Part shown: positions 1 through 64,000 of the stretch, piece after piece
Position numbering within the stretch: the first letter of the stretch is position 1
Layout of the letters: each line of letters begins with the position of its first letter
NCBI GenBank assembly: GCA_903813345.2
Contig: CAIIXF020000010.1
Span: 10,592,349 to 10,656,348 of the forward strand
DNA from: Owenia fusiformis
Taxonomy: Eukaryota; Annelida; Polychaeta; Sabellida; Oweniidae
Reading direction: 5' to 3'
Length of the DNA: 64,000 bases
Translations under genes and position numbers: made by a program
The notes under the pieces: model-generated
What the model was told of the DNA's origin: nothing
The model's database searches: none
Seen by the model: the letters and a program-made list of their open reading frames with translations, nothing else

Positions 1-64
1 CTAAAATAAATAAATATGAATAAATATAATTTCAAGTTCCACACAGTAATATAATACAAGGAAT

Positions 65-187
65 TACATGCAAAATATCACCACCTGCCATTTGTTACAG
101 ATGCCACACTGATTGCCAAACACCAAACACCATCTACAAAAAAGTTGGAGACTATAACAATATGATCACTACTTCTGGTGGGGATAA
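65..187 (-). repeat. Hairpin-headed dispersed element, copy 1
   Basis: Read on the minus strand this starts with a degenerate stem-loop (TATCCCCACC...GTGATCATA), then ATTGTTATAGTCTCCAACTT, a body rich in GGTGTTTGG, and a tail GGTGGTGATATTTTGCATG. The same order of blocks recurs at six other places in the window. Confidence 0.7.
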
Positions 188-979
188 AAATTGGTAGTTC
201 ATGAACATGTCAAGGCATGAGACAGGCAAAGTAACTGCCTCATTAAAATTCTGAAAAAATTAATTCAGTAATTTTCTAATTGAAACTTTGAATATGAAGC
301 CATTATGATAAAGTTATTTCGCTTTAAATCTTTGCTTTTCAACGTAAAATTTGCCTCGCCAAATTTTGGATCCTTGCTATGCCACTTGGGAGTCATGCTT
401 TGTTCAGTGAATGAGCTTCGCACACACACATATCTGATTATCCAATATAATCATGGGAGGGTTATTTAAAATTATTATTAGAACAGTGAGCACTTTCAAT
501 CTTCATTATTCAGTTATTAGACTGAAAATGCGGTTACTCTTTTGACTTCCGGTTCGGACTCCCGTTTTTGTTTGGTCATAATCACGGAGTTGGTGTACAT
601 TTCACCTTATTTTTTAACTTCAGTTGAGTCTCAATACTCTAAGCATTATTTTAATACTTAAAACATGGTCAGAATCACTGGCAAATCGTAGATATTGAGC
701 TTGAAGCACAAATTTGTTACTTTTTTGGGCAAAAACTCCGCTCATGGCCATGATATCATCACTATTGATAGATCGCCAAGAAATGTGAAAAAGGGTTTTT
801 TTCTGACAAGTTACAAAAATATGAAAGTTGAATAAACATACAATATCTTTTTGCACTGATCAAAGGTTTTTCTGACTCAAAATTTGGGCCCACTGCCCCC
901 CTTGTTGATTCCTGGATCCGCCACTGAAACGAGTCACAATACTGATTTGCATGCAGTGTACAAGTACAACATCAGCTTA

Positions 980-1165
980 CATGGGCGTAGCGCCCGGTAC
1001 GCTGGGTACGCACAGGCGTACCAGATGGTTGCAAATTCGCTCCAAATACAACCAAATTTCAAAATTGTCATGGGGGAGAACCCCCAGACCCCCTGAATGC
1101 TCGTTTTTTGATTCTTGTTCCTGTGGTGGTGGCGTACCACTTAGAAAAATAGCGCTACACCCATG
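980..1165. mobile_element. 186-bp MITE with CA...TG ends and 5-bp target duplication
   Basis: The ends are inverted repeats, CATGGGCGTAGCGC at the left and GCGCTACACCCATG at the right (one mismatch). They are flanked by the direct repeat GCTTA at 975-979 and 1166-1170. There is no open frame of note inside. The CA...TG ends and short duplication suggest a hAT-like family using 5-bp targets, but the superfamily is inferred, not shown. Confidence 0.8.
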
Positions 1166-1353
1166 GCTTACGACATTCTCAGGAAACTAAATTGCAATGT
1201 CTGTCACCTAAATAGCCCTTTAATCCCCCCCCCCAATGTAACTAATTGTTTTTTTTGACGAACATCAAAAATATTGACCCAGCTTCTAAACTACAGTTTT
1301 GAATATTTTGAAAAAGACAAAACATCCCGACATTCATGGGGGTAGATTCTTAC

Positions 1354-1562
1354 CACTTCTTTGCAGTTGTCAAGGCCTTGTATTTTTTGAATTTTATCTT
1401 CCATTCAATTACTTCTGCACATCTTGGACATAATTCTGTCATTTTCATATTGTTTAAGGCTGCTAACTGTTTGCTTTTAGAATGCATGTCGTTTCTGTAG
1501 GCAGATTTATTTTGATGTTTTGGAGGTCCAGATTTTTTACTGTTTCCTCTGGCTGTACTCAT
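1354..1562 (-). CDS. C9orf85: C9orf85-like protein, first coding exon (partial gene)
   Basis: The exon encodes 69 complete residues starting MSTARGNSKKSGPPKHQNKS and ends in a split codon (TG) before a consensus donor GTAAGA at 1353-1348. The polar basic N-terminus with KHQN, the LCPRC zinc-ribbon half (Cys45, Cys48) and the following VIEWKIKFKKYK match what I remember of the C9orf85/DUF2039 family, in which the next residue is also Cys. The family is small, eukaryote-wide and of unknown function. The ATG follows TCAAA, and no longer in-frame upstream start is apparent. The remaining exons, which should carry the other Cys pairs, are not in 1-1353 and presumably lie off the left edge. It is transcribed away from ABHD17. 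I am confident of the family and have no functional claim. Confidence 0.82.
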
Positions 1563-1679
1563 TTTGACAACTTCTAATGGACTATATGGAATTAAACTAT
1601 AGTGAGATATTAATCAAACTTGTTTCGTATGCACATAAGTCTTTTAAATGCTTAGAAAATGAGAAAGTACTAAAAACAT

Positions 1680-2345
1680 TAAATTTTTACAATTTCTTAA
1701 GAATCTCGCTAATGAAATTATAATTTTATTAACGAGATCTTATTAAGAGTTCATATCGCATAATAACCCTTATTATCGGATTCCAGCTGTTAGTAGTATT
1801 AATTTGAATAAATTAAAACTGAGTAGTACAGCTGAGTGGACATGCATATGCACCGATAACTAGGTCTATTGCTTAGATGCCAACTTAATAATCTGAAGCC
1901 ATTGAAAAACTCACCTTACTATGAGTAAACTTCAGTGAATTCTTTGACAAAGAAAACAACTACATCCACTGCTTGTGAGATGTCCAATTTATCCCTAAAT
2001 CTTTGTGGGATGCAAAGTTAAAATAAAGTCCTTGTGTAGTATAGGATATAAACCTATCACTGTTTGTGAGATTTAAACTTTAAACATTTTCATTACAACT
2101 TTGAGAGTGTAAAAATGCAGATACATTATATTTGACTTGATGAAGATTGTTGAATGTTAATTCTATCCTTCATACATGTAACTCAGTTGTCTGTGGTTAT
2201 GTTCTGAAATAACACAAAACTGTGTTTTAGTGACAATTAACGACTGGGTGGGCGAGGAGGGAATATATGAACTCTTAATAAGATCTCGTTAATAAAATTA
2301 TAATTTCATTAGCGAGATTCTTAAGAAATTGTAAAATTTCTATTA
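1680..2345. mobile_element. MITE-like element with about 80-bp terminal inverted repeats
   Basis: The left end (from about 1680, TTTACAATTTCTTAAGAATC) is the reverse complement of the right end (to about 2345, GATTCTTAAGAAATTGTAAA), and pairing continues for roughly 80 bp through the TCATATCGCAT / ATATGAACTC boundary. The interior shows no coding. Part of the interior (about 1744-1878) is repeated in inverse orientation at 6763-6897. Confidence 0.65.
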
Positions 2346-5300
2346 CACTCATCTTATTAAGAGTTCATATCGCATGTTTAAAGTAAAATAACCTCAGAAC
2401 AACTGATCTAAATCCTTTAATTTCCTTTATCAGTTTGTAAAATTGAGCATTCAGTTAATTTGCATTTCCCATGACTTGGTTTGTAGGTATGTCCAATGTT
2501 CAAGTTTATGGTACAGTTACTGCATACCTGGTAAATATGTCTTTCAAATGTACTTAAATGTATTTATAAATATCTATCTATTATTATTATTCTATAAAAT
2601 TAAAACCTTTATGTATTGTTATAGAAACTGCTAATGTGTATGTACATGAGATGTTTTACTGGATATGTACACGCATGGCATTTGACAAGGATAATTTAAA
2701 CTTCCTTCTTATGATTCCCTTCTACTACTAGTAGTTTGTTTCAGATGTTTTTGGTATTTTCTAAATGCTAGTACAACATCATTATAAATGGATTCTCATG
2801 AAAAAACAACAACTTAATTGGAACCCCAATTTTATGTGTTGACATTCTGTCTTTGACAACCATCCAATGGCATATTATTTCAGAGACCCTGGGATACATG
2901 CTTGAAATAGACATTACATGACTTATTGTGTACTTTCAGTTGAGATTTCTAATCTGACCCGAATGTTCAATGTGAGATACAGTACAACCTTATTCACATC
3001 CCAAGTTTCATTTATTTTTTCAGTGGGTTTCCATTGTAAAAGTTTCCATAAAGTCAACAAGAACATGGTATTGACTTACCTATGACTATCTATGGTTCCA
3101 TTATATGCTGATTTTGCAGACTTTAAATATCGAGAAACGAATAGCACATTACCTGATTTGACATTTCAGTTAGGAAATTGGCTAAATTTGTATCAGAGGC
3201 TAAATAATAATGTCATGTTTATTAGAACTTGCAGCATACCCATGTTTTCCAGGGGTTCTTGGAAGTAATTTTTAGTACTTTCTTTACTTGATTTAATGAG
3301 CATACATTGCCAGTTTGTCGCAGAAACCTCTAGTTTCAAACTTGAGGATGATAATTTGGACACTGTTAGTGTTATCTAGCTTTTTTTATTAAGGCTGTAA
3401 GATTAGATATGAGTAATTTCATATGGTTTGGCAATAAGATGGGCATACAGATCAACATTTCCAACAATTATAGATACCGCAGAGCCATTTGCCACATTGG
3501 GTCTATGAGAGCTATCTGTGTATTTTTTCTGTCTAACTTTAACCAATCGGCTGATTTAAGAAATTGGAGGAAAGTTATTTGACTGTTTATTCTGAATAAA
3601 TATGTCAACTTCCAGAGTTTCTGGGTTTAGTTTCCACCTGAAATATTAATTTTCTACTGGTCGACAAAAACTATTTATTTGGACCTTAAAACTTTCAATT
3701 TGGAAAAATCTCGCAATCTTATTTCTAGTTTGATGCATCGAGAGATTTCTCTAGGTTTGATCTGACATTCAATTCTGGATTCCTTGGAAGATATTATACG
3801 GTAATAATGATATCTCTGGCAAAGGTATCTGAACGATCTTGCATTGCTTTTAACATTTCTAGCCATTTCGTTCCCCACATTTTTTTCACATAATGTCATC
3901 GTGGTTTTGTTGTTAATTTTATATAACATTGTCTAAGTTTTTGTGAATACTTTCACTACCATATCCATGGCTTTCATTCATATGAAACAATTTATTTTAT
4001 TTTTTTTTTTTTGTTTAATATATTTCCCCTAAGCTACTCTCCCGTTAGACTTGAACTTTAGCCAAACAGGCTGCTTTTTGTTGTTATTGTAATTATTGAT
4101 TCGGATAACACTATTACATGTTTAGTATTCTGAATTTCGACTTCTTGGACCAATCACTATCAAATTTTATATTCATTTTTTGTGAGTTATTTTGGCAATC
4201 AATGCATTAATTGTAGGACTGCTTTGACCTTTGCAAGTGTCAATAAATGTAGAGGTTCAATATACAGATTACAGACTAAAGTACAATTCAAAAATGTCTC
4301 AATAGCTTGAGTAAGATTACCTGGATTACTGACTAGGGTTGATTCTATCTCTACAAAATCTTTGCGAGAATTTTGATAGAAACTATCATTTCTATTAAGG
4401 CCTTCAAGTTCATCTCAATTGTATTGATCACAAAACTACAAAGCTCCATTTTATGATGGGAAAAATTCAACAATAGGCTTTTCCCCATTTATCAGAAACT
4501 TCAGTTTGAAACAAATATTTCACTAACTTGAAATCATGTTCATGAGAAGCAGATAGGCGAGAGGTTAATGACATCAGAGAATCAATAAAAGATTCAAAAC
4601 CAAATTAAATATTCCACAATAGCGCGTTATGGTATTTTCACGAGTTTGAGGGAAGCAAGGTCCATAGTAATGATCCCAAATGATGTTATATCATTCAACG
4701 GAGATATTTCCTGTGCCTCGAATGTATGCTTTTGGTCATATAAGCATCCTTAGCATGGACTTTCACCATCGGTAATCGTTTGGCCATCTCATGTTAGAGT
4801 ACCATGTCTTCCATTTTGAAATATTCATACCAACTAGGCTAAATGGTTAAGGTTTAGATTTAAAATTTAGAGTTTAGATTGAGAACGAGTCTCTGGGAAC
4901 AATCCTCTTTCTCCTGTAACAATATGTGACACAGAAATTGATCTATGCTTGACTTTGCTTTATGTTGCATATTTAAGAGTTAAATTAATCTCCTGTTTTT
5001 AAAGGATGGACAAAACATCAGATTGCTTAAAATCGTAGTTTTGAGAAATATTAAAGCTGCTTTCCATTTAGAAAAACTTAAGCTAAATTGTTATCATTTC
5101 TCAGAATCTCTGGTAACCTTGACCATACTTCATATTTCTATGTAGGTGACATTGAAACTTCAAAAAATATATGTAATTTACCTAAGTTTCTGTTTTAGTG
5201 AACTTCCAGATTGTTTTTCTAGATCTGATGTTATGTCAAACATTCATCTTTTTTAGATCCATTTTGGTTGAGTTTTAGAATAAAATTGATGTACCTGTCA

Positions 5301-6214
5301 TTGGACAGGATTTTCCTACAGCGTAAGTTGTGCTGGAGCGACGTCGTCTATAATGACATTGTTTGCCGTGACTTCTAGCTGTATAGCTATTGCCAGCTGA
5401 CAGTTTCTGCTTTCATTGGCCTATTCAAAAAGGCTGTCAAATACTTGTATTTATAATCTATTAAAAGATTTTGATCTAGAAAACTATATTTCCATGTCTT
5501 TGACAAAATTCAAAGTTTTTGTTGACTCATCACCAAACAATTATTTTGCCCAGCTTGGGGTATTCTCTTTTGGTTTTAGGTATGAAGACAGAAAATTCTC
5601 CAATTCACTCTTGTCAAATTGAAAATTTGAAGCATGAAGCTTGTTTCAACTACAGTAGTTGGTTATGGGAAATCCTTGTTCAGCAACAATAGCTGTTTTG
5701 ATCAAAATATTGTACAAGTATTGTCATTTGATCTAGGGCTGTTAACCCGATTTCCATGGATAAGGAGCTTTATTTCAGAAAGTCCATGTGACACACATTA
5801 CCAGTATTGCATATAGGCCATTTTCCCATTTTGCGATTGTAGATTTCTACCTGCTTTGGGACTAGGAACATTTTAAGTTCATTTACTTTTCTAGATAGCT
5901 TACTCTAGCCTTTTCTTCATATTTTGATAACTACTAGGATAATGTTTTTGACCAAAATTTATGGACAGATTTTACATGCTTGTCTGTTATCTTCAATTCA
6001 GACTTGTTCTCCTCAAATACTGAGTCAAACATATTGAACATATAAACCGCTGATAAACAGAACATGAATCTATAAGCACTAGATTACTAGAACTTGAATC
6101 AAAACAAAATGATTCTATTAATTTGAACCTACTATGAGGCTATGCAATTGGATATGCTCGCTGAAACTGTAATATGACCTCTAATATGACTATTATTCTG
6201 ATGGCGGCTCATTT

Positions 6215-6480
6215 TGAACCTTGGTCAAACTTTGGTTTATAGGCCTTGAACTTTGGTCATTTGGACCTTTGGTGTGTGCATTCAGACATAAACTGTGGTC
6301 ATTTAGACCTAAAATTTGGTCATTTAGAAATAACATGTGGTCATTCAGACCTAAACTGTGGTCATTTAGACCTAAACTGTGGTCATTTAGACCTAAAATG
6401 TGGTCATTTAGACCTTACCTAACATGTGGTCATTTAGACCTGGACTGTGGTCATTATAGACCATGGTCATTTAGACCTTC
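6215..6480. repeat. 21-bp minisatellite
   Basis: Degenerate tandem copies of TGGTCATTTAGACCTAAACT plus one base. Because 21 is divisible by three, the array reads through as an open frame with a seven-residue period (WSFRPKL). The composition and the lack of splice or start context argue that this is not a gene. Confidence 0.8.
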
Positions 6481-6762
6481 AGTATTCAAAATTCCATCTT
6501 GAAAAATCATAACATTTCCCTACCTGTCCAAGTACATTATTTCAGGAGCACTAGGGGCCGTAATGGTTCATGTCCAAACAAATGAAGATAGACTAGACAT
6601 CTAGTAAATAAAAGTTCCAAAAACTGCAAACAAATGACTGTTGAAAAAATTCAACAAATCAAGCAGATCATCTGAACTAAAATCCATGTGCTATTTACAG
6701 CTATGTACAACTAGCCTAGTCTCTTACAAAGGTGTGTTTCCGTTGGCAGCTAAGCAAAAATA

Positions 6763-6912
6763 GACCTAGTTATCGGTGCATATGCATGTCCACTCAGCTG
6801 TACTACTCAGTTTTAATTTATTCAAATTAATACTACTAACAGCTGGAATCCGATAATAAGGGTTATTATGCGATATGAACTCTTAATAAGATGAGTGTAA
6901 TAGAAATTCATT
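6763..6912. repeat. Inverted copy of the 1744-1878 repeat block
   Basis: This block reads, in reverse complement, as the segment at 1744-1878 (shared landmarks: TCCGATAATAAGGGTTATTA and CCTAGTTATCGGTGCATATG). It then continues with CTTAATAAGATGAGTGTAAT, whose reverse complement stands at 2343-2365. It may be the far end of a larger element starting near 2335. Confidence 0.6.
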
Positions 6913-7140
6913 ACATGTCATGGGCGCTGACATCTTGTTTTTGGAAGTGAATACTTCCGGGTTTGAAAATAATTTTCATAAACTTTTAAGTGCATGAGTC
7001 AAATCAAACAAAAGTAATATATTCATTTCAATTATTTTGACGTAATGAGATATTATTTCAAAACTAAAAACACTTGAAATATAGATTTAATTATATTCAT
7101 TTCCGCAACAATCAACGAGCGCATGCGTACTTATAGTTCC

Positions 7141-7148
7141 TGACGTCA
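7141..7148. promoter_or_regulatory. Palindromic CRE upstream of ABHD17
   Basis: A perfect TGACGTCA lies 150 bp upstream of the ABHD17 start codon. Full CREs close to transcription starts are common CREB/ATF sites in animal promoters. The position fits a proximal promoter, but no transcription start can be read directly and a chance match cannot be excluded. Confidence 0.4.
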
Positions 7149-7297
7149 TTTTCCGACATACTGAAAAACTTTTTGTGAATTTTCGCTTAGACAAAACAGG
7201 AATCCCGGAGTTACATATTTAGTAGGAAGAACATTAATAAGTGTAAGGTGTGTCTATTATACCCATGTAAACTTTTGGTTAGGAATCGCACGTCAAG

Positions 7298-7944
7298 ATG
7301 AATGGTCTTTCTTTAGGTGAGTTGTGTTCTCTGTTCTGTTGTCCTCCATGTCCATCCAAAATCGCAGCAAAACTTGCCTTCCTCCCTCCAGAACCAACGT
7401 ATTTGTTCATATCAGATGAGGCAGGATCGAAGTTCAGTCTACACCTAACTGATCGAGCAGAGTGGCAGTACACACAAAGAGAATTAGACTTTATTGAAGT
7501 TTTCAAAGCCAGAACGTCCAAAAACAATCACATCGCTTGTGCATATATACGCTGTTCACCAACTGCAAAGTATACACTGCTATTCAGTCATGGAAATGCT
7601 GTTGATCTGGGACAAATGGCAAGTTTTTATATTGGACTAGGATCACGATTAAACTGCAATATATTCAGTTATGATTACTCTGGTTACGGAGTTAGCTCAG
7701 GGAAGCAATCAGAAAAGAATATGTATGCCGATATAGAGGCAGCATGGAATTCTTTACGCACACGCTATGGCATCAGTCCAGAACATATTATACTTTATGG
7801 ACAAAGTATCGGCACAGTACCAACTATAGACTTAGCATCACGGTATGAGGTCGGTGCCGTCATACTTCACTCCCCCCTGATGTCAGGAATGAGAGTGGCT
7901 TTCCCAGAAACAAAAAGAACGTGGTTCTTTGATGCATTCCCGAG
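7298..7944 (+). CDS. ABHD17: ABHD17 family depalmitoylase, exon 1 of 2
   Basis: ABHD17 proteins are serine hydrolases that remove palmitate from membrane-anchored proteins such as Ras and PSD-95. Exon 1 encodes residues 1-215 plus two bases of codon 216. The N-terminus has the family's cysteine cluster (Cys10, 14, 15, 18) that is palmitoylated to anchor the enzyme at membranes, followed by [15 protein letters not shown]. The core has the oxyanion-side [12 protein letters not shown], the DYSGYG turn and the nucleophile elbow GQSIGT with Ser170. The exon ends at the donor GTAAGC (phase 2). With exon 2 (24450-24666) the protein is 287 aa, matching the roughly 288 aa of vertebrate ABHD17B. There is no frameshift and no missing catalytic residue. 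Confidence 0.95.
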
Positions 7945-8797
7945 GTAAGCTTATAGTAATATTCAGATTTATGGTTAGTAAAACCTTGACTTGAAGAAAC
8001 TGTGAGTTAATTCAGGACCAACTTTAATTGTTCACTGATATATGTCCCCAAATTCATGATGTTTTGATATTGTGGGAGTTATTGATGTTTTCCAAAAGTT
8101 TGGTCCAAAAAAATGTTCACAATTGCGGTTAGTTAAGTCTAATTTTATGATGTTGTCATGTTACAAAGTCTCAAATATTATATTTTCAAAGGCACTCTTC
8201 ACTGATGAATATAAAGTTTAGTTTTTTTGGATTCCTTATCTTTTTATATATTCGCATTGTCAGCTGTTTACTCAGGTCATCAGGTGTTTAGATACATATA
8301 ATCCTTTAGTCCAAGGCTGTAAGTTGTTCTTTATTGAATGGTATTTTTTTCTTCAATATGATATTTTTTGTTTTGACAAGTTAGAATGTTGATATATATT
8401 TCGATGATACAGTATATGGTATTTTTAAGTTAAAATTATATCGATTATGGGTAGCTTATAAGTACAATAACCGTTCTGCCATATGTGTATGCCAAATTAT
8501 ATGTGCTTGTAGTTGTAGTAGAACTAAACCTAAAGTGATGTTTGGATAAATTACAAATGGTTGATACAAATTAGGCATAATCATGCAATATCAAATCCTT
8601 TTTGGGAAACTCAACTATTCTAAAATTGCTCTTATATTTATGATTTACCAGTTTCTCATCATGATGAACCATGCCATCTCAAATCTTCTCAGCCCTGAGG
8701 TGAAACAGAAAGATGCTATGAGTATCAGAATGCCAGTTTCTAGGATTTCTTGTTTTTATTTATTCATACTTTGGAACTGATATTCTTTGTGCTTTTA

Positions 8798-8912
8798 TAG
8801 TCTTGCTCAAAGACTGTATCCCCCCCCCGTTACCTTCACTCTCTTTACCTGCAATATACAGAGAGAAGGTTAAAGGGGGGGGGGGGAGTACAGGGTCTTT
8901 TAAGCAAGACTA
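8798..8912. mobile_element. 115-bp hairpin MITE with 9-bp target duplication
   Basis: The two halves are near reverse complements: TAGTCTTGCTCAAAGAC then a C-run then TTACCTTC on the left, GAAGGTTAA then a G-run then GTCTTTTAAGCAAGACTA on the right. Direct repeats GTGCTTTTA flank it at 8789-8797 and 8913-8921. A 9-bp duplication would suit a Mutator-like transposase, but that assignment is inference. Confidence 0.75.
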
Positions 8913-11900
8913 GTGCTTTTATATGAACTCAGTAACCCCAAATTTAATGAAAGCCATATTTTCTGGTTTATGTGGTTTTTAAACCATTCTCAAGATTTCT
9001 TACAAAAAATGAAAGAACAACTGATTTAATTGGCTTAATGATATCACATGATCAACATTGACCAGTAACTATTTCCGCTTGTGACAAATTATGATAGATA
9101 TGGATCTATAACACATTCCCTTACAACATTGTTGACTTTTATTCATCAGCAAAGTTGAAGTAGACATGGAATGAGGCAATTTGTATTTCACCAGACTGTA
9201 TAATAGGAAATGAGAATATGTAGTTCCTCATCTGAGCAGTGAAATTAAAAAACAGTACTAATAATAGTAATTGTACTTTACTCCTAGTCAAGTGAATAAT
9301 CTGTACTTGAAAACCATAATGACAATATAGATGAATTTGATAATGAAATTAATTTCCTCTTTCCTAGCTTCTACACATTTTGTTTTTCCAAGAAACTACA
9401 ATGTGATTCTATCATGTTGAGATAAATTTGCCAAACCCAACCAATAGTTACACTAATATTTATAATATTTCAACTAAAGAACATAAACTTTAGATTTATT
9501 TGTTTGTCAATATTATTTATTGGTTCACAGATCTAACTAAAGACCATGTATGAGTCACACGGGAAGCCCTGATTTATAGCTCTGTTAATGATCAATTAAA
9601 TCTTATCTTTTATTATCTATTTATTGATATCAATAAAATATTGGAATGTAATTATAATCTACACATTACTGAAAATAAGCAAACTAAACATAAGAATAAA
9701 GTGAAAGCTGTTTTATCTGAACACTGCTGGAATGGGCCAAAAGTGTTCAGATAGGCAGGTGTTCACTTTTTGAGGAATTGTAACATGGAAGTCTATGGCA
9801 GTTTTTGAAAATGGGACTGTTAAAAGCATTCACATTGAGAGGTGTTTGTACAGCTTTTTCTGTAAATCCTTTGAAAGTAAATTATACAGCAGCATACTAC
9901 AGGTCATCCTTCTTCAAAGGACTTCATTTATGCCTAAATTCATATACATGTACTTGTAAAATACCCTTGCAGCAAGGATGACTACAGGTATCTGAATCAT
10001 TCAAGGAAGAATCAGAGAGAGAATAATTATGATTCATCCATTCTAATAAATGCAGAGGAGGCAAGTGTCATATTCAATCATTTCTTGGAATTGTAATGTT
10101 TATTAAACAACTTCATCTGAAGCTTTTAGCATGCACCTGGCACTGTCCGTGTTAAATATATATGAGATCGTACATTAGCAGAACTCTCCTCCTAAATCAA
10201 AACTTGCTGTCTTGCTGTATTGATTGCTAGGTAGATATTATTGGCATATTTGGCTCTTGAATTGACATCTGTATGTTTTCTTATATTGGGTGCAAACAGA
10301 TTACTAATTTATTGAGACAGCATGACGTGACAGTTCAATTGAAGAAAAATTTCATTAGTCTTGCTTCAAGTCCTCCTCTGAACCCCCTCATCTTCATATA
10401 GTCCAAAGATTTGTAGTGGGGATGAGGGTCGCAAATGCTTTAGCTCTAAATGTCAAGCATTATAGGAAATTTTTGGTATTCAGAGGTAAAATTTTGATCA
10501 ATTTTTAGTTTGGAACCAGTGATCATTATATTATATTTTAGTTACAAATCAGTTTTCAAATAAGTGTAAACTAATTTTCAGAATCTCAAAAAGGTACAGC
10601 GCCAACTTGCCTCAATTTGTCGAACCCCCAACCTCTGGCTATAGGCCTCTATCTTAACTTGTACAAGGTTTTTCATACTTGTTTTTCCAAAGGGAGTCAA
10701 CAGGGGCTTAGTTTGATATTTACTTTCTGAAAATCAATTGAAAAGTATACCAATTAAACTTTTGGCAGTTTTGAATCATCAGTTGTTTTAGGCCATGTAG
10801 AATGATTAAACTGATTTGCATATCTTGTCATTAATTAACAGAAAAAATGATCCTACTCTAACTACCTTGATATCAATAAGATGGATTAGTATCAGCCTAA
10901 CCTGATAACATAGAAAACCAATAGGCGTGTATGTCATTACTGAATGTTATGGATATTGCCCAATATTGATGTATCTACTCAAGTTTATATATAGAAATCA
11001 ATAGATTGTTGAAAAGTACTAACCTTGCTTTTATAATTTATGAATATTTATGGAGGTATTGTAACCTCATTAATACCTGATACTCTTATCACAATTTATA
11101 TGGGCCTAAATCTATTTTTTCATATTATTGATACTGCGTACAAAACTCTGATGTATGAACTCTTAAGTGTGACCTTGACCTCAGTTGAATGACACTTTTT
11201 TGCCGTAACCTAGACCAAGAAGTTCTCAGTATGACATGAATTCTTGTGTTTGTTAGTAAGGAATACTCGGGGTGGAAGGTGTGAGAATTGTGCAAAAAAT
11301 GACTTTGTGAGCTGGATGGAGTTTCTCTGTATTTTTCATTCTATTAGGGTTTCCTGCATAAGGGATTTCGCCTGCGAAGCATATAACTCTTGCGAACATA
11401 TCTAAATATTGGTCCGAGGAAGACATACCTTGAATTTTTTAGAAAAAAATTGGCTAAAAATGGAAACTACAAAAAGTCAAAATGTTCAACTCAAACAAAA
11501 CTCTAGCTATTTAATATTAACACTATGTATTATTTAATGTTTTTCAGATGTTTAAGGACCTTCATTAGTGTACTAGTGTCTAGAAATAAGATAATTAAGG
11601 ACAAAATTTGGCATTTTTGATCATTTTCGCTTTCAGCAGTAACATATAGTTCCTTATATCTTGAGTTTAATGTTGACTGGTTGTTGCAATTTTGATTAAA
11701 TCTGTGCTTGTACATGTCTTCTTCCATTTAAGATACAAAAAATGTATATTGGACCACCAATGGTCATATTAGAGCTTTCAGATCTCCCCTACCCCATTTA
11801 TTATGAAAAATTAGTGAAACATATGAAAATATAAAATAACTTGAATTTATAAACTTTAACAATGTTGTAGCTATTCTATATCAATATTATGTATTATTTA

Positions 11901-14189
11901 ATGTTTTTCAGATATTTCAGAACCTTTATTGGTATACTAGTGCCTAGAAATGAGACATTTAAGGACAAAACTTGGCATTTTTTAAAATCATTTTAGCTTT
12001 CAGCAGTAACATATAGTTCCTCATATATTGAGTTTTATGCTTACTGGTTGTTGCAATTGTAATAAAATCTGTTTTTGTAGATGTCTTCTTCCATTTAAGG
12101 TATAGAAAATGTATAGTGGACCACCAATGGTCATATTAGAGCTTTCAGATCTCCCCTACCCCATTTATCATGAAAAATATAAGAAAAATATGAAAATATA
12201 AAATAAATTGAAACTATAAACTTTAAAAAGTTGTAGCTATTCTATATCAATATTATGTGTTATTTAATGTTTTTAAGATATTTCAGAACCTTTATTGGTA
12301 AACTAGTGCCTAGAAATGAGACATTTAAGGACAAAACATGGCTTTTTTGACCATTTTCGCTTTCAGCAATACCATATAGGTCCTTATATCTTGAGTTTAA
12401 TGCTTACTGGTTGGTGCATTCTTAGTCAAATTTGTTCTTGTACATGTCTTCTTCCATTTAGGATATAGAAAATGTATATTGGACAACCAATGTTGATATT
12501 ATAGCTTTCATGTCTCCCCTGCCCCATTTATGTAAATGAAAAAGTAATTTCAAATCATCAACTTTAACAAAATTGTAGCTATTCTCTATCGATACTATGT
12601 ATTATTTAATGTAACCCTCATTTGATTACATGTGTCTAAAATTTGGCATTTTTAGCATTCTGCATTTAGCAGTAGCATATAATTTTCCACAATTATAATT
12701 CTTTGATGATAGATTCATATATGTTTTTTATTGAATCTGTCTTCTCTGATTTAACTTAAAGAAAATGTATGTAAGACAACGAATGTTTTTATTAGAGGTC
12801 TAAGATCTGCCCTCCACCATTAAATGAGAAAACCAACACAAATGTTATTATTGCATGATAATATTCTTAAACTTTTCAAAAGTTTAGCATATTTATTAGC
12901 ACACTAAAATCAAAAAATGACACATAAATGGGCAAAATGACCAATGTTTCACTTTCAGCAATAGTTGTTTATATTTTTAGTTGAATGGTGATTAGTTGAC
13001 ATATTTTAGATCATATATATTCAACAATGTGTCTTGTTATCTTCAAAGCATGGAAAATGTGTTTTAAACACAAATATACATATTAGAGATAAAATTACTA
13101 CACTACTATATTTTTAAAAGATTACTCAAAAATAGCATAGTGCGAAATAATTTTGTAATTTCGCAGTTTACTCTCATATGAATCAAAAGATATGTCTTTA
13201 TATAGACATGATTGTTCACAACTCTCGAACTTAATCCAGCAACAGCCTGATTTTTCAAATCTCCCTGGTTCTATGTTAGAGCTGCATTTAAGTCATTTTA
13301 AAGGTAACTGGTCAACTGGTACCTAAGACAAGTCGTACCCAAGCATATATTTTGTTTTGAATCAAGTGTTGGACTGGGAATGTGTAAAGATATACATATT
13401 ATAACTGTAACATACTGTTCAGAAGTTTGAAGAATTTTCAGAAGAAATTGATATAATTTTGTAACATTTTGAGCTTTGAGTGTCAATTTATTTTGACTGG
13501 ATGTTCGAGTGAAGAGATATATGTTTATTCCACACATTCATAATCATTTTTTTTAAATATTGTATGTTTATGAGTGTTTGGAACAAGTGTCAGATTTAAT
13601 TCATCTTGGAAGATGGTATTATGATAAATGTATTGATTCATCAAATCTTGGGCCTAATTTCTTATTAAACAGATAATCTATTTGTCTAGGATTTCATATT
13701 ATCAGAATGAAGTCATATTCATGAAATTTAGCAATAAAATATTTTGAATAATATAATAATAGTATACAAGTAATAATATAGTATAATATTAATATCAAAT
13801 ATTATTTTGGTACTTATTCATACATGATATATTATTACACTTAGTATGCATGTGCATAATCCAATTTAGTTCCAATTGAAAAAAAATTAACAGATTAATT
13901 AACAAATTAATTGTTTGATTCATTTGTAGAAAAGTCACTGTTGTAATTATATTTATTTATATATATGTTTGGCAAAAAATGTTGTGAACAAGCACTTCGA
14001 GCACTTGTTTTATTAGTAAAAAGGTGATTCAAGTTAAATCAAAATGCTTTACTTAATCCATTGAGAAAAAATGTCTTCTAAATTCAAAAAAATATTGAGG
14101 ATTATTTGAGTCACATTATAACATGAAAACATAATTATACAAACTCAATTTGTTTTCCTAATATGCACCCATAATACTGGAAATAACTT

Positions 14190-14290
14190 GGGTACGAGTT
14201 GTATTGGGTACCAGTTATCTTGGGTACGAGTTGTCTTGGGTACCAGTTATCTTGGGTACGACTTGTCTTGGGTACCAGTTGACTAGGAAG
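14190..14290. repeat. GGTACC-containing short tandem repeat at the inner end of the foldback arm
   Basis: About four alternating copies of CTTGGGTACGAGTTGT and CTTGGGTACCAGTTATCT. One pairs with the inverse segment at 13304-13342 (CAACTGGTACCTAAGACAAG), extending the foldback stem. Confidence 0.65.
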
Positions 14291-14655
14291 CATTTTAAAG
14301 GTCTAAGTTGCTCATGACACCACAAGCTATTCAGATATGTAAGATCTCTAAATAATTTTTATAGTTCTGAGAAACTCATCCTTAAATATTGTCCAACGAT
14401 GTGCACTATGTTGTTTATTGCCACATGGACAAGTAGCAATACACCCTTGACTAGAAACTTTGTATAGCAATTTTCGCTGCCTTTTGCCATTTTACATTTG
14501 CGAATTGCCAAGGACATATGTTTCTTGTGTTGCTACGAAGGTTTGTTTTTGAGTACTGGTACAAGACACCAATCTTTGATATATCTTCAAATAGGTATTG
14601 CACTTTGAGATTCATATAGTAATTTAGAATGCTACCTTGAAGGACATAAGAAACT

Positions 14656-14868
14656 TTAAGAGCTCTTTTTAACTCTCATCCTTCTTTGCAAGCAACATTC
14701 TGTATCATCAGACTGAAAACAAATTCTCTCAACATTGAACTCCTTTGTCTTGTCTGCAGCACTGTAATAGACATGGGCCATAAGGAGAGTGTCAACTTCT
14801 TCATGATCAGTATTTGATAGATAAGTTGCAACTATCAGTTTTGCAAAGTTCAATAGCAGCTCTGCCAT
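14656..14868 (-). pseudogene. Degenerate fragment resembling HEEADT-motif ORFs of invertebrate repeats
   Basis: The 70-residue frame contains DHEEVDTLLMAHVYYSAAD and, 20 residues on, SDDTECCL. This spacing resembles a motif I recall from many uncharacterised invertebrate proteins of repetitive origin (HEEADT..., then a hydrophobic stretch, then S-x-DTDV). No longer frame surrounds it. It sits on the inner side of the right arm of the foldback element, so it may be a remnant of a protein carried by a related autonomous element. The family match is by eye only. Confidence 0.35.
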
Positions 14869-17496
14869 AAGTGAAATTCATCCCATTTTAGAGATACAGT
14901 AAGATTGCTTCACAAACCAAAGACAGCTTTACCATTTTGTAATCCTTTCCAAAATCATCTTGTTGGCTGTTCTTCATTTCACAATGTTTACATTTACCAA
15001 AATATCCCCAAGCCCAATATCTATCATGAACTTCCTAATTACACCACCCTTAGGTGTAATATGGAAATCACCAAGCATTTGACAACATTGCATTTGATAT
15101 GAGGGAATTCAACCAATATGGCTTGATCACTGGTTATAATTATCACAGTACTGTACCCCATTATTTTTAAATATATTCCAAGTATTGTACTATACATTGC
15201 ATAGATTCATGAGCAGTTTGCAACATATCATAACCAGAAAAGCCCAAATGGACAAAGATAGAGAATACCCGCCCCATTTGCAACTCAACTTTAAATGTCT
15301 TATTTTTAGACTTGTATACTCATGAAGTTCCTGACACATCTGAAAAATATCAAATAATACATAGTATTGATCTAGAATAGCGACAACTTTGTTAAAGTCT
15401 ATACTTTTAAATTGTTTGGTTTTTATATTTCTGGTTATTTTTTCAAAATAAATGGGGTAGGGGAGATATGTAAGCTCTAATATAATGACAGGCTTTCCAA
15501 TATATATTTTTAAATACCTTAAATCAAAGTAAGCAGGCAAAAGAACAGATTTGATCAAGAATCCATCAACCAATCAGCATAAAACTCAAGATATAAGGAA
15601 CTATATGTTATTGCTAACAGTGGAAATGATGAAAAATGCCAAATTTTGTTCTTCAATGTCTAATTTCTCTACACTAGAATACTAATGAAGGTCCTGAAAC
15701 ATTAATTATAGCAATCAATAACACATAAAGAATAGTTACATCTTTGTTAAAGTTTATACTGGTAGTTTGAAGTTATTTTTTATATTTTCCAGTCATCTTC
15801 CCTAATAAATGGGGTAGGGGAGAACTGAAAGCTCTAATATGAACATTGTTTGTCTACTATACATTTTCAGTACCTTAAATGGAATAAAACATGTACAAGA
15901 ACAGATTTAATCCAAAATGTATCAACCAGTCAGCATAAAACTCAAGATATGAGGATCTATATGTTACTGCTGAAAGCAGCATTGATTAAAAAATGCCAAG
16001 TTTTGTCCTTAAATGTCTCATTTCTAGCCACTTGAATACCAATAAAAGTTCTGAAAAATCTTAAAAATATTAAATAACACATAATATTGATAATAGAATA
16101 GCTACAACTTTATGAAAGTCTATAATTTCAAGTTATTTTATTTTTTTATATTTCTCGTTTATTTTCCATAATTGATGGGGTAGGGGAGATCTGAAAGCTC
16201 TAATATGAACATTGTTTGTCTACTATACATTTTCTATACCTTAAATGGAAGAAGACATGCACAAGAACAGATTTGATTGAAAATGCAACAATCAGACAGC
16301 ATAAAACTCAAGATATGAGGAACTATATATTACTGCTGAAAGCGAAAATGATAAAAAAAAATGCCAAGTTTTGTCCTTAAATGTCTCATTTCTAGCCACT
16401 TGTATACCGCTATAGGTTCTGAAATATCTTAAAAACATTAAATAACACATAATATTGACACAGAATAGCTACAACTTTGTTAAAGTTTATAATTTCAAGT
16501 TATTTTATTTTTTCATATTTTTCGGTAATTTTCCATAATAAATGGGGTAGGGGAGATCTGAAAGCTCTCATATGAACAATGGTTGTCCACTATACATTTT
16601 CTACACCTTAAATGGAAGAACATATGTACAAGCACAGATTTAATCAAAAATGCAACAACCAGTCAGCATTAAACTCGAGATATAAGGAACTATATATTAA
16701 TACTGAAAGCGAAAATGATTAAAATTGCCAAATTTTGTCCTTAAATGTCACATTTCTAGACACAAGTATACTAATGAAGGTCTTGAAACATCTGAGAAAC
16801 CTTACATAACACAAAATATTGATATAGAATAGCTACAACTTTGTTTGAGTTGAACATTTTGACTTCTTGTAGTTTTCATTTTTAGCCAATTTTTTCTAAA
16901 AAATTCAAGGTATGTCTTCTTCGGACCAGTATTTAGATATGTTCGCAAGAGTTATATGCTTCGCAGGCGAAATCCTTTATGCAGGACACCCTAATAGAAT
17001 AAAAAATACACAGAAATTCCATCCAGCTCATAAAGTCATTTTTTCCTTAACGGAGCCTCTTAGAAAATTTTCCACCCCGAGTAGAAGTTTGCAATGGCTT
17101 CGTGATGAATTACTTGATTCTAAAATTGAACTTTGTTCTTGTGATGCATCTTGACCGATCAAGGTATTACATATGACTGAAGGAACATACTGGTTTAACA
17201 TGTGATGGGCATCTTATAAAAATTCTGTTATAAAATCAGTATTCGAATGAGATCTGTAGTTACAAATTAACTTTGTACTAATTAGAATGTTTCAGAGGAT
17301 AATCATCTGTAATTTGCTCTTATTGAAGTGTTAACTAACATTGTTGTAGTGATACTAGGTGTCAAATTACTCAAAATGAATTACATAAATCAACTTCAGA
17401 TTAAGTGTATTGATTAAATTGTTGTGGGATAAGTTCAAAGCTTCTCACATTCACCCCGGGTGATCAATATCCTGAGTTTAGAATTTCGGTCCAGCA

Positions 17497-17590
17497 AGTG
17501 GTGACATATTGTTATGGTCTCCAACTTTTTTTAGACAACGTTTGGCGTTTGTAACAAAATGCAGGTGATAACATTTTGCATGTTATGCCT
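17497..17590 (+). repeat. Hairpin-headed dispersed element, copy 2
   Basis: GTGGTGACATATTGTTATGG, CTCCAACTTTTTTTAGAC, GTTTGGCG and a tail GTGATAACATTTTGCATG. The outer half of the head stem is missing. It lies within the tandem duplication. Confidence 0.65.
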
Positions 17591-18161
17591 TTCAGCAAGC
17601 AGAATTTTTTGTAATATTGCTCAATGTTGAGTCAATAATGACCAATCATCCTTCTGGTGATGAGAATTTGTTTCTGGTGATGATTTGGTGAGTTCTAAAG
17701 TTAAAGGGTACAGATGACACTTTGAAGAAGTTAAGTCAAACAGATGTAAACTTTTTCTTAACCACATTATCTTTCAAACACATATCTATCTAGAGAAATA
17801 TATATTTGGAAAATGGCACGGCTTGATACAGGACTAACACTGTGACTAAATGCATCTGACACAAACAAACTGTTATATTGGTGATACGTGTTTGTCATTA
17901 CATGGTGGCATTTAGATTATAGGAAATCATATCATTTCAGGTCTGTTGTCCAATTTTATCAATTTGTACACCTGCGTGCTCAACCATATCTCATTTTCAA
18001 GTCAATTAACTAGATCTGTGATACTGTGAGTGTTAATTGAAAATATAATTACAGTACCATAGCTGAATAATATTTATTATTGTGAAATCAATAGTACATC
18101 TTGTCCATAAAAAGGTATAAAAATGTCATATATTTTATAAAAGTTTAGTCTAGTAATCTTG

Positions 18162-19249
18162 ACCCAAGAAGTTCTCTGTATGACCTGAATTCTTGTGCTT
18201 GTTAGTAAGGAAGTTTGCAATAGCTTCATGACAAAATACTTGAATCTAAAATTGAACTTTGTTCTTGTGATGGGCATCTTATAAAATTCTGTTATACAAT
18301 CAGTATTCGAATGAGATCTGTAGTTACAAATTAACTTTGTACTAATTAGAATGTATTTTAGTGGATAATCATCTGTAATTTGCTCTTATTGAAGTGTTAA
18401 CTAACATTGTTGTAGTGATACTAGGTGTCAAATTACTCAAAATGAATTACATAAATCAACTTCAGATTAAGTGTATTGATTAAATTGTTGTGGGATAAGT
18501 TCAAAGCTTCTCACAATCACCCCGGGTGATCAATATCCTGAGTGTAGAATTTCGTTCCAGCAAGTGGTGACATATTGTTATAGTCTCCAACTTTTTTTAG
18601 ACGGTGTTAGACGTTTGGCGGTTGGCGTTTGCAACAAAATGCAGGTGATAACATTTTGCATGTTAATGCCTTTCAGCAAGCAGAATTTTTGTAATATTGG
18701 TCAATGTTGAGTGAATAATGTCAGACTAAATGACAATGTATATAAAATCATCCTTCTGGCGATGAGAATTTGTTTCTGGTGATGATTTGGTGAGTTCTAA
18801 AGTTAAAGGGTATAGATGAAACTTTTAAGAAGTTTAAGTCAAACAGATGCAAATTTTTACTTAACCACATTATCTTTCAAACACATATCTATCTAGAGAA
18901 ATAGATATTAGGAAAATGGCAGGGCTTGATACAGGACTAACACTGTAACTAAATGCATCTGACACAAACAAACTGTTATATTGGTGATACGTGTTTGTCA
19001 TTACATGATGGCATTTAGATTATAGGAAATCATATCATTTCAGGTCTGTTGTCCAATTTTATCAATTTGTACACCTGCCTGCTCAACCACATCTCATTTT
19101 CAAGTCAATTAACTAGATCTGTGATACTGTGAGTGTTAGTTGAAAATATAATTACAGTAACAGAGCTGAATAATATTTATTATTGTGAAATCAATAGTAC
19201 ATCTTGTCCATAAAAAGGTATAAAAATGTCATATATTTTATAAAAGTTT
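18162..19249. repeat. Tandem duplication copy 2, carrying the empty foldback site
   Basis: This copy reads GTTAGTAAGGAAGTTTGC without interruption at 18201-18218, where copy 1 is broken by the 5.8-kb element. It ends TTTATAAAAGTTT like copy 1. Confidence 0.85.
18563..18670 (+). repeat. Hairpin-headed dispersed element, copy 3
   Basis: The duplicate of copy 2, with the same block order and a more complete tail ending GCATGTTAATGCC. Confidence 0.65.
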
Positions 19250-19722
19250 TCTTCAACCATCAAATACAGCTTTCAAATCTACAAAGCTGTATCTGATGTT
19301 CATGGATTTTTCCTACCTGACTCAAAATGAGGCTGACAGAACTTAACAATGGGCAATCAGTCATTTTAATAAGAAACATAGTACATCAAAAAGTACAAGT
19401 AAAATGCTCACATGTAGATCACAATTATTTTAAATTAAATCTCATCATATAAATGAAAAAGGCAATCCATCTAACAGAGAAATAATCTGAAGAAATCATT
19501 CATCTTAGAATATCCACGAAATTAAAGGCTTATTAAATCAGCATCGAATATCTTTGTTCACTAAATGGCTGTACATGTTGGAAATGTTATTGCTTCAGGT
19601 AAACTTCATGTACACCTGCTCCTTAACATGACTACCTCATTAACATTACACTACCTTATATAAGATAATATGGATTGACTAATAAGTATCATTATATTTG
19701 AATCCAGCATACTGTTCATATA

Positions 19723-20102
19723 CAGTAAAACCCGTGAACAGTGAACACCTAGCTATGAGGCCATAAAAATATGTTCACTATAAGGTAGGTGTTCACTAGA
19801 GAGAGGCGACTTATACAGAAGTCAGTGGAGAATGTGCTGAAAAGAGGTGTTCACAAGACAGGTGTTCACTAGAGAGGGGTGTTCACTGAGACAGGTTTTG
19901 CTGTATGTATCTTTAATAACTTTGGAGTTAAACCTGTGTATATTGAACATTTTTTTGCGAAGAAAAAACATTCAGTGTTGTTGGGTGTTCACTACAGAGA
20001 GTGTTCTTTATACAGAAATCAGTAGAGTATGTGCAGAGGAGAGGTCTCTACTAGAGACAGGTGTTCACTAGATAGAGGTGTTCGCTAAGACAGATTTTAC
20101 TG
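19723..20102. mobile_element. TA-flanked MITE, CAGTAAAACC family
   Basis: Starts TA|CAGTAAAACC and ends AGATTTTACTG|TA. The interior is made of repeated GTGTTCACTAGAGAGAGG-like blocks, and an internal TTTTGCTGTATG suggests a nested or duplicated end. TA duplication and CAGT ends suit a Tc1/mariner-type transposase. Confidence 0.6.
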
Positions 20103-20777
20103 TATATAATACAATGTCATGTTCTATATTACTCGAAAAGTATGCAATAATACAATTTAGTAAGTACTATATATGTAATAATTACTTGGAAATATTTTTT
20201 GACAGTTTGCCTAAAATTGTAGCCATTTTGAAAGTTGCAGCAACTTTTGTACCTGTACATGTAAGAGAGCATTATTATTGATATTTTATAAATAATTTCA
20301 AGTGCTAGCATCATATTTTGATGTGTCTGGTGTGGTAATTTGAGGAATAAAGGCTAGTTGTCATATCTGTGACTTATTAAGTTATCCCATGGGATTTGCT
20401 ATGACTTGGTGTTGCCGTTATCTATTTTCATACCTTGGAAAGACATCTAATCCATTAGCAGCTTAGTGCTAATGGTCCATTATTTGAGTATGCAGGAACA
20501 GGAATAACAAATTTGCTAGAAGATGGATTGCAGATTTACATCCTTTCTTTTTAATTATTAAATTTTAGCAGATTTTCCTTAAAATTTTAGAGTGTGTAAA
20601 CTACAAATACAACATCAATGTATGTGTAACTTTATACATGTAGATGGAAATGTGGGAATAAAGGTGTCTCATCAATAAAGGCTCAATAATTGGTTCTGAT
20701 AGGTTTGCATATATTGAAAATCCTTGCTGAAATATCCGTTTATGATATTGGTAAGAAATACAGTAAAACCAGTTTAT

Positions 20778-20905
20778 ATGTCATCACTAAAAGTGGTGAC
20801 ATATTGTTATGTCTCCATTTTTTTGTGGCAATGATTGTCGTCTGGTGTTCAGCATTTGTCATCTGTGACAAATGGTAAGTGGTGACATTTTGCGTGTCAA
20901 TGCCT
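20778..20905 (+). repeat. Hairpin-headed dispersed element, copy 4
   Basis: Head stem-loop ATGTCATCAC-TAAA-AGTGGTGACAT is nearly perfect. It is followed by ATTGTTATGTCTCC, a T-run and the tail GGTGACATTTTGCGTGTC. Confidence 0.75.
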
Positions 20906-21776
20906 TGTTAATGACTGTTGCTGATACTTACTATTTCATATTAAGAGATTCAGATAAAATGGATAAAATTGAGTTTCTCACTTTTGTTAAGATGAATATC
21001 CTTTATTGCATCTCAAATTTGATACCTTTTACATTAACAATGTGAGGGGAATCATAATACATATACTTCCTGTTCTGTTACACCTTTTAATCAAATAAAG
21101 TTCAACAGTTTTGGCTAGGATATTCTCATTGAAGCTAGTAAACATTTCTATCTGTGTCTATTGAGCATATCATTCTGTTGAACACCTCTCTTTAGTGAAC
21201 ACAATGTTCTTGTTAATATCTTCATTTGTGAATATATCCATCATGTAAAACAGATTTCTTTTGCAAATACCTTTATGTAGAGATTGCATCATTAGCAAAT
21301 ACTTTTATCTAGTTAACACATCTACCTGATATGGCATTCACAATTTCAAATCTCTCTCTGTTAATATGTACCTCCCAAGTAAACAATTCTATCTTGCTAT
21401 CTTCATATCTTCTTGTAAAATAATTTTTGTAAAATAGTTCACTTGTCAAGTAAACACCTCTATTTTCTAAATATCTCTCTCGGGAATACCTTTATCCAGA
21501 AAATTTATCTCTCTTTTTAACATCTAGTGAGTATTTCTCTCTAGTGAACTTATCTTACAACAAGGGGTTTCACTGGAGATAATACAGTTAGTTATATTAC
21601 GATATAGAGCATTAGGGAATCCATTTGTTGTAAATCCAATAAACTATTTATCTTAGGCCTCATGATATTCAAGTACAAATTTCCGTGTAATTTCTATTTG
21701 TGAGAATTGTACTAATTAGTGGTTTCCATAGATACTGTTACCATGATATTCTATATGGGAATTCTACCCATATGTT

Positions 21777-22439
21777 CTAAAAACAAAAGAACATGTCAGT
21801 ATACCTATGTCTCTCATTTGTAATGTAATATTGTTGCATTAATGTCACCATTGATCTTCCTAGTCTCATACCAACTAAATTTTGAAATAAGGTAACTTGA
21901 TGACAAAACTCGAAAGGGTAAAAATGACCACTTATCAAGTTGGAAAATTCACTAAAAGAGCGCTTCATCTTTACTTATTGAATTTATAATAAATCTCTGA
22001 ACTCATCGAGCCAATCAGAGTTTGTTCTTGAAATATGGATGATTTTCTGTATTTGGTCATTTCTTCTGATGTGTCGCATAGTAATTGTTTAGCATACTGC
22101 CTCATTTCAACATATTTATTCCACACATGTGGCAAATAGTGCAAAAAATCATATACCCTAAATATCTCAATAAATACTGAATGAATCTGGACAGAATTTT
22201 CACAAAAGGAAGATACACTGGCCAGGCTCGTGAAAATGTAGGGTTGATTTATTTTTTTCATAAATAAACACGACGCAGAAACAGATTTTGCTTCAAGATA
22301 GCTTTCACTTGTTACTATTAAGAAACATGATTGAGACCACAAACTGTCCTCCCGTTAGCTTTCTGACCATTCTCAAAGGATGATATAATACATCACTGCT
22401 ATTAGAACAAATGCAGAGCCAGATTCTAGCACCAATTGT
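21777..22439 (-). pseudogene. Decayed protein-coding fragment, antisense in the ABHD17 intron
   Basis: Three successive minus-strand frames have protein-like composition. The first starts after a good acceptor (CTTCTCTTCTACAG, just above 22439) and contains IGARIWLCICSNSSDVLYHP. About 40 residues later the plausible frame shifts to one holding ESYLEAKSVSASCLFM, PYIFTSLASVSSFCE and LPHVWNKYVEMRQYAKQLLC, ending at 21971. A third frame follows, with SFSEFSNLISGHFYPF. The Trp/Cys/Tyr-rich, helical-looking text does not resemble AT-random translation. I do not recognise the family. It could be a frameshifted retrocopy, a transposon gene remnant, or an exon with sequencing indels. Confidence 0.3.
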
Positions 22440-24449
22440 CTGTAGAAGAGAAGTCAAAATCAATAGACCGGAGGTTATTTTCCCGTAAATGAGACAGAAG
22501 ATCGTCCAATATGCTATAAATTGCTTGCAAGTTATTCAATGATCAATCTGTTAATTATTTTCTATTTACAGTTATGTTATTGTTCGTTTTGAAGAATTCT
22601 AATAACCAAATATATTAGTCAGTCATATAAGGTCATAGAGAGGGGATGACAGCCTTGTTGAGCGAAATATTTTGGGTTGGTTTACATTAGAAAAAATCTT
22701 ATTCTGTATCTGTATCTGCATATTTTATAGAATGGCAATAAAGGCTCAGTAGGCACGATTGCTACATGTATCTGAAACAAATGTTTGGTCAAAAAAGTTG
22801 AAGTAAACTTTATGATTATTTTTTTTAGTTTAGTTAAATTCCTGGTTATGTCATAATATTGCCATTGATTTGAATCTGATTGCATCCTGTAAACATATTT
22901 GTTTTTGTCTATTATTGCCTAATGTTCATGAGCTGAGAAAACAAGCACTGATTGAGTATTTTAAGCTTGCAGATATGACAGGGTTAGAAATGAACAGTGA
23001 AAATGGTATCAAATTAACAAAGGTGTGTGGTAACAAGATCTTGCTTCATAGTTATCTGCCATAGTTGTTCAAGATAATATACACAAACATGCAGAAAATA
23101 GTCAACATATATATGATACTCGATTTAGTCATTTTAACTCGCTTTATCTGCAGTAAAAAAATTTGGTTCAGCTTTAAGTAGGTTTGAATGTGCAGTGTCT
23201 CCCTAAAGCACCAACTCAGAATAACTCAGGTTAAATTTAATGGTCCCAATAGTGTCTATCAGTGTGATGTAATATCACGGTTAATTGAATAATGACACCA
23301 TTATAGTCAGTCTGTAAAAGCAGAATTGTGGAATTGCATTATAGAAATAATTGAAGAAGGAGAGAGTATGTGGGAGTGATGGGTTAATTAGGATACTGAA
23401 GGTGAACTAAAATATATCAGTTTGAAATATTGAAATTAACATTTGTTTATGGCTTCCTGCTTACATATTGGATTTATATATAAGCAAATTCAGTGCAAAT
23501 CCGAACAGGGCAAAATACACATGTAAAAATATTAATAAGTACCAGTCAAACACTATTATATGGTATATGATCTATATCTAAATCTGCCTATAATTTGACC
23601 TCAAGATATTATGGAAAATCTTATGCAATGATAATGCGTATCTGCCAGGTTTTGATTGTATTTTTCACCATAGATTTGATTTAACAACCTTGTTGTCTAT
23701 GATTTGTATATACATGTAATTTATAGTCTTAACATCAAGGTAACTGTCCATATGTTATCTGAAATAAATTACAGTAAAACCCGTCTGATTGAAAACCTTA
23801 TAAAAAACTCCTCTCCACGGAACTGCCACCAAGTATTATACCTTTACAATAGTTTAATCTGGCTTTTTTAAAAGAAAGCTTCACCTACCTTAGTACTAGG
23901 CTTTATGCCTCAGAGTTCAAGTCTTGTACTTACATGTTAATGAACCTGAAGAACACTTATGAACAATTCAATTTTAGCCAGTATGTGGGAGATGGGGGGG
24001 GGGGGGGGGGTGGTGTTCCATATGTACAGGTTTCACTGTTCCACAGTCAGTTTCACTAATAGGCAGAGTTGAAATAAGGTCAGGTTCTATAACAGGCAGT
24101 GTAGGTATTTGTTCAGCAAGGCCTCATCTCATTTATTCCTAATTGTTTGCAGATAATCTTGTTCTGGTTTCTATCTGATTTAGCCTACTAAAATACAGTG
24201 GTTGAATTGTAGGCACAGACTTCCACAGTTTGAAATATTCCTTTGACCCCTATTGTTTGTTCATCTAGTGTCAAAACAAAACATAATAGGAAACGTATTG
24301 CATTTCAGTGATTGTTTCAGAATGTGAGGGAGTACATTGCCTCCTTTGGAACAGTAGGCCCTTAGAAATCAATGTTTGTTAAACATGCTCATCACAAAAT
24401 AATTCATTCTTTCTCCTATCATAACATGATTCTGCCATTTTATTTTCAG

Positions 24450-24666
24450 CATCGACAAGGTTCCAAAGATAACATCACCAGTCTTGGTGATCCATGGTAC
24501 AGAAGATGAAGTTATAGACTTCTCTCATGGTCTCGCAATCTATGAGAAATGCCCACGGACAGTCGAGCCATTGTGGGTTGAAGGGGCGGGGCATAATGAT
24601 GTTGAACTTTATGGACAATACCTAGAACGCCTGAAGGGATTCCTTACTGGAGACCTGACTTCATAA
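24450..24666 (+). CDS. ABHD17: ABHD17 family depalmitoylase, exon 2 of 2
   Basis: The exon follows the acceptor TTATTTTCAG and completes Ser216. It encodes the C-terminal 71 residues, with [17 protein letters not shown] carrying the catalytic Asp235 and [19 protein letters not shown] carrying the catalytic His264. Together with Ser170 this completes the hydrolase triad. The TAA at 24664-24666 gives a protein of 287 aa. A candidate polyadenylation signal AATAAA lies near 25210. Confidence 0.95.
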
Positions 24667-24953
24667 CAAACATGGAACATAGGAGAATCTTATTCATATA
24701 GGATCTGCATTGAAAGCTTGCGATCTGCTAGATCAAGGAGAGAATCAATACATGTATTTAGAATATTTTTACAAATCCTGAGTCCTAACAGTATGTTAGG
24801 TTCTACCAAGTTAGAGCTCACAAGGGACAGATCAAATCTTAAAGTGTGATGGATTTAATGGCAACTCCACATTCAGAATTACTTTATTTATAAACAGTGT
24901 GGATTTTCTGTACCTCATGTAAATATACCAAATTTTAGATGTACAGTGAAACC

Positions 24954-25113
24954 TGCAAAGTGGATCACTTCTAGAAGTGGAACAGCTCTCTTAGTAGAAC
25001 AGAGTTCTTAGACCAACTGACTTTGTTTAAAAACAAACCTCTATAAGTGAACACCTCCCAAGTGGAACACTTTTAAGGACACCAAAAGTGTTCCACTTAG
25101 ACAGGTTTTACTG
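24954..25113. mobile_element. 160-bp TA-flanked MITE, CAGTAAAACC family
   Basis: TA|CAGTGAAACCTGC...AAGTGGA at the left and TCCACTT...AGACAGGTTTTACTG|TA at the right form imperfect inverted repeats of about 20 bp. It lies just 3' of the ABHD17 stop. Confidence 0.75.
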
Positions 25114-25315
25114 TATTTCATAAAGAATTATGTGAGAAATATAGAACATTGCCATGGCAATATCTACTCTTTTGAGAGTGGTGAATAAGTTTGTCTCACA
25201 CTCTTAAGATTGGTAATAAACCATTGAACTCCTGAGCCAATCAGAGGTGGTCATTGCTCAGTCATGATTTTCCATGTTCCATTGATTATTTTGTGGAGCT
25301 CTCTGATTGGTTTAA

Positions 25316-25661
25316 CCCTCATCCTTTTCTATCAAAATGGCAGAAAAGTGCAATTTTGTCCAACAAAATCAAAATCAATTTTCATTACTTAAGTGTTTTG
25401 AAAGTTTTGTCCATTAAAAAAGTTCATTTCCAACCTACTGTTCTTTCACTTTCACTATGAGGTAACTTTTAATCAAATTATCCATGACGATTTTTCTGAT
25501 TATCTTTGTGGAGATTTATTTATTATTTTGGTCAGTTTCTTTGAATCCCCCAATACCCGAGTAATTCATATTTTTTACTGCATTTAATGAAGTTTTTAGT
25601 TAAACAAGTTTTTCAAATATATTTAGAAGGTTTTATCAAAGGCCAATAAGGAGGATGAGGG
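25316..25661. mobile_element. piggyBac-type MITE with TTAA target duplication
   Basis: TTAA at 25312-25315 and 25662-25665 flank ends CCCTCATCC and GGATGAGGG. TTAA duplication with CCC/GGG ends is diagnostic of piggyBac-mobilised elements. The 346-bp interior has no transposase. Confidence 0.7.
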
Positions 25662-28600
25662 TTAAAACCAAACTGTAAAATCACTGATCATACTCAGAGG
25701 GTAGATTTCTTGTACTAGCCATGCTCAGGGTAGGTGGGATCTTAGACTAAGGGTGTCTCTTAGGTGTAATAAATAAAACAATCTTACAAGGAATATTTTC
25801 ATTAATCTCCTTGAATGTATAATGTAATACAAATCACATGAAGCAATATGCTTGGAGTCATGCATTCTTCGCTACATGTATCTTGATTTTATCTACATAA
25901 ACTTTATTTTATATTATCAAGAACAGTGCATCTACCATACCTAGCAACTCATTTTGACCAAAGTGGAGTCAGTATGACAAAGTTCATTTCAAGTTTATGT
26001 ATTTTTTCAATTATGACTTGTTTCAAGTACAACACCAGTTGGTCTAATATTTGTTAAATAAGTGACCAGGACTTGAGATATATTGATGTTTGACCACAAA
26101 TGTAATTTTTGTAGTATGAGGATGAAATGAAAGTCCATTATGTTTCATTAGCATACATTGGAATTAAAAGGAATCTACTTTTGACCTGATAAAAAGGTGC
26201 ATTATTTTCTGGGGAAGGGAGGTATCACCTCTGAAATATAACTCATTATGTGTTGACCCTGCGCACAGACGAGTTATGAAGATGAAGCTCTCTTTTAAGA
26301 AGTGAAGTTGAACAAGTGCAAAGGGTATTATGTGTTTGCATAGCATTGAAATATTTTCCTGGTCTCTTATGTGATGGCAAGCACATCCTCTGAGTAAAAA
26401 CATTGCAATTTGGTGTTTTTCTTAGGGTCCCATTGTGACCTGCTTGCATTTTCAGAATAATGGCATGTATATTGCATGTTGAAGTTATGAGAGCCTGGGG
26501 TATGAAACAGTTTGAATATACTGACAAGAAGGCATTCTCATGGAGAATAATTTTATGGAACATAGCCTTATTTGTTTTATCTTGGATTAATTTTATTGAA
26601 AGAGTCATATGTGAAGAAATACAAAGGATCACTTTTGTATTTAATAGTTTTCTCATTGAGACCAGTATGGTCCTTTTGTAGCCACATTAAAGTGCTATGT
26701 CAGCCATTCCTATTTATTGCCAAAGATGGGACATATTTTAGAGGGTTGATTTCATATTGATATTCTCATTAGTATGTGTTCACTGTCTCTGGAAACTAAG
26801 TATTGGTATTTTACGATCTCTTAGCATTCGTTCAGTGCAATCGTGCCTTAAGGTACACAATGAACGAAATGATTTTGAGAACTTTGGGTACTTCAGCAAA
26901 GTTACACTTGAGTAAATGTGCTACAGGGTTTATAGCTTCCTGGAAGTAATATCTCACATAAGATAAGACAACTTACTGCGTCCAAACCAATCATAGTTGA
27001 ATTAGTTCATCATAGTTGATCTCACTTCATTGAATACATTTAATAGTGATCACACCAACACTTTGTGATGACAGTAACTGAAGCTCTTAGCCCCGTAGCC
27101 AGGTGGGAGGGGGGGGGGTGTCGAGGGGTGCAGATATTCTTGAAAAGTGAACTCCCCTTGGTAAAATCTGGCTTCGGTCCTAACTCTGTAGCACGTTTTA
27201 ATCTAATGTTTTGTAATCACGGACTGATTATGGGTAAAGATACCAATAACGATATGCTCCTTAATAATTTAAGGCGTTATCTCAAATTTCACAATAAATT
27301 TTACACAGTCAATTATTTGCTAGACTACCCACCTACCCTTGTTAATGAAGTTGTTTTTGTGTAAAGTACAAATTCAGGCTTTGAATGAACTGAACAAACT
27401 ATGAGCGAAATTACCTTGCGTCCATTGTTTGAAGGTATAACACGCCCATAACTAACACTGTCTCATACTGTGGAGATGATACTGCATTAAGTTATGACTA
27501 TTAGTTACTAATAGTAGTTTTATTTTCAAGATTTTACATTTATTTCTGAAAACAAGTTTAAAACTTTTGCAATATCAATCCATATGGTCCCCGGGAACAG
27601 GTTATTGATGTGTTTCAGTGTTAATTAATAGAGCACAAAGCTCTTTGCAATATATATTGTAAATAAATGGATTTTGCAATGTAAAATTATTTCAACAAAT
27701 GGTAGTAATGTACTGTAGAAGCATGCGTGCCTAGTTTATAATTTGTATATATTTTGATTCATTCATTGTTGTCCAATTTTTGTTTGATTTCACCATTTTG
27801 ATAAGTGAGCATATTTGGTACTTTTATGCATTTGGATGTGCTAAAGCCTGATTGAAAGCAATGATGTAAATGATTTACTCTCTCTTTCTAAGAAACATGG
27901 ACCCCAAGAATGCACAATATTGAAAGATGAATATTTCTCGCAATTAGGCGATATCATTTGACAGAATATGTTTTCTGCTCAAAAAAAGACAAACAAACTT
28001 TTTTGCCTGAGTTTTGAACTCTTTAATGTACAATGTATGGTCCATATATTGCAATTTTTACTGACAACGTTCCAAAACATGAAATGTAAAATTGACCATT
28101 GAATGATGTGCAGTTTTCCGATTAGACAAAAAATTGTGACTATCTTCACCAGTACATACGTACCATGAGCCAAGTATTTGTTTAATGGGTCATATTAAAA
28201 GAAAGGCAAAGCTTTTTATTACAGCTGCAATGTATATACATGTGCAAGACAATGGATGCTTTAAACATGTCAGGATAACCTTTCCCATAATGCATTACAT
28301 TGTATATTGAACTAATGCATGATGGGATGTGTTATTCTGTGTTAAGCTCACAGTTCACTGTTACCATGACAAACTTAATGAAATAATATAACAAAACAGT
28401 TGTATTTTTGTAAATATTTATATAAAAAGTGTATAACTACAGCATGTGGATAAACTCAATCATTGCTCTTAAATAAGGAAATATCTTTGAATGGATCAAA
28501 ACATTGATTTTATCATCAATAGAATTATTTAAAGCATTTTTTATTATTGTCTTGATTATGTAGGTATTATTAACAGGAATTTAGAATGTTTTTGAATATT

Positions 28601-29342
28601 TATCGTTGCAGATCTAATATGATCTATTGAACAATGTCATGAAGAAAAACAGCAACTACTGAAATAACAAGTCCCACTGAACAAAATGTTTATCAAATTA
28701 CTTTTTATTTTAAACTTTACAAAATAGAAATAACCAATGCCATGACTTGACACCATATCATAAATTCTTTTTGAAGTAGAGGTTCTATTTCCACAATGCA
28801 TTAGCCCAGAAAATTTGGAGCAAATTAGATAACTGGTATTTATGTAAGCATAAGAAATTAATCTGAAAAATTGCTGCAGTTTTGAATTCAGCAGCCATCT
28901 GGAAAATATCTTCTTAAGCAGAGTTGTATGGCTGTTATGTGTGATGAAGGGATCAGTAGTAGGATCAAAGCAAAATCTGACAACCATTATTTGTGTTTTG
29001 AACAATTGTATCTTTATGAAAAAAGGCAGTCTTTTTGACTTAAGTCATCTTGAAGACTCTATAGGTTCCATATCCTTAAGGCACCATGATATTAAAGAAG
29101 CAATTCAGGCAACTGATATTTGTGGAATCAAAGATTTCATTTTATTTCATGAAGTATGACACATATTTTGAATTAAGCAGCTATATTGAAAATTCCTTCT
29201 GGAACAGAGGTCCTATGGTATTTCAGTTATTGCCCAAACAGAAGAATGAATTAACACACAGACTGATTCTTTATATTCCTCCTATACTTTGTTCGGTGGG
29301 ATAATTAGTGAATGAGTACAGGAATACAGTTAAAAGGGAATA

Positions 29343-29626
29343 CAGTAAAACAAGTTTTTGTGAATGCTGTTGGGACCAAATAAAAATGTTTAAAATATCC
29401 ACCTAATATGAGTTTCTGATAAAAAAAGGTAGAGGTCAATATCTCAAAATGGAGTGCAAAAAATGAGATGATAGCATATCTTCCTGTATTTTTATGTCAT
29501 GAACATATGAGGTCTATGCAACATTTATGGACAAAGGGGGAATATGAGTACAGTGATTCTAGCATTATACTTCAAATTTGGTAATTATGTGAACATGAGA
29601 GGTGTTCACTAAGACATGTTTTACTG
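29343..29626. mobile_element. TA-flanked MITE, CAGTAAAACC family
   Basis: TA|CAGTAAAACAAG at the left and GTGTTCACTAAGACATGTTT then TACTG|TA at the right. It has the same ends as the 19723 and 24954 elements. Confidence 0.65.
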
Positions 29627-29982
29627 TATTCTATTTTCATTAAACCTCATAGCTGATGTTTTACAACACTGTTTCAAATACTACACAAGATTAGGTTTTA
29701 ATTTTTTTTTCTATTTTTATCAATATATTATGTCCAAGTTAAGCCACAAAGCACATTGTCATTTGTTTGTATCATATTTCCTATTTGTTGTACAGTATAT
29801 AAACCGCTTATTCACTAAAAATAGACTATAAAAATGCATGTTAAATACTATACATAAATATTCTGAGTTTTGTTCTTTCTTTGTGACCACAAAGGGGTGT
29901 AGTAGAGATAGATATGTATTGCCATACCTCCTGCCGTTTAGTGTCTTACAAATATGTAACAATTTGAACAAAAGTGGCAGCA

Positions 29983-30793
29983 AAAAAGAATAGAGATATC
30001 TGACCAAAGGAGTGGTATCGATATGGAGAACTTTTTGAATACACGTTTCTCTTAAACCAGTCATAAAAAATCTAAAAATTTAACACATCGTCAATTTAAT
30101 GGTCATCTTTTGAATGGTAACAATATAATTTGAAAAATATATATATACTTTCATCTATATTGTTTTAGAAAACACATCAAACACTTGTTTTGTTCTTTGT
30201 ATCATGTTTCCAGAGTGAAATGAAACATCTTTCCGAACCTCATTGGAACAAAACGACATAAACACAACATGTTTAGGTCTCTCAATATTGTAATTGTACA
30301 AAGGAAATTTTGGTTGATTTTAAAAAAGTATCTTGTTAATGAAATAAAAGGTTTATCTTGATTTTTATCTATTTTGGGGGGATTTTGTTTTAATTTTTTG
30401 AATACTTTTTTAAAATCAACCAAAAATTCCTTTGTTTAACTATAATATTGAGAGGTCTAAAAACATGTTGTATATGCTATTTTGTTCCAACAAGGTTCGG
30501 AAAGACATTTTATTTCATTCTCAAGAATTGGTAGAAAGGAGCAAAAACAATTGCACTAAAAAACAAAAAAATGTTAACAAAAAAACAGTTATATCAAATA
30601 TTTCTAAATATTTTAGCATTCAATTGTTGTCAATCAGTGTTTTTTTACAGAATGTTTTCAATGATTGGTTTAAGAGAAAAACATTGTTGATTTCAGTTCT
30701 CCATATCGATACCACTCCTTTGGATATTATTTAAGATGCAGAAATGTCAAATGGTCTTGAAATGTTGCCCTCAACTCATCTCTATTCTTTTAA
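29983..30793. mobile_element. Palindromic foldback-like element
   Basis: The left arm (AAAAGAATAGAGATATCTGA onward, with GGAGTGGTATCGATATGGAG and TTCCGAACCTCATTGGAACA) pairs with the right arm (TTGTTCCAACAAGGTTCGGA, CTCCATATCGATACCACTCC, ATCTCTATTCTTTT). Arms are about 340 bp and meet around a loop of 70-80 bp near 30330-30405. The right arm has about 50 extra bases near its outer end. I see no coding content. Confidence 0.7.
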
Positions 30794-31005
30794 AGGGAGA
30801 CTGCATACTTTTCAGTGTTCATAAGCTAAGTAAAAACTTATATTTCATTGTCCCAGTTGTTCATGATATGGATACTCGAACTTTCATTTGATACCAATGA
30901 TAAATCATAAAATATTCTCATATCTGTCAAAATTTTATCATTTTTTAATCATTTCCAACACCAGATGGTGAAGATATAGGTCTTCATGTAAGCCATCATA
31001 AAGTA

Positions 31006-31363
31006 CTGTAGAATGGGTTAATTTGGCAGTTTTGACATTGTTGCCATATTGGCGGCCATTTAATTTGGCGAACTCCAGGGCTTGGACATTGCTCTGATGT
31101 CACAGCTTCCATATAAACTATTCCTTTAATTCAACTACTATATCTGGTAATCTATTAAGGAAGCGACTCCCCTGAGCCAATTTGGAAGTGACATGTTCTG
31201 ATTATTACCCTTATCATTTTCAGATTTTGTAAAAACCAAAACATAAGTGACTTTTAAAACACACTATACAAATTTCCTGGGGATCCTTTTTAAATTTTGG
31301 CGCAGATGTAAATTGGTGATTTTCGCCAAATTAAAGCAGGTGCCAAATTAACCCAGTCTACAG
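31006..31363. mobile_element. TA-flanked MITE with GGGTTAATTTGGC ends
   Basis: TA|CTGTAGAATGGGTTAATTTG and CAAATTAACCCAGTCTACAG|TA are near-perfect inverted repeats. The interior contains further TTTGGC/GCCAAA motifs. Confidence 0.7.
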
Positions 31364-32344
31364 TACCTAGAAAGTATTGACTAAACAGATATTATTATAG
31401 ACATAAAGGTAAAGTCCACTCCAGTTGCATCTTGTGATTGTGTCCTAAGCTGAACACTCGTCAATTCAGGGGAAATACATTAATTTTCAAATGCATGAAG
31501 TCAAATTATCTGTACATATACATATTTAAAAATTAAAACCTAGCAAACATCGTCATCTTTTTTTGTGTTGAATAAATTAAGATTAGTTGAAAAGTGAAAA
31601 ATTATAATTAACTTACACACGCAGAAAAGTAGCTCTGAGCAAAGATTTTTTACCAATAATACAGAAATAAACAAAATAAATAGTTCTTTTAAAATTAGGC
31701 CAACAATATTTCAATTGGACCTGTAAACCCAAAATCTGGCTAATCTGACATCTCCCAATCTGAACACTTTTCAGTCCAATTTTTTCTAGCAATTGACTCC
31801 CATGAAATGTGAACACCTCCCAGGATGAACAGAGAACAGTCATACTTGAAATATTAACCTGTCTAATCTGAACACTTTTTAACAAATATCACACATGTTG
31901 CTCACAAAATTGCTCAAATATCATCATCTTTCTAACATGACTAATTTCATTTCAATTAGATTTTCAGATAATAATACTGCCATAAAGCTATGTGATCAAT
32001 AGAACTATAAACATTTACTGAAAATGTGTTCATATCTCCTCAAAATGCAGAATCTCCCGAATGCAAAAACCTTGAAAAGTGAAGACCTCCTAATTAGTAC
32101 ACTAAATAGCATAATTTAGAGTCCTTAAAATTTATCTATGAAATACAAATATTAAAGATGTTTTTGCTTATCTAACAACAAATAAAGCAGGTTTGTTTTT
32201 CGAGCCTCAAATCATGACTTCTTACTACTTCGCTGTAAATGTATATATTAATTGTACACATTGTTCCCAATAAGTTGGTTGGTTCACTGTCTTGGCACAT
32301 CTTTGTTGATTCATCATACTAAGACAGACGTGACACAATCTCTT

Positions 32345-32655
32345 GTATTACATACCTAGCGAAGCATTTGTATGGAAGTCAATGGGAAAGTTAGCGAGCT
32401 ATATCCACCGATATTGCCCGATTACCCCGATATAGCCCGCTTACCTCGTTTTGATATTAGATTTCTTTAATAACCATGATAATATCATGACGTCACGTCA
32501 TTGATACAAAGTAACCATGGGAACAAAGGCATGTAATACATCAGTTATGTCACTATGACGTGAAATATGCCTTCGTTCTTGCCCAAATATAGAGCCTCCC
32601 AAGGTCGGCCTATATTGGGAGAACTCAGGCATATTTCACGTCATAGTGACATAAC
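32345..32655. repeat. Two-module palindromic repeat, copy 1
   Basis: Module 1 runs from GTATTACATAC (32345) to its inverse GCATGTAATAC (ending 32539) and includes AGCGAAGCATTTGTATGGAA and a TGACGTCACGTCA motif. Module 2 (32544-32655) is a hairpin with a 28-bp perfect stem beginning GTTATGTCACTATGACG. A related copy lies at 62116-62439. Confidence 0.75.
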
Positions 32656-32685
32656 CTCTAAATATTGCATATAGCTATTTATAAT

Positions 32686-33892
32686 TCAATATCTGCCATC
32701 TCTGTCATTCTTGTCATAACTACGACTTCGCTCCCTTTTCCTTTTCTTCTTGTGACATTCCCTACTTCTCTCTCTACTTCTATGACGCCTATGTTCTCTG
32801 TCACGGCTTTTACTCCTATGTCTCTCACGATAACTTCTATCTCTGCTTCTTGATCGTCTAGAAGAACCCTCAGTTTTAGGCTCTTGCTTTACTTCAGTCT
32901 GATTTTGAGCTAATATTGGTGCTTTAAATGGTCGAACTTTGCCACCAAAACGTAATTGACCAGATTCTTTGTTACCACCAAATCCTCCACCAAGTCTTCT
33001 TGGTACCCAACCTTTCATGTTCCTCTCGTGTTCAAACTCAGTGATAATCTCATGATTATCTAAAAGACTTTTATGTGCATGTTTCTGAGCCATATTTGCA
33101 TCTTTTGCATCGTTATATTCGACAAAAGCATAACATTTTGAGAATTGAGTCACAATGTCTCTTACTAGACGTAAGTGTTTGATGTCTCCGTAACTGGAGA
33201 AGAAGGCTCTGAGTGAGATTTCATCTGTGTCAGGATTGAGCCTGAAAAATAACAAATATTGACATGTATTTGTTATTCGAACATGACAAGTGATGTCCCC
33301 AGCATTAAAGCAAGTGGGCGCAGCACCCAACTGAGATTTTGAAAATCAGCTTGCACCCACCTGAAAATCCATTTGCACCCACTTGAAAATGAGAAAAATC
33401 ATGAAAAATTGGCATGTTTTGACCAATTTTGAGCTGCATTGTGAAAATGAGAATTTGCATCCACCTGAGAAAAAATGCTGTGGAGATAACTGATGACTGT
33501 ATTCACCCCTTCTTTAAAATGTAAAGAAAGTCAATATTTCACCTGGTATTTATTTGTTGAATCTGTTGGCGAATGATTTTAATATTTTAATTAGCAAGAT
33601 CACTCATATTGACATTTACTCCTATGCTGATCAAGTGCCTCACTGCAGGGGTGTAGCCAGGAACTAAGAAAATATAACCCATCGGTGCCTGGCTGCACCC
33701 ATGACACTGTCAATGTATTTCTTACCTCCCTACGAATATGGTATGATCTGGTTCACCCTTCACTTGAAGGTTGGGCTTATATTTTGCTCTAATGGCCCGT
33801 GTTATACCATTATCATGTGGTATTTCATCTGTGCCATCTATACTACCAATCTTTAGAGGATCATAGACTGTAGCCAGATTCCATGCATCCAT
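32686..33892 (-). CDS. SNRNP35: U11/U12 small nuclear ribonucleoprotein 35 kDa protein
   Basis: This protein belongs to the U11/U12 di-snRNP, which recognises U12-type introns in the minor spliceosome. Two exons, 33726-33892 and 32686-33241, are joined by a GTAAG...TTTTTCAG intron of 484 bp and give 240 aa. The start MDAWNLATVYDPLKIGSIDG is the family's conserved N-terminus. An RRM follows, with RNP2 IFVGRL (52-57) and RNP1 KCYAFVEY (91-98). Next come the diagnostic KGWVPRRLGGGFGG and SGQLRFGGKVRPF, and an Arg/Ser/Glu/His-rich basic tail (about 183-240) as in RS-type splicing proteins. The family's signature residues are intact. Length is close to the human protein as I recall it (about 246 aa). 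Confidence 0.95.
33242..33725 (-). other. SNRNP35 intron
   Basis: Contains a low-copy repeat with TTGCACCCACCTGAAAAT-type direct repeats (33300-33480). It also has a 59-bp palindromic piece at 33646-33704 (CAGGGGTGTAGCCAGG...CCTGGCTGCACCCATG), flanked by CACTG on the left and, after one extra base, on the right. Confidence 0.55.
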
Positions 33893-35004
33893 TGTGGCTC
33901 TAGATGCTATACGTTTCCTGATGAGATAACAGCTTGTTGAAACATTGACCTATAAAACTGGAGAGGAAAGAAAGGAAAATTAATATTAAGCCAAAGATGC
34001 CAGATTTGTTGAGGTTGGGCCCATGGGATGAAGGATTATTATTTACATTTCCATCAAACAAAAAAGGGTGTTTTGGAAGACAACGGGGCGTTTTGGTCAA
34101 TTTCGAACAGTTGCGTACGACTTTTCAGAATACCTGCGTTTAATGTAATAAATATGTTGATGCAGTGATGGACGGTTGTAATGGGTGTCCTTGCACAGAA
34201 TATGGGGGAGAGTGATAGAAGAACTGGCAAGATTTTGAGGCTTTTGGTTGAAATCTCTGAAAATTTGCATCTTCTCACATCTGGGGACCAAAATGCCGCT
34301 TAAACGAGGGACTCTGTACACAAAAGTAATGTCTCGACTGAAAGGTATCTCTGTAAAGGTTTTAATGGGACAAGTTTGAAGAAAAACAGTGAAGTTTTAG
34401 ACTCACAATCATTGATTTTCCAAAGACAGGGTAGGTTTGAAATTCAAATTAATGGTTTTGCGGGGCATTTTGGTTTCGATACGCCCCAAAAAGTCAAATA
34501 ATGGAAGCATGAAGACATTTACGGACCTTACATGAAAGATCCAAACCTAATTTTTATCCATTGTGGTGTAACGGAGATTGTGAATTTCACCAGTATATTG
34601 ACAAATGTTTGGAAGGACTTTGAAAGTAAACGTCATATCATATCAATATTGTGGTGTAGAAAGCCCATGCTTCGGCAAATGGGGTAACTTTGACACCTAG
34701 CTGTTAATTTGTTCTAATTTCTGATGTAGAGGGAAGTTTTTTTTGTCTCGCACGGATCGAGCTCTTGCGAGAATATAATTTTTCCAGAAATAAAACATGG
34801 CGGGAAATGGAATTCTAAATTATAATAAGAATGTGTTGAAGTTACCCCATTTGTTATGTCGACATTCCCCCACATGTCGACCTTACATCCCTTTGCCTTA
34901 ATCGTGGTTAATAAGGAAATAATCCACAATCATTTGTCCTGGCCTCCTCATCAATCAATTATCACCTAGTATAGGCCCCTATATAAATACGAAGTGTCTG
35001 TAGT

Positions 35005-36950
35005 ACCTTAAAATTTAAGGCTCTTTAGCCAAAATGCTAAAGAGCCTTAAAATTTAAGGCTATTTAGCTGTGAACATAGTGTTTTGGCTAGAGAGCCTTT
35101 GTGTTTATAATCCGTGTTTATATTGTTTTTTATTGAAGTTTTCGTCATCTAAACAATAAAACAACACTCTCGAAAGTTTTTCAACCCAGAATGCCACTTA
35201 GAAATTCCACACATGTATATCACTAAAGAGTTGCAAAAATTTACTCTAATCATGGAAAAACACTCTGGTATAGTGGTGAGGGTGCTCGCTATCCACTTCT
35301 GCGGCGTGGGTTCGATTCCCGGACGGAGCACTTTTTATTTTAATAACAAGCCGGAAGTTTGTTCTCTGAGGTCCGGAAATTATGTACACAATTTTTTCTA
35401 GAATTCTTGAGCTTGCTCCATCGCTCAATCATCAATGTTTAATGATATTAATCACTTGTATTGGTTTTGCTATAGTCAAGAGAATACAGGGAATCCCATT
35501 TTATGATGGCAAAAAGTATGATGAAGACCTGGGGATGAAAAAGGATCTTGTTTCTGTCTAGATCAGCACATCTTGACGCAGTTTATCGTGAATGCAGGGA
35601 CATCATGCCAGGGACATCACAGAATTCACTTCCAAATCTATTGCCCATTAGATTTCAATGCTGATTTTAGAATTTTTCACGTGACGAGATACATGTATTT
35701 TTGCATAATATTTGCCTCACAAGTGAGAATTTAAGCACATCGATGAGAGAGCCCAAAGAAAATTTACAGTACAAGAGGTGAACTGTCGAGGAAACACCAG
35801 GAGAAAACAGCATTTTTATCCTAGCCTCCAATCCATCAATAAATGTCTATACATCAAAATCTTTACTAAACGGACGTTGCGATATATAGTGGATAAAATA
35901 GTAAAAAATAACATTTTTCTGGCTATATACGTGATTGCCTGGTCTTACACCTTCTCTGGTGAACCAGGTCCGTAACGGACCGTCCGTTCATAATCGATGT
36001 TTGAACCTTAAAAAAGCCAAATTTAGACTGAGGATTGAAAAGCTTCTTTTATTTCTCTCGGTAGACCGGAAGTAAATTCATGAATCGAGCAAAAAGTGAC
36101 AATGCTGATTTCAATGCTGTTTTTAGGATTTTCCATCTGACAAGATATTTTTTCAAAACTTTTTGCAAAAACTTCCGCTCAAAAGTCTGTTATGTATCAA
36201 CGATTTTAGGCTAGCATCAAAGTCATCAATAAATGTGACTCTCAGACATTTTTACGTGATTGCCTGGTCTTACACCTTCTATGGTGACCCTTTTTTCGAT
36301 ATATGCATAAAGGTCCATTCAAAGTCAACGTTTGAACCTTTAAAAAGCCAAATTTAGACTGAGGATTGAAAAGGTTTTAGAACGTTTATTTTTCCCGGTA
36401 GACCGGAAGTAAATTTATGAGTCGAGTAAAAAGTGATAATGTTCTGTTTATGAAGTGGGGAAGTCAAAACAGTACTAATAGAAGTCATAGTAATTAGTAA
36501 GCATTCAAAGATTATTTAAAACCATTTAAAATTAAATTGACGGCAAAATTGAATTGACTGAAATCTTAATTTTCTTCTTCATCTTCTTTGCGGACCTCAG
36601 AGAAGACACTTCCGGTTTAATAATCAGTGATTTTATCGATCAAAAAATATTTCTTTTTGAATTTGTCCGATATCTGCTAGTATGGTATGTATATTTGTGC
36701 TGATTTGTTAAATTACAAAATAGGTTGGGTATAGAATATGTCAAACACGTTCGATCTTGTCCCAGAAGCAATATTTCGTCATTTCTGTCGCCTGGAATTC
36801 CTTTAAGGCTCTCTAGCAGAATTGGCTATCAAAATGCTAAAGAACCTTAAAATTTAAGGCTCTTTAGCCAAAATGCTAAAGAACCTTAAAATTTAAGGCT
36901 CTTTAGCATTTTGGCTAGAGAGCCTTAAATTTTAAGGCTCTCCAGGCGCG
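35005..36950. mobile_element. Foldback-like composite element with GGCTCTTTAGC palindromes
   Basis: Both ends are arrays of short palindromes, TTAAGGCTCTTTAGCC and GCTAAAGAGCCTTAA (35005-35100 and 36805-36945). Further in, CCGGAAGTTTGTTCTCTGAG (about 35352) is the inverse of CTCAGAGAAGACACTTCCGG (about 36597). The core holds a diverged tandem duplication of about 400 bp (35680-36080 and 36110-36430), sharing CGTGATTGCCTGGTCTTACA and GCCAAATTTAGACTGAGGAT. Confidence 0.65.
35258..35337 (+). pseudogene. tRNA-like sequence with pol III boxes
   Basis: An A-box-like TGGTATAGTGG (from 35266) and a perfect B box GGTTCGATTCC (from 35309) are spaced as in a tRNA gene, and a T-run follows directly at 35332-35336. 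The T-arm pairs at four of five positions, but the two flanks do not form a seven-base acceptor stem. This is therefore a tRNA-derived (SINE-head) or decayed tRNA sequence, not a functional tRNA. Confidence 0.5.
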
Positions 36951-37883
36951 GCCATATAAATATAATCGAACAATACGTGCTGCACAGCAATATTCTATTA
37001 TATGAAATGAATAAGGACAATACATACCATTCGTGCCGATATATCTATCCAGTTATCACATTGTATTCTGATATGCAAACTGAATTATAACATAATCAAG
37101 AGAATATCTCTTACTTTCTAAAAAATCCATCCGGGTTTGACAAAAAGAGCATATAGTTACAATCACGAAATTCGCATCAGGTTTTGAAAACTTGACAATA
37201 GTTAGTATATTTGCTGCTAGGAGTCCATTATAAATCTTCATTTATAATATTTATATTATAGATAGTAGCAGACAACTCTATCAATTGGTTTTAAGAGAAA
37301 TTAGCCAATCTTTTAATATCGTGATACGCTCGTCGTCGTCACCCAACTCTGCCCGGTAAGATTTTTAAAATCCTAAATGTGTAGCCTATATAGCTTCTAA
37401 ATGTACTTATACGTTATGATATAACTGAGTTATATCTAGCTAATGTTTTCGAAATAATTGTTATATATTTGTACGAATATGGATGGTTATTTACCATTGT
37501 AAAAGCACGAAATGGTAATAATGAATCAATTATCGCCCACAGTATGGGTCGAATCACTTTTGTGCGCCAATCAAACCTAAAGAATAAGCAATCAAAGGAC
37601 TAAAGTGCAATTTATATGGAAAAATACTTTATATGTTAGATGAAAAACGATTGTTTATCTTGCATTGTTTGTAATTAGGCTAACAACACGACACGTAATA
37701 ACCTCTTATAGAGTCAATACGTCTATTTCCAAACACCCCCATCAAAAAATGTAGTTAGCTTGGCTGTACTGCACATCTGTAGAATAATTTTATATATGTT
37801 ATGTGAATTAGATGCTGTAAAATGTATTTGCAGAAAAAAATTCCGATAAATTGTCAAAAAATCTGGGTTATACCACTTAACTA

Positions 37884-38274
37884 GAGTCCATTTCACTGCT
37901 TCATTTCGTCAGCAGAACGGCAAAAATAAGAAATTGGGAGACCATTGTGCAATAATATATGGAAAAATATATTCATAATGTACATGAATGACATTTGTAT
38001 ATTTCAGATCTTTTAGTTTTTTGTGCAATAAGCCTGTGCCGTCTTGTAATTTGAAGAATTTCAGCCATGTTAATCTTATTGAAAATAACATGGCAGAGAA
38101 ACATCCAAATATAAGAGGCCACACACTTTATAAGCCAAACTAGAAGCAATCCAAGATATGCAAATGTCATTCATGTACATTATGAATACACTTTTCCATA
38201 TATTATTGCACAATGGTCTCCCAATTTCTTATTTTTGCCGTTCTACTGACGAAATGAAGCAGTGAAATGGACTC
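37884..38274. mobile_element. 391-bp hairpin MITE with about 120-bp inverted arms
   Basis: TA|GAGTCCATTTCACTGC at the left and GCAGTGAAATGGACTC|TA at the right. The arms stay complementary for about 120 bp with few mismatches (for example ATTGGGAGACCATTGTGCAA and its inverse), around a loop of about 150 bp. TA flanks suggest Tc1/mariner mobilisation. Confidence 0.8.
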
Positions 38275-38287
38275 TACAATATATTTT

Positions 38288-38450
38288 ATGGGGGTAAATC
38301 CAAACAGGAGATTTTTTGGGGGTAATTCCGAACACTAGCATGGGGGTAATTCCAAACACTTAACTAAACTTAATTGATTTACAAGTGACATCTATTTAGG
38401 GTTTGTGGGGGTAATTCCAAACACTAGCATGGGGGTAATTCCGAACACCT
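38288..38450. repeat. Short GGGGGTAATTCC tandem repeat
   Basis: Five degenerate copies of ATGGGGGTAATTCCGAACAC with irregular spacing. It directly follows the hairpin MITE. Confidence 0.6.
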
Positions 38451-39193
38451 CAATCATCATAATTGATTATTTTATCGTTAGAGTGTTGGTATATATCATT
38501 ATATGGTATCTTTCAGGATATAAATATTATATAGAGGTAGTAGAGGTACTATTATTCAATTCAATGTTTTGCTTGCCATTGTTTGCAACCTGTTCGGGTT
38601 AACCCCCCTGTTTGATTTTTTTCTACTTTGATGTGTCTCAAAAATGTAAAAAACATGGTTGATACTCTAAGTAAATTACAAAAGGTCATGGGTTTACTGC
38701 ACTTAAAACCATGGGCTTTCAAAAGATCTGAAATAGGAATGTAATATTTTTCCGTCTAATATCCATCCATGGGCTTTTAAGAGAAAAACCCATGATCCAC
38801 AGTGCGTGAAATAAGGATTTTTTAACCTAGACATTTTGGCAGGCCAGCCAGATTTTAACAATCCACATCGTTTTTTCTCAGGCCATTTTTTGGCAGGCTG
38901 TTTCTTACTTCTCAGGCTAAAAATTTCATCTACCATATTTCTCCACAACCACTCTAAAATGGGATTTAGTTTAGTACAATATTAACAAAGATAAAACTAA
39001 TTCCATTGCATGTCATGTATCATTCACTATACTGATGACTTAACCAACAGCCTGGGTGTGTTGATTTCCCCCTAGATTCACCTTACAAAAACATGAGGAA
39101 CATGTACATATTGATCAAACTAAATTGTACTGATTTTGGTCGGTTTAGAATTGCTCAGAACTCAGAAGCTTCAAGGTATTCAAAAACACATAC

Positions 39194-39421
39194 CAAGGCT
39201 CTCACCAGGAAATATTTAGGGTGTGGTGCTAACATCTTCAGAATAACCGTTCAATCGTGATACATCATATTATGTTATGTTTTATCCTTTTTAAATGCTT
39301 TTCATTGTGTATTCAGTCAAGCTTAGACTGTGGAAACAGTCATGATTTGCCAATAGGGTGTGGAGGGAGCTAAATAGAGTGTGATGCTGCGCCACAGTCT
39401 AAAAGCCTGGCGAGAGCCCTG
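39194..39421. mobile_element. 228-bp MITE with CA...TG ends and 5-bp target duplication
   Basis: Ends CAAGGCTCTCACCAGG and CCTGGCGAGAGCCCTG are inverted repeats, flanked by CATAC at 39189-39193 and 39422-39426. Confidence 0.75.
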
Positions 39422-41561
39422 CATACTATGTACACAGACTCCACTAAAATTCAAGGCATATATTAGAGGTGTCACGGTCGGCGCAGTATGGAACAGTACA
39501 AATGGTCTCAGGACAAGCAAGCCATCTATAATTTTGTCAGGCCAATGGCCGATGTAGGACGTCTATTTAGCGCACTGAGATTCCATCTTATAGGCTGTAC
39601 AATAGAAGCACATGTAATATATCAAGTCAAAAAATATGACCCTTAAAGTTCCGGCTGTCTCAAATTGCAGAGGTATCAATTTTTAAATCGACCAATATAT
39701 CAAAATTACCGCTATGGACATCCAGAAGTAATTCCCTGTGACTCAAAAGAAGTGAGTAGCTCTCATAAGTTCTTGCCATTTTGTGACACTTATTTATATA
39801 TTATGCACATCAGAACGATACACTATGATATCCAATCAATTTGCATGATTCCGGCCGTTCAACAGTCCTGCAATTTGCGTATTTCAGCCATTTTCCGTTA
39901 AGCGTGAAAAATGGTGTAACTGCTCTTCCTAATGATGTTAATCAAAATATATGCACTTTTTATGGTATAAATGACATTTTTTGTCAAAATTTGTGAAATG
40001 GCAGTACAATTAGATACGTATTACATATGCACCATATTGTTTTTGTTTTACTGACTGAGAGGTATCTGAAATATGTGGGGGTACCGAAAATGGCCTTTCA
40101 CCGAAGTGATAAGTGAACATAGAGTTGCTGTTCATTGTACACAAATGGCATAAAGCCGCTATGTAACATATTATTACGTATCTTCGGTATATCTACTTTC
40201 ATAAAAAATACCTAACCTAATGATCCATCTTTTAATCTTTAAAAAATTTAACTTTGAATTCTGTCACTCAGTTGTATCTAATTTACGAACCAACCTGGTC
40301 TCGTATGTAAGCTTCTTATCAACAAGTTATTGATTGCAAACTAATCACATATTGATACCTGATCCAACAAACAAGGCTTTTTTATGACTAAGGGTCCATG
40401 TAATCAGAAATTCTAGTCCAACTTATGGATTCTAGAATGGAAATTTTGGCCCTAATTAGATTCCATACAGGCTGCCATTTTAAAAGAACATGCAGACGTA
40501 TTATGACAAATCTAATACAACAGATATTTAGGCACGGTGGGTGCAAAGGCCACGCCCCTCTTTGGAATATCTTAATAAGTGGTAAATGCATTTTAGATTG
40601 TTATTTTCTTGTTTCTCAACTAATTTTGACTTAATTGGTACCAAAAGAAGCGGAATAAAAGTATCTTTACTCTCATGCATTAATTTTGTTAATCATTTTA
40701 TTTGCATATCAAGAAATTTGTTATATTCGCAACATATCTATTTCACATAAATTCCTCATTTTCCGTATATTAGGGCGGGTCAAGAAAATGTTGCCTGATG
40801 TGGAATTTTCATATCAAAGTAACGGGTATATCTGCTTGAAAACACATATCATCTGTGTTTTTAGGACTATACTGTACTTCAAGAGGCTGTATATCAAAGT
40901 TGAGAAAATGTGCATTTTAGTTTATTTTGAGATCTCTATAAAGTATGAAATTATTTTAGTTCCTTTCAGCTACAAATAGCAACAGCAACGTCTTATAGGC
41001 ATGATGAACTCATTTGTATCATAAGACATTTTATGTCAGTCTCAAATGCTATGTAGGTCTCATATTTCCAGTTTTTTAACTAACTTTTCAAAAAATAATT
41101 TTTGGATAACATATGAATAAGAATAAGCCTAACATGGAATACAAATGGAGTTCTAAAATCCATTGTTCAGAAAGTTCATGAAAATAAGGATGATGACCAT
41201 TTGAGGAAGAGTGGGCTAGGAGATACAGTGGCATCCTTTGGATTTTTATTTAGGATGTTTTGTTTGGTTGAGTTCACTTCAGGTGTTTTGTTCAGGTTTT
41301 TAATTAAACAAATCTACCATTTCAAGATGATCTAATTTTTTTTACTTTACTCTACTTATATCACATGACCAAAAACGTACAACAGTGCTCCTGTTTTTAT
41401 TTAAAAGTTATGTGAATACTGATCACATGTGATATTTGTGCTAAAGCCAACTGCACAACAGTTTTACTGTAAATTAACACAACAATCATATGGAAGCATT
41501 TAATCTTATTTTTATTAATTCTGTCAATGCCTCATGCTAATTCTGTCAGTGCCTCATGCTG

Positions 41562-42227
41562 TTACTTTTTTCCAAGATCCTCTTGACATGTACACCTTTG
41601 TGTCTCAAGACATTGGCAATACAAGTCATCTTCATATGAACATCTCCCCTGATAGTAGACGGTCCCATCTTTCCCGACTTTCCCACAGTTCTGGCCCTCT
41701 CTTAATCTCACTGCATTTTCTCCAACTTGAGAAGGCTACAGGAAGAATGTTATATACATGTATTTTCATTATTTTTACTTTTATTGATATATGTACATCA
41801 TATCATGGGATTGACTATACTAAACTGTTGTTATATAATAATCAATTGGAACTCCGTGTAATGTTATTACATTATCAGTAAATAAATTATATCCACAACG
41901 TTCAAACTATTTTTAATGCTTTTAACATGTATTTATTATACATGTATATCTTCTAGACAAGTGCTAGCTGGATATGGAGAGATTTACATTTAATTGTTTT
42001 CAATTAAACTTAACATAGACAGTGGATATACCATGTGCTAGAGAAGACATATTAATTTGATAATGTCAATAGCAAAAGCCACATGTGAACTGTTGCTTAA
42101 AATTTACTTCAATTTTTGGATTACTGTATATTTTTTCTAAAATATCTTACCCTTCCGCATTCGACACAAGCCAGTGTCAAAGTAATAGCAATAGCTACCA
42201 GGAGGAAATATCTGTTCATCTTGAATT
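41562..42227 (-). CDS. Small secreted cysteine-rich peptide, two exons
   Basis: Exon 1 (coding 42151-42219, preceded by an acceptor TTTAATTGCAG at 42228) encodes a signal peptide, MNRYFLLVAIAITLTLACV..., and ends at the strong donor GTAAGA in phase 0. Exon 2 (41562-41735) follows the acceptor TTCTTCCTGTAG and adds 57 residues ending EDLGKK and TAA. The product is 80 aa. After predicted cleavage near Ala17 it has eight cysteines (18, 21, 40, 55, 63, 65, 71, 73), spaced C-x14-C-x7-CxC-x5-CxC in exon 2. The CxxxG...GxxYxxGxC pattern recalls von Willebrand type C domains, but the homology is unproven. AATAAA lies just downstream (about 41510). Frame, phase, splice sites and signal peptide all agree, so I think the gene is real. 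Its function is unknown. Confidence 0.75.
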
Positions 42228-42379
42228 CTGCAATTAAACAACATTTTTGTGTTTTGTTTTTATGTTACCCACTGGTATATGTGAACCTCTATACTGTTCC
42301 TTAGACTTTATTGGTGTTTGTTGTATGGAGTTGCCACATTGTTTAACATATAAAGTCAATATAGTTCACTTCACTCTGT

Positions 42380-42772
42380 AAAGGACGATTCTCGGTTTGG
42401 AGAACGAAGTTCATCAATCTAAATGAGCATTATCCCTGCTTCGGACAAATTTGATTTTTTACATAATATAGATTTGAATGTCTTCTTTTGAATAGTCATA
42501 ATTTAATTTGGGTAATATTTCTAGATTTTTCACAAAAAAATATTAGCGCAGTACACTGATGAACTTCTTTCCCCAAATCGAGACTTGTATTTTATTGAAT
42601 CGGTCTAATTGAGCGTTATCCCTGCTTCAGACCAATTTGTTATTTTTACATCTTGTAGATTTAAATGTCCTCTTTTGAATATTCATAGTTTAATTTTGGT
42701 AATATTTCTATATTTTTCATGAAAAAATTTATTAGCCCAGGAGACTGTTCTCCAAACCAAGAATCGTCCTTT
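42380..42772. mobile_element. 393-bp element with inverted ends and internal tandem duplication
   Basis: Ends AAAGGACGATTCTCGGTTTG and CAAACCAAGAATCGTCCTTT are inverted repeats with one mismatch. The interior is two diverged copies of a block of about 190-230 bp, each with TTATCCCTGCTTC and CTTTTGAATA. No clear target duplication is seen. Confidence 0.7.
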
Positions 42773-42952
42773 GGGAATTTAGTTTTCTGCAATATATAGT
42801 GTTGTATTTGCATGATTATCAGTTAGATCAGTGAAATCGATGAAGAACTTGACCTCCTAGGTAGGTACTGGCATGCTTTTTGATCATGTGAATGTGTATA
42901 TATCATTCGAAAGAACATTCATTTTTGAATATGATTTCTGGGTAATCAATCT

Positions 42953-44435
42953 CAGGGGCGTAGGAAGGTGTAAATTCAACACTACGCAAAAAAATCCCGC
43001 CAAAAATATGAAACAATTGTGTCAAATCTTCTTTATATAAACGCCTATTTTATTGTCATTTTATGGCAATAGAGATTTTAAGCTTGCAATGTTTTCACAA
43101 CCTAAATGTTAACGGAAATAATTAAGCGATGTATTTGTATGGGCGATTGGTCATACGTATAGGTTGGCGTTTCGATTTTATATGCAAGCTTAATATACCT
43201 GATACCCTTTTTAATGTGCTTAAAATGTTCGAATGATTTTCATCATTTAAAATCACCATGGAAAGCCGATCTTTTAAATCTCGACACAAATCATTCTCAC
43301 TTTTCTTATGTCTCGAACGATAAAGACGATCGATTTCCAAATAACAATGAGAGATTTTTAATCATTTTCGAATAATTGAATTGAGATATATATTATTGTC
43401 TGATTCCATCGTGTATAGTACCGTGCAATACGACACGTACAGATTAAAGAATCTAGCTTGATTTAAAGAAACGCATTCGTGATCAATGATACAATCAATC
43501 CTAATGTCTGCAACCTTTTTATAACACTAGTTCGCAAGACCAAATAAACCTCCCACCACAAAGGTCAAATCGAGGTCAGCGTGACTTGGGGGGTGCCAAA
43601 AATGTTATATTTCATGAAAACAATAATCTATTATCTTTCAAATGAAATAAAAATCTAGGTAATAGCTTTTCTACAACTGAAATCAATGGAACGCGTAATT
43701 AAATAATTAACATTTTCAAGTTATTTTTGTCTTTAACATTCATATTTCAAGAAGTACTACCAATAACAATGGGTGATTTAGTAAGAAAATAGATAATTGC
43801 TGACTTAACTATAATTTCTGTCTATGATTTTGCCTAGCAAAGGAATATAAATCGATATAGTGAAATTGAAAAATTGGGGGTAGGGGAGAATAAAAAATAT
43901 ACATCTAATTTAAAGAGGTTCATCATTATAATTAAACGATACCACAGTTTGCATAAGCATTACGGAACATGCGCAAGAAATTGCAAAGGTATTCATCAAG
44001 TAGTTTTTCAATAGTCAATAGCCTAGTGACTCGATTTTCATGAAATAAAGCATGTTGGTAAGAGAATTCAATCTGTTAATTGATTATTTGCCAAACAGAG
44101 CAATAATGATTACTTTGCATTTTCTACAGTATTAGAATTGTAGAAACAAGGTATTAACTTTCAATATTTTATTTTTCAAAAAGTGTCATTTATCTGTGGC
44201 CAAGGTTAGAAAAATAACAGAGGCACAAAAAACATGCAAAAGAGTACTATTAAGAAATCGAGCATATCATATGGTATCCACAAACATTTCTTTAGGCTAG
44301 TGTGCTCGAGATTACTTTTGTACAATACAATAAGAAAATATGAATAAAGAACATAGGTAAATTAATAAGCCTTTTTATTCTCACTTTTCAACACTACGCA
44401 CTGGCGTTTTGGCGTACATTGTTCCTACGCCACTG
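42953..44435. mobile_element. 1.48-kb non-autonomous hAT-like element, 5-bp target duplication
   Basis: Starts CAGGGGCGTAGGAA and ends TTCCTACGCCACTG, flanked by AATCT at 42948-42952 and 44436-44440. The CAG...GCGTAGG terminus is typical of hAT elements as I know them. A subterminal TTCAACACTACGCA is repeated in direct orientation near both ends. There is no transposase-like frame. Confidence 0.75.
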
Positions 44436-44954
44436 AATCTAGGTCTGACATTCCTTCAATGTTTTTTTTGAAGTGGTATTAATTATTCTGGCTGACTGTA
44501 CAAAATTTGCATCTTTAGGCAGTGACTCTTCTTATCCATGGTTGTGTCTCTAAGTCATACCTGTATAAGATGAACACCTTTGGTACCTCTAAAAAGTGTT
44601 CATAATATCATGGAACTCTAAGAGTTCTACCTATAGAGGCACATGAAATTTTTTTACAAAAGGTCCAAAATACAAATGAATTTATCCACAAAAAATATTT
44701 TTGACAAACTTGGAGCGAAATTAAATTCATCATGTCAGTCCCAATAGAGTGAATAAGAGGAATAAGAAGACAAAAATGGAACAACTATTTGAAATTTGTT
44801 TGGAATATTGATGTAGGTATAGTACAGTATCTGAGTACCAGTAAAAATATTTTTTCGAGTATTGAATGATGGCAATAGAAGTTGATGTAACTTATAGATG
44901 TCTTATTTCATTTTTCACTCGTTGATTAAAAATTAAAAAGATCAGCTCACTTAC

Positions 44955-45005
44955 CTTTCTGTTGGTTCCCAAAAATGGTTGATTCACTTGTAAAAATGCT
45001 TGTAT
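44955..45005 (-). other. Possible 5' UTR exon of the secreted-peptide gene
   Basis: The minus strand reads GGGAACCAACAGAAAG followed by a consensus donor GTAAGTG at 44954. A TATA-like GATAAATAC lies about 50 bp upstream. The coding exon at 42227 starts with an acceptor eight bases before the ATG, so an upstream untranslated exon is expected. A second strong minus-strand donor, CAG|GTAAGTCA, at about 46434 is an alternative. Only transcripts could decide. Confidence 0.3.
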
Positions 45006-45152
45006 TTATCTGGAATTTTGAACATTATTATTTTCATATTAGTGTAATCTGGCAGACCTTATTGACAGTAATCTTGAGATGAAAATGTTGAGCTAACCTG
45101 GCTTGAAATTGCATAAGTTTTTTTCAATTATGAAATTGTGATGAATACTGTA

Positions 45153-45364
45153 CTTCTACTTAATTTAGCGCTACTTTTTTGGCGGATTTGCTGTTTTGAA
45201 CATTTGGCAGCTACTTAATTTAGGGGACTTGCAATATCACAATAATATTACAATGTACTAATGGTACTAATTTACATGGTTCTAAGATTACTGGGGAATT
45301 TGGCGGCTGCTTAATTTAGCAGACTTTACCAATTTGATGGAACGGTTGCGAAATTAAGTAGAAG
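45153..45364. mobile_element. 212-bp TA-flanked MITE with CTTCTACTTAATTT ends
   Basis: TA|CTTCTACTTAATTT and AAATTAAGTAGAAG|TA are perfect inverted repeats. The interior repeats TTGGCGGCTGCTTAATTTAG-like motifs. Confidence 0.7.
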
Positions 45365-47186
45365 TATAGTAATAATACTATTTGAAACTGAATTGTACAG
45401 GAGAATATGATTCACGTTTCATCAATACTAAAAAATACATCATGAGATAATCTAAAGGTGGCAAGCTGTTACACAAAGTTATTGAAATACAATTAACTTT
45501 TTAATCAAAATAATTTTTGAGAGTTTAAAACTTATAAATGTATTAAAAACTGAATTTTTTATAATAATTTATCATCATTTTCAGCTTTATTATTATATAA
45601 ATTAATTTAAATTCATTCTAAATTGGACTTGATTTGACTTTGTTATGTTCCCTGTAGTCAAAACAATTTGTAAAGCAATATGACCTTTTTAAGAAATAAT
45701 GGATTTATATTACAAAAAATGCAAGGGGAGTTTTGCCGCTGGAAGTCATAAACGTTTTTGACCAATCAGAGCTTATTCAAGTCTTTTTATAGCTATAGAA
45801 TAGGAACTTTTTATAAATTGGAACAGCACAGATCTAAATACCATAAGGCAATGCGTGATGATATTTTACTTGAAAGAATCTTTTAGAAAAGATTTTCAGA
45901 GTGACAACTTGAATCTTTTTCAAAATACCATATGATTGAATTTCACAGTACGCAGTATACAGGTAAATACTTGAAATCAGTGGAGGGGGGATGAATGTAA
46001 TGTTGAAATGCATTTGAAATGTTTCTTAATTTAATCTATTGGAATTTTGGAAAAAATCCTAACTTGTTTTTAATTTTTTTATTCTTGGTACTAGAGAGTA
46101 GGGGAGGGGGGGGGGTATTTTTTTTTCAGGACAACTCTACTATCTGTTCCAATGCCTGTGGTTTCAAACCTGCTAAATAAACATTTGTACGCGCCTCCCA
46201 ACATTTAATTATAATTATTTGGCAATAAATATCATGTAAAAACCCATTTCTAAAGGTTTCCTCTACGTACTGATTTTTTCATCTGTAACCTCCAGACACA
46301 GACATAGCTATTTTTGAAATCACACCATATTATTTTTAAAATTACAATCCTAATCTACTTACGTAAAAATAGTTCTAAAATAATATCGTTCAGGCACATG
46401 TTGAGAACAGTAAGTGGCAAAGAATGACTTACCTGTATTCCATTGTCCTCGCTTATTCCTCGGAATTCCTATTCAGGTCTTGTTGGCCTTAATTGCTCTC
46501 ATGTAATACTTACAGCATTACTGTCAAAATCAGTATTATTAAAACAAAACATTTATATGTGTAAGAACATTTTTATTTATTTATTTTTATGGTGTATATT
46601 GGTTGAATTACAAGGTATTGATGCATGGATTTCTCGATTTCTAAAAATTACCATGAAAATTGAATGTTGAATAATTATGTATTTTTTTTATTTCATTCTA
46701 TACCATTCGTCATTGTATGTTTGTTGGTTAGACCCATCATTTCCTAAGAACAAAGTTAAAAAGTATATAAATTAAAAGAATAATAATATAATGTTAATTT
46801 TTTTACCTCAAGTGTCACTGATATACAAGAATATATTATATATATTATTGGAGTATATATATTGTATTTTGTAGAAATGATATGTTACAAGGTTTCTGTC
46901 AATACCATCTGGTGATTTTCTAATAATATCATGTGAATCAGATATGGTATTTTCAATTTAACGCTAGAATCAGATACATTGAATAAGTTCTGTTTTATTT
47001 TATTTGTCAGCTAGGCCCTTTGATTCATTATTTGCTTTCATCTTAGTAATCCAGACTTGAGGTTGAGCCATTAATATAATGTATGTGCATTTATATTTCA
47101 GACTTACAATATGTAACAAATAATATTTTTTAATTTTTCAGTTTGGATGAGTTCAACTGCGTGGTAATAAGTAGCACAGTTCTGAC

Positions 47187-47345
47187 CAGTGATCAGGTCC
47201 TGTTAGCCGAGTTCATCCTGTTGTTGGAGTATCAACAGAATACAGAGAGCTCAAAGTGGCAGGAACCAGTGATCAGGTCCTGTTGGCCGAATTCTCCCTG
47301 TTGTTGGAGTATGAATACATGGAGAGCTCAAAGTGGTAGGAACTG
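47187..47345. repeat. 80-bp tandem duplication
   Basis: Two copies of a block beginning ACCAGTGATCAGGTCCTGTT and ending GAGAGCTCAAAGTGG. An acceptor-like TTTTTCAG precedes it at about 47142 and one frame stays open from there. The repeat length is not a multiple of three, so coding is doubtful. It might be a non-coding exon. Confidence 0.6.
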
Positions 47346-47578
47346 TGTTTGCGACAGAACATCAGACATATTGGCTACAAGAGCATTTTCCAACTGGACA
47401 AATCTGAGAGTATGAGTAAATGAACTTCCTATAACTTGAAAATGTTTTTCACGAAGAATTATTTATAATTTTGAAGTATTTATTATACAAACATATTTTC
47501 CAGTATACATTTTGAATGATTCCATGTTAGCACTATGTTGAATTTGCTATTCAGAGGAGTGGCTATTTTTGAATATCG

Positions 47579-48427
47579 ATAACTCTTATAATGCAATGAC
47601 AATTTTTTCCATTTAAGAGAATTGTAGAATAACTCTCATAATGCAATGACAATTTTTTCCATTTAAGAGAATTGCAGAATAACTCTCATAATGCAATGAC
47701 AATTTTTTCCATTTAAGAGAATTGTAGAATAACTCTCATAATGCAATGACAATTTTTTCCATTTTAGAGAATTATAGAATAACTCTCATAATGCAATGAC
47801 AATTGTTTCCATTTAAGAGAATTGCAGAATAACTCTCATAATGCAATGACAATTTTTTCCATTTAAGAGAATTGTAGAATAACTCTCATAATGCAATGAC
47901 AATTTTTTCCATTTTAGAGAATTATAGAATAACTCTCATAATGCAATGACAATTGTTTCCATTTAAGAGAATTGCAGAATAACTCTCATAATGCAATGAC
48001 AATTTTTTCCATTTAAGAGAATTGTAGAATAACTCTCATAATGCAATGACAATTTTTTCCATTTTAGAGAATTATAGAATAACTCTCATAATGCAATGAC
48101 AATTGTTTCCATTTAAGAGAATTGCAGAATAACTCTCATAATGCAATGACAATTTTTTCCATTTAAGAGAATTGTAGAATAACTCTCATAATGCAATGAC
48201 AATTTTTTTCATTTTAGAGAATTATAGAATAACTCTCATAATGCAATGACAATTGTTTCCATTTAAGAGAATTATAGAATAACTCTCATAATGCAATGAC
48301 AATTGTTTCCATTTAAGAGAATTGTAGAATAACTCTCATAATGCAATGACAATTTTTTCCATTTTAGAGAATTATAGAATAACTCTTATAATGCAATGAC
48401 AATTTTTTCCCATTTTAGAGAACTGTA
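47579..48427. repeat. 50-bp minisatellite with a 150-bp higher-order period, upstream of GTPBP3
   Basis: About 17 copies of a 50-bp unit containing AACTCTCATAATGCAATGAC and ATTTTTTCCATTTAAGAGAA. Three variants (ending ATTGCAG, ATTGTAG and ATTATAG) follow each other repeatedly, giving a 150-bp higher-order unit. The last unit ends about 10 bp before the GTPBP3 ATG. Each unit has two ATGs and a T-rich tract followed by AG. Confidence 0.9.
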
Positions 48428-48437
48428 GCAGAAGACA

Positions 48438-51400
48438 ATGATTAGCAGACACCTTTTTCAAAACTTTATTCAATTAAATCAACCTCTACTGAGGAAGGTT
48501 GCGTTCAAAAGTACTATATTTGCTGTTGCTACACCACCTCGAAAATCTGGAGTTGCAGTTATTAGGATATCAGGTGAATGAAAAGGAGTAATGTTATTAC
48601 CTAAGTTGAAATGCTCTATTCTGATTGGTCAAGAAGAGGTCAATAGTTTAATTGTTGTGACAATTGATCCATTCAATACATATCTTCATTGTTAACGTGG
48701 TTTATACCCTGTTTATTTTTTCGTGGAGCCACTCAGTAAAATTATGATTTCTCTGCACCGAGATATTCAATCAAGATCAAGTACCTATGTGTTCCTGACA
48801 CGCTTAGGCATCCAGGAATGACACCGACCACCCAAAGTTTGCAAGTCATATTGACGTGATTCATGACTGAAATTGGGAAAACAAAAAGATGTGATATTCT
48901 TTCAGAATTGTTTATAATAACTATTTACAAAAATGTTCCCAAGACACTGATCCATTTGTTTTAAAGTCAGAAAGCCCCAATGAGACACTACGAACCCAGA
49001 GAAACCCCGGAAGCCTTCAAATATCATAATGCAATGTTCTGTGTTCATGTAAACAAGTAAAGTACATCTAATTCTCATATAAAACACTGGCCTATGTGAC
49101 ATGTCTAAACTGTTAGATAGAATTTTTCAGTATAGTATTCGCTTTTGTGTTCTGTGTGCCCCTCTACCCTACCTGCTTAATAAGGCAATCTATCTCAAAT
49201 AAAACCTTAGCCAAATAGATTAGTGTCTCTGGAACACTTTTGTAAACAGTTTTCACAAGCAATTTTGTTTTCTGTATACTAAATTTTGTCATCCCAATTT
49301 CAGTCATAAATTACGTCAATATAGTGTGCTAACCATGTGTAGCAATTGTCATTCCTAGATGCCGTAACGCATTACAGTAACACATATGTACTCAAAAGAT
49401 CTTAATTGGACATCTTATTGCAGAGAAATTGTAATTTTACTGAGTGGCTCCATGAAAAAATAAACAGGGTTTTAAGCCACCTTAAAGGCTGAATTAGATC
49501 TATAGGTGATCACTGATAAAATTCAAACCAATATTTGATGTACAATTGACCTTCCAATACATTCTTTATGATCTCATATATTATATCTACCAAAAGATAT
49601 GTAATTGGTGAAACTATTTAAGATTCAAAATGCGAAATGGTGAAAAGGTTTAAATTCTCCCAAATGATAAATGTGGTGACCACATTCATAGAAAAGTGAA
49701 TGGCTGTTCTTATTATAGGTGATCGATGTGCATACATCTTGGAGAAAGTTGCAATGTTCATGATCCTTCCACAACCACGTCTTGTGAAATTACGTAGATT
49801 TTACCATCCAGCCACAGGTGAAATGCTTGACAAAGGAATGGTTGTATGGTTCAAAGGTAAAAAATGAATCTGTAAACATGTCAAGGGTTGAAAGGGTGAA
49901 ACATATTAATTTGCATTATGTAAGTGTGTTCTATTTTTTCTAATATCTATTAATAAATGTTTCAATATAATGTTGAGTACAAATATTCTACCAACTTACT
50001 GTCACATTACTATGAAAATCATCTTTGTTCACTCGGCTCCTGTCGGTCAATGAACGCAGTGAAGACCGGAGCGTGCGAAGATGGTGAAAATAGCTTCAAA
50101 GAATGGTCATACATAAACAAACTGTTCCAGTATGATGTTAGAAATATATTTATCACCTTTATTTGCATTCACAAAGTATATAAAGAACACATACTATGTC
50201 ACAAAGTATACATACTATGTCACAAAGTATACATACTATGTCACAAAGTATACATACTATGTCACAAAGTATACATACTATGTCACAAAGTATACATACT
50301 ATGTCACAAAGTATACATACTATGTTAGTAGATACATGTGTATAAAATTAAAATACATCAACTTAATTTTAATTTTATACATCAACCCAATTTTATTTTT
50401 GATATTGAAAGCAGGCCTGCTTCAATATCAGATTTGCAGATTTGCACCGCAGGCAAATATTGATCATAAAAGAGTATAACGTTCCTTTATTTCTTTTTTT
50501 AATTGTTATATGTAATCCAGCTCATTCTGACACTAATCTTATTTTATTTAAGATTTACATTTTAAAAATACGCTTCATTTTAAAATATTGATTCTAAAAG
50601 ATACTAGTTCACCGTTGCCTCATTAAGGACTCGTAACTTTTCAGAAATAATGTTATTAAAAATTGAATTAAATGCCCAATTAGTATGACTATAATATTCG
50701 GATGAAATGATTTTGCTTCTAGACACCACATGAGCTCTAGTTACAGATACGAACAGAACTAATACGCTACATATATGAACACTACAGTGAATGGTTGAAT
50801 CCTATCTAATTTAATTTGTTTGCAATAACCTGTGTGACATTTTGTCTTGCTAATGTTGCAAGATTATCTTTTAATGTAAAGTTGGTATTAATCTTTGTCA
50901 CAAGTTTGTCCATATGAGCCAAAACTCAGCACGATTAAATATTGATCATAAAAGAGTATATCGTTCCTACATTTCTCATTTATTGAATTGTAATATACCT
51001 CAAGTAATCCATTTCATTCTGACGCTAATCTTATTTTATTTAAGATTAAATTTTAAAAATACAATTTATTATAAAATATTAATTCGAAAAGATACACCGT
51101 TGCTTCATTGTGAGTTCTTTTTCAGAAAAATTTATTATTAGATTGAATTAAATGGCTAATTACTATGTTTTAATATTCTGGTGTCGAAATGATTTTGCTC
51201 CTTCTAGACATCCCATCCTTGTTATATTTACGAAAGGGACTAATACGCTACATAGCCCCAAATGAGCACAGAAATGGTTAAATCCATTCTGATACTCATC
51301 ACATTTTGCCTTCAACGAGAAATATGAAGTCCCTGCTTTCTCATTAATGGGTTAAATCTTACCTAATTTATTGGGATTTTTCGACCGGGGGTTCGCATTA

Positions 51401-54400
51401 ACCCCTCGAACCCCCGCTGGCTACGGGCATGTTTAAGAAGATTTGTTGATCTTCGCATTAGAATTCAAGGAAATTCCACCAAAATTAATATTGAGAATGA
51501 GAAGGTTATTCCAAAATTAGATAATTGCATCATTGTGGGTTACCCTATACATTTTTTGATTATTTCAGGACCTCAAAGCTTCACTGGGGAGGATTGTTGT
51601 GAGCTTCACATACATGGAAGCGCTGCCGTAGCAACAGCTATGATGTCAGCACTCGGCACAATTCATCAATGCAGACAAGCAGAACCAGGCGAATTCACGA
51701 AAAGGTTTTACAATTTTAATAAATCTTCATCCCTTGGTAATATGAGGGGTTTGTAGAAAAAACCGGGTACCGGGTAGTAAATCCTCCATGCTGGGTTCAA
51801 ACTTGGTACCCGGGTCATATTACATATAAGATGTTTTCCCTAGGAATAATATTCCATCCCTCTCATGAATTAAATAACCCCTATTAATCTCAATGTTCAA
51901 TGTTTTCTATAATAAAGCCTCCTTTTTATACCTCTCCCTGTTAAAAAATAGTTTGGGATACATCACAATTAAGACAGACAAGGAATGATTTTTTGAAAAT
52001 GCGCACAGGACACATTTTTGAAGAAGAGCTGAGACTGAGGTTTGAAAAAATTGTCAAAATCTTTATTCATTCCATGTCATAGCTGCAGTTTTTAAGAAGT
52101 TTTGACTCAATTCAGGAAAGTTTATTGATTTTAAAAGTTATCTTGCAAAACAAATGAAAAAGTGGACATCACCTTTTTTGATTCTAATGTACGTATCTAC
52201 AAATTTCTACATTTTAGATCTGAGATAACTGCTCTAATACTGCATATTTGATCAGAAAATCTTTTTTTCCGTAAATAAAATGAGGATTGTAAGGGAAACA
52301 TTGGATTGTTTTTGAAAAGATCGCTTCCAACATTTTACTCTCTATCTGCATCCTTTGGCTTAATTTCTAGGGCATTCCACAATGGTAAGCTAGACCTGAC
52401 TGAGGTGGAGGGCCTGGGGGAGCTGATACATGCAGAGACAGAGGCCCAGAGGAAGCAAGCTTTGAGGCAACTCGAGGGACAGCTCAGCCAGCTCTACCAG
52501 TCGTGGAGAACTAGACTCATTAAGGTCTCAATAGCAATACATTTACACATACATATACATGTAAAAGCTAGCATTGTCCAATATGAACACTGCTTGAATT
52601 TAGAAACGTCTTCATAGATAGGATGGGAGTTAATAGTACATCCATAATTTGGTACAGATCAAATGTTTACATTTCAAGATGTTCATTATGGGCTTTACTC
52701 ATCAAGAACCATGTTATCTAAATGTTTCTCATGATACAGAAAGATTTGTTGACTGTCAGAACGTGCTTTATTGTACTTTTTTTATACCCTGACATGCACT
52801 GTACTACACTCTTTACTGTACTGTGCCCTGTACTGTACTACATGTATACTATAGTATGCTGTACTATTAGTACACTATTTATTACATAAGTGATGTAAGA
52901 ATCATAAAGAATCATTAATCTGTTCAACCTCCTTATTCTGTGCCATTTGATCCACAATATCTGTAGAGAGGTGTTAACCCAGGGGTTTCACTGCAATACA
53001 CTTCTTAATACTTATGTGCCGCCCCAAAGACCCCCATTTTTAGCATTTTTTCCTTGTCAATTTCCTCTAAAGATTAAATGTTTCAATGTTTAATTCCTCT
53101 GAGACTAATAAATGACTAAAAAATCAGCTTTTCTACTGATTTGTTCCAGGCTACAGCAACTGATTTAACGATTTTAATACAATTTTCTGTCGAAAAACTG
53201 AATTTTGACTTAAAAAGGGTACTTTCTTAGACAATTTTCCATGTTTTTTCCTCTCAAATTGGCCATTTTCCATGTTTTATGCTCAAAGCCAAAATTGGTC
53301 ATGCTGCACATACTTACCCAAATTATCTCGAGTGAACCCCAGGGGTGTTAACATGCATATCGGTTTTACTGTATATTCAAACAAGTCTATTAAATTGCAG
53401 TGTGCTGCCAATATTGAAGCATTCATCGACTTCTCTGAGAATGACACGCTCGAAGATAATTTGTTGGAAGATGTGGAAAAAGAGGTGACACTTTTGACTC
53501 AAGATATACAGCAACACTTGGCAGATGGGAGACATGGTGACAGGCTCAGAGATGGAGTGAGAGTTGCGATTGTTGGAGAGCCAAATGTTGGGAAAAGTAG
53601 TCTGTTGAATGCAATGTGTAAGTCTTGCGTAAATCCCCAATTATAAGTTCTGTATCAAGCCCCAAGTGAAAGTTTTGCATGATGTCCCAAGTGTAAGTCT
53701 AGGATGTAGCCTCGAGTGTAAGTTTTGTATCAAACAAAAAATGACAAATACTTGATGTGAGACTATACGTATTTGTCTGTGAAAACATTTCAAATGTTTA
53801 TATGCCTTCTTTATGTTACTTCTAGTCGAAGTGTTCCTCCGATGCAGTGTGAACAATATCACACCCTTCTGTTATAATGTCACCACCAAAAGTAGTGGGG
53901 ACATATTGTATAGTCTACAACTTTTTTGTGGATGGTGTTCTGTGGCAGGCATCTGGTGTTTGGAATTTGGCAGTTGGTGTTTGGCAAATGGCAGTTTAGA
54001 CCTTTGCATGTTAATGCCATGTACATGTATGTAAATATATGCCTCATATCTTCACATTTTGTTTACTTAGAATTATCATACCTAATTTTACTTTAGGCAG
54101 ACGGCCTGCAGCCATTGTTTCCTCAATAGAGGGCACCACTAGAGACATTATAGAAACACATCTGAATATAGGTGGCTATCCAGTCTTACTAAGTGACACA
54201 GCGGGACTGCGTAAGACCAATAATGTGCTTGAGCTTGAAGGAATAAGGCGTGCAATTGAAAGGTAAAATGCTAACTTTGAAATTGTGTCCAGACACACTG
54301 TCTAAAAATGTGTTACAAGCTGTTAGAATTATTTTGTTCAGTATTGCACTGAAAAGGTCATGCTGATAGTCATGTATGGCTGTATCGGAAGGTGAGTGGC

Positions 54401-55865
54401 ACAAGAAATCGTTCAGACATTAAACTTGAAATTTTTACAAATGCAAGAGCAGACTAGTACCCAGATCTGATCAAGTTTTGGGCATGCTGGGTTATTTATT
54501 AGGAAGTTACTTTTAATAAGTATGATATTTATCACTGCTTATCTTGTTTAAAAACATATATGGAGTGAAGCCCATTAGGTACACGTGTCACATACTCCTC
54601 CCACTGAAACTTACTTTCCTGATTAAATATGGTACATCAAGTGACATCTATATTTTTCAGGGCAGAGAATGCTGATATTATTTTAGTGGTGCTAGAAGCT
54701 CGTAAGATAGCAGAACTAGCTGAATTAGAACCCCAGTTCAATCTAAACACTTACCTAATGGAGCATATCACCTCACTTGGACTCACCATTAACAGAACAG
54801 ACTCAGTTCAAGAACCAGTGATTGCAGCTGTTCTGAATAAAATTGACCTGATAGGGGATAGTTCACTGAGTGCAATAATCAGTCAGTGTCGCAAAGAGTC
54901 TGACAAAATGTTGAGTGTGACTGGAAAGTTGTCACACACGAGAGATGATAGTGCCAAATGTGACACAAGGGAGCAGAATGCCAAATATGACATCAGGGAG
55001 CAAAGCGCCAAAGATGAAACTAGTGATTATAGTGCCAATCTGAAATATGACACAAGGCAACATAAATCAGATGAATATACAGTGGAATATAATACTGAGC
55101 AAAATGAAACAATATTTCACTCAGAAAATATATCACCTGAGATAACAAACTCTAGTGTCCCCAACACTGAACAATTATTTATCAATAATAAAGATAAAAC
55201 AAAAAGGGACTGCCACACTAGAACGAGTACAGATGATGTATATGAGGAAATACCTGTAGTATGTACCTCATGTGTCTCTGACACTGGAATCAGTGATCTT
55301 ATCTCAACTCTACAACATCATCTTGAACAAATGTAAGAAATAAAGTTATTCACTGATTTGGGTAAAATAGATGTACAGGGAATATTGCAGTCTTTTTACA
55401 CAAGGCAACAGCCAGGTGGACCCTTAGCCTGCTGCATAAACCCTTGGTGCAGATAAAACGAGTGCTTGGTGTGGTGCCAGATGTCAATTTTGAATTTAAA
55501 TTTGTGATATTTTATATATTGCTGTTAATGCCATTTGATATATCTTATTTTAAATTATTCATTTGGCAAAGTTAGCCCTCCCCCATTTGGCAAGAATACA
55601 ACCTTTATATAGAATTTATTCTTCATATTTCAGGTGCACTACAGGTGCCACAGAAAGCCAGGGAGTATGTCAAGCCAGGCACAGGGAGCTCCTCACCGAG
55701 TGTCTATACAGCTTGGAGAAATTCACATCCCTGGGGGGCCAGGACTATGCTATAGCAGCACAGATGCTCAGGAACTCTCACCGGAATCTTGGCAAAGTTA
55801 TTGGAACTGTTAGTACAGATGATATACTTGATGTTATTTTTAGGGACTTTTGTATTGGTAAATGA
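48438..55865 (+). CDS. GTPBP3: GTPBP3, mitochondrial tRNA-modification GTPase (MnmE/MSS1 family), eight exons
   Basis: With MTO1, this enzyme installs taurinomethyl groups on the wobble uridine of mitochondrial tRNAs. Exons: 48438-48573, 49719-49856, 51569-51704, 52371-52524, 53401-53617, 54097-54262, 54661-55332, 55634-55865. Phases agree throughout and give 616 aa. Residues 1-24 are basic and Asp/Glu-free, fitting a mitochondrial presequence. The N-terminal folate-binding domain has [33 protein letters not shown] and [10 protein letters not shown]. The G domain has G1 GEPNVGKS (247-254), G2 TTRD (274-277), G3 DTAG (294-297) and G4 NKID (375-378). The C-terminus is FCIGK with the conserved Cys613. 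The human protein is about 492 aa; the excess is mainly an insertion in exon 7. Intron 3 has a weak donor (GTTTTA). Confidence 0.95.
50190..50327. repeat. 21-bp minisatellite in GTPBP3 intron 2
   Basis: About six to seven near-identical copies of CTATGTCACAAAGTATACAT plus one base. Two frames stay open through it (LCHKVYI and VTKYTYY periods) only because 21 is divisible by three. Confidence 0.85.
50453..51250. repeat. Diverged tandem duplication of about 480 bp in GTPBP3 intron 2
   Basis: The block at 50453-50760 (AAATATTGATCATAAAAGAG, ACTAATCTTATTTTATTTAA, GAAATGATTTTGCTTCTAGA) recurs at 50936-51250 with scattered substitutions and indels. Confidence 0.75.
53877..54018 (+). repeat. Hairpin-headed dispersed element, copy 5 (GTPBP3 intron 5)
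   Basis: Head stem ATGTCACCACC-AAAA-GTAGTGGGGACAT, then ATTGTATAGTC, a T-run, a GGTGTTTGG-type body and the tail TTTGCATGTTAATGCC. Confidence 0.75.
54950..55057 (+). repeat. 27-bp coding tandem repeat in GTPBP3 exon 7
   Basis: Four diverged 27-bp copies encode [27 protein letters not shown] and SANLKYDTR (residues 413-448). They lie in a hydrophilic insertion between the G4 motif and the G5-like SCVSDTGI. Confidence 0.8.
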
Positions 55866-55978
55866 TCAAAATATGTCTTGGAAAGATAAAAGGGGGGAAG
55901 GGAATGAATAACCTATTTTATATAAGAAATCTACAGAGGAATCCTCCAATAATGGTTATTAAAATAATACATAAACAG

Positions 55979-56094
55979 GCAATTAACATGCAAAATGTCA
56001 CAACCTACCATTTGTTACAGATGCCGACTGCCAAACATCATCCATAAAAAGTTTGAGGCAATAATAATATGTCATCTGTTCTAAAGATGACATA
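55979..56094 (-). repeat. Hairpin-headed dispersed element, copy 6
   Basis: Read on the minus strand: head stem TATGTCATC-TTTAGAACA-GATGACATA, ATTATTATTGCCTCAAACTT, TGGATGATGTTTGGC, and the tail TTTTGCATGTTAATTGCC. It has a different loop from the other copies, but the stem is intact. Confidence 0.75.
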
Positions 56095-56438
56095 ACAATA
56101 TGAAATGTATCTTTCTTATTAAATGAATAAATGAACAAGAAAATCATATTTTGTTTTACAGTTTATTCTATGAATATTTCTACACCTACTGCATGTCCCA
56201 TACATCATATCTCCCAATAAATTTGCATTAATGTACAAGTAGCAGAACTAACACATACATCGGCCAGTGGCATTTAGCATCACTTTGAAAAAACATACAT
56301 GTACGTATATCACATTCAACTATTACATATACAACTCTCTTAATAAGAATGTTTACAGAATTGCAGAAACTGTAAATAATTGGGAATATCTGAGATTGTG
56401 AAACAATTGAAATTATATGTTCTTTAAAATTTACCTTG

Positions 56439-56560
56439 AAAGAGACACATAAGAGTCATCTTTGTCAATAAAGAGACACATACGAGTCATCTTTGTCAAT
56501 AAAGAGACACATACGAGTCATCTTTGTCAATAAAGAGACACATACGAGTCATCTTTGTCA
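56439..56560. repeat. 31-bp tandem repeat
   Basis: Four copies of AAAGAGACACATACGAGTCA followed by TCTTTGTCAAT. The first copy differs at one base. Confidence 0.85.
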
Positions 56561-57554
56561 ATAGACACACAAGTCTTTTCAAGGAGATGCTTGAGTGTAG
56601 TGCCACTGACAATGCCTGACATAAACGGTACATCACAACATAATGACAATTTTACTACTATTCAAGTTACTTCAGTCACATTTTATGCAACCTAGTATAA
56701 ATTACAGTTATAATATTATTAAAAATAGCATTGACTAACATGTTAACAAGCACCTATTTATAGTGTATAATATATTAACCAATCAGGTTGAATTACCAAA
56801 TTACTTTTTAAATATCTCACTTTGAATTTCAAACTTTTTAAATATGATCTACTTTCAGACTGCGGAGGCATATATATTTTAGACTCGTTAGGTTTACACT
56901 TTGTAAGTTGAAAATTGTAAGTCATCACTAGTGAGCCAATCCTGTAAAATCAGGGCTGCTATCATCCATTCAGTTTTACAATAAAGACTCCAGTTGAGCT
57001 TGAACACTAGTTTAGAACTCAAACTCACAAATAATGATGCCAGATACAAACACATCATGCACTCCCAATTAATGATATTGCATACAGTTTAAATCTATCT
57101 TAGTGAACACATTGTCTCCTTCCTACAGTGAACCTTTTTTTGTGGCCAAACAGGTGTTCACTATACATAGGTTTACTTACTATCATACACTTTCATATGA
57201 TAAATAAAGCAAAGTACATGTAGTAATGTACTTCTCTATTGAGCTAACAACTAACACTTTCAAGTCTTAACTGTTAATCAATTGTGAATAATGCCAAAGA
57301 TGGCATAAAAATACTGTTTTTTTGAAATATGGAATGATACAAAAGGAATGTAAAATAAAATAAATTCTGAATCAGTGGTTTTTATTTAAGTCTAACATAC
57401 TAAACTTTAGTATATTTTTCACAAGTTCCTTTCTTGGACTCATTTTAGACTCCACAATATTTCAGCCATCCTTAAATTCGATAATGCAATCTTAATAAAA
57501 ACTGAAAGAATGACAAAGACGATCCCTTAAAAGAATTTCAAGTACCTTACTGTA

Positions 57555-57860
57555 CTTCGCTCATATACAGGGTGTCTCAATAACATGTTTATCTGTACTT
57601 GACTCATATACAGGGTGTCCCATAACATGTTTATCTGTACTTGACTCATATACAGGGTGTCCCATAACATGTTTAACTGTACTCGACTCATATACAGGGT
57701 GTCTCATAACATGTTTATCTGTACTTGACTCATATACAGGGTGTCCCATAACATGTTTAACTGTACTTGACTCAGATACAGGGTGTCCCATAACATGTTT
57801 ATCTGTACTTGACTCATATACAGGGTGTCCCATAACATGTTTAACTGTACTTGACTCATT
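57555..57860. repeat. 42-bp minisatellite
   Basis: About seven copies of a 42-bp unit containing CTCATATACAGGGTGTCCCA and TAACATGTTTATCTGTACTT. On the minus strand it stays open as a 14-residue repeat (ESSTDKHVMGHPVY) because 42 is a multiple of three. There is no splice or start evidence for a gene. Confidence 0.85.
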
Positions 57861-60647
57861 TACATGATGTGTCAAAATTTTCTGGAATCCTAAAAAACTA
57901 ATATCACAAATAAGTACTAACTGTGATGTTATTTCCCATACCAAGTGATCTTTGAATATATTCAACCAGTAACTTTTTCTATTTTACCCAGGTAAACATC
58001 ATCCTAGATATAAACTCCTCCCTGTATTAAATATAATCCCTACTATTCTAGTTGTATTCTGGAAGATTAGTAGGATGCTTGTTTGCGTAGACTCACAGGT
58101 TACTCCACACCCTGATCAATCCATACTTGCGATATCATAAATTCGCAAGGGGCTTGTCTGTGTGCCATGCAGATCCATTACTGATTTACAATACCGCAAG
58201 TGGATTGTATGATTGGGGTGTAGACAACTAGCTGTGAGGCTGTTCAATGTTCTACACAAGCATAAAAATTACAGAAGACATAGCAAGCATACAAGTAATT
58301 GTTTAAAGGCCCAGAGATTTGGACCTGGGTGAAGCTATTAATCAAGCTGTCACAGTTCAGCCAATCAGTGCTAATGTGGCCAGTTTAAATGTCCAGCATA
58401 TATAGAAACACATGGTCTGCTACAAGAGAGATACAGCCTAGTGCTATGTTTGTTTACTTCTTAACAGATAAGAGATGGCCATTGGTTGAAATTTAAAATT
58501 TCAGTTATACTAATGAGCATATTTACAAAAAAGAAATTGTCTTATTTCACAAAAACTAAAAAACATTTTCAGAATTTGATTCGAGATTTTTAGTCATTAT
58601 AGATTCATAAACCTCTGTAACACAAAAGAGCTTGTAACTCATGGTAACCATCTTGTTATAGTAGAAAGTTTGAAAATTTTCTCATTTTGTTTGAACTGGA
58701 CATTTAAACTGCCATATTTGGCTGTTGTGGGCTGTTCCATCTGCCTTTTATACCCGCTCTCAGCCTTTAAGTATTTGTTAATACTTATACAGAAAAATCT
58801 AAAATCAGAGGCAACAAATGTGAGTATGCTCTACAGTGCCTTCTAGTCGAAATGTTATTTTGACAATAACTGTTAATACAGGGAAGATAATGTATCACGA
58901 ACCATAAAATCTTTTTTTAACCAAACCACATGTGAATTGAACACACAGGAATTCCTTTATGCAGTTCATACATAAAATGCAGGTTCCGAAAACAGATCCC
59001 AAGTTGGAATGAAGGAGATGACTAGTCAATTTATTTTTTGAAATCAGAAAAAGTTTAAAAAATCACACCTGGAAATCTGCCAATTTTTATGCAACATATC
59101 ACACATTTTAAAGTGTAAGTACATGTATGTATAATATTTGCAAATAGAAAAAATTGGCATTAAATGTATCTGGAAACCAACCGTAGATTTTCATGAACAC
59201 AATAGTTGTTACGAATTTAGACATGTTTGTATCTTGAATTTAAAGCCCACATATTATCATAAAATGTCATGGCAATATTTAGATGTTATAGTTGGGGTGA
59301 TTCTGGGGGAGCATATTGGTTGGTAAATCACAAATATTCATTTTCAACTCCATCATGACCAATCCAACCATTAATATCATTTACAAGACAGATCTAAAAG
59401 TTTCTCCTTTTGCTTTTTCTACAGGATATGTGTTTTAAGATGTAATATATCAAGGATGAATATTCATCCTTGGATAACATAGACATTACCTATAACACGT
59501 ATAATGTAATATGGACTATCAACAACTATCAGTTATCAATCTATAGTTCACTAAAAATTCATTCCAGTTATCCCAAATAATCCATGACAGGCTTATCTCA
59601 TTTCCATTCAGTAGGCTACAATCACAATCATTCCTTCAAATTCCAATTTTATTAAATTTTCAATTCAATCGACTTAAACCACTAAAACATTTATTCACTT
59701 TCAAAAATTTCTGATGACTGACTAGTCGAAATTTCAAACTGCATCTTCTACAGTGATATCCACTTTGAGAAATATAGCACCCATAGAGTCTCATTCAAGC
59801 ATTAAAACTATGAAGCCTAGCAAAGAAAATTTCAATACATTTAATCATTCAAGAGTCATCCTTTTCGAATTTCATCAAATAATAAAAATTATTACACACA
59901 ATAACATACACTATTGTTGTTTAAATATCGTCGCCATAGTAACTGAGATTGCACTGCTCCCATATACAATTGGGCACCTTCAAAATGCACAACATATCAC
60001 CTTTTTCAAAAATTGTAAATATGTATAATATATAGAATGTACATATCTTATGTATAACGAAAATTAGCATCAATTAATATAAATAGGTTGACTAAAATTA
60101 TGGCTAAATTTAATAATACAAGGAATCATAAGAAAAGGCATAATTATTCACATATTTTAACTGAAATATAGTTCAAAGTGGCAAAAAGACTGTTAAATTG
60201 TACTCCATAAAAACATCAGTACAACACATGTCAGTCACATAAACAAAAAATTAGGGCAATCTAAATTTTGTGAGGCATCTGATGTCATGGTTCCTTGTAT
60301 ATTGACTTAAAATGAAGTTGTCTCATTTTACACATCCCACTCCCCATGTAAGGATACAAATACTATATAAGGAAATATAGAACTATACTGCTGATATATG
60401 GTGGCCTTTTACAGAAAGCGAGTCCCATTTCCTCATAAAAATACATGTAAATATGCAATGTTTAAATAATCCCTATTTTTCAGTTTTAACAAATTAAATA
60501 GCCATTGCAAAACTCTTCAATACAGAATTACTGTAATGCTACAAAATCATTTGGGATTTCTAGAAGTTTCAAAGAGCCAATCAAACCATCAATGTTCTTT
60601 AGCATTTAATGCTATGGTTTTGAAATACCTATCATTAACAATCATAA

Positions 60648-61795
60648 TTAGGATGATCCACACATTTTCGTGACATAGTTTCGTGCAGGATCATAGTAAC
60701 TTGCCCGAAATGCTTTTGTTTCTGGCCAGCCTCTCATTTCACTAACCAGTGGCAACTTGTAGTCAGTCTCCATGACAAGAACCATCCCCACTAATGCAAC
60801 TACCAGCAATAGGGTGATGACTGCAGCGACAGTTTTCAATGTGCTTCTACTTGAGTCGGGTTTTATATCATCTTGGGGTTTATCTGTGTTGACCACACCA
60901 TTGTCCTTTGAGTGCTCTACAATTGGTTCAGTTGTCATAACAGAAGTTTGCTCTTCATCCGGAACATCAGCCTTTTCACCTGAATGATTCATCGATTTAG
61001 CTTCCTCTAATTCTTTTTGTAAAACTTCAATTTGAGCATCTAAATTTTCTGGTGTAGTATTATCAGAGGCGAGATCCTGTGGTGGTTCCTCCTGGTCTGG
61101 AGTAGCGGCAGCTGACTTGTTTGGTTCATAAGTCGTATCCGAGATTTTCACCTCCTCTTCTTCAGGAATGGAGAGCTCCTCTGGTGCAATTGGAGCTCTA
61201 ACCTCTGCCTCGAGAGACCGACTCATGACATCTGGGACTGATTGAGCTGTCTCTATTTCTGCAAGATACAAGTAAATATCTCAGTTATTTTCATCCTATA
61301 GAAAATGAGAATACAACTTTATTTTGCAGACAGGCAAAATCAAAAATGTGTGAAATTGAACCACTTCATGAGAGATCAAATACATGTATCACAAAATTAA
61401 ATTGGAAGAATAACCATAGGAAACTTTTCATTCTATGACAGCATGAAATAGAATAAAGATAATTTATGACATAATCTACATTCATTGTAATCCTGATCTG
61501 ATGTAATGCCTATCGGGAGGAAAATGTACAATTATAATATAATGTAACAAACAAGGCATTAACATGACAAAATGTCAACATCAGTTACTGGAAGTTGTAA
61601 GAATTTGTTACAGACGCAGACCTCAGACTGCCGAACACTGTCAACAAAAAAGTTTGAGACTATAACAATATGTCATCACTTCGTGTTGTGACATAAAAAT
61701 AAGACATACCCTCGATGGCTGAATTGCTGATCAAGGAGTTAGGTCGACTCGTGGATTTACTAACATGGCGTGGGAAGTGTGGGACTGACTGGGAC
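60648..61795 (-). CDS. C-terminal exons of a tail-anchored membrane protein, possibly FRMD3/FRMD5-like (partial)
   Basis: Two exons, 61710-61795 and 60648-61258, are joined in phase 1 (donor GTATGT, acceptor CTTGCAG) and encode the last 231 residues. The text begins SQSVPHFPRHVSKSTSRPNS. It continues with a long acidic, disordered stretch (PEEEEVKIS, a short heptad-like IEVLQKELEEAKS) and one hydrophobic segment (TVAAVITLLLVVALVGMVLV). It ends with a 40-residue tail containing LPLVSEMRGWPETKAFRASY and YDPARNYVTKM. A FERM protein with a C-terminal membrane segment and a tail of similar length (FRMD3/FRMD5) is my best guess, from memory of tail shape only. The acceptor before 61795 (TGTTTTTCAG, phase 2) shows that further exons lie upstream, beyond 61795. 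Confidence 0.75.
61554..61694 (-). repeat. Hairpin-headed dispersed element, copy 7
   Basis: Minus-strand head stem ATGTCACAACAC-GA-AGTGATGACAT, ATTGTTATAGTCTCAAACTT, GACAGTGTTCGGC, and a tail ending TGTTAATGCCT. It lies inside the membrane-protein gene intron. Confidence 0.75.
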
Positions 61796-64000
61796 CTGAA
61801 AAACAATCATTTACAGTGAATACCCATATCCATAATACCCATATTACTATATTCACTTTATTAGATAAGCTTCTCAATATCCCTTCAAAGCAGTTTTTGT
61901 GGGATAAAATGAAGTACCAAAAAATCTTAGACTTCGACTGATGGAAGGGTGGAGTTCATTTGGGTATCTGAAGTTTAAGGATTTAAGCCATGGCCTCAGT
62001 CCAATGTGGAATGACAATTCCTTGAAGGTGTTGTTTTCCAAAATTTGCACGGGATGTGCAGCATCAAGTAATCATTTTAAGAAAAAACACCTGAAAGAAA
62101 TGGTCATTCCACAATGTATTACATACCCAGCGAAGCATTTGTATTGAAGTCAATGGAGCTGAAGGTCGGCTATATATTCCTGTATAGCCGCCAAACCTTT
62201 TACCATGACAATCTTATGACGTCATCGGGACCTCATGTTTCATTTCTTCCTACTTTCACTCGCACACATACACGTGGCGTCATTGATATAACGTAGCCAT
62301 GATATAAAAGTATGTAATACAACAGTTATGTCCGCATCATTGAATATATGTCTTCGGTCTGTCGTAATATAACCCTCGCAAGCTCGGGCTATATTGGTGA
62401 CAGACCTTAGGCATATATTCAATGATAGGGACATAACTGCTAAGTATTGAGTCTTGGGGTTATATTATCTTCAATGACACCTAAAAGATATGAAATTATA
62501 GAATCTACAAATCTAAAAGATTTACTGGCTGCTTCCTCTGCTAGGAAGTAAACTAAATGATTCACTCCATGATTTTTGACAACTTTAAAGCTATATTTTA
62601 AGGGTGGAAAAATGATAAATATAACTGACTTCATTTCCAATAACTAAAACTTATACACCGACATTTGTACCCATACTGCTTTATTAGCACTAACAGGTCT
62701 GGATAACAATAACAATAGAATGATATTTTTGATCTCGCTCAGAGTCATAACAACAAATGATGAAATTGAAAAGATAAAATCGTGCATAACTGTAAATAAA
62801 TATTCATTAGCATTAAGGAATATTGATGAAATTGGAAAGATAAATTGTGAATAACTTTATGGCGTAAAGAATATTCTGAGCATTACTGCTAAAATATTCA
62901 AAGCAAGGATTCTACTGTTACTTTTATGCTAGTTAAAACCACATACTATTTCTTGCTGAGGAGGGGTGTCTGGGTCATGGTTTCATTATATTTTTCAAAT
63001 TACATTAATATAGCAAACTGTACTTTTGTTTTGTTGTTTTTGCAATTGTCTGGATATTGGTGATGAATTTAATTGGTGAACTTACAAGACATCTCTTAAA
63101 CCATGGTATAGGTATAGGATATAGCACCTGATTAAAGCACTCTTATGCTGTTAATATGATTTTAATAAGTGAAAACAAACCAAAACATGTTTAAGGTTGT
63201 ATTTGTCATCTAGTAGCTAGTTAAACACATTATAATTATTAATATTTGCAGTCGAAAATCAAAGTTGAAAAAATATTTTTGGTAACAAAACTTTACATTT
63301 GTGTCTTGTCAATTGGTTCTAAATCAAAAATGGTGCACCAGGATAAATATCTGTAATAAAAAACACATGGCAATATGGCAAAAAAACTCATGCAATTTCT
63401 TTATCATTGGGTATTCCAGTTTCTTTTGTTGTCCATGAACTGGAAAATATATTCACGATGACGACTCTGATAAGTGAAAATAAATGTAACACATCATCCT
63501 AATACTCCTTAATAATTATACTACACGCATAACTATTACATTATAAAAAAGGAATTTTGCAAAGATAGTTGCAAGTAGCAGTTGAAAAACAGAAGCAAAA
63601 AGGTAAGCTTGAACTAAATCAGAATTTATCATAGACCCTCTTGTTAGCCAATGGAAGAACTTTAAAAAATGCTCACAATAAAGCTTTTTATTTTGAAGGA
63701 AATTATCAGTGAATCAATCAACAAATTTTTCTCAAACATCTTGAGCACCTTTTGTATGAATTGTTTTGCAAATCATATGTATATCCAAGATATTTTATAG
63801 CAAGCTATTCACATCATATACTTGTACTGATTCCAAAAGTTTGTCACATTGTCTCAAGATATGAAATTACAATTTGAAATATTTAGAAGCTGCAAGATGC
63901 AATCTGGTAATCTGATCATCGTGATATTGGTCATCACCGCAAGTGTGTCAGTCGCTGATATATATTTAAAGGCTGCAGATGAAGATCCTAATAGCCTTTG
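61796..64000 (-). other. Intron of the membrane-protein gene, running to the window edge
   Basis: Holds the second two-module palindromic repeat (62116-62439). I find no exon with matching phase-2 donor and protein-like text between 61796 and 64000. The rest is AT-rich. Confidence 0.5.
62116..62439. repeat. Two-module palindromic repeat, copy 2
   Basis: Module 1 runs from GTATTACATAC (62116) to GTATGTAATAC (ending 62320), with AGCGAAGCATTTGTATTGAA and TGACGTCA. Module 2 is a hairpin with an imperfect stem of about 41 bp starting CAGTTATGTCCGCATCATTG and closing before CAATGATAGGGACATAACTG. Confidence 0.75.

Follow-up and report, generated by a model that had tools for sequence, protein, structure and literature searches.

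What kind of transposon fills one half of a tandem duplication in the annelid Owenia fusiformis while the other half stays empty, and what enzyme moves it? We addressed these questions in a 64,000-nucleotide stretch of contig CAIIXF020000010.1 (the window) and across the genome from which it comes. Our preferred answer, to which we give a probability of roughly 0.7, is a recently mobile, non-autonomous cut-and-paste foldback transposon derived from an AcademX-type autonomous element with a DUF6589-related, nuclease-like protein.

An insertion with a preserved empty site

Because the other copy of the duplication keeps the unfilled site, the exact ends of the element and its 3-bp target-site duplication are known (Table 1). 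The flanks of the element read GTAAGGAA on one side and GAAGTTTGC on the other, and the unfilled GTAAGGAAGTTTGC, present once in the window, at 18205, has one GAA and no footprint. Comparison of the two sites bears out the preliminary description: a 5.8-kb element with tips at 11264 and 17083 occupies only one of two tandemly duplicated segments, and GAA was duplicated at exact ends. The order of events proposed there, duplication first and insertion second, also holds, and it is further supported by the divergence of the duplicates (~7%) and the 99–100% identity of the element's first left unit to 39 other places. The halves share 93% identity in their long alignment, which has 986 columns with 42 gaps, and 89–90% in two short stretches adjoining the insertion. 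A genome search with the second half gave 835 candidates; the 40 that were scored contained no copies of the duplication beyond these two, the remaining matches being to a dispersed ~110-bp repeat within it.

Table 1 Features of the element and its insertion site (window coordinates)
Feature	Coordinates	Strand	Basis or remark
Foldback-type DNA transposon, non-autonomous, 5,820 bp	11264–17083	.	Exact tips and unfilled counterpart
Target-site duplication GAA, 3 bp, left	11261–11263	.	
Left tip, 14-bp perfect terminal inverted repeat TACTCGGGGTGGAA	11264–11277	+	
Left spacer GGTGTGAGAATTGTGC, unique, tip to arm	11278–11293	.	One substitution in L006 and L011
Left arm, 88% identity to inverted right arm	11294–12531	+	
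Left tandem array, ~3.7 units of ~367 bp, with a degraded last unit	11505–12835	+	Unit profile
Nested insertion of 984 bp between 12-bp direct repeats CATTTTAAAGGT	13306–14289	.	Missing in L001 and L005
Decayed transposase-gene pieces, five collinear DNA matches to the 1003-aa frame of L021	14364–15143	-	
Open transposase remnant, 73 aa, motif ...HEEVDTLLMAH...	14659–14877	-	
Right tandem array, ~4.2 units of ~367 bp	15289–16834	-	Unit profile
Right arm (portion aligned with left arm)	15805–17044	-	
Right spacer, unique, tip to arm	17045–17069	.	Longer than and different from left spacer
Right tip, 14-bp perfect terminal inverted repeat	17070–17083	-	
Target-site duplication GAA, 3 bp, right	17084–17086	.	
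Second copy of tandem duplication, without element	18153–19249	.	
Unfilled target site GTAAGGAAGTTTGC, in second duplication copy	18205–18218	+	

Tips, spacers and arms

The element has the architecture of a foldback transposon: its long inverted arms contain tandem repeats, and its coding content is low. Perfect inverted repetition is limited to the outer 14 bp, which are identical in the 11 two-ended copies displayed; unequal unique spacers of 16 and 25 bp come next, followed by the 88%-identical arms. The start of the left spacer, GGTGTG, also stands after the tip in L021, an open-frame relative described below. The arms are indeed built of tandem units, but not of about five equal ones: the ~367-bp units number about 3.7 on the left and 4.2 on the right. 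The counts in Table 1 come from a unit profile, which also detects degraded units, unlike Tandem Repeats Finder alone (2.8 copies in the left array, 4.3 in the right).

A family with 3-bp target-site duplications

Exact matches to the tip TACTCGGGGTGG number 107 forward and 106 reverse in the genome, compared with 6 and 5 for a reversed control pattern. Among the first 100 tip places listed, 86 form 43 pairs that face each other across less than 13 kb, with lengths of 446–11,646 bp (median 5,926). A tabulation of tips and flanking duplications, as suggested from the locus, gave an exact 3-bp target-site duplication in 31 of the 32 two-ended copies tested (30 of these 43 pairs, the window copy and L022), and none reached 4 bp; the one copy without a duplication is L014/L015. 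The first left-arm unit is 99–100% identical at 40 places scored (of 282 candidates), that is, in the element and 39 others, so that much of the element's spread is recent. Within those 40 scored candidates, the matches to the 367-bp unit look like short runs in arms.

Gene remnants and open-frame relatives

No intact protein is encoded by the window element. Its core retains decayed pieces of a transposase gene, the last of the five matches extending 20 bp beyond the L021 frame, and a 60-aa piece of the 73-aa remnant has 113 matches in the genome, counting the window and L021. Two other frames were rejected as genes of the element, since both lie outside the shared element body: the Mutator-like transposase frame of L005 (PF20700) sits in a separate 4-kb insertion missing from the window copy, and the reverse-transcriptase frame of L003 sits in a stretch interrupting the nested 984-bp insertion.

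Behind the 1003-aa open frame of L021 lies an arm that has ~80% identity to the left arm of the element and ends in the exact tip; at the other end, no recognisable left end appeared within 4 kb of added upstream sequence. The search for an autonomous copy, proposed in the preliminary description, revealed relatives of autonomous type, but none in which exact TACTCGGGGTGG ends on both sides enclose an open transposase frame. Two further copies with open frames, on C5 and C483, have 47% amino-acid identity to L021, and in the end stretches compared, their mutual homology starts and stops exactly at the tips TACTCAGGGACCCA. The C5 copy has ~706-bp arms of 85% identity and no matching duplication (GCC/TGT); the C483 copy has a 3-bp duplication, AAT. 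L044, with 28% protein identity to L021, has 708-bp arms at 95%, and its duplication is TGA, provided that it starts with TA as other relatives do. The succession of 14-bp tip, unequal unique spacers and arms is common to the 47% relative and the window element. The left breakpoint of L043 lies at TATAGGTGAGG; the 10 kb of sequence inspected there stopped short of its right end and showed no arms.

A DUF6589-related protein with nuclease-like motifs

Profile comparison places the proteins of these relatives as homologues of proteins that score above the cut-off for DUF6589 (PF20231). A profile of 13 related proteins (A1) aligned over 936 columns, with a probability of 100 and E of 2.8e-72, to a profile (A2) built from one large frame at each of the DUF6589 loci L078, L079 and L080. 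Of these three, L079 and L080 exceed the DUF6589 cut-off; L078 did so in the genome search and gave no match in a check that the other two passed. None of the element's relatives matches DUF6589 directly above the Pfam cut-off: at the looser limit of E up to 1, 2 of the 13 gave a match, L043 scored 21.6 bits against a cut-off of 27, and L021 gave no match. No inverted match spans the frame of L080. Separately, a 41-bp inverted match of 83% identity occurs in L079, at 415–455 and 8335–8375.

Five motifs (IIDG, VFDRY, EEADT, SxDTDV and TGCD) are conserved, in order, in the related proteins, which end in a Cys-rich tail where read to the end; an OTU protease domain is present in two homologous frames. 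For two of the five motifs, EXO1/XPG have similar counterparts. A match to a Pol I 5'-3' exonuclease profile was collinear but modest: it had a probability of 11% and a single-pair E of 0.0027, and it scored 30.1 against a maximum of 26.7 in 40 shuffles. That profile is narrow, its 81 members comprising the E. coli sequence and 80 hits from gammaproteobacteria (by title). The Pfam model XPG_I (PF00867) did not reach the related proteins in a genome search, nor did a Pfam search of the 13 related proteins return it; PDB searches with L021 alone and with the A1 profile found no nuclease, and a short four-sequence XPG_I comparison did no better than shuffles. The candidate nuclease motifs are XPG/FEN-like, and the similarity is statistically modest. 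No Pfam transposase model, including MULE, Zator, Harbinger and CACTA, matched any of the 13 proteins at E up to 1. Among the papers listed by a literature search, nothing useful concerned Academ with XPG or DUF6589, and the whole word Academ is absent from PMC8277862.

Proposed origin and mobilisation

The preliminary description could name no superfamily. The DUF6589 homology of the remnant's relatives, their nuclease-like motifs and the 3-bp duplications together suggest a probable AcademX identity, judged against the published description of that lineage. The nuclease of AcademX is XPG-like. The Academ superfamily and its AcademX lineage were reportedly described by Kapitonov and Jurka in 2010 and Kojima in 2020. 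AcademX elements make duplications of 3 or 4 bp, tied to an encoded nuclease (PMC10045372); the 3-bp duplications in 31 of 32 copies agree with this length, as do AAT at C483 and, conditionally, TGA at L044, with none at C5.

We propose that the window element arose by internal decay of an autonomous AcademX-type ancestor, whose large protein would have combined a presumed transposase related to DUF6589 with an XPG/FEN-like nuclease part and, at its end, a Cys-rich stretch. Such a protein, produced elsewhere in the genome, would recognise the TACTCGGGG tips and adjoining sequences, excise the element and insert it at A/T-rich trinucleotides through staggered cuts 3 bp apart, so that mobilisation would probably occur in trans. 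One such insertion, after a local duplication, would then be recorded by the GAA repeat together with the twin site left empty. The nuclease activity of the related proteins and its role are putative.

A further proposal, which we regard as rather unlikely, is that the long inverted arms are a functional trait of the transposase lineage and not a by-product of decay, with the fused nuclease processing arm hairpins or cruciforms. It draws on the ~0.7-kb arms retained by open-frame relatives at 28% and 47% identity to L021, and on the plan of tip, unequal spacers and arms common to the 47% relative and the window element. If the transposase carried a nuclease able to cut flaps or hairpins, this would explain why foldback bodies thrive here outside Mutator and P.

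Alternative explanations

The DUF6589-related, nuclease-like transposase could belong to a superfamily separate from Academ, given that Academ membership is argued from duplication length and domain order. The OTU protease domain in the two homologous frames, which is not known from Academ, fits such a separation. The combination of 3-bp duplications and a nuclease nevertheless agrees with the published AcademX description (PMC10045372), and we consider a separate superfamily unlikely.

A second possibility is that another 3-bp superfamily, of Zator, Harbinger or CACTA/Chapaev3 type, moves the element, the gene remnant being a captured passenger. Gene remnants can be captured, and 3-bp duplications also occur in Harbinger and CACTA relatives. 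Zator makes them too (PMC10045372). Against this stand the lack of any Pfam transposase match at E up to 1 among the 13 related proteins, the exact tip and arm DNA that L021 has in common with the element, and the similar tip and 3-bp duplication of the C483 relative, which together make a captured passenger quite improbable.

It is very doubtful that this is a classical Mutator-group foldback element, of FB or Tetris type, moved by a MULE transposase. The plan of tip, tandem-unit arms and gene-poor core is that of Tetris (PMC4079207), and the L005 copy contains a Mutator-like frame. We reject this identity because 31 of 32 copies have duplications of 3 bp, as opposed to the 8–10 bp given for Tetris in the same paper; moreover, none of the 13 related proteins matched MULE at E up to 1, the L005 frame lies in its separate 4-kb stretch, and the remnant in the core has its matches in the DUF6589-related family.

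Finally, that both halves were once filled and the second lost its element by precise excision, of which cut-and-paste elements are capable, or that the insertion is an assembly error, is almost certainly wrong, given the single GAA without footprint, the ~7% difference between duplicates alongside a first unit 99–100% identical to other copies, and the 107 and 106 tips with the same kind of duplication in 31 of 32 tested copies.

Significance and comparison with known systems

On the AcademX-type reading, the unusual feature is a foldback body that seems to belong to neither Mutator nor P; if correct, a transposase group besides those two would share this body plan. The relatives in the same genome suggest that the element is moved by a large enzyme resembling a transposase fused with a DNA-cutting nuclease, and also that DUF6589, a function-unknown Pfam family, is related to transposases. 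A family of ~100 copies, many of them young, is thereby linked to candidate source proteins of the same genome, and its plan of tip, unequal spacer and arm offers concrete candidate binding sites. Should the arms be a substrate of the fused nuclease, the long-standing question of how long inverted repeats are tolerated and used by foldback elements would become testable.

Academ is reported to be enriched in bivalves (PMC10294476). The element resembles AcademX in its duplications, which lie inside the 3 or 4 bp reported in PMC10045372, and in having relatives whose large protein pairs a presumed transposase with nuclease-like parts. Set against the published description, it differs in that the window element lacks an intact protein and has long tandem-unit arms. 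In body plan it resembles Tetris, a non-autonomous foldback element of Drosophila virilis presumed to be a Mutator member, which likewise has an outer terminal domain followed by tandem units within inverted arms (PMC4079207). Unit number differs by one between two Tetris alleles in that text, and it also varies between copies here. By the same account, Tetris differs in its 8–10-bp duplications, compared with 3 bp and DUF6589-related source proteins here, and its 220-bp units also build long satellites, whereas the listed matches to the 367-bp unit look like short runs in arms. Galileo (PMC4168063) shares foldback-like arms with internal tandem repeats, but belongs to the P superfamily and has a transposase with a THAP domain (PMC4079207).

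The insertion and its empty site

The foldback element in the window is an insertion with a 3-bp target duplication and a decayed transposase gene, one of about 100 copies, many of them young. The preliminary description placed it in one half of a tandem duplication with the empty site kept in the other. This is borne out by its flanks (GTAAGGAA and GAAGTTTGC) and by the unfilled site GTAAGGAAGTTTGC, which occurs once in the window, within the second half. Between the two halves, identity is 93% across 986 aligned columns and 89-90% in short stretches adjoining the insertion. In a genome search (40 of 835 candidates scored), the duplicated segment had only two copies, both in the window, the remaining matches being a dispersed ~110-bp repeat inside it.

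Features of the window and of related loci
Feature	Location	Size	Remarks
Foldback element	window 11264-17083	5,820 bp	
Nested insertion	window 13306-14289	984 bp	
Unfilled site	window 18205		
Open frame	window 7283-7948		presumably alpha/beta hydrolase-like
Open frame	window 32686-33345		presumably like an RNA-binding splicing protein
Tandem array	window 47579-48428	50-bp unit	17 copies, 94% matches
Open frame	window 53209-55336		presumably GTPase-like
Two long open frames within element copy	L003 3735-8927	560 and 1170 aa	longer frame: non-LTR retrotransposon domains (endonuclease, reverse transcriptase)
Insertion near right end of element copy	L005 5557-9629	4 kb	contains a frame of 543 aa for a Mutator-like transposase (PF20700)
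Tandem array just downstream of DUF6589-related frame	L043, from about 6907	~49-bp unit	also at L081
Open frame: OTU cysteine protease domain, DUF6589, nuclease-like motifs, Cys-rich tail	L079 413-6673	2087 aa	
Same arrangement	L080 2164-8133	1990 aa	

Tips, arms and age of spread

The element is marked across the genome by its tips: the 498-Mb assembly contains 107 forward and 106 reverse occurrences of TACTCGGGGTGG, versus 6 and 5 for a reversed control. Facing tips form 43 pairs, taking in 86 of the first 100 listed places, with lengths of 446-11,646 bp (median 5,926). The 3-bp duplication read from the window copy held when flanks were tabulated across others: in a sample of 32 (30 of these pairs, the window copy and the copy at L022) it was exact in 31, and a 4-bp duplication occurred in none. 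The sole exception, L014/L015, has CTG versus TGA. The duplications at the 31 sites are rich in A/T and, with both strands counted, show an apparent weak AC-WWW-GT preference. Small derivatives at L010 (446 bp) and L009 (794 bp) have the same ends and follow the same 3-bp rule.

The outermost 14 bp form a perfect inverted repeat, followed by unique spacers (16 bp left, 25 bp right) and then by arms that are 88% identical to each other. Both distinct ends are kept, with single substitutions, in the 11 two-ended copies compared. Tandem Repeats Finder counts 2.8 units of ~367 bp in the left arm and 4.3 in the right; a unit profile, which also picks up degraded units, gives about 3.7 and 4.2. The left array is one unit longer in the copies at L001, L005 and L008. 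Units from seven copies, placed in a tree, mostly cluster by array position, so the arrays for the most part predate the spread and have not been homogenised within copies; this pattern is broken by the third and fourth left units of the extra-unit copies and by L006, which has fewer units.

Much of the spread is recent, as the first unit of the left arm shows 99-100% identity across the 40 places scored, window included; these are the best 40 of 282 candidates, and divergence is greater in other copies. The nested insertion has inverted ends rich in GGTACC, together with a direct repeat of 12 bp (CATTTTAAAGGT). L001 and L005 lack it, and L003 and L008 have it in interrupted form; it thus may mark a sub-lineage.

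Candidate source gene and protein family

Five collinear, minus-strand DNA matches link the element core to a 1003-aa open frame at L021, and a 60-aa piece of the longest transposase remnant has 113 matches in the genome (150 of 158 candidates scored). L021 ends in an arm sharing ~80% identity with the element, then the exact tip and GGTGTG; one arm unit is clear (206.7 bits) and one weak (66.7 bits). Its left end was looked for and not found. The L021 protein search (46 of 832 candidates scored) gave 62 matches: itself, two frames at 47% identity, on C5 and C483, and the rest at 24-34%. In the end stretches of these two relatives, homology starts precisely at the tip TACTCAGGG and stops precisely at the tip CCCTGAGTA. 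The C5 element (7,879 bp tip to tip; frames of 1274 and 327 aa) has arms of ~706 bp at 85% identity, whose first positions, counted from the tips, are about 34-37 and 44-47, versus 31 and 40 in the window element. The C483 relative has a 3-bp duplication, AAT; the C5 flanks, when checked, showed no target duplication.

Among more distant loci, L044 (1602-aa frame) has 708-bp arms at 95% identity that reach its end without spacers of the C5 or window type; if TA is taken as the start, the tips read TAGTTAGAAACCC and the target duplication is TGA. No arms were found at L043 (1509-aa frame) in the 10 kb read, which stops short of the right end. Counts of the tip TACTCAGGGACCCA are 23 and 28, versus 2 and 0 for the control.

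Thirteen relatives are alignable, with conserved motifs. L021 matched no Pfam family at E up to 10; DUF6589 (PF20231) was matched at E up to 1 in 2 of the 13, with L043 below the cut-off. Genome-wide, DUF6589 exceeded the cut-off at eight places, two of which overlap L021-search matches. The frame at L078 was over it in the genome search and had no DUF6589 match in a separate Pfam comparison; those at L079 and L080 were over it and also have an OTU protease domain. Profiles of the 13 relatives and of these three frames aligned over 936 columns (E 2.8e-72). The L079/L080 type is possibly a transposon lineage with a deubiquitinase-like domain; element ends were looked for at both loci and not found.

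Toward their C end the relatives carry IIDGM, VFDRY, EEADT, SxDTDV and TGCD, in an order matching that of FEN/XPG catalytic motifs; XPG and EXO1 show counterparts of two of these. Formal comparisons gave a mixed picture. XPG_I matched none of these proteins, either in a genome search or among the 13 relatives, and a profile search of the PDB and a short XPG_I profile comparison were negative too. A Pol I exonuclease profile aligned collinearly with the relatives (score 30.1, probability 11%; the highest of 40 shuffled controls scored 26.7 and the reversed control 15.6).

Proposed mechanism and classification

A DUF6589-related protein would act on the element in trans, recognising the tip and spacers. 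The arms may supply extra binding sites, by analogy with Galileo and Tetris, for which such sites have been proposed; more speculatively, they could be substrates of the fused putative nuclease.

The length of the duplication, 3 bp, speaks against the Mutator foldback group. According to the published description, AcademX transposons make duplications of 3 or 4 bp and AcademH transposons of 9 or 10, a difference that seems tied to their encoded nuclease and helicase (PMC10045372). With its 3 bp, the element fits AcademX on that description and is called AcademX-like here.
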